Assembly: GCF_000517265.1 (NCBI RefSeq)
Contig: NZ_AYSJ01000012.1
Location: forward strand, 1-43,805
Reading direction: 5' to 3'
Length of the DNA stretch: 43,805 nt
Source: Photorhabdus khanii NC19
GTDB lineage: Bacteria; Pseudomonadota; Gammaproteobacteria; Enterobacterales; Enterobacteriaceae
The notes under the pieces are model-generated. The model was not told the DNA's origin. It made no database searches and saw only the letters and a list, made by a program, of their open reading frames with translations. This document shows positions 1 to 43,805 of the stretch, in pieces (the first letter of the stretch is position 1; the number at the start of each line of letters is the position of its first letter). The translations under genes and the position numbers were made by a program.

Positions 1-26
1 AACATTCTGGTTCAGCCGGGCTGCGT

Positions 27-54
27 ATACTACGCTTTTCGCCCGCAGAGTCAA
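27..54 (-). promoter_or_regulatory. rRNA operon P2 promoter
   Basis: On the minus strand, a -35 box TTGACT (49-54) and a -10 box TAGTAT (27-32) are separated by 16 bp. The -35 and the following CTG match the E. coli rrn P2 core. It points left, so the rRNA genes should begin just outside the window. This matches E. coli, where hemG is followed by rrnA. No rRNA sequence is in the window. Confidence 0.85.
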
Positions 55-113
55 GCGCTGATTCACGTTGCTCTGCCTGACCTCACACGTTTTGTCAGCG
101 TTGTGTCGGTCAG

Positions 114-168
114 TGGTGGCGCATTATAGGGAGTTCTTTGGCGCTGGCAAGCGTTTATTAAAAAAAAA
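114..168 (-). promoter_or_regulatory. rRNA operon P1 promoter with UP element
   Basis: On the minus strand, -35 TTGCCA (145-150) and a perfect -10 TATAAT (123-128) are 16 bp apart, the short spacing typical of rrn P1. The -10 is followed by the GC-rich discriminator GCGCCACC and a predicted +1 A at 114, as in E. coli rrnB P1. An A/T run at 154-168 fits an UP element contacting the alpha C-terminal domain. The discriminator predicts growth-rate and ppGpp/DksA control. FIS sites would lie at about 170-260, inside the hemG 3' end, but none was identified. Confidence 0.88.
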
Positions 169-219
169 CTTCCGTTCGCGGCTTTTTTCAACCAAAAACT
201 GAAAAAAAGAACAAATCAG

Positions 220-756
220 TTATTTTTCACTCGCTATTTCAAGGAAATCATCAGCAAAATGATCGACTTGCTGCCAGTCAGTGTATTCAATCTCTTTGGT
301 TATATCAGTTTCTCCACCTGTCATCCTCATGATCAGTTTAACCATTACACGATCAAACCAGCGATAACGAGGATAAAGTAACGCACCAGCAAAAACACCA
401 CACAGATCTGGCTGCCAAGGGGTATTAAGCAAAAATTTACGAACATACACATTCGTTTCAGGTGTACGCTTCTCTGGTTTCCTTGCCGTCAGATTCACGC
501 CAAAAAATGCAGTTGGCATTTTATTCAGTTGTTGTTGATGACGAACAGCAAATTTTTTCAATGCTAAACTAAAATGACCATATCTGATTGAAGCTCCAAT
601 CATAACTTTGTCATAAGATTTCAAATCGATTGTTTCTGCGGTTGCTAAATCTCTGAGATCACATATCTGCCCTGCTCTGCGTAGATTCTCAGCAATGCGG
701 GTAATAATTTTCTTAGTCTGCCCATCCCGGCTGGAGTAAAGCAATAAACAGTTCAT
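220..756 (-). CDS. hemG: Menaquinone-dependent protoporphyrinogen IX dehydrogenase
   Basis: HemG oxidises protoporphyrinogen IX to protoporphyrin IX, the next-to-last step of heme synthesis, passing electrons to the quinone pool at the inner membrane. The 178-aa protein is close to the E. coli length (181). It opens with a flavodoxin fold: LLYSSRDGQTKKI at residues 5-17 is the FMN phosphate-binding loop. The long insertion at about 120-150, rich in basic and aromatic residues, is typical of HemG rather than of electron-carrier flavodoxins. It lies 23 bp after trkH and reads in the same direction, and the rrn promoters follow it directly. This repeats the E. coli trkH-hemG-rrn order. Confidence 0.93.
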   Translation of the reverse strand: MNCLLLYSSRDGQTKKIITRIAENLRRAGQICDLRDLATAETIDLKSYDKVMIGASIRYGHFSLALKKFAVRHQQQLNKMPTAFFGVNLTARKPEKRTPETNVYVRKFLLNTPWQPDLCGVFAGALLYPRYRWFDRVMVKLIMRMTGGETDITKEIEYTDWQQVDHFADDFLEIASEK

Positions 757-779
757 AGCGATATCCTTCTTTCAATAGA

Positions 780-2231
780 TTATTCACGCCAGAAGGTCGG
801 TGTAAATAAAACTAACAAAGTAAATACTTCCAAGCGACCAAACAACATTGTTATAACTAATATCCATTTAGCCGCAGGATTCATTGCAGTGAAATTATCA
901 GCAACAACCCCCAACCCAGGCCCTAGATTATTCAGTGTAGCGGCTATCGCAGAAAAAGCAGAAAGTTCATCTACGCCAGTAGCGATAAGTAATAACAAAC
1001 TGATGATAAATACCAAAGCATAAGCAGAGAAGAATCCCCAGACAGCTTCAATAATACGTTCAGGTAATGCTCTTCGCCCTAATTTTAGGGTATAAACCGC
1101 ATTCGGATGAACCAACCGCTTCAACTCACGGGAACCTTGGAGGAATAGCAACAAGATACGAATGACTTTCAGTCCCCCCCCGGTCGAACCCGCACAGCCA
1201 CCGATAAAAGCAGAACACAACAGCAGTATTGGCAAAAATGACGGCCAACGGGCAAAGCTATCTGTACTAAACCCAGCCGTTGTCGCCATTGAAACAACCT
1301 GGAAAAAAGCTTGATTCAGTGTCTCCATTCCCGATTTATAAACAGCATAGTGCCATAAGATAAAAGTACAGATAATCACCAGTGCTAATTGAATAAAGAT
1401 GAACATACGGAATTCAGGGTCTCGCCAGTACACTGTCAGACTGCGCCCCGTTAACACCGCGAAATGCAGACCAAAATTACAACCAGAAATCAGCAGAAAA
1501 ACCGCAATGATAGTATTTATCACAGGGCTATTAAAATAACCGATACTGGCATCATGAGTAGAAAATCCACCAATTGCAATGGTTGAAAAGCTGTGGGAAA
1601 TAGCATCAAAAACTGACATACCAGCCGCCCATAACGCCAGAGCACAGGCAATTGTCAGTAACACATAAATCAACCACAAAGTTTTCGCTGTCTCAGCAAT
1701 TCGTGGACGCATTTTATTATCTTTCAAAGGCCCTGGCATTTCAGCCCGATAAAGCTGCATCCCTCCGACCCCAAGCAGAGGCAGTATTGCAACAGCCAGC
1801 ACAATAATCCCCATCCCCCCCAACCATTGCAACATCTGCCGATAGAAGAGAATTGCTTTAGGCAAGGTGTCAAGCCCAATAAGTGTTGTAGCACCCGTTG
1901 TTGTTAAACCAGAGAAAGATTCAAAGAATGCATCTGTAATAGAAAGATTTGGCTGCTCAGAAAAGATGAAAGGTAAAGCCCCAACACTACCAAGTACCGT
2001 CCAAAACAAAACAACGATAAGAAACCCTTCCCGAGGCTTTAATTCATGTTTTTGCTCCCGGTTTGGCATCCAAAGCATCAAACCAATAACTAAAGCAAAA
2101 ATAAATGTCTGACTAAATGCACGCCCAGCGCCATCACGATAGATTAGTGCTACCAACCCTGGAATAATCATGGTGACAGAGAAAAGAATGACAAGCAGCC
2201 CAACAATACGGGTTATGGCACGAAAATGCAT
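780..2231 (-). CDS. trkH: Trk system potassium uptake protein TrkH
   Basis: TrkH is the pore-forming membrane subunit of the low-affinity Trk potassium transporter; it works with the NAD-binding regulator TrkA, which is not in this window. The 483-aa length equals that of E. coli TrkH. The sequence is hydrophobic throughout, with the repeated membrane-pore-membrane architecture. Glycine-rich selectivity loops are visible, for example TTTGATTLIG near residue 111 and GGCAGSTGGGLKVIR near 345. It follows yigZ closely and precedes hemG in the same direction, as in E. coli, suggesting cotranscription from pepQ through hemG. Confidence 0.95.
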   Translation of the reverse strand: MHFRAITRIVGLLVILFSVTMIIPGLVALIYRDGAGRAFSQTFIFALVIGLMLWMPNREQKHELKPREGFLIVVLFWTVLGSVGALPFIFSEQPNLSITDAFFESFSGLTTTGATTLIGLDTLPKAILFYRQMLQWLGGMGIIVLAVAILPLLGVGGMQLYRAEMPGPLKDNKMRPRIAETAKTLWLIYVLLTIACALALWAAGMSVFDAISHSFSTIAIGGFSTHDASIGYFNSPVINTIIAVFLLISGCNFGLHFAVLTGRSLTVYWRDPEFRMFIFIQLALVIICTFILWHYAVYKSGMETLNQAFFQVVSMATTAGFSTDSFARWPSFLPILLLCSAFIGGCAGSTGGGLKVIRILLLFLQGSRELKRLVHPNAVYTLKLGRRALPERIIEAVWGFFSAYALVFIISLLLLIATGVDELSAFSAIAATLNNLGPGLGVVADNFTAMNPAAKWILVITMLFGRLEVFTLLVLFTPTFWRE

Positions 2232-2278
2232 TCAGCTGGTTCCTTAGAAATCCAGTTAACACAGTTAACAGAGAATAT

Positions 2279-2890
2279 TTACAGATCAGGTGTTAAATAC
2301 AGTACACCACGACTCAGATCACGTAATTTATCACCGACTTCACCCACCAAGGTAGCAGGAAGTGAAATTCGCAAAGTAACACTCTCTGCATATTCACTGG
2401 CAATAATCTGCCCCTCTGATTTCTGTAATAACTGTTCAATCATAGAGATATGGGCATATTCACACTGCAAGGAGCAAATTTTCTGTGGAACCATATATTT
2501 TGTTTCCAATAATTTCAGCGCCTGTTGGACACTATTTCCATATGCCCTTACTAATCCACCGGTACCTAATTTTATTCCGCCAAAATAACGAACAACAACT
2601 GCGGTTATTTCACCGATATTATTTCCCATAAGCTGAGATAGCATCGGCTTACCTGCGGTCCCTGAAGGCTCTCCATCATCAGAAAAACCCAATTGTTGTG
2701 AATCATCCGGAGCACCAGCAACAAATGCCCAGCAATGATGCCGGGCATCAGGGTACTGAGCTTTGATTTGCTGGATAAATACCTTAGCTTCATCTACTCC
2801 ACAGGTATGCTCCAGCAGGGTAATAAAGCGACTTTTTTTAATCTCCTCAGTCAAACTCACTGGAGCTGCGGGTATCAAATAAGGCTTCAT
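2279..2890 (-). CDS. yigZ: YigZ/IMPACT family protein
   Basis: This 203-aa protein belongs to the conserved UPF0029/IMPACT family; YigZ has a ribosomal-protein-like N-terminal domain and a C-terminal EF-G-like domain. Its cellular role is not firmly known; the eukaryotic relative IMPACT acts in GCN2 translational control. The family signature FSDDGEPSGTAGKPML is clear in the middle of the N-terminal domain, as is KKSRFI near the start. The start codon overlaps the pepQ stop by one base (TAATG), so translation is probably coupled to pepQ. Confidence 0.92.
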   Translation of the reverse strand: MKPYLIPAAPVSLTEEIKKSRFITLLEHTCGVDEAKVFIQQIKAQYPDARHHCWAFVAGAPDDSQQLGFSDDGEPSGTAGKPMLSQLMGNNIGEITAVVVRYFGGIKLGTGGLVRAYGNSVQQALKLLETKYMVPQKICSLQCEYAHISMIEQLLQKSEGQIIASEYAESVTLRISLPATLVGEVGDKLRDLSRGVLYLTPDL

Positions 2891-4224
2891 TATGGTAGTT
2901 GCAAATCCCTAGTCATATTTTCCACCTTATTTTCATGGATAACAATGTTGTCTTCAATACGAATACCGCCGAACGGTTTAAACATCCCAATTTTATTCCA
3001 GTCAAAATGCTTACTGAACTCACTTTCACGCCAAGGTGCAAGCAACGACTCAATAAAATAAAGGCCAGGCTCGATAGTTAGCACCATACGGGGTTCCAGA
3101 ATACGGGTACAACGCAGATATGGATATATAGCCGGAGCTGCTAAATGTGTACCGGTATCATCCTGCATAAACCCTGCCGCATCATGGACCTGCAATCCAA
3201 GAGGATGACCAATACCATGTGGAAAGAATGGTGTTGTTAGCCCTTTTTCAACGATGGCTTCTTCACTAACACCTTTAACAATGCCGTGTTTTTTCAACAA
3301 TTTAGAAATCCTATGATGCATCTGAATATGATATTCAGTGTAGCAAACTCCTGCTTTAATCGTACTGATTAGCGCTTTTTGTTCCGCATTCATATCTTTA
3401 ATCAGAGCAGCAAATTCGTTATTACTTTTTGCTGAATAAGTACGGGTGATATCTGCTGCGTAGCCATTATATTCAGCACCAGCATCAATCAGGAAACTAC
3501 GCATTTCCGAAGGCGCATTATGCTGCAATACGGTGTAATGCAAAACAGCCGCATTTTCATTTATAGCAATAATATTGTCATAAGGCACATCTGTATCACG
3601 ATGACCTGTTGCCATCAGATAAGATATATTAATATCAAATTCACTCATTCCAGCCTGAAATGCCTCATGAGCTGCCAGATGCCCAACAACAGCCGTTTTT
3701 TGCGCCTCACGCATACAGGCCAGTTCATAATTTGTTTTATATGAACGATAGAAATGCAAATAATCCAGAACAGCTTTCGGATTGATATTATGTTCAGAAA
3801 AATCAAGTTCTTTTGCCCTTGGTTGTGAACAACCAATATAAGCAACATTCTGTTTCACATAAGTACTTAACTCTGAATTGATATCTCCGGTATTTGCCAG
3901 ATGAATCATTTCAACTTCTTTAGTCCAGTAGCTGGTTGGCAACGGTTCTACGCTGTGCCAATAATCTATCGGTGAATAAAACCATAATTTAGGCTTATTA
4001 ATACCATCTACCCATAACCAACAATTAGGTACTTTAGTTACGGGTACCCAAGCTTTGAAGTGAGCACTAACTTTAAAAGGATAGTCTCTGTCATCTAGGA
4101 AAATACGCTGTAATTCACCGGAGTGAATAAGCAGAGCATCCAATTGATTACGGGCCAGTACTTCGCGCGTACGTTGTTGCAATGTAGAGATATGTTCGTG
4201 ATACAGAGATGCCAACTTTTCCAT
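2890..4224 (-). CDS. pepQ: Xaa-Pro dipeptidase PepQ
   Basis: PepQ hydrolyses dipeptides with C-terminal proline in the cytoplasm; E. coli PepQ can also act on organophosphate esters. The 444-aa length matches E. coli (443). The pita-bread M24 metallopeptidase fold is shown by the metal-binding segments in order: [18 protein letters not shown] (two Asp), [13 protein letters not shown] (His), [10 protein letters not shown] (Glu) and [11 protein letters not shown] (Glu). It is divergent from fadB across a 274-bp control region and is probably the first gene of the pepQ-yigZ-trkH-hemG unit. Confidence 0.95.
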
Positions 4225-4368
4225 TTCAATTGACCTTTTTTTATTTTATGGCTGAACCATTAGCTTATCACAATCATTGATATTTGCAGGTATCACGCGA
4301 AAATCATCCCAATTTATCAGATCCCGCTAACTCCTTATTTATAAAAATATAAAAACAACTATTGTTAA

Positions 4369-4384
4369 TGAGATACAAATCTCA
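4369..4384. promoter_or_regulatory. Palindrome in the pepQ-fadB control region
   Basis: TGAGAT and ATCTCA flank a 4-base centre, forming a perfect 6-bp inverted repeat about 70 bp upstream of the FadR-type operator. The symmetry and location suggest a protein-binding site. It does not match a consensus I can name, so this stays an unassigned candidate. Confidence 0.35.
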
Positions 4385-4419
4385 CTTGTGATCACCCTTG
4401 CAAAAAACTAATCACTCAT

Positions 4420-4472
4420 TTGCATTTACTTAACATAATAACCACAATCAAGCCTATCTGGTCATACCAGAT
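4420..4472 (+). promoter_or_regulatory. fadBA promoter with FadR operator
   Basis: The 17-bp sequence at 4456-4472 has perfect symmetric arms ATCTGGT and ACCAGAT around CAT. It fits the FadR operator pattern (AnCTGGTCnnACCAGnT) almost completely. A possible promoter just upstream has -35 TTGCAT (4420-4425) and -10 CACAAT (4443-4448) with 17-bp spacing, placing the operator over the transcription start. By the known logic, FadR represses fadBA until long-chain acyl-CoA releases it. The operator call is strong; the exact promoter boxes are tentative. Confidence 0.82.
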
Positions 4473-4498
4473 GGTATGCGCTCATTTAGGAGAACGAC

Positions 4499-7863
<3,365 letters not shown>

Positions 7864-7911
7864 GAACTTATCTGTAGAAAATATTATAACTGAGTCGTTG
7901 TTGCCGTAATT

Positions 7912-7939
7912 CCCGCCTGTCAGGGGCGGGTTTTTTTTT
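7912..7939 (+). terminator. fadBA rho-independent terminator
   Basis: CCCGCC (7912-7917) pairs with GGCGGG (7925-7930) and is followed directly by nine T residues. It ends 50-76 bases after the fadA stop. The other strand has no matching U-run, so it probably serves fadBA only, although fre converges on it. Confidence 0.9.
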
Positions 7940-7948
7940 ATTATTATT

Positions 7949-8650
7949 TTAAATGAATTCGAAAGCATCGCCATACATGTTGTCAGCAGAAGCATCACGC
8001 TCACTACAAAAACGCTCACGAGCAATTTTTGCCATTTCAAATCGCCCTGCAATATAGATATCATAATTGGCTAAACTACCAAAATCCTCTAGTACCGCTT
8101 TGAGCACGGTTCCAGTACGTCCACACCATCCATTCTCCGACTGTTCAACAACCGGAACAACCATCAGATTAGGATAACGCTCTGTAAGTAATTGTAATTC
8201 AGCAAGATCATATAAATGTTGTGATTCTCTGCCACCCCAATAAATAGAGATCTGGCGCTCAGGTTGTTCTTCTAACGCTGTCAGCAATATAGAACGGGTA
8301 TAAGAAAAACCCGTCCCTCCCGCAATCAATAACAGTGGATTAGTGCTGCTCTGCCGGAACCAAGCCTTACCATGAGGGATATCAACATTGACCACTTTCT
8401 GATCCAAAATTCTATCCATCACAGCCATCGCATATAAATTCAGCTCAGAAGCACCAATATGCAGTTCAATAAACTTCTTTTCTGAAGGCGTTGATGCCAT
8501 TGAAAACGGACGTTTATCTCTCGGATCCATCACCACCATCAGATACTGACCGGCGCGGAATGAGAACGGAGAATCCGGAAGTAACCGTACCCGATAAACC
8601 GTCTCCGTAATAGCCTCTACAGAGGTTACTTTACAGCTCAGTGTTGTCAT
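7949..8650 (-). CDS. fre: NAD(P)H-flavin reductase Fre
   Basis: Fre reduces free riboflavin, FMN or FAD with NADH or NADPH, giving reduced flavin for ferric iron reduction and other enzymes. The 233-aa length equals that of E. coli Fre. RPFSMAS at about residue 47 is the flavin-contact motif, and [12 protein letters not shown] the NAD(P)-binding turn; the C-terminus GDAFEFI is the usual Fre ending. If this is a luminescent Photorhabdus, Fre could feed FMNH2 to luciferase, as LuxG does in marine bacteria; that is inference. It sits 10 bp after ubiD in the same direction, as in E. coli. Confidence 0.96.
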
Positions 8651-8660
8651 GCGTTCCCTC

Positions 8661-10142
8661 TTATGGTCCTAAAATATCTAATTCATCCCAAATCTTGTTG
8701 ACGTGGGTACGCACTTCTTCACTCATCACAATAGGGCGTCCCCATTCCCTCTGCGTTTCCCCCGGCCATTTATTCGTTGCATCCATTCCCATCTTTGACC
8801 CTAATCCTGAGACTGGTGATGCAAAATCGAGATAATCGATTGGTGTATTCTCCATTAATACTGTATCTCTTGCCGGATCCATTCGTGTAGTTATTGCCCA
8901 AATGACATCGTTCCAGTCTCTGGCATTAATATCATCATCACAAACAATAACAAATTTTGTATACATAAATTGCCGCAGATACGACCAAACTCCCATCATG
9001 ACTCGCTTGGCATGACCAGCGTACTGTTTCTTCATGGTCACAACGGCAAGACGATAGGAACAGCCTTCCGGCGGCAGATAAAAATCGACAATTTCAGGAA
9101 ACTGCTTTTGTAAAATCGGTACTAACACCTCATTCAATGCAACCCCTAGCACAGCAGGTTCATCTGGCGGGCGACCAGTATAAGTCGAATGATAAATAGC
9201 ATCATGGCGCTGAGTAATATGCGTCACAGTGAACACTGGGAACATATCGATTTCATTATAATAGCCTGTATGGTCACCATATGGCCCTTCTGGAGCTAAT
9301 TCGCCAGGCTCAATATATCCTTCTAATATGATCTCAGCACTTGCTGGTACTTCCAGGTTATTTGAAAGACATTTCACAACTTCTGTTTTATATCCTCTTA
9401 ATAACCCAGCAAATGCATATTCCGATAACGTGTCAGGAACTGGCGTCACAGCACCTAATATTGTTGCGGGATCGGCACCTAACGCAACAGCTACCGGGAA
9501 GCGTTTTCCTGGATGTGCCTGACACCATTCCTGAAAATCAAGGGCTCCACCACGATGAGATAACCAGCGCATAATGAGTTTATTTTTACCCAGCACTTGT
9601 TGGCGATAAATACCAAGATTTTGCCGCTCTTTATTCGGACCACGGGTTACTGTCAGCCCCCAAGTAATCAGCGGAGCAGCGTCTTCTGGCCAACAGTGCA
9701 TTATAGGAAGACGGGTTAAATCTACATCATCACCAACCCAAACTTGTTCCTGACAAGGCGCACTATTAAGCCGTTTGGTCGGCATATTAAGAACTTGCTT
9801 AAATTTCGGCAGCTTCTCCACCAAGTCTCGAAAACCTTTCGGAGGATCAGGCTCTTTCAAAAAAGCCAGTAACTTACCGACATCGTGCAAAGCCTTAACA
9901 TCTTTCTGCCCCATCCCCATAGCAACACGCTCAGTGGTACCAAACAAATTACACAATACAGGCATTGAATAACCTTTGGGATTTTCAAACAGTAAGGCAG
10001 GACCACCAGCGCGAAGGGTACGATCCGCAATTTCAGTCATCTCTAAATAAGGATCAACTTCGAGACTGATACGTTTCAATTCACCTTTCTGTTCCAACAA
10101 GGTCAGAAAATCTCTTAAGTCACGGTATTTCATACTATCCAT
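8661..10142 (-). CDS. ubiD: 3-octaprenyl-4-hydroxybenzoate decarboxylase UbiD
   Basis: UbiD decarboxylates the prenylated 4-hydroxybenzoate ring in ubiquinone synthesis, using prenylated FMN made by UbiX (not in this window). The 493-aa protein is collinear with E. coli UbiD (497 aa) from the start [20 protein letters not shown]. Conserved blocks include [40 protein letters not shown] and [11 protein letters not shown]. It is followed closely by fre, as in E. coli. The quinone pathway is well represented here, with ubiB, ubiJ and ubiE nearby. Confidence 0.96.
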
Positions 10143-10277
10143 TCATGCCGGTTTTTAAGGGGGAAGACATTATAAGCTATCCCACTCAGCTTTTTTATGT
10201 TTTTATCGCAAGACTACAAATTAAACCAATAACTTACTAAAAAGCAATGGGTTTAATTCAACCTTGCGACCTCAAAG

Positions 10278-11003
10278 TCAAATACAACGCAATGGGACCC
10301 AATTAGCTAATACTTTGGTTTCAAATTGCTCAGGGAAAAATTTATTGTGTTGGAATATTTTAAACCCTTCATTCTTACCACTAAAATAACGCAGTTCTTC
10401 GCCATCAATATGCAAACCACTACCTTCACGTAATGCAATCACTATCTCTTCTGGGTTCATTGCACAGAATTCAGCCAAACGTTCATCACGAGTCTCCCCC
10501 ATATGACCACTAATACGGCTATCAATGTAATGAGGGTTAATTTGTATGGGGAACAATCCGATGGACGGCATGACAACAGTGTTACGAACAGGCATATCAT
10601 TAGTAGTACGAATACTTGGCGTCGCCACATTGCAACCAGCACTCCAACCAATATACGGAATATTACGTTCACGCACTGCGCGCTGGATGGGTACAATCAA
10701 ACCGTTTTCATGTAATAGCTGATTCAGTAACCAAGTATTTCCTCCACTAACCAAAATACATTCTGCATTCTCAATCGCCTGAACAGGAGAGTTAAAACGT
10801 TCAATATTTGTTACCCTTATTCCTAAAGCTTCTCCAAGCTCTTTAGCTCGCTGCTCATGATCACCTTGAATAACCGCGTATGCAATCAACACCGCAGAGC
10901 AAATAGCGCGTTTCTCAATCATTACATCTAACCGCTCCTTGGCATAACTCAACCAATCCGGATTACCTGAAAGTTTGCCATTACTCAGCAGAAATACTTC
11001 CAT
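10278..11003 (-). CDS. pepE: Peptidase E-like (alpha-aspartyl dipeptidase) protein
   Basis: Family S51 peptidase E hydrolyses dipeptides with N-terminal aspartate in the cytoplasm. The chosen ATG at 11003 (241 aa, MEVFLLSNGKLSG) has AAGGA eight bases upstream and aligns with the PepE N-terminus; an upstream in-frame extension is unlikely. The catalytic triad is visible as Ser121 in GWSAG, Asp136 in TTNDMP and His158 in INPHY, matching Ser120/Asp135/His157 of Salmonella PepE. The gene sits between ubiD and rfaH, where E. coli has none. It may be a paralogue of the standard pepE, so the symbol is provisional. Confidence 0.85.
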   Translation of the reverse strand: MEVFLLSNGKLSGNPDWLSYAKERLDVMIEKRAICSAVLIAYAVIQGDHEQRAKELGEALGIRVTNIERFNSPVQAIENAECILVSGGNTWLLNQLLHENGLIVPIQRAVRERNIPYIGWSAGCNVATPSIRTTNDMPVRNTVVMPSIGLFPIQINPHYIDSRISGHMGETRDERLAEFCAMNPEEIVIALREGSGLHIDGEELRYFSGKNEGFKIFQHNKFFPEQFETKVLANWVPLRCI

Positions 11004-11226
11004 CTTTCTTTTCCTTATATTAATTGCAGACAGAATCACCAGCATTATATTGATCGCTTTACCTATGGCTTACCATGATATTACTCACAGCTTTTTTACT
11101 AAGAAACGCAGTATCTACTCATAACAATAAATATCTATCATCAAACAATTATCACTGAGATAATTCCTGTAATGCCCTTTCCTATTTTGCTATGCTTAAT
11201 AGTCATTGGATCAAGGTTAAATAAAC

Positions 11227-11715
11227 ATGGAAAACTGGTACCTCATCTACTGTAAGCGTGGGCAAATTTCACGAGCAATAGAAAATCTGGAACGACAGGA
11301 TGTTGCCTGCCTGACTCCTACCGCAAAAATTGAAAAAATAACTCGCGGTAAACGTACTGTGAATACAGAACCCCTTTTTCCTAATTACCTATTTGTTCAG
11401 TTTGACCCAGAAGTTATTCATACCACGACTATCCATTCAACACGTGGCGTTAGCCATTTTGTTCGTTTTGGTATACGCCCAGCTATCGTACCGGACGCTC
11501 TTATTAATGAAATCATGTCTGCAACAGAGCAAGAATATGTATCACCAGATACACCTGTGACCGGTGATACGGTATTAATTACTGAAGGGATATTTGAAGG
11601 ATTGCAGGCTATCTACAATGAGCCAGATGGAGAAACCCGCTCTATTCTATTACTGAATATTCTGAATAAACAATTACCTAAAGCGCTTGATAACAAACAG
11701 TTTGTGAAGCTTTAA
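11227..11715 (+). CDS. rfaH: Transcription antiterminator RfaH
   Basis: RfaH is a NusG paralogue recruited at ops sites in leader RNAs of long operons (LPS, capsule, toxins), where it suppresses pausing and couples translation. The 162-aa length equals that of E. coli RfaH. The NGN domain begins with NWYLIYCKRGQISRAIENL, and the shorter C-terminal domain (about 110-162) corresponds to the part that refolds from alpha-helical to KOW-like beta. It is divergent from the pepE-like gene and convergent with hemB across a shared terminator. Confidence 0.95.
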   Translation: MENWYLIYCKRGQISRAIENLERQDVACLTPTAKIEKITRGKRTVNTEPLFPNYLFVQFDPEVIHTTTIHSTRGVSHFVRFGIRPAIVPDALINEIMSATEQEYVSPDTPVTGDTVLITEGIFEGLQAIYNEPDGETRSILLLNILNKQLPKALDNKQFVKL

Positions 11716-11721
11716 TCAGAC

Positions 11722-11755
11722 AAAAAACGGGCAGAATTCACATTCACCCGTTTTT
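11722..11755. terminator. Bidirectional terminator between rfaH and hemB
   Basis: An A-run leading into ACGGG (ending 11731) pairs with CCCGT leading into a T-run (11747-11755). The stem is flanked by As on one side and Ts on the other, so it can terminate both rfaH (plus) and hemB (minus). Confidence 0.85.
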
Positions 11756-11764
11756 AATCAAATA

Positions 11765-12787
<1,023 letters not shown>

Positions 12788-12795
12788 CTAACTCA

Positions 12796-12819
12796 AACCC
12801 AGCGCATAGACGCTGGGTT
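12796..12819. terminator. Hairpin between tatC and hemB
   Basis: AACCCAGCG (12796-12804) and CGCTGGGTT (12811-12819) form a perfect 9-bp stem with a 6-base loop. Neither side has a good T-run. It may weakly terminate or process the tatABC message before hemB. Confidence 0.5.
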
Positions 12820-12887
12820 AATTAATATGCTATCGCTTTGAGTTAATTATCTTAGCACTACAGAACAACATGTTAAGATTACTATTA

Positions 12888-13664
12888 TCACCTTTCCGTA
12901 TTTGCTTCTGATGTTTGCTCTTCTTCTGAACGATCTCCCAGTTTGCGCTGTCCGGTGTAGAAACGGGAAAGCAAAATCCCCAATTCAAACAGTAGATACA
13001 TAGGAATAGCGAGTAAGGTTTGTGAGAAAACATCCGGCGGCGTTAATAACATGCCAACAACAAAAGCACCTACCAAAATATACGGCCGTTTTTTCTTCAG
13101 GGATTCGGGTGTAACTACCCCACTCCAGCACAATAAAATAATGGCAACCGGTACTTCAAAAGAGACACCAAAGGCCATAAATAGTGCCATGACAAAGCTC
13201 AAATAATTACTAATATCCGTTGCAATCAGAACCCCTACAGGAGCTGTCTTAGCAAAGAATCCAAAAGCAATCGGAAACACAACAAAGTAAGCAAATGCCA
13301 TCCCCAAATAGAACAACAGGCTACTGGAAACGAGCAGAGGGATCATCAAACGACGTTCATGCTTATATAACGCGGGCGCAATAAATGCCCATACCTGATA
13401 GAGAACCATAGGTGCAGATACGAATATAGACACCATAATGGTTAGCTTTATTGGTGTAAAAAAGGGAGAGGCAACATCCGTCGCTATCATACTGGCACCT
13501 TGAGGTAATTGCTTAATCAAAGGTGCAGAGATCATCTGATAGATATCGTTAGAAAAATAGACCAACGCTAAAAAAACCACTAATACAGTAAGTAAACTGT
13601 TTAGAATTCGCTTACGCAGTTCAATAAGGTGACTGATAAGTGGTTGAGTATCATCAACAGCCAT
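12888..13664 (-). CDS. tatC: Sec-independent protein translocase TatC
   Basis: TatC is the six-helix inner-membrane receptor that binds twin-arginine signal peptides as part of the TatBC complex. The 258-aa length equals that of E. coli. The cytoplasmic N-terminus [13 protein letters not shown] carries the conserved signal-recognition residues, and later hydrophobic segments match the six membrane spans, including the periplasmic loop after [11 protein letters not shown]. It ends in a charged tail. Order on the minus strand is tatA-tatB-tatC, as usual. A Tat substrate (the dioxygenase at 23007-23858) lies in the same window. Confidence 0.97.
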
Positions 13665-13685
13665 GTTTTTGTGTTCACCATTAAC

Positions 13686-14129
13686 TTAATCAGAAGTTTT
13701 TTTCTTCGTTTCAGAAACCGCTTTATCATCCACCAGAGAAGATGATATGGGCGAAGCCACAATCTGAGACTCTGCTGGCTTTTGAGCCACCTCATCTGTT
13801 TCTGATGCTTTCATATTCCCTGCATCAGGCTCATTTTGGTATGCCTTTTTCAAAGACTCAGCCGCTTCTTTTAGCTCATCCATCGAAGCTTTCAATTCCG
13901 GGGACAAATTCTGTAACCCCGCCTCTTCTTCGACTTTTTTCAGGCTTTCCTGGAGCTCTTGCAATTTCAGCTCCTGAGCAAGCTCATTTTGGACGTTAGC
14001 CGCTAAAGAGCGTAATGCTCTGATCCAACCGGCAACCGTTTTAACTGCCACAGGTAGCCGTTCTGGCCCCAGAACCACCAAGCCAATGACCATAACCAAC
14101 AGCAGTTCACTAAAACCAATGTCAAACAC
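13686..14129 (-). CDS. tatB: Sec-independent protein translocase TatB
   Basis: TatB partners with TatC in the Tat receptor complex. It begins [26 protein letters not shown], a single N-terminal membrane helix followed by the GPERLP hinge and an amphipathic helix. A charged region rich in E, K and Q and a disordered Ala/Ser/Glu tail complete 147 aa, shorter than E. coli TatB (171) only in the variable tail. It starts three bases after the tatA stop and is followed by tatC after 21 bp. Confidence 0.96.
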
Positions 14130-14132
14130 GGT

Positions 14133-14393
14133 TTATACCTGCTCTTTGTTTTTGCTCTCAGATGATTCAGATTGAGCGGCAGATTGCTTTTCAGCAATGT
14201 TTTTAGTCTCAAAATCAGCATCATTACTGGTTTTCTGAGCTTGCTGAGGCGGATTATCATCCCCTATCGCTTTTTTAAAACCTTTAATAGATGCTCCCAG
14301 ATCAGACCCCAGAGTACGGAGTTTGTTTGTGCCGAATAACAGTACTACGATGACAGCAATGATGAGTAATTGCCAAATACTTATACCGCCCAT
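14133..14393 (-). CDS. tatA: Sec-independent protein translocase TatA
   Basis: TatA oligomerises to form the Tat translocation pathway. The 86-aa protein begins [21 protein letters not shown], one membrane helix, followed by [22 protein letters not shown], the amphipathic helix with the conserved Phe-Gly hinge and Phe-Lys. The C-terminal tail is hydrophilic and variable. It is the first gene of the tatABC operon; a short 83-bp gap separates it from the ubiB end, so it may have its own promoter or be read through from ubiB. Confidence 0.96.
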
Positions 14394-14476
14394 TCTGGTT
14401 TACCTCTTTAACAGGGATTATCATTGATAGCTCATTATACGACGAACTATATATTCGAAAATACCGAAGACAAATT

Positions 14477-16117
14477 TTACTTTGTTTTACTTAACTCACA
14501 CCAGCCAAACAGCCATGAGACGACACCCGCGCCCATAAACAACCAAGGAATATTGACTAAGCCAGACAACAAAAACAAACTCCCACAAAGAAACAATGTC
14601 GCACCAACACCGAGCAAATACTGCGACTGTCGCTGTTTTGTCTGCTGCCCTTTTAACTGATCTGATAGCTTCTCAATGTTGGCTTGCAAATGTTTATGCT
14701 GTTGAAGACTGTCATACACTAATTCAGGTAGTTCCGGCAACTTTTCTGCCCAATAAGGTGCTTTTTCTTTCAGCGCCCGAATAATAGCCGGCAATCCAAC
14801 CTGACTATGTAACCACTCCTCCAGAAAGGGTTTTGCTGTTTTCCACAAATCAAGCTGTGGATAGAGCTGTCGTCCTAACCCTTCTACATACAAAAGCGTT
14901 TTTTGCAGAAGCACTAACTGAGGCTGCACTGCCATATGAAAACGGCGGGCAGTATTAAATAGATTCAGAAGAACATGACCAAACGAAATTTCCGCCAGTG
15001 GCTTCTCAAATATTGGCTCACAAACTGTACGGATTGCAAATTCAAAGTCTTCGACATTAGTATCACTGGGAACCCAACCTGAATCCACATGAAGTTCAGC
15101 AACTTTCCGGTAATCACGATTAAAGAAAGCGATAAAATTTTCCGCCAGATAACGTTTATCATCTTTATTAAGCGAACCAACAATACCGTAATCAATACCA
15201 ATATAAAACGGATCTTCAGGATGCTCATAACTGATAAAGATATTTCCCGGATGCATATCCGCATGGAAAAAACTGTCACGGAAGACTTGAGTAAAAAAGA
15301 CCTGTACTCCCCGTTCAGCCAGCAATTTCATATTGGTATTCTGCGCTTCCAGTGCTTCAATATCAGAAACCGGAATACCATAAACTCGTTCCATCACCAA
15401 AACATTTTCACGGCAATAATCAGAATAAATTTCCGGTACATAAAGCATTGAGCTATTTTCGAAATTACGGCGAAGCTGAATTGCATTAGCGGCTTCACGC
15501 AGTAAATTCAGCTCATCAATCAACGTCTTTTCGTATTCCCGCACCACTTCACGAGGGCGTAAACGACGCCCATCAGGCAACAGCATCGGTACCCAATTAG
15601 CCAGGCGATACATTAACCGAATATCCGCTTTGATAACCGGCAGAATATCAGGGCGGATGACTTTGATAACAATTTCCTGACCGTTCTCTTTTAACCGGGC
15701 AGTATGTACCTGCGCAATTGAAGCAGAGGCCAAAGCTATAGGTTCAAAATCATCAAACCAAGTTTCCAGCGGCCCCCCTAAAGAAGCTTCAATATATTGA
15801 CGAGCCAAAGCACCGTCGAAAGAGGCAACCCGGTCTTGCAACAATGCCAGTTGATCAGCTATTGCCGGAGGAAAAAGATCACGCCGTGTTGAAAGCATCT
15901 GTCCAAATTTAATCCAGACAGGCCCTAACTCCTGTAAGGCAAGTCTCAGCCTCTCTCCAAGCGATTTATCTTTATGTCTATTCGGGATCCAAAACAACAA
16001 ATAACGTCCAAAACGAAGAGGCCAAGTCAAACGAATTCGAGGAATCAGCTCATCCAATCCGTAAGAAAGAAAAACCCGTATGATCAAATAAAGGCGCCTT
16101 AATTCACCTGGAGTCAT
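14477..16117 (-). CDS. ubiB: Ubiquinone biosynthesis protein kinase-like UbiB
   Basis: UbiB is an ABC1/ADCK-family atypical kinase-like ATPase needed for ubiquinone synthesis, associated with the inner membrane. The 546-aa length equals that of E. coli UbiB. The KxGQ signature appears in [17 protein letters not shown]. Further family marks are [11 protein letters not shown] and [10 protein letters not shown], the catalytic-loop segment. Two hydrophobic helices at the C-terminus (about 500-540) would anchor it. Its start overlaps the ubiJ end by 14 bp, so ubiE-ubiJ-ubiB are translationally linked, as in E. coli. Confidence 0.96.
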
Positions 16118-16754
16118 ATTTTTCCTCTAATACTGCCAATCGTTGTTCTATTTGACTGATATCTTTAGTCAACACGCTGACTTCTTCGCTGAAATAAGCC
16201 ACTTCAAGCGCATTTGGCACCAGTTTCCATTCTTCCGTTAATGTTTCCACCAGATAATTTTTCTGACATTCTATTGAGCCGGAAACAAACTGAAATCCCT
16301 TTTTAATGGCCTGGCTGATACCTTCAGCAGCGATATCCCCGAGATAAGGGGAAAGATAATGAGCCAAATCCCATTCAACCATATCCAACAAAGCAGACCA
16401 TTGCTGAACAACCTGCATATCCCCTTCAATAACCATTTCACCACTATTGAGCAACCTGGAAATTTGTTGTCGATCTCGTAGCTTAAGCAAAGCAGCAAAG
16501 TTAGTTTTAACGGTGCAATCGGCCGCTTCAGCCCATTGACTTAATACATCCACTTGTTTTTCACTGAATACTAATGTGAGTGGTGTATTCATTTCTTCCA
16601 GTTCAATCGACAAAACTTTGCCCACCAGCCGCATACGTGCAGGTCGTAATACTGGTTCGCGGTACAACAAGTGGTTCAACGATCTTTCCATCACTGCGGT
16701 TAAAACCGGCATAAGTGTGGAATTAATGGCTGTACTCAGTGATGGTTTTTCCAT
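16104..16754 (-). CDS. ubiJ: Ubiquinone biosynthesis accessory factor UbiJ
   Basis: UbiJ is an SCP2-like lipid-binding protein of the cytoplasmic ubiquinone-synthesis complex and works with UbiK. Family blocks include [41 protein letters not shown] and [14 protein letters not shown]. The start is uncertain: ATG at 16754 gives 216 aa, close to E. coli (201 aa), and lies just after the ubiE stop. A longer in-frame reading begins within ubiE, and a later Met (MPVLTA) would match the E. coli N-terminus more tightly. The C-terminal coiled coil is typical. Confidence 0.9.
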
Positions 16755-16755
16755 C

Positions 16756-17511
16756 TCAGAATTTAAAACCTCTGTGTAGTGCAACAATACCGCCGGTCAT
16801 ATTGGTATAAGTCACCTGTTCAAAACCAGCATTTTCCATCATGGTTTTAAGTGTTTCCTGATCAGGATGCATACGGATGGATTCCGCCAGGTAACGGTAA
16901 CTATCAGCATCCTGCACAAAAACCTGACCAATTTTTGGCAGTACATGGAAAGAGTATGCATCATAAGCTTTGCTTAATGGTGCGAGCAACGGTTTAGAGA
17001 ACTCAAGCACCAATAAGCGCCCGCCCGGTTTCAAAACCCGAAACATAGAACGCAGAGCTTTTTCTTTTTCAGTTACATTACGCAAGCCGAAAGAGATAGT
17101 GATGCAATTAAAATAGTTATCAGGAAAAGGCAACGCTTCCGCATTAGCCTGCACATAGCTGACATTACCAACAATACCGGTATCACGTAATTTCTCACGC
17201 CCAACCTTCAACATAGACTCATTGATATCAGCAAGAACAACTTGACCCTTTTCACCAACTATACGGGAAAACTTAGCTGCCAGATCTCCGGTACCACCAG
17301 CTAAATCAAGGACTCTCTGGCATCGGCGAACACCACTGGCATTAATAGCCATACGTTTCCAAATACGATGGACGCCAAACGACATCAAATCATTCATTAA
17401 ATCGTATTTTGCCGCAACGGAATGAAATACTTCGGCTACCATACCTTCTTTTTCATCTTTGGCTACGGTGCGGAAACCAAAATGTGTGGTTTGTTTCGTT
17501 TGGTCTACCAT
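16756..17511 (-). CDS. ubiE: Ubiquinone/menaquinone biosynthesis C-methyltransferase UbiE
   Basis: UbiE transfers a methyl group from S-adenosylmethionine to the ring of both ubiquinone and menaquinone precursors. From the ATG at 17511 the protein is 251 aa and starts [13 protein letters not shown], collinear with the E. coli enzyme; a TTG eight codons upstream is unlikely. The SAM-binding loop is [35 protein letters not shown] and the C-terminal [12 protein letters not shown] are also family marks. HemG in this window uses menaquinone, so the two are functionally linked. Confidence 0.96.
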
Positions 17512-17584
17512 GTTATTTGCCCGTTTTTTATTCAAACTGTTATAAAAAGTGTATCAGCCTTTCAGATAAAACCCTATCCTGACG

Positions 17585-18940
17585 TTAATCATTATCACAG
17601 GATGGTTGGTTGGCCTTATTAGCCAATTCGGGATCAATAGAACGTTTCACCGCTACCCCTAACTTACGAAACCCCTCAGCCTGGCTTATCAGATTACCAC
17701 GTCCTTCAGTAAGCTTGTTCATTGCCAACCGATAATTAAACTGAGCTTTATCCAGGCTTTGCCCTAAGCCTTGCATATCATCAACAAACAAACGCATCTT
17801 ATCGTACATACGGGATGCCTTATCCGCGATTAAACGCGCATTCTGGCTTTGATATTCATAGCGCCACAAGTTATTGATAGTACGCACAGCAACTAATAAT
17901 GTTGATGGACTAACCAGCATAATATTGTGTTTAAGTGCCTCATCAAGCAGCTCAGGTGCCCTGTTGAGGGCAACCAAATAAGCAGGTTCAACCGGAATAA
18001 ACATCAGTACATAATCCAACGATTTCAACCCAGGCAACTGCTGGTAATCTTTGCGGCTCAAACCACGGATATGACCTTTAATTGAGCTGATATGTTCCTG
18101 AAGGGCTGATTCCCGCTGGTGCTGATCTTCACTATTAAAATAACGCTCATAAGCGACCAGCGACATTTTGGCATCAATCACCACATCTTTCCCTTGCGGC
18201 AAATGAACAATAACATCGGGTTGGAAGCGGCTGTTACCCTCTGCCTTGATATTCACCTGAGTGCGAAATTCATGTCCTTCCCGTAAACCAGAAGCTTCCA
18301 GAATACGAGCCAGCACCACTTCCCCCCAATCTCCCTGAATTTTGTTGTCACCTTTAAGTGCATTAGTCAGATTGACTGCTTCTTTCGCCATTTGAACATT
18401 CAGTTGCTGCAAGTTACGGATTTCGTGTGCAAGAGTATGCCGTTCACGGGCTTCCTGACCAAAACTCTCCTGTACCTGACAGCGAAAACTATCAAGTTGT
18501 TCACGAAATGGAGCCAGAAGACTATTAAGGCTCTGGCGATTTTGCTCATCGGTACGACGCCCCGTTTGTTCAAAAATACGGTTAGCCAGGTTTTCAAATT
18601 GGGTATTCAGGCGTAGTTCACTGTTGATCAATAACCGCTGTTTCTCTTCGGCAGCAAGCCGGCTCTCTTCCAGACGTGTAATCACTTCCCGCAACTCAGA
18701 TTCTTGCGCGTTATTGACTTCTCTCTGAGCCCGTAATTCTTGGTTCAGTTGCTCACATTCAACCCGCCAATAAACAGACTGCTCAAGTTTTTCATTGGCA
18801 ACTGCAAGCTGACTACTCAGTTCCCGTAACTCCAGTTCCTGCTGCTGAATACGTTGATGAATGAAGAGCCAGACCAGAGCCCCACCGCCCAACAGGCCAC
18901 CAAGAACGCCAATCAACGTATACAACAACTGGATATCCAC
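17585..18940 (-). CDS. rmuC: DNA recombination protein RmuC
   Basis: RmuC limits recombination between short inverted repeats; its exact activity is not proven, and the domain is related to restriction-enzyme-like folds. The 451-aa protein begins with a single hydrophobic N-terminal helix (about 5-28). A long coiled coil of Glu/Gln/Arg (30-190) follows, then the RmuC domain with GDWGEVVLARILEASGL, FQPDVIVHLPQGKDVVIDAKMSL and YVLMFIPVEPAYL. The DVIV...VIDAK arrangement fits a nuclease-like site. It precedes ubiE on the same strand, as in E. coli. Confidence 0.95.
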   Translation of the reverse strand: MDIQLLYTLIGVLGGLLGGGALVWLFIHQRIQQQELELRELSSQLAVANEKLEQSVYWRVECEQLNQELRAQREVNNAQESELREVITRLEESRLAAEEKQRLLINSELRLNTQFENLANRIFEQTGRRTDEQNRQSLNSLLAPFREQLDSFRCQVQESFGQEARERHTLAHEIRNLQQLNVQMAKEAVNLTNALKGDNKIQGDWGEVVLARILEASGLREGHEFRTQVNIKAEGNSRFQPDVIVHLPQGKDVVIDAKMSLVAYERYFNSEDQHQRESALQEHISSIKGHIRGLSRKDYQQLPGLKSLDYVLMFIPVEPAYLVALNRAPELLDEALKHNIMLVSPSTLLVAVRTINNLWRYEYQSQNARLIADKASRMYDKMRLFVDDMQGLGQSLDKAQFNYRLAMNKLTEGRGNLISQAEGFRKLGVAVKRSIDPELANKANQPSCDND

Positions 18941-19045
18941 CTATATTTCCTCTGTTACATTCTTCGACCAGCTAAGTTAAATTAACACTGTATAGATGTC
19001 CAGATTGATTTACACCGGTGGCTCAGTCTGCGAAGCGGCTCTCAA

Positions 19046-19582
19046 TTAACTTATCCATTGAGCTAACCATTGCAAACCAAAAGCACCCGGAGCTAATACC
19101 CCAAAAGACCAGATAAGTGCGGAACAGATATTGGCAACCTGGAAGTAACGCAACGGCATGGTACAAATACCTGCCACCAATGGCACAATTGCACGGAATG
19201 GCCCAAAAAACCGACCAAGGAAAATGCTCCAAATACCCCAGCGCTCAAAGAAATTATGCGCTCGTGTCAGCAATTGTGGTTTGCGGGAAATCGGCCAGAT
19301 TTTGCCAACATCACCTTTAAAATGCGCACCGGCGATATAGGATACCCAATCACCCAAAAAAGCCCCTACCGCTGCTGCCAACCAAATTGACCAGAAATTA
19401 AGGCCACTTTCACCTATTAATGCACCTAATCCAAGCAATATGATCGTTGCAGGCAATAACAAAGAGAAAAAAGCCAAAGATTCACCAAAAGCAAGCAAGA
19501 AAACAATCGGCATAATCCAAGTATCGTGTGCTTTAACAAAAGCGATTACCAATTCAACTATTTCATGAAGGCTCAAATTCAA
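19046..19582 (-). CDS. DedA family (VTT domain) membrane protein
   Basis: DedA-family proteins are inner-membrane proteins with a re-entrant loop, implicated in membrane homeostasis, undecaprenyl-phosphate or lipid flipping, and peptide resistance. The protein is hydrophobic throughout. It carries the early acidic GESLAFFSLLLPA segment and the late signature FLGRFFGPFRAIVPLVAG, with the conserved Arg, Pro and Gly residues. No ATG is available at the N-terminus: TTG at 19582 gives 178 aa, and TTG at 19576 has the better spacing to AGGA. E. coli has no gene here between udp and rmuC. Confidence 0.82.
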   Translation of the reverse strand: MNLSLHEIVELVIAFVKAHDTWIMPIVFLLAFGESLAFFSLLLPATIILLGLGALIGESGLNFWSIWLAAAVGAFLGDWVSYIAGAHFKGDVGKIWPISRKPQLLTRAHNFFERWGIWSIFLGRFFGPFRAIVPLVAGICTMPLRYFQVANICSALIWSFGVLAPGAFGLQWLAQWIS

Positions 19583-19650
19583 ATTCCTGTATTGATTAAT
19601 ACCACACTCAATTTAACCACTGTTGTATTAACCAGAATTAAACCAACTTC

Positions 19651-20433
19651 TTATTCAAGGAAATAACCTTGTAATTTCTGACGGGCAGAAAAATCAAGGC
19701 CAAGATCTTTCTCCAGCCATACATCTACACTGCCATAATTCTGGTTAATACTGTTTAGTGCCGCCATTAAAAACTCTTCTCTGACGGAATAGACATAAGC
19801 GAATTTCTCAACCATATCATCACTCATGGTTTTCGCGTGTTCATTTAACAAATATTCACGGTAAGGTGCCAGCGTGGCCTTCGTCACCAAATAATCTTCC
19901 ATTACCGTATCTAAATCGGCCCCAAGAGCAAACAACACCAGTGCAGAACCCACACCCGTTCTGTCTTTACCTACCGCACAATGTTGTACTATCCCGCCCT
20001 TTTCCGGCTGTTGCAGCAACTTAACTAATATCTTATAGGCCTCATTTTTCAAAGGCAGTAATTTATAAAGACGGAACATAAATGACTGAGGATCAAATTG
20101 TTCCAACATCTCTGATGTCAATTTTTCCAGATTCGCATTCACTTCCTTGGATAATGGATTGGCAGGAGCATGATGATAATTAGCCCCATTCCATACCTGA
20201 TCAGGCTTATCTTCTATTTCACCTATGTCACGATAATCTATGATTTGAAAGAGGTTTTTATTTGTCAGGAAAGATTGGTCTTTTTCTGTTAAACGATCCA
20301 AAGCACCAGAGCGAAAAAGTAAACCTGATTTAATTTTCCCACCACTGGCTACCATTTTACCGCCTAAATCACGAAAATTAATCCCGCCATGAAGGGGAAG
20401 TACTGATGGATGCAATAAAGATGTAGTAATCAT
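19651..20433 (-). CDS. Tyrosine/lipid phosphatase (PF13350-type)
   Basis: The active-site loop HCAVGKDRTG (residues 151-160, nucleophile Cys152) is the P-loop of atypical Cys-based phosphatases such as Listeria LipA and mycobacterial PtpB, which act on phosphotyrosine and phosphoinositides. Upstream lie NFRDLGG (19-25) and a general-acid candidate in DYRD (67-70), both typical of PF13350. I chose ATG 20433 (260 aa), which has AAGAG nearby; an upstream extension is unlikely. No signal peptide is seen, so it is predicted to be cytoplasmic. It lies between udp and the DedA gene. Substrate is unknown. Confidence 0.82.
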   Translation of the reverse strand: MITTSLLHPSVLPLHGGINFRDLGGKMVASGGKIKSGLLFRSGALDRLTEKDQSFLTNKNLFQIIDYRDIGEIEDKPDQVWNGANYHHAPANPLSKEVNANLEKLTSEMLEQFDPQSFMFRLYKLLPLKNEAYKILVKLLQQPEKGGIVQHCAVGKDRTGVGSALVLFALGADLDTVMEDYLVTKATLAPYREYLLNEHAKTMSDDMVEKFAYVYSVREEFLMAALNSINQNYGSVDVWLEKDLGLDFSARQKLQGYFLE

Positions 20434-20527
20434 GATGACTCTTAATGAGTTGTAAATTTCAAAAACATTAACAGATTTCTGTTTAAAAGAAGAGTGAGCC
20501 GGAATACTCCGGCCCAAAAAGTATTAT

Positions 20528-21283
20528 TTACAACAAACGGCGAGCAGCTTCGACTATGATCCCCAATGCGTTACTTTCTGTTTTCTTAAGTAGCTCAACA
20601 TCAGGAATTTCCTGCTGAGTACGGTTAACAATGACACCGGCAACCATACCTGCACGCAGCCCCTGGCTTGCACACATAGTCAACAAAGTTGCAGATTCCA
20701 TTTCATAGTTCATGACGCCCATCGCCTGCCATTCAGCCATGGAACCTTTAAAACGGCTCACAACACGGCCGGAATAGGTATCGTAGCGTTCCTGACCAGG
20801 ATAGAAAGTATCGGAAGAGGCCGTTACACCCACATGTGTCGTTACACCGGAATCTTTTGCGGCTTCATACAGTGCAGTGGTACAGTCAAAATCGGCAACC
20901 GCCGGGAATTCCATTGGAGCAAAATGCAAGCTGGCACCATCCAAACGAACAGCAGCCGTGGTTACCAGCACATCTCCAACATTGATATTTTCCTGGATTG
21001 CACCTGTTGTCCCAATACGCAAGAAAGTACGAACCCCCAATTGTGCTAATTCTTCAACAGCGATGGAAGTTGATGGGCCACCAATTCCCGTGGAACATAT
21101 AATAACCGCTTTACCATCAATTTCTGCACGCCACGACGTGAACTCACGCAAAGAAGCAAGATGAACTGGGTTATCCATCAATCTTGCAATTTTTTCTACA
21201 CGTTTCGGATCGCCTGGAACAATAGCTAAAGTTGCGCCTTGCAGGTCGCTTTTGGTCAGACCTAAGTGAAATACATCAGACAT
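20528..21283 (-). CDS. udp: Uridine phosphorylase Udp
   Basis: Udp splits uridine with phosphate into uracil and ribose-1-phosphate in nucleoside salvage. The 251-aa protein is close to E. coli (253). Family blocks include [24 protein letters not shown] (phosphate-binding GDP), [30 protein letters not shown] and [14 protein letters not shown]. It has the two CRP boxes typical of the E. coli gene upstream. In E. coli udp is followed directly by rmuC; here the phosphatase and DedA genes intervene. Confidence 0.96.
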
Positions 21284-21331
21284 ATCAGACTCCTCAAAGG
21301 GAAAAATTTATAACGAAATTAGTTGAAATCT

Positions 21332-21374
21332 ACTGTATTGAGCATTTAGACATCTTTTAGTGATAAATATCACT
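21332..21374 (-). promoter_or_regulatory. udp promoter with proximal CRP site
   Basis: The sequence at 21359-21374 is AGTGA-N6-TCACT, a symmetric CRP box centred at 21366.5. TACAGT on the minus strand (21332-21337) fits a -10 that would place +1 near 21325, so the CRP site would be centred at about -41.5 (class II activation). This is the same geometry as E. coli udp. Confidence 0.72.
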
Positions 21375-21410
21375 TCAAAGTAAGATAAAAAAGAAAAACG
21401 TACATTATTT

Positions 21411-21426
21411 TGTGATGTAAGTCACA
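21411..21426 (-). promoter_or_regulatory. Distal CRP site upstream of udp
   Basis: TGTGATGTAAGTCACA is a perfect TGTGA-N6-TCACA CRP box, centred 52 bp from the proximal box. In E. coli udp the two CRP sites are likewise 52 bp apart with CytR binding between them. CytR control is inferred from spacing; no CytR recognition sequence was verified. Confidence 0.8.
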
Positions 21427-21980
21427 AAATAATCATAAAATGAGTAAAAATAAGCGAACTATTATAAAGACAAAAATTAACATATGACTAAATAGCAATC
21501 ACAAACGCAAAAATAAAGAACCGGGCATTTCCTTTCTGCCATAAGCTAAACTGAATACGCTCATATTATGTAACAAACAGCCAATTATTTAATTATATTT
21601 ATGATTTTAATAATGGCGGGAACAAAATATATCCAAATGGCTAACCCGATTTATTGATTGTCAAGACAAAAAACAAATGACTATCTCATCGAAATTTTCT
21701 ATCCAGAGAATCGATAGCAATAAATATTAACAAGCAACAGCACAATAATAAAAATTACTTTCACAATAACTTTATCCTATGAAAAATATATTTAAAAATT
21801 ACCTGTATTTTATCCAAAAAAATTAAGAATAAAATTTTATTTCTTATCTTTCACCATATTCTCTTTATATTCTCAACAAAAATAAAACAATTACCAAATA
21901 TAAATATCACCGTCACCCTTTAATAGGGTACATATTGTTTAAACATATTAGAACCTTTCCATCATACAGGAGTACTACCT
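21427..21980. other. AT-rich spacer between udp and pcp
   Basis: A 554-bp AT-rich stretch separates the udp regulatory region from pcp. I see no supported gene, tRNA or repeat. The pcp promoter must lie near 21920-21960, with AGGAG before the pcp ATG, but the -35 and -10 boxes are not distinct. Confidence 0.5.
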
Positions 21981-22637
21981 ATGGCAACACAGAAAACAGT
22001 TTTGATTACCGGTTTTGAGCCTTTTGACGATGAAAAGATTAATCCATCATGGGAAGCAGTCAAGCAGTTACAAGGGCGTGAATTGTGTGGAGCCCGCATA
22101 GAAGCACGCCAGCTTCCATGCGTATTCAACGTCTCCCTGACTTACTTATATGCTGCTATTGATAACGTCCAACCTGACTTGGTAATTGCCGTAGGACAGG
22201 CGGGCGGTAGACCAAATATCACAGTGGAACGCGTGGCGATTAATATCAACGATGCACGTATTCCTGATAATCAAGGTAACCAGCCTATCAATACGCCAAT
22301 CGTAGCAACCGGTCCCGCCGCCTATTTTGCTACGTTACCCATCAATGCAATGGTCAAAGGTTTACATGAAGCAGGACTCCCAGCTTCAATTTCACAGACC
22401 GCAGGTACTTTCGTCTGCAATCATGTCATGTATGGCTTGCTGCATCATCTGACGTACACCAATCCTAAAATACGTGGGGGTTTTATCCATATCCCTTATC
22501 TGCCTGAGCAGGCAGTGCGGTACTCTGGCACACCGAGTATGGCACTGGAAACAGTAATAACAGCACTGGAAATCGCCATTGATGAAGCATTAAAAAACAG
22601 TGAGGATATCGCCATCAGTGGAGGTGCAACTCATTAA
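21981..22637 (+). CDS. pcp: Pyroglutamyl peptidase I (pyrrolidone-carboxylate peptidase)
   Basis: Pcp removes N-terminal pyroglutamate from peptides and is a cytoplasmic cysteine peptidase of family C15. The 218-aa protein starts [20 protein letters not shown], the family signature. The catalytic triad is Glu83 in [12 protein letters not shown], Cys146 in [12 protein letters not shown] and His170 in [17 protein letters not shown] lies eight bases before the ATG. It is a single-gene unit between udp and the ERIC element; a partial in-frame Met is not needed. E. coli lacks a gene at this place. Confidence 0.95.
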
Positions 22638-22681
22638 TTTGATATTCTGTTCACGCAGTTAAAAGTTCTCCACAAAAGTGA

Positions 22682-22749
22682 CAGGCACAGAGAAATACGA
22701 TCTACTGGATAATGTTAACCAAATAGCAAAGACAATCCTCTCTGTGCTT
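22682..22749. repeat. Inverted-repeat unit downstream of pcp
   Basis: GCACAGAGA (22685-22693) and TCTCTGTGC (22739-22747) are perfect 9-bp inverted arms separated by 45 bp; extending to 12 bp gives 11 matches. The unit ends 21 bp before the ERIC element. It could be a long-loop RNA stem or a very small mobile remnant; no target duplication is obvious. Confidence 0.45.
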
Positions 22750-22770
22750 GCACAATGTCCGTATGTAACT

Positions 22771-22897
22771 TATACCCTTCATCTTTCAAGTTGCTGCTTT
22801 GTTGGCTGCTTTCACTCACCCCAGTCACATAGTTATCTATGCTCCTGGGGATTTGTTCACTTACCGCCGCGCTGCGGCTCGAAATCTATTAGGTATA
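22771..22897. repeat. ERIC element (enterobacterial repetitive intergenic consensus)
   Basis: The 127-bp unit has TATACC and GGTATA at its ends, and the canonical length of full ERIC elements. It contains the ERIC landmarks CACTCACCCCAGTCAC and ATGCTCCTGGGGATT at its centre, matching the regions targeted by standard ERIC primers. ERICs are non-coding, imperfect palindromes found in transcribed intergenic DNA of enterics, and are common in Photorhabdus and Yersinia. It lies between pcp and the convergent dioxygenase gene, probably in one or both 3' untranslated regions. Confidence 0.9.
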
Positions 22898-23006
22898 TCA
22901 AGCACTTGATATTTTTTTAAACTATTAATCAATATGCCATTTACATAGGTTACTTTATAATTCCGACTGTTATTATATTGAAATTTAGTTTATTCAACAA
23001 AATCGG

Positions 23007-23858
23007 TCATACCGTATGGGAATATAAATCATCTTTAGTTATAAAATTAGATATATTTTCCAAGTCTACTGACAGAATTATCTCACCTAGTATCCCACGA
23101 TTAATATCAGATTCGTCTATTTTTGTTAATTTTATTTCTGAAAGATGACCACTCATATTTTTAAAATAATTATCCTCATGATTTTTAGTTCTGATTACCC
23201 TCCGTTTTGAATACAGATCATATTTATAGACCTCTGTATTAATTTCTTCAGGAAAATACATTTGACCAACAAAAGCAAAATGCTCTTCTTCATTGATATC
23301 CTTGCTGATCTGTCTAATTGCAATATGAATATGAGTTGCTCTACCAACATAAAACCCTGGATAAATAGTGGTAAAATTGACCACCCCATTTTTATCCGAT
23401 TGTTGAGCCCCTCGTAGAAAAACTTTATCATCAGTTCTGTTGATACCGGATATTTCACCGACTTCAGGTGGTATATCCGGACTTATATAACTCCAACCAG
23501 AATATTTCCCCCGACTATTACAATGCCAAATATCAACAAATAATTTATCAACAGGCTTACATGTTTTCTCATCCATAATAGTTACTTTTAATAAAAAAGG
23601 TATTCCTGCTTCTGAATCAGTAATATCCCGCCTTACAATTTTACTATTCCGAAAATATGGCCCTGATATCTGCTCTGGGGCAAGGGTACACACACCTATT
23701 CCATTTCCATTTCCATTTCCATTCTGTGACGATAATTTTCCTTCCGCACGTGCCAGGCCAATTGGAGCAAGTGCAGCCGTCGCCGTGAGAGCAGCGCTAC
23801 CTTTTAAAAAATCTCTTCGAGAGCTACTTTTCTTACCTTGCAAATTATTAACATCCAT
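23007..23858 (-). CDS. Tat-exported intradiol dioxygenase-like protein
   Basis: The N-terminus has a twin-arginine signal, SSSRRDFLKGSAALTATAAL (11-30), with an Ala-rich cleavage region near 36-40, so export by the Tat system is predicted. The mature part has the intradiol ring-cleavage fold of protocatechuate 3,4-dioxygenase. Predicted Fe(III) ligands are Tyr119 in WHCNSRGKYSGW, Tyr170 in YPGFYVGRATHIHI, and His176 and His178 in the HIH. A short Asn-Gly repeat (about 46-53) lies just after the signal peptide. The substrate is unknown; an aromatic catechol is likely from the family. It stands alone, with no catechol pathway genes visible. Confidence 0.85.
   Translation of the reverse strand: MDVNNLQGKKSSSRRDFLKGSAALTATAALAPIGLARAEGKLSSQNGNGNGNGIGVCTLAPEQISGPYFRNSKIVRRDITDSEAGIPFLLKVTIMDEKTCKPVDKLFVDIWHCNSRGKYSGWSYISPDIPPEVGEISGINRTDDKVFLRGAQQSDKNGVVNFTTIYPGFYVGRATHIHIAIRQISKDINEEEHFAFVGQMYFPEEINTEVYKYDLYSKRRVIRTKNHEDNYFKNMSGHLSEIKLTKIDESDINRGILGEIILSVDLENISNFITKDDLYSHTV
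23701..23724. repeat. Hexanucleotide repeat in the dioxygenase gene
   Basis: CCATTT occurs three times in tandem, followed by CCATTC. Read on the minus strand it encodes Asn-Gly pairs just after the Tat signal. Because the unit is six bases, slippage would change linker length without shifting the frame. Confidence 0.85.
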
Positions 23859-24049
23859 ATAATTCTCCCTTTAATTATTTAGTTTCTATTACAATGCTTA
23901 CAGTTTCCATTTTGTTACGTCGCGGGTATTTTGTTAATAAAACGTATTTTTTCCAATATCAATATGGAATATATATATAAGTCACAAAAAGTTTGATTAC
24001 AGAGGATGCCCCATTAAACGATGAGAATCCCCAAGAGAAAGATTATTTA

Positions 24050-24083
24050 TAAAAATAGCCCACCACCAATAAAGGTGATGGGC
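24050..24083 (-). terminator. metE rho-independent terminator
   Basis: On the minus strand GCCCATCACC pairs with GGTGGTGGGC (arms 24074-24083 and 24058-24067) around a 6-base loop, followed by TATTTTTA. It lies about 17-50 bases after the metE stop. Confidence 0.9.
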
Positions 24084-24099
24084 AAATTACTGGATTGAG

Positions 24100-26376
24100 T
24101 TATTTTACTGATTCGCGGAGACGTTTCGCCGCCTGTACCATATTTGCCAGTGACTGGCGGGTTTCAGTCCAACCACGGGTTTTCAGACCACAATCCGGAT
24201 TAACCCACAAGCGTTCAACCGGAATACGATCAGCCGCTTTGCGTAACAATGCTTCAATCCATTCAACACTAGGTACGTTAGGTGAATGAATATCATAAAC
24301 ACCTGGTCCGATCTCATTCGGATAAGAGAAGTTTTCGAATGAATCCAGCAACTCCATATCTGAACGGGAAGTTTCAATGGTAATCACGTCCGCATCCAGT
24401 GCCGCAATAGAAGGCATGATGTCATTAAACTCGCAATAACACATATGAGTGTGAATCTGTGTGTCATCTTCGGCAATTGCAGCGCTCAATTTAAATGCAT
24501 CCACAGCCCAATCGAGATATGCCTGCCACTCTTCGCGACGCAGAGGTAAACCTTCGCGCAATGCCGGCTCATCAATCTGGATGATACCAATGCCAGCTTT
24601 CTGCAAATCGTCCACCTCATCACGCAGTGCCAATGCAATCTGTTTAGCGATAGTCTCACGGCTGACATCTTCCCTTGGGAATGACCAGCAGAGGATAGTC
24701 ACCGGCCCGGTTAACATCCCTTTGACAGGTTTATCCGTCAGCGATTGAGCATACTTAGCCCACTCTACAGTGATAGCCTCAGGGCGGCTGACATCACCAA
24801 TAATCACTGGTGGCTTAACACAACGGGAGCCATAGCTCTGAACCCAGCCATTCTGCGTAAAGGCAAAGCCATCAAAGTGTTCACCGAAGTATTCCACCAT
24901 GTCGTTACGTTCCGCTTCACCATGAACCAATACATCCAATCCTAAACGTTCCTGTTCGTTGATTGCCTGCTTGATATGTTCACAAATGTTGGTGCGATAG
25001 CTGGCACCATCTACCCGGCCTTTTTTGAAATCCAGACGCAAGCCGCGGATTTCCGTTGTTTGCGGGAATGATCCAATCGTTGTTGTTGGCCACAATGGCA
25101 GGTTATAGCGCTGACGCTGTACTTCCGCACGCTGCGGATAGAGTTGATTACGTTCACTATCCTGTGGCTCAATAGCGGCAAGGCGATGAGTAACAGTCTG
25201 ATTATTCACCCGCTTAGATTCACGACGGGCACGGATTGGTGCACTGTAAGCATCCAATTCTGCTTGTTTACTGTCTTCTGGCTGATTCAACGCCGCAGCC
25301 AGCAGAGCCAATTCCTCACATTTCTGCAATGCGAACGCAAACCAACTTTTCACCTCTGCATCAAGAGCTGTTTCGTCACTCAGATCGATAGGGCTGTGCA
25401 GAAGAGAACAAGATGAACCAATCCACAGTGTACGACTCTCTACCAGTGGTTTAATCAACTGATATTTAGCGGTTAAATCAGCGCGCCATACGTTACGGCC
25501 ATTAATTACGCCTAGGGAAAGCAGCCACTCTTTTGGCAATGACTCATGCAGCTGCGCAACATCATCTTTACCGGCAACCAGATCCACATGCAGCCCTTGT
25601 ACAGGCAGAGATTTAATGATTTCCAGGTTGTGACCAACGCTATCGAAGTAGGTGGTCAGCAACAATTTAACCTGCCCCTGAAGTGCCTGATAAGCAACCG
25701 GATAAGCTGCCAGCCACTCTTCTGGCAATTCCAGTACCAACGCAGGTTCATCAATCTGAACCCATTCAATACCACGTTTAGCCAGCTCAGCTAACACTTG
25801 CTGATAAACAGGAAGAATATCTTCCAGTAAAGAGAGGCGATCAAACACCTGACCTTTCACTTTACCCAACCACAGATAAGTCACCGGTCCCAGTAAAACG
25901 GGTTTCACTTTATGACCCAGAGCCAAAGCCTCATCCACTTCTTCCAGTAACTGAGTCCAACTCAGTTTAAATTCCTGACCTTGCTGAAATTCCGGCACAA
26001 TATAATGGTAGTTAGTATTAAACCATTTAGTCATTTCTGCGGCGGCGGCTGGCTCACCAGTCGGTGCACGACCGCGGGCAATGCGGAATAGTGTATCCAG
26101 ATCAATAGTGCCATCTGCATTCTGATGACGCGGTGGTACATTACCCAGCAATAAGCTGGTAGTCAGAACATGATCATACCAGGCGAAATCACCAACCGGC
26201 ACTAAATCAACACCAGCCTGCTTCTGTTGTTCCCAGTGACGGGCACGTAACTCACGGCCAGTTTCCAATAATTCTTGCTGAGAAATTTTCCCTGCCCAAT
26301 AATTTTCCTGAGCTTTTTTTAATTCTCTTTTCAAACCGATACGTGGAAAGCCAAGTGTGTGATTAATAATCGTCAT
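24100..26376 (-). CDS. metE: Cobalamin-independent methionine synthase MetE
   Basis: MetE transfers the methyl group from 5-methyltetrahydropteroyltriglutamate to homocysteine, the last step of methionine synthesis, without B12. The 758-aa protein matches the E. coli length (753). It has the duplicated barrel architecture, with the zinc-binding residues in [13 protein letters not shown] and [11 protein letters not shown] near the C-terminus. It starts [14 protein letters not shown], as in E. coli. The gene is divergent from metR and has MetJ-type boxes upstream and a strong terminator downstream. Confidence 0.97.
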
Positions 26377-26396
26377 TTCATTATCCCGTCATTTTT

Positions 26397-26420
26397 AGCC
26401 GTCTAGATGTTTACACATCC
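26397..26420. promoter_or_regulatory. Tandem MetJ boxes in the metE-metR region
   Basis: Three adjacent 8-mers resemble the met box AGACGTCT: AGCCGTCT (26397-26404, 7 of 8), AGATGTTT (26405-26412, 6 of 8) and ACACATCC (26413-26420, 5 of 8). MetJ binds such tandem arrays with S-adenosylmethionine as corepressor. The array lies 21 bp upstream of metE and would regulate it; it may also affect metR. No clear MetR site was found. Confidence 0.7.
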
Positions 26421-26484
26421 ATAATCAACAGGTAAGGTATAAACCACAAGCGCAATTTATTCATAATCATCCTGAAGGTTTCTC

Positions 26485-27441
26485 ATGATCGAAATAAAAC
26501 ATTTAAAAACATTACAATCATTGAGTCATTGTGGTTCATTAGCAGCAGCGGCCAATCACTTGCATCAGACACAATCCGCCTTGTCTCATCAATTCAGCGA
26601 TCTTGAACACCGCCTTGGCTTCCGATTGTTTATCCGTAAAAGTCAACCGCTTCGTTTCACACCACAGGGTGAAGTTTTATTACGGTTGGCAGAACAAGTG
26701 CTCCCACTGGTCCAAAACGCACTGCGCGAATGCAAGGATCCAGGCCAGACCAATCTGCGTATCGCTATTGAATGCCATAGCTGTATTCAATGGCTGACAC
26801 CCGCACTCAAATATTTCCGTGAAACCTGGCCACAGGTCAATGTGGATTTCAAATCCGGCGTCACTTTTGATCCACAACCTGCACTACTGCAACGGGAATT
26901 GGATGTCGTTCTGACATCAGATATCCTTCCTGATAGCGATCTACACTACACACCGCTATTTGATTATGAGGTCAAATTGATTGTCGCCCCAGATCATCCT
27001 CTGGCAAATAAGCTGCACATTCAGCCAAAGGATTTAATTGATGAGACGTTGATGATCTATCCCGTTCAGCGCCAACGATTTGATATCTGGCGACGTTTCT
27101 TGCAACCCGCCGGCGTCATCCCCACACTGAAAAATGTAGATAACACGCTGTTACTGATTCAAATGGTTGCTGCCCGCATGGGGATCGCGGCTCTGCCACA
27201 CTGGGTTGTTGAAACATTTGAACGGCAAGGGCTAGTGGTAACGAAAACGCTGGGAGAAGGTTTATGGAGCAGGCTGTACTCTGCCGTCCGGGAAGGTGAA
27301 CAACGCCAGCCGGAGATTGACGCATTTATCCATTCCGCACGCCAGCACGCGATGAATAATCTGCCATTCGTGAAGGGAATTTCAAGATCAAGCGTTGGTG
27401 AACCCAGAACAACGCAACAACCAAACCTCCTCCAATGGTAA
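26485..27441 (+). CDS. metR: LysR-type transcriptional activator MetR
   Basis: MetR activates metE and other methionine genes with homocysteine as coinducer. The 318-aa protein is close to E. coli (317). It starts [20 protein letters not shown], with a winged helix-turn-helix (about 1-60; [19 protein letters not shown] is the recognition region), followed by the LysR effector domain. An AAGG precedes the ATG. It is divergent from metE. Its last 54 bases overlap, in antisense, the 3' end of a decayed bioP/yigM remnant. Confidence 0.95.
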
Positions 27442-27627
27442 ATTTATCAGCCATCCCACCGGAACCAATATATTATTCATCATTATCAAGGTTCCGGTAT
27501 CTATGGCAGGAAAACCGGCACCATCAGCCAGACACGGGCAAACACCAGCAAATAGGCTATCAACCTGACAGGTGAGATATTCACCCATCAGGCTGAATGG
27601 CGCAATCGACAAGATTGTAGTGACAGC
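27388..27627 (-). pseudogene. bioP: Remnant of biotin transporter YigM/BioP
   Basis: The minus-strand reading is a join of two parts of the YigM drug/metabolite transporter family. The first part, with TTIL and GEYL..QVDSLFA (about 27547-27627), matches the N-terminal region of E. coli YigM. The second, DTGTLIMMNNILVPVGWLIN (27442-27501), matches its region near residue 232. Roughly 190 residues between are missing, and the original start codon is not recognisable. E. coli places yigM convergent with metR, the same orientation as here. I am confident it is a decayed bioP, based on recalled family sequence rather than a search. Confidence 0.78.
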
Positions 27628-27644
27628 CCGTGAATCACAGAGGA

Positions 27645-29294
27645 TCAGTGCTCTTTCCCTACCAGTAAAGCCTCCAGTAAATCCAAATCATGCAGCAAAG
27701 CCTGAAGTGTCTCATTGCTGATTTTTCTGGTTGCACGCAGATGATATAACTCACCGCGTTCCGCTCTTAACGCAGTCAGACGGAAACGACGCTCCAAATC
27801 TTCCACTAGCAGGTTATGTTCGATCTCATCCTGCCCCACAGTACGGCGACGCAAATGACCAATTACCCTGGAAGCAACTTCGATAATAACCTCAGCATCC
27901 AATTGCTCTTCTGGGCTGGCTGAAAGGCGTTCTTCCATCTTATTCATACTGACAATAGCCACTTCTGCCATTGCTGCCCGCGCCATTCGTACTTCACTGA
28001 TATCTGCCTGCTTATCGGAAGCTTTAATTCCCCGTAACAGGAATGGCAAAGAGATAACCCCAATTAACAGAGAAAACAGGATGACACCTGCTGCAATAAA
28101 AATAAGCTGATAACGTGCCGGGAATGGCGTGCCATCCGTTAGAAACAAAGGAACAGACAGAACACCAGCAAGTGTGATTGCACCACGAACACCAGCAAAA
28201 GACGCCAACCATAGCTCACGGGTGGTATAACTAGCGAAATCCAGTGGATTTTTTTTCATAAAGGTTTTGCTGATATTCTTCATCAGCCACAACCAACAGA
28301 AACGCAGCAGTAAAAGCGCACCATAAATCACTGCGACCGCAGCAAACAGCATCCAGGTTTCAACTGTTGGATCAAGTTCTGCCTGTACAACGGAAGTTTG
28401 CCAAATTTCCGGTAATTGCAGGCCCAACATGATAAATACCAGGCCGTTAAACACGAATTCCAGCATTGACCAGACACTATCGGCCCGCAAACGCATCGCC
28501 AACGGCGCGTTACGGATAACGCCAGATTTACTGATAGTCATACCCGCAGCGACAGCGGCAAGGATACCGGAAACACCAATATGTTCGGCAATCAAATAAG
28601 AAGCAAAGGGCAGCAGCAACATGAAAACAATTTGAGTCGCCGGATCACCACCACTCCAGCGGTTCATCAAACGCAAGGATTTACTGTACAACCAGGTCAC
28701 CGCAATACCCGATAACAAACCACCGATAGCAACTTTGAAGAATTCGATAGTCGCGCCGGTAACAGTAAATACCATCGTTCCCATCGCTATCGCGACAGCG
28801 AACTTTAAGGCCACCAGACCGGAAGCATCATTCATTAACGCTTCCCCCTCCATCACACTCATCATGCGCTTAGGCATACGCCCTTTTCCGACAATCGATG
28901 ATAAAGCCACTGCATCCGTTGGCGATAGCACGGCGGCAAGGGCAAAGGCAGCAATTAATGGAATGCCTGGCATCAGCCAGTAAATCAGATAACCAATACC
29001 GATAACAGTAACCAGCACCAATACCAGCATCAGTATGAAAATTTCCCTTCCGTACTGGAAAAATTCTCTGGTTGGCGTTTTCCAACCATCAACGAATAAT
29101 AAAGGAGGAATTAACAAGACAAGAAACAGCTCAGGATCGAAAGTAACATGTAAACCAAAATGCGGAAAGGCTAGCAATGCACCCATTGCAATTTGCATTA
29201 ACGGCAGAGGTATGCGGAACGGAATCACCTTAGCCAGAACACCAGAGACTGAAACCACCAAAATCAAAATCAGAATAGTAAAGAATATTTCCAT
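27645..29294 (-). CDS. yjcE: CPA1-family sodium/proton antiporter YjcE
   Basis: YjcE is a member of the monovalent cation/proton antiporter family CPA1 (NhaP type) of the inner membrane. The 549-aa length equals that of E. coli YjcE. About 12 membrane segments cover the first 420 residues, followed by a soluble, charged, helical C-terminal region (430-549) rich in Glu and Arg. PPLLFVDGWKT and AAVLSPTDAVALSSIVGKG are the ion-binding regions typical of NhaP proteins. It lies downstream of ghxP, the same neighbour as in E. coli. Na+ versus K+ preference cannot be read from sequence. Confidence 0.92.
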   Translation of the reverse strand: MEIFFTILILILVVSVSGVLAKVIPFRIPLPLMQIAMGALLAFPHFGLHVTFDPELFLVLLIPPLLFVDGWKTPTREFFQYGREIFILMLVLVLVTVIGIGYLIYWLMPGIPLIAAFALAAVLSPTDAVALSSIVGKGRMPKRMMSVMEGEALMNDASGLVALKFAVAIAMGTMVFTVTGATIEFFKVAIGGLLSGIAVTWLYSKSLRLMNRWSGGDPATQIVFMLLLPFASYLIAEHIGVSGILAAVAAGMTISKSGVIRNAPLAMRLRADSVWSMLEFVFNGLVFIMLGLQLPEIWQTSVVQAELDPTVETWMLFAAVAVIYGALLLLRFCWLWLMKNISKTFMKKNPLDFASYTTRELWLASFAGVRGAITLAGVLSVPLFLTDGTPFPARYQLIFIAAGVILFSLLIGVISLPFLLRGIKASDKQADISEVRMARAAMAEVAIVSMNKMEERLSASPEEQLDAEVIIEVASRVIGHLRRRTVGQDEIEHNLLVEDLERRFRLTALRAERGELYHLRATRKISNETLQALLHDLDLLEALLVGKEH

Positions 29295-29522
29295 GTTGCC
29301 CTTACAATTTACCTGAGAACCGTTGATATACAGATTGAGACTTTTTTCTTCCCGTCAAAACAAAAACAGTGAGAATCGATCTTAATGCTAAAATAACTGA
29401 ATCAATCGAAAAAGGTAGATACATGCTGAGTCGTATCCAAAAGAATTGCAGGAATATTGTAAACTAATCAGATAAATAGCGGTGAAATAATTGAGAATTT
29501 AAAAGTAATCGCAAGAAATGGC

Positions 29523-29557
29523 AAAGTGCGCAGGCATGGATACACCTTACGCACTTT
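29523..29557. terminator. Hairpin downstream of ghxP
   Basis: AAAGTGCG (29523-29530) and CGCACTTT (29550-29557) form an 8-bp stem with a 19-base loop, just after the ghxP stop (29566). The T-run is on the plus side, so termination of ghxP (minus) would be weak; partial read-through toward yjcE is plausible. Confidence 0.5.
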
Positions 29558-29565
29558 TTAATCAA

Positions 29566-30939
29566 TCAAATAGCCCAATCACCAGCATAAAATACTACCA
29601 AAGCGATCGTGATCACGACTGTACCAACATTCAACTTACGCCATTCGCCGGAACAGACACGGCCAATAACCAAAGAACCGAAACCCAGCATAATACCGGT
29701 GACAATATTGCAAGTCAGAACAATAAAGACCGCACAGAGCATACCGGACATCGCTCCAACAAAATCATCGAAATCCAGCCTTCTGACATTACTCAGCATC
29801 AACAGGCCAACATACATCAGGGCTGGCGCGGTCGCATACGCTGGTACCAGATATGAAAGTGGAGAAAGGAACAAAATTAACAGGAACAGGATACCGACAA
29901 CTGTTGCAGTTAAACCTGTTTTACCTCCTGCTGCGGTACCCGCCGCTGATTCGATATATACCGCAGCCGGAGAGGCACCGATAGCACCGGCAAAAATACT
30001 GCTGACAGAATCGGCAGTCAGCGCTTTACCGCCATTAATAATCTGCCCACCCTTATCCAACAGATTCCCTTGCCCCGCCACTGCGCGGATTGTGCCGGTT
30101 GCATCAAATACGGCGGTCATTACCAATGCCAGCACACTGGGTAATACAACCGGCTGCAAAGCCCCCATAATATCCATACTAAAAACCAACGACAGGCCAT
30201 CATCTCCCAGGTTGGGTACTTTAAAGAATCCTTGATATTTCACCGCAGGATCAAAAATCAGCCCGATAACAGAAATCACCACAATCACCAGCAGCACACC
30301 ACCTGGAACTTTCAATTTTTCCAGGCCAAAAATAACCGCCAGACCAAGCAAAGTCATTACAACCGGAAAAGAGGTGAACGAACCCAGAGCAACAGGCAGA
30401 CCTTCCAACGGGTTCTTAATGACCAAACCAACACCATTTGACGCAATCAGTAACAAAAACAGCCCAATACCAATCCCCGCACCATGCGCAATACCCATGG
30501 GTATATTGCGCAAAATCCAGGAACGAATACCGGTAACAGAAATCACAGTAAACAAACAGCCCATCAGGAATACCGCACCGAGCGCAACCGGAATACTGAT
30601 TTGCTGCCCCAAAACCAAACTAAAAGCGGTAAATGCAGTCAGTGAAATTGCACAACCAATTGCCATTGGCAGATTAGCCCAAAGCCCCATTAACAAAGAG
30701 CCAAAACCAGCAACCAAACAAGTCGCAATAAAGATAGCAGTATGAGGAAACCCAGCCTGCCCTAGCATACCCGGAACAACGATGACTGAATAAACCATCG
30801 CCAAGAAAGTCGTGAGTCCTGCCAGAATTTCACGGCGTACCGTTGTTCCGCGTTCGGTCAATTTAAAATACTTATCCAGCTTGCATTTAGCTGGTGCCTG
30901 AGTGCCGGACATCATGTTGTTCCCCTGCATTATATTCAT
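29566..30939 (-). CDS. ghxP: Guanine/hypoxanthine permease GhxP
   Basis: GhxP (YjcD) is a proton-coupled uptake permease for guanine and hypoxanthine of the AzgA-like NCS2 subfamily. Chosen start ATG 30939 (457 aa) has GGAG seven bases upstream; an ATG a few codons later with GGGGA upstream is an alternative, and a far longer reading is unlikely. Membrane segments fill the protein. Signature blocks include [56 protein letters not shown] and [18 protein letters not shown]. It closely follows E. coli YjcD along its whole length. Two PurR-like boxes lie upstream. Confidence 0.93.
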
Positions 30940-30961
30940 GTATTTCTCCGCTTTCTGCCAA

Positions 30962-30977
30962 ACGAAAACGATTACCT
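30962..30977. promoter_or_regulatory. Candidate PurR operator 1
   Basis: ACGAAAACGATTACCT agrees with the PurR consensus ACGCAAACGTTTGCGT at 12 of 16 positions and keeps the central AAACG core. It resembles the codBA operator type. It lies 23 bp upstream of the ghxP start, placing it near the promoter or in the leader. Confidence 0.55.
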
Positions 30978-31027
30978 CACCTAATAACAATAATGAATAT
31001 TGCACCAATCGGTTTCACAAACCATAA

Positions 31028-31043
31028 AAGCAATCGTTTGGCT
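31028..31043. promoter_or_regulatory. Candidate PurR operator 2
   Basis: AAGCAATCGTTTGGCT matches the PurR consensus at 11 of 16 positions, with CGTTTG intact. It lies about 66 bp from operator 1. Two sites would permit tighter repression of the purine permease by PurR with hypoxanthine or guanine as corepressor. Confidence 0.42.
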
Positions 31044-31559
31044 TTCAGAATAAAAAAACGGTGAGAGAATTTGAGGCGAGGGATTATCCAGTGATCATGG
31101 TGTTAGAATCAAGAGCTAGCAGTATTATTTAACACAAAAAAAGCGGTCTGTTTATTGTCATGTTTTTATCGTGAAAAACTTGATAAAACGGCGCTACGGG
31201 GCATTTGAACAGAAGCTTACAATTTCGCCCTTGCATATTCACTTCAAACCATAAATTCCGCAGTACAACCATGTTAAGCACCTAATCCCAATTACCAAAA
31301 ACAGTGTTGTCACCGCCATATCCCATAAGGATTAAGGATGCTACCTGTGAGGAACAAGCTTGGTGGGTCTAACAGAAAAGCCTAAATCAGGAAAAAATGT
31401 TAACTAGCGTTTTACTTGCCGTAGAATGGCAAAAACCCAGCATATTCACTGGGCTTTGCAGGTCCCTCAATGGGGAAGAAATCTTTAAAGGGCCTCAATG
31501 GGCTACCGCTATATCCTCGTGGATTTTGACGAAATCGTCAACAATTATTTTAAAACAAG
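31044..31559. other. Intergenic region between ghxP and the pemK-like gene
   Basis: This 516-bp stretch holds no supported gene. It contains CCCAG/CTGGG hairpin arms (31436-31440, 31449-31453) followed by TTT, a decamer CCTCAATGGG repeated at 31465-31474 and 31493-31502, and several short reading frames with ribosome-site-like sequences but no recognisable homology. It may be remnant DNA. Confidence 0.5.
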
Positions 31560-32015
31560 TCAAGAATCTGATAGCACCCAGCTTGCATTGATGGATTTGA
31601 TAACCGCACGTTGTATTTCTGCTACAAGTTCTCTCGGCAGGCATTGATTCAGGTATCCACGGACAGTTCGCGGCCTACTAAGGCGCGTGCGACTTACCTG
31701 CTGAACGAGATCAGTTTTGGCCCAGCGGGTTTGCTGATCGAAATATCTTACTCCTTCAATGATTCCCTCTGCGATTTCTACGTGCATACCGCGCCGTAGC
31801 TTATCCTCGTCACACGTTGTTGACAAAGGAACCACGATACAAGCATTTCCGTTTATCTTACCATTAAGCACCACTACCAGACGGTTCTTCACCATTTCAG
31901 GTGGCATGTGGCCGTCATAAAAATTTGCCACAACAGCGCCATCATTACCAATGGGATAATTCCCGTAGTTACATTCAAGGATCTCCCCGACTTTAGGGCT
32001 AAAAGATATCGGCAC
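31560..32015 (-). CDS. PemK/MazF-like protein (YifN-type)
   Basis: The 151-aa protein begins MPISFSPKVGEILECNYG and contains KNRLVVVLNGKINGNACIVVPLST, the barrel core of the PemK/MazF endoribonuclease family. It seems closest to the YifN-type solo relatives, recalled rather than searched. The start is GTG at 32015, with AAGGAA seven bases upstream. No antitoxin gene is adjacent on either side. It may be a chromosomal remnant, an orphan toxin, or a protein with another role. RNase activity cannot be judged from the sequence alone. Confidence 0.72.
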   Translation of the reverse strand: MPISFSPKVGEILECNYGNYPIGNDGAVVANFYDGHMPPEMVKNRLVVVLNGKINGNACIVVPLSTTCDEDKLRRGMHVEIAEGIIEGVRYFDQQTRWAKTDLVQQVSRTRLSRPRTVRGYLNQCLPRELVAEIQRAVIKSINASWVLSDS

Positions 32016-32231
32016 AAAAAGTTCCTTTTTAATTAAAATTAAGGTAGAATAATAGGTTAAGCAATTTTACAAATTTCGTTTTAGTTAAGCATAGTTTCAG
32101 CAGAATAAGCATAATCCCCTATCCAGAAGTTTATGTAGAAAAAAGATACGGCAATAATTTACCCAGTAATAATGAGGTTTACTCAATGCTAACTGCTGTT
32201 CACAGCCAGCTTCTACGCCTGTAACACTCTT

Positions 32232-32250
32232 CGGCTGAACACCTCAGCCG
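32232..32250. terminator. Hairpin at the MFS gene 3' end
   Basis: CGGCTGA (32232-32238) and TCAGCCG (32244-32250) form a 7-bp perfect stem with a 5-base loop that overlaps the stop codon of the transporter gene. No T-run follows on the minus strand, so terminator function is doubtful. Confidence 0.4.
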
Positions 32251-33416
32251 TTCTCACTCTGTGGATTAAACCGATCCATTGTCGAAACCAAAAATAGCGC
32301 TGCAATAACCACAAGTAAAACAGGCAAACCCGATGGCGCCACTGAACTCGCCACACCTGCAAGCAATGGCCCTAACAAACTCCCGATTCCCCACAACATA
32401 GCCGCAGAAGCATTAGCAACTATCAGATCATTTCCTGAAAAATACTGACCAATCTGTACCAACGCAATTGTGTAAATAGCCCCCGCCGTCGCCCCCAACA
32501 CAATCAGCAAAGGCCAGATAAGATAATGATGTGTCATCGTGAACGGCAGTAAAACACTTGCTCCGAGCGTTACCGCTCCACAAATTCGGTACAAACGCAC
32601 ACGATTCATATGATCTGCCAGCCAGCCGAATGGAATTTGCATCAATGCATCACCCGCAAGAATGGTACTTATCATCAGCGCCGCTACCGCTTCGGTATAC
32701 CCACAACTCATTCCGTAGATGGGTAATATAGAAAGAATAGTGCCGTCGAAAAAAGAAAAAAACAGCACCCCACCACAGATCGCCGGGGCAACCTTCACAA
32801 ACTGAACAATAGAGAAACTGGATCCTGTGCCATGTTTCGGCAACTTATCGCCCTGCTTCTGATCTATCATTAAAAAAAGCACCACAGAGATGAAATGAAT
32901 CAGAGTACAAATCAATATCGGTGTCTTATCTGTTACACCATACAAAGCGATAATAGAAGGGCCAAGCAACTGACTGACAGTAAAAGTCGTCGTATAAACG
33001 GCCAGTATCCTGCCCCGTTTATTCTCTTCAGAAAGTTCATTAATCCAGGTTTCCCCCAGACAGATAATTAACCCGCTAGCAGCACCAGTCATTAGCCGCA
33101 AAGGAAAAAGTAACTCCATCGATAACGAACTCAGCAGAGGAAGCAAACTGACAGCTGAAACCACTGTCGCAATCAGCATAGCGTGTTTCTTACCTATCAG
33201 GACCACAATTTTCTGAACTACCGGGGCACTCAACAAAACACCCAACGCCGGAGCCGCAGAAATTAAACCGATGTACAACTCATCAATGCCCTGGCTATTC
33301 AGGCGTAACGCTACCATCGGGATAGTCAAACCAATCACAATACCAATGACAGCGATACTACTGGTAATAGCAAAAATAGCGAAGAAACGGCTATTTCTGT
33401 AATGACGACTATTCAT
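32244..33416 (-). CDS. MFS transporter (YcaD-like)
   Basis: A 390-aa membrane protein with about 12 hydrophobic segments, typical of the major facilitator superfamily. The family loop with RxGRRxG-like character between helices 2 and 3 appears as VQKIVVLIGKKHAML. The repeat relation between halves is seen in MQIPFGWLADHMNRVRLY, a classic MFS loop 8-9 motif. It most resembles the YcaD group of uncharacterised efflux proteins. Substrate cannot be inferred. It is a single gene, with the TSUP gene upstream on the same strand 111 bp away. Confidence 0.85.
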   Translation of the reverse strand: MNSRHYRNSRFFAIFAITSSIAVIGIVIGLTIPMVALRLNSQGIDELYIGLISAAPALGVLLSAPVVQKIVVLIGKKHAMLIATVVSAVSLLPLLSSLSMELLFPLRLMTGAASGLIICLGETWINELSEENKRGRILAVYTTTFTVSQLLGPSIIALYGVTDKTPILICTLIHFISVVLFLMIDQKQGDKLPKHGTGSSFSIVQFVKVAPAICGGVLFFSFFDGTILSILPIYGMSCGYTEAVAALMISTILAGDALMQIPFGWLADHMNRVRLYRICGAVTLGASVLLPFTMTHHYLIWPLLIVLGATAGAIYTIALVQIGQYFSGNDLIVANASAAMLWGIGSLLGPLLAGVASSVAPSGLPVLLVVIAALFLVSTMDRFNPQSENG

Positions 33417-33527
33417 TTACTTATGCCCACCCTCCAGCAAAAAACAGAGAAAATAAATGCGAAATGAATCGAAAATAACAAGTTAATGATATTATACGAA
33501 ATAAATAAATTTTTATTAGTTACTATT

Positions 33528-34280
33528 TCAAAGGGTAAATATATAACGATATATCAGCATTAACCCAGAAACCAGCACAATGATATTGATAAACTTCAGG
33601 AATATCTCTCTGGAAATTTTCAGTGTCATCTGGCGGCCAAAATAAATTCCCAACAACATGGCTGGGATAAATGCCAGTATTAATAACAAGAATGAACTAT
33701 CCAGATAAATACCCAAGACAACGAAAATAATCACTCTTGTCAGGGTACTGAAGCCAATTAAAGTCGTCTGAGTAATCCGGAAAGCTTCCTTATCGGGTAT
33801 CCGCCCGGCCAAATAGATGGCATAAAGAAAACCACCACTACCAAACAGTGCGCTGAAAACACCCCCACCCAAACCAAACGGAATCGCCGCTTTAACCGGG
33901 AATTGATGGTAAGCTTTACCAGAAAATAATGAATAAAATGAATAGAAAACAACAAATAACCCTAACACCAGAACCAGAACATCGGGCCGAGCCATCAATA
34001 AAATGGCTGCACCAATCAAACTACCGATAATCATTAACGGAACAATTAGCCTGAGCTCACTAAACTCGGCTTTTCTGCCATCTCTGACAATATTAATCAC
34101 TGCGGCAGTTAAATCTATCAACGCAAGTAGAGGAACAATTTTCGCTACAGGGATATAAAGCGCCAGAATCGGACTAGCAATAAGTGCAGAACCAAACCCA
34201 GCCATGCCAAAAACCAGGTAAGCAAAAAAAACAGCAAAAATACAAATAAATAGATCGGGCCATGTCAGTATATGTAACAT
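33528..34280 (-). CDS. TSUP (TauE/SafE) family transporter
   Basis: The 250-aa protein has about eight hydrophobic segments with internal duplication, typical of the TauE/SafE family that exports sulfite, sulfoacetate or related anions. VFGMAGFGSALIASPILALYIP and FGLGGGVFSALFGSGGFLYAIYL are the two glycine-rich repeat motifs. ATG 34280 has AGGGA eight bases upstream; an upstream in-frame Met is less likely. Neither the substrate nor partner genes are obvious. Confidence 0.85.
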   Translation of the reverse strand: MLHILTWPDLFICIFAVFFAYLVFGMAGFGSALIASPILALYIPVAKIVPLLALIDLTAAVINIVRDGRKAEFSELRLIVPLMIIGSLIGAAILLMARPDVLVLVLGLFVVFYSFYSLFSGKAYHQFPVKAAIPFGLGGGVFSALFGSGGFLYAIYLAGRIPDKEAFRITQTTLIGFSTLTRVIIFVVLGIYLDSSFLLLILAFIPAMLLGIYFGRQMTLKISREIFLKFINIIVLVSGLMLIYRYIFTL

Positions 34281-34543
34281 TGATATTTCCCTGAAAATAG
34301 TTATCAATCCGAGTGATCATTGTCTCAATATTAATAGCTTTTACTGTCGTTTGTCAGGACAATCTGCAAAAAATAACCACAGCAATTCAAAATACTCTTA
34401 TGTATAAATGTACTGGTAACGGGATAGTGGAAAAAAATGAAGGAGCCAGAATTGTAAATAGACACAAATATTCGTTAAGTAATGAATGATCTACAGGTTT
34501 GCCTCATTTCTCAAATTAAGTTTACTAAGGTTTCCCCAAGCTA

Positions 34544-36208
34544 ATGAAAAAAATAAAATCTCTGCCGCATCCCATACAAGCGCTATTACTGGCGCTCTAT
34601 ATCGGTATTTTTCTCAATTTATCAGTTTTTTACCGTCATTTTGAAGAAACCCATGTTGGTATTCACACTTCTAAGTTGGTTACCGGCAGCATTAAAGCTC
34701 TCGCCATTGTTCTATTCACCTTTTTTCTGTTACGTCTTCTTTCTTTAGGCGGACGCTGGTTCTACCGTATTACTGCCAGCTTATTAGTTCTATTCTCGGT
34801 TGCTGCCAGCTATTACATGACCTTCTTTAATGTCGTTATTGGCTACGGCATTATTGCTTCAGTCTTGACTACAGATATTGATTTATCCGTTGAAGTTGTT
34901 GGTTACAACTTTATCATCTGGCTAATTTTGCTCAGTATCTTGCCATTACTGCTTATCTGGTCGGGTAATTTGCACAATACTCTGCTTGAACAACTGCGAA
35001 TGCCCGGCCAGCGAATAAAATCACTGGCAATCATGCTAATGGCTGCATTACTGGTATGGGTTCCGCTGGACTGGATGAACACTCAGCAAAAAGCTAACGA
35101 CGTGCTCAATAATGTCGATATGCCAAGCTATGGCGGTGTGGTTGCACACTCTTACTTACCTTCTAACTGGCTGACTGCGCTTGGGTTATATATTACTACT
35201 GCGACAGATGAATATCTGAATCAGAATGAACTGTTTGATCCGACACAAAAGTTCACTTATGTCGCTCCACAAGGAATTAATGATACCTACGTGATATTTA
35301 TCATTGGTGAAACTGCGCGTTGGGATCATATGGGAATATTGGGATATGAGCGCGATACAACCCCACTTCTGAGCAAAGAACCCAATCTGGTCTCGTTCCG
35401 TGGTGAATCCTGCGACACCGCCACCAAACTTTCCCTGCGCTGTATGTTTGTACGCGAAGGCGGCACCAAAAATAACGACCAGCGCACACTGAAAGAACAA
35501 AACATATTCTCAGTTATGCATAAATTAGGGTTCAGCTCAGAACTTTTCTCAATGCAAAGTGAAGTCTGGTTTTATAACAAGACCGAAGTGGACAATTTTG
35601 CTTTTCGTGAACTGATCGCCTCTGAGAGCCGCAACGATGGCAAGCCTGTTGACGATATGATGTTGATTAATGAGTTAAAAAAATCACTGGAACATCATCC
35701 AAGCGGTAAACATCTGGTCATCTTGCATACTAAAGGTTCTCACTATCTATATTCACAACGTTATCCGCGCAACTTTGCTAAATATCAGCCGGAATGCATG
35801 AACGTCGATGATAACTGTAGCAAAGCACAGCTCATCAACGCATTTGATAACAGCATTTTATACACCGATTACTTTATCAAAAACGTCATTGACCAGGTAC
35901 GGAATAAAAAAGCGCTGGTATTTTACACCTCAGACCACGGCGAATCGATCAGCGATGATACCCATCTACACGGCACACCACGTCATATAGCGCCACCGGA
36001 ACAATTCCGTGTGCCATTGATAGTTTGGGCATCAGATAAATTCCTAGATGCCCCAAATAATGCTCAGGCTTTTGAAAACCTCAGAACACAGGCCAAAACA
36101 GGTAATGCCTACCGCCATGTTGAGTTATATGACACCATTCTCGGCTGCCTCGGCTATACCTCATCGGACGGCGGAATTATGGCAAGTAATAATCTGTGCG
36201 GTGATTGA
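34544..36208 (+). CDS. eptB: Kdo2-lipid A phosphoethanolamine transferase EptB
   Basis: EptB adds phosphoethanolamine to the outer Kdo residue of lipopolysaccharide on the periplasmic side of the inner membrane, lowering the surface negative charge. The 554-aa protein is collinear with E. coli EptB (563): five N-terminal membrane helices (about 10-180) precede the soluble alkaline-phosphatase-like domain. The nucleophile is Thr257 in FIIGETARWDHMG, and TSDHGESISDDTHLHG carries metal ligands. The block DTATKLSLRCMFVREGG is typical of EptB rather than EptA. It may contribute to resistance to insect antimicrobial peptides. Confidence 0.93.
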   Translation: MKKIKSLPHPIQALLLALYIGIFLNLSVFYRHFEETHVGIHTSKLVTGSIKALAIVLFTFFLLRLLSLGGRWFYRITASLLVLFSVAASYYMTFFNVVIGYGIIASVLTTDIDLSVEVVGYNFIIWLILLSILPLLLIWSGNLHNTLLEQLRMPGQRIKSLAIMLMAALLVWVPLDWMNTQQKANDVLNNVDMPSYGGVVAHSYLPSNWLTALGLYITTATDEYLNQNELFDPTQKFTYVAPQGINDTYVIFIIGETARWDHMGILGYERDTTPLLSKEPNLVSFRGESCDTATKLSLRCMFVREGGTKNNDQRTLKEQNIFSVMHKLGFSSELFSMQSEVWFYNKTEVDNFAFRELIASESRNDGKPVDDMMLINELKKSLEHHPSGKHLVILHTKGSHYLYSQRYPRNFAKYQPECMNVDDNCSKAQLINAFDNSILYTDYFIKNVIDQVRNKKALVFYTSDHGESISDDTHLHGTPRHIAPPEQFRVPLIVWASDKFLDAPNNAQAFENLRTQAKTGNAYRHVELYDTILGCLGYTSSDGGIMASNNLCGD

Positions 36209-36447
36209 GGGATATTTCCAGTCCTAAAATACATCGCCTCTTTCTTACAAAATGAATACTCGGTTATTCCGTTTTATACTTCAATCAATAATATAGTCAT
36301 TCATTTTATCGATTGTAGTTAGATATTTTCAACAATAGAAAAACTAAGAACTCTATAAATATCTAGCTAAATTAAATCATAGATGAATATATTTTACGAT
36401 ATGTTATGATTCATTTTCAGACATGACTTAAGCCAACGAGAGACAAG

Positions 36448-38973
36448 ATGCAAACAAACGAAAGAAAAGTACTATGCACTATAGAAAAAGGATATTCCTA
36501 CGAAAGAGAAGATCAACTAGGGAAGCTCAGAGTGTATTTTGAGATTTTGAGTAATGGTGAAATTGTACCAATTAATAAAGAAAGTTTATTTTGTGAAACT
36601 GAACAGGTTTTCGTTACTTCAGGGTATAGCGAATTACGCGAAAAGTACAGCTCCTCACTTTTTGCAGCAACATGTGTTCCAACAAACTTTGAAAAAAAAG
36701 AAGGGAACTGCCAATATATCACCAGAGCAAACTTTTGCGAAGACATCAAAGGGCTTTTAGCCTGCCAAGTTTACGATCTTCCATTTCCTGATGTTAACGA
36801 AGCAGTTATTATTTTAACAGAAAAACCCTTAACAAAAACAATCTTAATCCAAGATAACAGCTATATCTATGGGCCTTTCGATTATGTTGATGAGATAGAT
36901 CCAGCAACAAACCAACATATTTTACATTTAAAACCCATAAGTACTCCATTAAATAAAATCCAGCAATTTCATATTGGAAAAATAGGCATCCAGAAATGTA
37001 TCGCATATTTATCACAAAATAATCATTCACATATGACTTTCTTATGTAATATAAAAAGAATATTTGAAAACATAGATGACACCATCGATTATATAACTAA
37101 TGATCAAATCATTTCAACCTATGGAAATAGAATTGCACAAAATTCTGAAATAAGAAGCTTCAACAAAGGAACAATAGCACAAATTCGTAAATGCTATACT
37201 TCCTCACAAGAATTCAGAACTTTCCCTGAAAGATTTAATAGGCTATTTCAAAATTTAGAAATGGCGGAAAATTGGGATAATACCAGGAAAGATTTAATGG
37301 ATAGTTTTCTTTCAATTGATAAAGGAAGAGAAATTTTAAAAAAATATATCGACGAGAATAAAGAAGAATATTTTCGGGAAGAGAAACAATCTTTTTTAAA
37401 GAAATTACAAGAAGATAAATTAAATCAGCAGCAAGCATTTAATGCATTAGTCAATAAAAAAGAGCAAGTAGAAGCTGATATCCGCAAAATGCTGCGAGCA
37501 AGAGAGCTATTTCAATTCAATGGTGGCCAGATATCAACAATCACTATTACGACAGAAGAAAAAAATAAGATTGAACAGAAACTATCTTCCCGACGTAAAG
37601 AATTAGATACTCTAACCGCAGAAGTCAAAGTCTTAGAAGAAAAACATAGTCGTTTTAAAAAAATCGAGGACTTAAAAAATGAAATAGATGATCTGGAACG
37701 TGAACGGGACAGATATAGAGACAGAAAAAGGCAGATGGAAGAGCAGGTTGAAGATGTTGCGAAAAAACTGAGAGAAAGTAATGAAGTATTAACCAGCCGG
37801 TTAGTTCAGCTTAAACCCGATGTGGATGCTTTATGTGGTTTAAAGCCAAAAGCAGTATTTAGCTCATTGGATTATAATGTCATAACAAGGAAAATTTCAG
37901 CAACTGAAAGTGATGAAGATACCCGTGAAAATCTCATCAATAGCGTCCTTGATGCTTTAAATAATCGAGGCCGTAAAACAGATTATTATACCGTTGCAAA
38001 TATTCTGACAACAATAGCACAATGTCAGTTTACATTATTTAGCGGATTACCGGGAACAGGGAAAACATCGCTGGCAAAAATACTCGCAGCTAGCCTGGGG
38101 CTACAAAATCGCTTATTAAATATTCCTGTTGCGCGAGGTTGGACTTCATCAAGAGATGTATTAGGTTTCTATAATGCCTTATCCCAATCCTTTATACCTT
38201 CCGCTACTGGGTTGTTTGATTTAATTAGACACCTTCATTACGAAATGAAAGAGAAAATTGAATCAGCCGCTCCGGCTATTGTTTTACTTGATGAGTTTAA
38301 CCTTTCACAACCGGAACACTACTTCAGCCCATTCCTTGAAATGGCCGATCCTGAGTCTAAGCGAATAATTTTAACCGGTAATCCAGAGGAACAACATTTT
38401 CAGGTACCCACCTATTTACGTTTTTTAGGCACGATCAATCAAGACGAATCTGTTCAATCCCTTACTCCCAGATTGTTAGACAGGGCTGCTATAATCAATT
38501 TTGATGATTTTGAACAAGACTATGATTTGAGTGTAGTAAAATCAGATACCCATAAAGATTTAAACATTTCCCCAATTACCGGAAATAAATTCATTGATAT
38601 TTTCCTTCCAAGATCTTTAGAAATGACACCAGATATTGAGCGAATTCTGCAATTAATAATCGAAACTTTACGTGATGATAACCCAGAATTCGGAACTCCC
38701 GTTATTGTTTCATATCGAAAAATAAAAGCTATTCGCTCATACCATAATGTGGCTGGCCCAATGATGTATATCGAAAGTAAATACAAAGCATTAGATTACG
38801 CTGTAGCTCAACATATATTACCTCTCTTAAACGGCTATGGACAGAATTTTGGTAATCGATTAAATACCTTGTTAGATAATTTACCTGACGAAATGGAACG
38901 CTCACATAAACTGCTGAGAAGAATTATTAGCACCGGAAACCAAAATATGTTTTGTTATGGGGCCAATATATGA
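36448..38973 (+). CDS. McrB-like AAA+ NTPase with coiled coil
   Basis: This 841-aa protein is predicted to be the NTP-driven motor of a defence system. Residues 1-290 form an unrecognised N-terminal region with a YIYGPFDYV stretch (139-147). A long charged coiled coil spans about 300-460. The AAA+ domain has Walker A GLPGTGKTS (533-541), Walker B IVLLDEFNLS (611-620) and the McrB-like sensor GTINQDESVQSLTPRLLDRA (661-680), with Arg675 and Arg679 as arginine-finger candidates. Its stop overlaps the next start as ATGA. The gene is visibly more AT-rich than the flanking core. It could use GTP, as McrB does, but that is not proven. Confidence 0.85.
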   Translation: MQTNERKVLCTIEKGYSYEREDQLGKLRVYFEILSNGEIVPINKESLFCETEQVFVTSGYSELREKYSSSLFAATCVPTNFEKKEGNCQYITRANFCEDIKGLLACQVYDLPFPDVNEAVIILTEKPLTKTILIQDNSYIYGPFDYVDEIDPATNQHILHLKPISTPLNKIQQFHIGKIGIQKCIAYLSQNNHSHMTFLCNIKRIFENIDDTIDYITNDQIISTYGNRIAQNSEIRSFNKGTIAQIRKCYTSSQEFRTFPERFNRLFQNLEMAENWDNTRKDLMDSFLSIDKGREILKKYIDENKEEYFREEKQSFLKKLQEDKLNQQQAFNALVNKKEQVEADIRKMLRARELFQFNGGQISTITITTEEKNKIEQKLSSRRKELDTLTAEVKVLEEKHSRFKKIEDLKNEIDDLERERDRYRDRKRQMEEQVEDVAKKLRESNEVLTSRLVQLKPDVDALCGLKPKAVFSSLDYNVITRKISATESDEDTRENLINSVLDALNNRGRKTDYYTVANILTTIAQCQFTLFSGLPGTGKTSLAKILAASLGLQNRLLNIPVARGWTSSRDVLGFYNALSQSFIPSATGLFDLIRHLHYEMKEKIESAAPAIVLLDEFNLSQPEHYFSPFLEMADPESKRIILTGNPEEQHFQVPTYLRFLGTINQDESVQSLTPRLLDRAAIINFDDFEQDYDLSVVKSDTHKDLNISPITGNKFIDIFLPRSLEMTPDIERILQLIIETLRDDNPEFGTPVIVSYRKIKAIRSYHNVAGPMMYIESKYKALDYAVAQHILPLLNGYGQNFGNRLNTLLDNLPDEMERSHKLLRRIISTGNQNMFCYGANI

Positions 38974-40790
38974 TCCGTTGGGAAATGTTTATCAATTCAA
39001 TTTCTGATGGAGAAGTTGTTGATCTCAGAATCAACAACAAATATAAAATTACAGAATTAGATCATATTCTGTTTCAAGTTTCTTTATCGGAGGATGATAT
39101 TGAGAAAAATGGCATTCCTATAATAATCATAGGAGATACATCTCTGGAATTAATTTTTTCTCACTATGAAAATAGTGAAAAAATATATACATCAATAGAA
39201 CCACTAAATTCACATCGTTCAAGATATTTTTATAATTTTTTTGGGGAAAGCCAAGTTTCTCTATATATAGGAACCCAATATGCGCCTATATATAGTGTTA
39301 CCTTTGATATTTTGGCAAGACGAGAAAATGCCACCCTAGCAAACATTATGCTAGAATATTTAACCGAAAACTTAGAGGATATTGTTTCCATTTGTTTTTC
39401 AAAAAGCAGAAAAACTGCATCATTTGATGAAGATAATATTTTTAACTTCAATAAATTAGAAATAATAAAAGAAACAGTTAATTATTTGACGCAACATTTG
39501 CCCTTATTTATTATAGAACATAGGCACGCTTTAGAACCAAAACTCATTCTATCAAAACAAGGGCAGCCAACCGGCCCAGATTCAATTATGTGGGCATTAT
39601 ACAATCTTGACCAATTATCTCCTGCAAATAATGAAGACGCCAACATATTCTATAATAACAGGGGATATTCTTTCAATGAACTTCCTAAAGAAACACTAAA
39701 AGAGAATACAGATATTTACGAAAACAAAGTCGTCCACGCTTTTCTAAAACAAGCTAATGTCTTCCTGATGATGTTTAAAGAATCACTGATTTCTCCTAAA
39801 GATAAAATCCAATCTTTAGAAACAAATGAATTTATCCAATTTAACCATACAATGTCAAAATATGCAGATTTAGCCTTAATAAACAAAGCCAAAAAAATTG
39901 AAAATTTAATTAGCACTTTAGAAAAAACAAGATTATTGTTTAATAAAAAAATACCCTCAACAGCGTCAATAGGTATCGTTCCTAAAGTCACACCTTATGT
40001 TGCTAAACATAATCATTACAGAAAAACCTTTTATCTGATTGAGCAATATCACCATGCGCCAACACCTTCTTTCATTGGCAAAGAACTTTTTTCAGGATTA
40101 AAGAACCTCTCAATAGTTTATGAAACTACCGTATTGATTTTATTACATGAGATTATTCAAGAAAGTTATAAAGTTCAGCTTATTGAACAGAATTATAGAC
40201 TTCATTCGGAAGAATTACCTTTCGGTGGCGTAAAAATAGAAAGACCAACAAATGAAATTAATAATTATTTCTTATTTAAAAATGAAAACTACGATATTGA
40301 ATTATTTTATGAAGCAAAAATTTTCCCTTTAAGCACCCATAGTAAAAAAGGAGATCTTGTTAATACGAGTAATAACATTGATTCTAATAAATACGGAAAA
40401 CACCATTTTTGCCCTGATTTTATCATGAAAGTAAACTCAAAAAGTTGGAAAAACCCACTAATTATAATACTTGATGCAAAATATAAAGATGCAAAAACAA
40501 TAAAAGAACATGATATTGATGAATTAACAAGAAAATATTTACTTAATATACATCAGGTTAATGAAAATATGGCATTAGGAATGTCTCCGGTAAAAATGCT
40601 TTTTATTCTATTCGCACACAATTCTGAAGAAACCGTTGTTAGATCAGTTGCTCCACAGCATTGTATCAATGGTCAGTTTCCAGTTTTACCACAATCAATT
40701 GCTATTTCAGTTAAACCTAATGAAAAGAATATATTAATCGAACACTTTATTGCACTTAAAAAAATTATGGATAAAAAGAATAAGTCCTAA
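38970..40790 (+). CDS. McrC-like DUF2357/PD-(D/E)XK nuclease
   Basis: The 606-aa partner protein has the DUF2357 N-terminal region followed by a C-terminal PD-(D/E)XK-type nuclease domain. Candidate active-site residues are Glu385 in LSIVYETTVLI, Asp483 in HHFCPDFIMKV, and Asp502 and Lys504 in IIILDAKYK, the PD-(x)n-DAK pattern. This architecture is found in McrC-like proteins paired with McrB-like NTPases. The ATG at 38970 overlaps the upstream stop in ATGA, so translation is coupled; an in-frame Met six codons earlier is less likely. The partner and order agree with a type IV restriction or related system. Confidence 0.82.
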   Translation: MIRWEMFINSISDGEVVDLRINNKYKITELDHILFQVSLSEDDIEKNGIPIIIIGDTSLELIFSHYENSEKIYTSIEPLNSHRSRYFYNFFGESQVSLYIGTQYAPIYSVTFDILARRENATLANIMLEYLTENLEDIVSICFSKSRKTASFDEDNIFNFNKLEIIKETVNYLTQHLPLFIIEHRHALEPKLILSKQGQPTGPDSIMWALYNLDQLSPANNEDANIFYNNRGYSFNELPKETLKENTDIYENKVVHAFLKQANVFLMMFKESLISPKDKIQSLETNEFIQFNHTMSKYADLALINKAKKIENLISTLEKTRLLFNKKIPSTASIGIVPKVTPYVAKHNHYRKTFYLIEQYHHAPTPSFIGKELFSGLKNLSIVYETTVLILLHEIIQESYKVQLIEQNYRLHSEELPFGGVKIERPTNEINNYFLFKNENYDIELFYEAKIFPLSTHSKKGDLVNTSNNIDSNKYGKHHFCPDFIMKVNSKSWKNPLIIILDAKYKDAKTIKEHDIDELTRKYLLNIHQVNENMALGMSPVKMLFILFAHNSEETVVRSVAPQHCINGQFPVLPQSIAISVKPNEKNILIEHFIALKKIMDKKNKS

Positions 40791-41365
40791 TTTCGTTAAA
40801 ATAATGGATTTAATAAAATAATTACAATGATATAACAGACATTAATAATATAAAAATTTTATTTTAATTAAATCCTTATATTCTTGTTACTATGATCTTA
40901 TGTTTACAGATAATGAAGTATTCCACGCTGATTAGGAAAGCATCCAGGAAACAAATATTTATTTTTTGGATTAAAATTTAATTTTAATCCCTCAACAAGA
41001 AAACATTATAAATTGAAATTATTCTCAATCAAAACAATATAAGATAATTATAAGAACAATATAAAAACAGTAAAAGTGTTATTATATAATAAAAAAACAG
41101 ATATCTCACCGGATTATATTTCAAAGAAAAAACAGCAACTATATTAAATATCTCAAAAAAATAAAAACAAAAAAACCATATATTCTTGATGTTTATCATG
41201 ATAACTCTGTCACTCCAAAAACACATATAATATTTATTTGCCCTGGTTGTTTTAAGATGTTATTTATTTTCACCTACTAAGATTTATTTTTATTTATAAA
41301 TCTTGGACGATTTGTGTAGTTGAATATCTAAATGTTATCAATACTTTTCTTAAGAGGAAATTATT
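40791..41365. other. AT-rich spacer with palindromes before the 110-aa gene
   Basis: A 575-bp very AT-rich stretch follows the nuclease gene. It contains GGATTAAAA/TTTTAATCC arms (40968-40990, 5-base loop) and AAGATTTAT/ATAAATCTT arms (41279-41304, 8-base loop), both perfect 9-bp inverted repeats. The second lies about 60 bp before the ATG of the next gene and could be an operator or leader hairpin. No gene is supported here. Confidence 0.55.
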
Positions 41366-41698
41366 ATGGAATATCAAAAGATTGGGCAAATGAGCCTTAA
41401 AAACTCAGGCGGATTTGTTGCTAGAATCCAATTTAGTTATATTGATGCCAACGGTGAAAAATTTCTAAGTAAACAAAGTGATGATATTACTCTTGGAGTA
41501 ACAAAGACTATTGATCCAGGCGATCTTGGGGTTCCTGATGGAGCGACAGTTTATATGCATGTGTTTGTAGTATGGGGGCGTGATAATGAAGCTCATCAAG
41601 TTTTTTTATACGAAAAAGGAAATCAAGCAATTGCCAACTATATGATCAGTGGTACAACATTAAATAATGATCTTGGCTTGATCGATGTTATACAGTAA
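41366..41698 (+). CDS. Small beta-sandwich protein resembling cytolysin domain 4
   Basis: This 110-aa protein has no signal peptide or membrane segment. Its pattern resembles the C-terminal domain of cholesterol-dependent cytolysins: NSGGFVARIQFSY (13-25) parallels SGAYVAxxxxxW, LYEKGNQ (81-87) parallels VYEKTD, and ISGTTLNNDL (94-103) parallels ISIWGTTLYP. The tryptophan-rich undecapeptide and the rest of a cytolysin are absent. This is a pattern match from memory, not a search, and function is unknown. It has AGAGGA before its ATG and a terminator behind it, so it is an independent gene. Confidence 0.65.
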   Translation: MEYQKIGQMSLKNSGGFVARIQFSYIDANGEKFLSKQSDDITLGVTKTIDPGDLGVPDGATVYMHVFVVWGRDNEAHQVFLYEKGNQAIANYMISGTTLNNDLGLIDVIQ

Positions 41699-41703
41699 TA
41701 CAT

Positions 41704-41730
41704 ATAGGTCCTGCAAAAGCAGGGCCTTAT
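41704..41730 (+). terminator. Terminator after the 110-aa gene
   Basis: GGTCCTGC (41707-41714) and GCAGGGCC (41719-41726) form an 8-bp stem with one G-T pair and an AAAA loop, followed by TTAT. It lies 8-28 bases after the stop codon. Confidence 0.75.
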
Positions 41731-41770
41731 AAGCTAAAGCTTTACTTTTTCTGCCTACGGTAAATCCTAG

Positions 41771-42904
<1,134 letters not shown>

Positions 42905-42918
42905 GTTGTTTTGCGGGA

Positions 42919-42952
42919 GTTAAAAACCGTGCTGTGACAGACGGTTTTTAAC
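42919..42952 (+). terminator. adhC terminator
   Basis: GTTAAAAACCGT and ACGGTTTTTAAC form a perfect 12-bp stem with a 10-base loop, 15-48 bases after the adhC stop. The T-run is within the stem. It separates adhC from the decayed hydrolase gene. Confidence 0.8.
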
Positions 42953-43022
42953 AAAACAGAAAACGCTGGCCGGGTTCACCGTAAAATGAATGAATCCGTA
43001 GGTTTTACAGAGAGGAAAAAGA

Positions 43023-43199
43023 ATAGAGAGGATTGAACGCCACGCTTATTTTGGGGATGGCAGGATGTTTTATCAGCACGAATCAGCCATACTTGGCTGC
43101 ACCATGACTTTTGCTGTCTATCTTCCTCCTCAGACTGAACATCAGAAAGTTGTTGTGCCTATCACCACGCTCGTACAAAAGGTGTGTTGTTGTTCATAG
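43023..43199 (+). pseudogene. fghA: Decayed S-formylglutathione hydrolase (fghA/frmB) fragment
   Basis: In frame, the sequence ERIERHAYFGDGRMFYQHES continues to LGCTMTFAVYLPPQ, which aligns without gaps to the first 45-50 residues of E. coli FrmB/YeiG (MELIEKHASFGGW... and ...MTFSIFLPP). The first codon at 43023 is ATA where the family has ATG, with AGAGGA at the correct distance upstream; this suggests a G to A change that destroyed the start. Homology fades near 43160 and a TAG ends the frame at 43199. The catalytic Ser/Asp/His region is gone. I judge this a pseudogene by recalled family sequence. Confidence 0.8.
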
Positions 43200-43249
43200 C
43201 AAGATTCTTTTTTGTGATTTCAGTTATAAAAATCCATTTGAAAAAAAAT

Positions 43250-43276
43250 AGTACTGTTCATCTTCAGCACAGTACT
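43250..43276. terminator. Hairpin downstream of the fghA remnant
   Basis: AGTACTGT (43250-43257) and ACAGTACT (43269-43276) form an 8-bp perfect stem with an 11-base loop, preceded by an A-run and followed by GTTATTTTAAT. This fits the terminator of the former fghA gene and could act in either direction. Confidence 0.55.
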
Positions 43277-43362
43277 GTTATTTTAATATAGTTATATCTT
43301 ATTGTAGAGCTCCGGTATTAAATCATTACTTATTATTCGGTTGGAAATATAGAGGTGAAGAC

Positions 43363-43805
43363 TTGAGCGATTTTGTATTCTCGAAAAACCATCTTAATCC
43401 CTTTCAATCTCAGTTGGAGGAACTTGATTCAAAATTAGTTCCTGTTGAAGGGGAAGTTCCTTCAGAGTTAAAAGGTACTTTCTTTAGAATTGGTCCCGGT
43501 CGCCTGCACAGGGGAGACGAATATTATAATCATCCATTTGATGGGGATGGGATGATATTTAAAGTAACGTTCAGTGATAATGGGGTATTCTATAGAAACA
43601 GACATGTGTTAACAAAGGAATACTTAAGAGAGGAAGAAGCTCAAAGGTTACTATATCGCTCAGTTGGAACCATCCCCAGAAAACTAAAACTCAGGATGAG
43701 GTTTTTTATTATTAAAAATCCGGCAAATACAAATATTGTGTATCATTCTCATAAACTTCTGGCGTTGTGGGAAGGAGGGATGCCACATTTAATTAATCCG
43801 ATAGT
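43363..43805 (+). CDS. Carotenoid/lignostilbene oxygenase family protein (partial)
   Basis: Only the first 147 codons are in the window; the gene runs off the right edge. The family is RPE65/carotenoid cleavage oxygenase, whose members use a four-histidine Fe(II) centre to cleave carotenoids or stilbenes. The signatures are VEGEVPSELKGTFFRIGPG, FDGDGMIFKVTF and KLLALWEGGMPHLINP. The predicted start is TTG at 43363 with AGAGGTG about five bases upstream; no ATG lies nearby in frame. Photorhabdus makes stilbenes, so a stilbene substrate is attractive but unproven. Confidence 0.83.
   Translation, partial: MSDFVFSKNHLNPFQSQLEELDSKLVPVEGEVPSELKGTFFRIGPGRLHRGDEYYNHPFDGDGMIFKVTFSDNGVFYRNRHVLTKEYLREEEAQRLLYRSVGTIPRKLKLRMRFFIIKNPANTNIVYHSHKLLALWEGGMPHLINPI

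Follow-up and report, generated by a model that had tools for sequence, protein, structure and literature searches.

A predicted two-gene NxD-branch McrBC system in Photorhabdus khanii NC19, most likely a Type I-C CoCoNuT

Two overlapping genes of Photorhabdus khanii NC19, located in the window analyzed here (a stretch of 43,805 nt from NZ_AYSJ01000012.1, part of a 103-kb contig), appear to form a complete two-gene McrBC system of the NxD branch. This system is most likely a Type I-C CoCoNuT, a match made with the description of that type and not with published I-C sequences. The pair adds a member to an already published class rather than defining a new one. Since it is small, consists of only two genes and retains an intact nuclease core, it could serve as a practical test system for determining whether coiled-coil McrBC systems cleave DNA or RNA and what sets them off. 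The CoCoNuT-type class is experimentally almost untouched, and the pair appears, from its sequence, to be an intact variant.

The gene pair and its predicted proteins

The operon consists of two intact ORFs, P0001 (841 aa) and P0002 (606 aa), joined by an ATGA overlap. The coordinates of the features are presented in Table 1. The ORF positions bear out the coupled operon described in an earlier note on this DNA, and the residues named there (Lys539, Asp502 and Lys504) are correctly numbered. The AT-rich flanks and the eptB neighbor, which lies directly upstream, were also found as described. A scan of the operon for repeats and promoters yielded 34 promoter-like sites versus 27.1 expected and nothing usable.

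Table 1 Features of the operon and its flanks in the window
Feature	Position	Strand	Description or basis
AT-rich gap between eptB and the operon	36209..36447	.	28% GC; GC count
CnuB/McrB-like protein, 841 aa (P0001)	36448..38973	+	ATG start; N-terminal segments, helical segment, coiled coil, NxD-type AAA+ GTPase (predicted)
Coiled-coil stretch, ~residues 300-460	37345..37827	+	approximate borders
Walker A GLPGTGKT, residues 533-540	38044..38067	+	ORF translation and alignment
Walker B LLDEFN, residues 613-618	38284..38301	+	ORF translation and alignment
NxD signature N664-Q-D666-E667	38437..38448	+	shortened McrB NxxD, as defined in PMC11090510
CnuC/McrC-like protein, 606 aa (P0002)	38970..40790	+	ATG at 38970; N-terminal segment, DUF2357-type region, C-terminal PD-(D/E)xK
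PD-(D/E)xK core, P482-D483 to D502-A-K504	40413..40481	+	translation and alignment
AT-rich gap 3' of the operon	40791..41365	.	21% GC; GC count

In the CnuB-like protein, two unassigned N-terminal segments (residues ~ 1-100 and ~ 100-215, with borders drawn by eye from the alignment) precede the coiled coil, and the AAA+ domain of the NxD type occupies residues ~ 490-841. The Walker A and Walker B motifs and the McrB-like sensor noted earlier are present (GLPGTGK539T, LLDEFN and TIN664-Q-D666-E), with a spacing of 51 residues between Walker B and N. The long coiled coil is likewise corroborated: residues 269-461 match SMC/Rad50-type coiled coils, coiled coils in the PDB are matched as well, and by a crude score, 42-residue windows within 313-452 contain 38-69% E/K/R/D/Q and 0-2 Pro or Gly each. 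The profile built from 19 relatives matched E. coli McrB in the PDB (6hz4, E 3.6e-4; 6ut6) at positions 535-678 (144 positions); ten sequences ranked above McrB, including Pch2/TRIP13, ClpC, ClpB and RFC, mostly over short P-loop stretches. The hhalign comparisons gave 97.6% and E 4.1e-12 with NxxD McrB, and 100% and E 1.9e-50 (residues 488-800) with ten NxD CnuB stand-ins. The profile search proposed in the earlier note for McrB-clade membership thus aligned the AAA+ domain with McrB and with NxD McrB proteins, in agreement with the proposed McrB-like NTPase.

The N-terminal region produced no detectable sequence match with I-B-like N-termini (ten rows) or with cold-shock proteins (five of six loci used), and Pfam scans gave no cold-shock match either. 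Pfam scans revealed neither a DUF3578 (ADAM) nor an EVE specificity domain, an EVE domain was absent from 12 related genomes in which it was sought, and inspection of the CnuB N-terminus by eye detected no transmembrane or FtsB-like start.

The 606-aa protein is a predicted divergent McrC with a DUF2357-type region and an intact PD-(D/E)xK core. Its N-terminal segment (~ 1-110) corresponds in position to the Ig-like domain of other CnuC proteins, with ~ 110 residues before the DUF2357 match; this weak Pfam match covers residues 108-297, and the nuclease lies at the C-terminus (~ 383-606). Taken alone, P0002 reaches the Pfam cut-off for neither domain (21.2 vs 22.1 bits; 15.5 vs 23.3). At E 0.01, PDDEXK_7 was found in 12 of 18 relatives and DUF2357 in 11 of 18 (best 1.7e-9), and the comparison with five NxD CnuC stand-ins (hhalign) gave 82.9%, E 9e-6, over 405 columns. 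The P, D, D and K core positions, the last two belonging to the DAK pattern reported earlier, do not vary among the 18 rows of alignment A4 (A3 and A4 comprise 19 CnuB and 18 CnuC sequences, respectively). Together, the Pfam matches of the relatives, the hhalign result and the conserved core bear out the DUF2357 and PD-(D/E)xK nuclease partner. A single-sequence PDB search with P0002 gave 0 matches, the P0002-family profile gave one chance-level PDB match (E 2.4), and the Pfam DUF2357 model matched nothing in the organism's own genome or in 14 control genomes.

Could the association of the two genes have arisen by chance? In 29 of the 31 relatives examined for the tandem (28 of the best 80 of 138 confirmed loci in the genome scan, plus 3 from viral contigs), an ORF of > 300 aa directly follows the CnuB-like gene. 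Among these 29 adjacent partners, 27 carry the PD...DxK pattern and 26 a YEN-type motif. In comparisons with two sister Photorhabdus species, dN/dS was 0.07 and 0.09 for the CnuB-like gene and 0.15 and 0.16 for the CnuC-like gene; both genes are under purifying selection. The recurrent partner ORF, its PD...DxK pattern and the low dN/dS argue against a chance pairing.

Placement in the NxD branch and type assignment

The NxD branch, which contains the CoCoNuTs, was defined by Bell et al. 2024 (PMC11090510) by a signature shortened from NxxD, in which E or D is usually the residue after NxD; according to this source, no NxD-type McrB GTPase had been characterized when the class was described. 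The NxD motif was present in 40 of 43 alignment rows (in L017, L002 and L042, it was read from the main alignment and not from the automatic sensor pattern); two of the other three read as NxD in a second alignment, and L020 is a broken copy. Two trees were built, one from 48 of the 49 extracted rows (L039 left out) and one from 40 rows (L039 and eight more left out as long branches, outliers or near-duplicates), and both supported the split between NxxD and NxD at 100/100. The window CnuB lies inside NxD, in a seven-row clade (support 100/100 and 100/99) that adjoins a larger sister group and comprises two Photorhabdus, a Klebsiella plasmid, Aliivibrio, Oceanospirillum, an Oceanospirillales bacterium and Colwellia. 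It groups with none of the stand-ins for Types I-A, I-B, II and III, labels that are our own and derive from gene make-up, and the order of the deep branches lacks settled support. Given the motif and the trees, the 841-aa protein is a predicted NxD-branch McrB-family AAA+ GTPase, apart from canonical McrB. The kinship with McrBC and CoCoNuT systems suggested earlier is therefore upheld by motif, profiles and trees.

As defined in PMC11090510, the NxD GTPase of CoCoNuTs is extended by a long coiled coil, which in Type I-B is instead a separate protein, CnuA. The same source describes Type I-C, predicted only, as consisting of McrB and McrC homologues alone, with additional sequence preceding the coiled coil: in CnuB this sequence contains a cold-shock-like domain and, in many cases, a YTH-like one, and CnuC has an Ig-like N-terminal beta-sandwich, these N-terminal assignments being based on AlphaFold2 models. 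Published examples are GFD85286.1 (CnuB) and MBV0932851.1 (CnuC). The general CoCoNuT traits, namely, an NxD GTPase with its own coiled coil (a sequence-based assignment) and an adjoining McrC homologue with a DUF2357-type region, are present in the window. Type I-C fits because there are two genes only, with no further gene in the operon, a region ahead of the coiled coil, at the position described for Type I-C, and a McrC whose nuclease core is intact. The 'distinct subtype' raised as a possibility in the earlier note is not borne out; the pair fits a published NxD class, most likely Type I-C by description. That the seven-row group forms its own subtype, with an undescribed N-terminal sensor for a signal unlike any suggested so far for CoCoNuT types in the literature, seems improbable.

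Other assignments were considered. Type I-A was rejected (no helical insert; spacing between Walker B and N of 51 residues vs 125 in two near-identical I-A-like pairs), as were Types II and III, there being no SF1 helicase CnuH or effector CnuE beside the pair. Type I-B is disfavored by the tree and by the lack of a separate coiled-coil gene, and canonical Type IV McrBC by the absence of DUF3578 from Pfam scans and by NxD instead of NxxD.

Genomic context and possible function

Relatives were found in gammaproteobacteria; Klebsiella plasmids and two likely P4-like satellites also carry them. An integrase lies beside four sister-group copies, two of which additionally adjoin a P4-type primase. 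The carriage of sister-group copies by likely satellites suggests use in competition between phages. Within Photorhabdus, 3 of 12 genomes matched at 97-100%, and two others contain remnants at the same site; among same-family genomes, 11 of 295 matched, 2 of them over most of the length. In 50,697 phage records, P0001 had a single match (14%), and the operon region matched 3 of 5426 E. coli genomes at the DNA level, through a short eptB match only.

The earlier note placed the pair in a defence island, a reading that finds no support in the window and was rejected. The five nearest genes encode two transporters, EptB (PF08019 and PF00884), an unassigned 110-aa protein and, after it, the dehydrogenase FrmA. 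Of 5027 PADLOC models, two (DRT-associated RmuC and mad2) matched once each among the 27 other ORFs scanned (all of >= 200 aa except one overlapping frame, together with the 110-aa ORF), and we read these matches as household proteins. Inside the window, the pair is a lone cassette.

By analogy with E. coli McrB, CnuB would assemble into a ring via its AAA+ GTPase domains, while its N-terminal segments and coiled coil may sense either the nucleic acid of an invader or a signal of infection. As in McrBC, the DUF2357 stalk of CnuC would then dock on the ring and stimulate NTP hydrolysis, and nucleic acid translocated by the ring would be cut by the C-terminal PD-(D/E)xK domain. According to PMC12735699, a Type II CoCoNuT is among the systems that made PAO1 resistant to one or more phages.

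Is the pair a Type I-C CoCoNuT, or is it a member of a different NxD group (CoCoPALM, Hsp70-fused or methyltransferase-linked McrBC) whose coiled coil arose in parallel, still acting as an NTP-driven nuclease? The Type I-C match is by description, the N-terminal searches gave no cold-shock or I-B-like match, the branching order of the NxD groups is not settled in our tree, and the Ig-like domain is not confined to CoCoNuTs, being present in other McrC proteins of the NxD clade as well (PMC11090510). Moreover, each listed Type II methyltransferase model matched 1 of 119 neighbor ORFs of the relatives (scan A9, covering 119 of 151 listed ORFs; 22 of the 32 dropped belong to the outlier loci L036, L037 and L041). 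However, no methyltransferase, signal-peptidase or Hsp70 family is present among the eight annotated window proteins, CnuB shows no FtsB-like start, and the gene content and N-terminal region agree with the published Type I-C make-up, so that we regard another NxD group as rather unlikely.

A different question concerns the outcome of activation in the Type I-C system favored here. CnuB might sense translation damage, and CnuC might cut cellular RNA or DNA, such that the cell is killed or halted without restriction of the invader. RNA or translation targeting is predicted for all CoCoNuTs in PMC11090510, and the DNA-specificity domains are missing from the Pfam scans, but the nuclease is of the McrC type, which cuts DNA in McrBC, and no HEPN or other RNase family is found among the eight annotated window proteins; such an abortive-infection effector is conceivable, albeit doubtful. 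It is very unlikely that the locus is decaying or has a household role: the window holds no other clear defence genes and the Photorhabdus remnants indicate that the locus can be lost, but both frames are intact, the catalytic motifs are complete, dN/dS is well below 1, and an accessory defence gene would agree with the patchy occurrence and with the copies found on plasmids and in likely satellites.

Comparison with known systems

Literature joining three of the four terms McrB-like, coiled-coil, anti-phage and DUF2357 was limited, in our search, to Bell et al. (two versions) and one preprint. With Type I-C CoCoNuTs, the pair shares two genes, the NxD GTPase, a CnuB with a coiled coil and a region N-terminal of it, and a CnuC with an N-terminal segment, a DUF2357-type region and PD-(D/E)xK, whereas the cold-shock, YTH-like and Ig-like domains are not detectable by sequence. 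The PADLOC phage-defence candidate PDC-M26 is a related family, although not clearly the same one: PDC-M26A matches P0001 (8.2e-25) and all 19 relatives scanned, whereas PDC-M26B misses P0002 and, of 18 partners, finds a single one, at 0.006. Other PADLOC models weakly matched among the relatives are mad8 (10/19), LmuB and JetC, and no mention of PDC-M26 or PDC-M26A with PADLOC was found in the literature search.

The Klebsiella plasmid pairs that we label Type I-A-like (L102 and L112, near-identical) also consist of two genes with an NxD GTPase and a McrC-type nuclease, but an insert separates their Walker B from NxD (125 residues vs 51 in the window CnuB), and they form a separate branch and carry C-terminal cysteine clusters that are zinc-ribbon-like by eye. 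The Bacillota pairs that we label I-B-like (L105, L113, L043, L052 and L053) share the NxD GTPase, and L105 and L113 have an annotated adjoining DUF2357 or nuclease partner; their CnuB is shorter (664-683 aa), with a DEMN Walker B, its own branch (99/97) and N-termini not alignable with the window CnuB.

E. coli K-12 McrBC (EcoKMcrBC) similarly combines a McrB-family AAA+ protein with a separately encoded PD-(D/E)xK partner from overlapping or adjacent genes. The window pair differs in having NxD, a long coiled coil, no ADAM domain found and a CnuC of 606 aa vs 348 aa, with a weak match to the K-12-type McrC profile (18%) in the nuclease part only. Finally, Type IV CoCoNuTs (Druantia I and II) resemble the window pair in the long coiled coil of their CnuB homologue. 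The preprint PMC12458937 describes them as combining an inactivated CnuB with a YprA helicase, whereas the window CnuB has intact motifs and its operon lacks a helicase.

The proposed CnuB-CnuC gene pair and its surroundings

The tandem outlined in the earlier note, a gene for a McrB-like NTPase (CnuB) followed by one for a PD-(D/E)xK nuclease (CnuC), is real and was correctly read in outline, and its numbering of the Walker A lysine (K539) and the nuclease residues D502 and K504 is right. Both genes are present as one copy in the 5.23 Mb genome; the stop of CnuB and the start of CnuC share an ATGA, and the two likely form one operon. The inferred defence island is not borne out within the window: the pair stands alone there, and the 27 other ORFs scanned yielded two PADLOC matches, RTasRmuC (1.9e-114) and mad2 (1.6e-20), to one ORF each, both of which we read as household proteins. 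Within the stretches compared upstream of frmA, nine of 11 Photorhabdus loci have a relative of the 110-aa protein (absent in L118 and L121). On a Klebsiella plasmid (L002), the pair is followed by a 563-aa ORF; in the window the ORF that comes next is the 110-aa one.

Coordinates of the pair, its neighbours, and the copies and remnants discussed in the text
Feature	Sequence	Position	Strand	Remarks
CnuB gene	window	36448-38973	+	intact, 841 aa
CnuC gene	window	38970-40790	+	intact, 606 aa; start within CnuB stop
ATGA overlap	window	38970-38973		
110-aa gene	window	41366-41698		without Pfam match
Flanking genes	window			MFS transporter, TauE transporter, EptB, 110-aa gene, zinc alcohol dehydrogenase (annotation)
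563-aa ORF	L002	14711-16402		without Pfam match
Copy	L003	10001-12519		annotated as two CDS
Split copy	L016, Arsenophonus nasoniae	8001-11335		several ORFs
Split copy	L020, Salinivibrio costicola	4302-8049		several ORFs
CnuC remnant	L124 (genome G296)	4386-4844		39%, E 5e-18
CnuB remnant	L126 (genome G297)	6931-7059		53%, E 2e-10

Identity of the two proteins

The Pfam scan of CnuB returned generic AAA domains only. Searched against the PDB, a profile built from 19 relatives hit E. coli McrB (144 positions, E 3.6e-4), with chains of Pch2, ClpC, ClpB and RFC ranking higher, most of them via short P-loop stretches. In hhalign comparisons the CnuB profile gave 97.6% against four canonical McrB proteins of the NxxD sensor type and 100% (E 1.9e-50, residues 488-800) against ten other proteins of the NxD type. 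These matches support the proposed McrB-like NTPase. The sensor motif of CnuB, N664-Q-D666-E, is one residue shorter than that of K-12 McrB. Bell et al. (PMC11090510) take this loss of one residue as the mark of the NxD branch, in which an E or D mostly comes next. NxD was read in 40 of 43 rows; among the three rows left unscored, two read NxD in a separate comparison and the third (L020) is broken.

For CnuC of the window, the Pfam scores fall slightly under the cut-off of PDDEXK_7 and far under that of DUF2357. Of 18 aligned relatives, 12 hit PDDEXK_7 (best 8.5e-5) and 11 hit DUF2357 (best 1.7e-9) at a threshold of E <=0.01, and none of the 18 alignment rows departs from P482, D483, D502 and K504. 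The tandem was assessed in 31 loci, 28 from the best 80 of 138 confirmed loci and three from viral contigs: an ORF of >300 aa adjoins the CnuB homologue in 29, the exceptions being L016 (broken) and L094 (contig end), and 27 of these 29 partners carry the PD...D-x-K pattern, absent from L020 (truncated) and L036 (an outlier).

Occurrence, mobility and decay

Matches were found in 11 of 295 genomes of the same family, over most of the length only in the own genome and one other. Among named genomes, that of Photorhabdus thracensis is nearest at 98%, followed by P. tasmaniensis at 97%. Three of 12 Photorhabdus genomes have a 97-100% copy, one has a copy of the sister group (30%) and one a short fragment only. 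In comparisons with two sister species, CnuB has dN/dS values of 0.07 and 0.09, and CnuC of 0.15 and 0.16. Two other Photorhabdus genomes keep remnants of a diverged CnuC (G296) and CnuB (G297) at the site that the intact operon occupies in the window, flanked by TauE and the 110-aa gene, and we infer that this interval is an old site where the system is gained and decays.

Of 298 matching plasmid records, 27 span >=80% of CnuB; the 25 listed among them show 49-60% identity and are all from Klebsiella except one from Enterobacter. The 271 records covering <80% of CnuB comprise some shortened copies and many other AAA proteins. A tyrosine recombinase gene adjoins the pair in both plasmid records opened (IncFIB, n=2). 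Type II/III CoCoNuT-like operons, labelled from gene make-up, were also seen on plasmids of Klebsiella, Rhodoferax, Rhizobium and Synechocystis (L104, L110, L111, L103).

In 119 neighbour ORFs of relatives, integrase families gave seven matches and primase families three; PADLOC was sparse (41 models matched, the 25 listed hitting one ORF each). Integrases stand beside sister-group copies in four loci (L034, L095, L040 and L027), two of which, L034 and L095, also have a P4-type primase there, so some of these copies probably ride in P4-like satellites, whose psu-int interval is described as a defence hotspot in E. coli (PMC9122126). The same check gave no match for the candidate ORFs of L022, L024 and L026. 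The copies in L034 and L095 sit between integrase and primase; the layout of L038 resembles theirs, but the one match of its large protein is to a PHROG of unknown function.

Possible function and relation to CoCoNuT types

If the pair works like McrBC (PMC11090510), CnuB would form an NTP-dependent ring, onto which CnuC would dock via its stalk, stimulate hydrolysis and cut. The trigger may be carried by the N-terminal part of CnuB together with a predicted coiled coil (approximately residues 300-460). Residues 1-215 comprise two segments kept across the family, with P114 and G142 invariant in 19 rows. Sequence comparison of this N-terminus with those of I-B-like proteins and with cold-shock proteins gave no match; these negatives carry little weight, since the N-terminal domains of the published types came from AlphaFold2 models (PMC11090510). 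The intact McrC-type PD-(D/E)xK core of CnuC favours DNA cleavage, and the argument that Bell et al. make for CoCoNuTs at large favours RNA- or translation-linked sensing. PMC12735699 reports a Type II CoCoNuT among the systems that protected P. aeruginosa PAO1 from one phage or more. This raises the likelihood of a defence role for the branch, albeit by way of another type than the one proposed for the pair. Being compact, the pair would serve well as a test system.

In a 48-row tree of the GTPase domain, NxxD and NxD proteins, the latter including the CoCoNuTs, split with support 100/100, and the window CnuB clusters with six others at 100/100. Reference loci labelled by us from gene make-up fall elsewhere: the I-A-like ones (two near-identical rows) on a separate branch, the I-B-like ones on their own branch (99/97), and three II/III-like rows on theirs (99/98), the fourth, L110, being a long branch placed elsewhere. 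A second tree of 40 rows, from which long branches, outliers and near-duplicates were removed, retains the split and the window group, and unites the latter with a 16-row sister group in a single clade (100/100). Unlike Type I-A, the window CnuB has no insert between Walker B and NxD (51 vs 125 residues), and neither a helicase nor a CnuE gene is found among the annotated neighbours of the pair. Type I-C is described as CnuB and CnuC only, with extra domains ahead of the coiled coil (PMC11090510). Of the published types, elimination and architecture leave Type I-C as the probable type of the pair. The pair represents a further member of a class already predicted in the literature and is unsurprising in kind.
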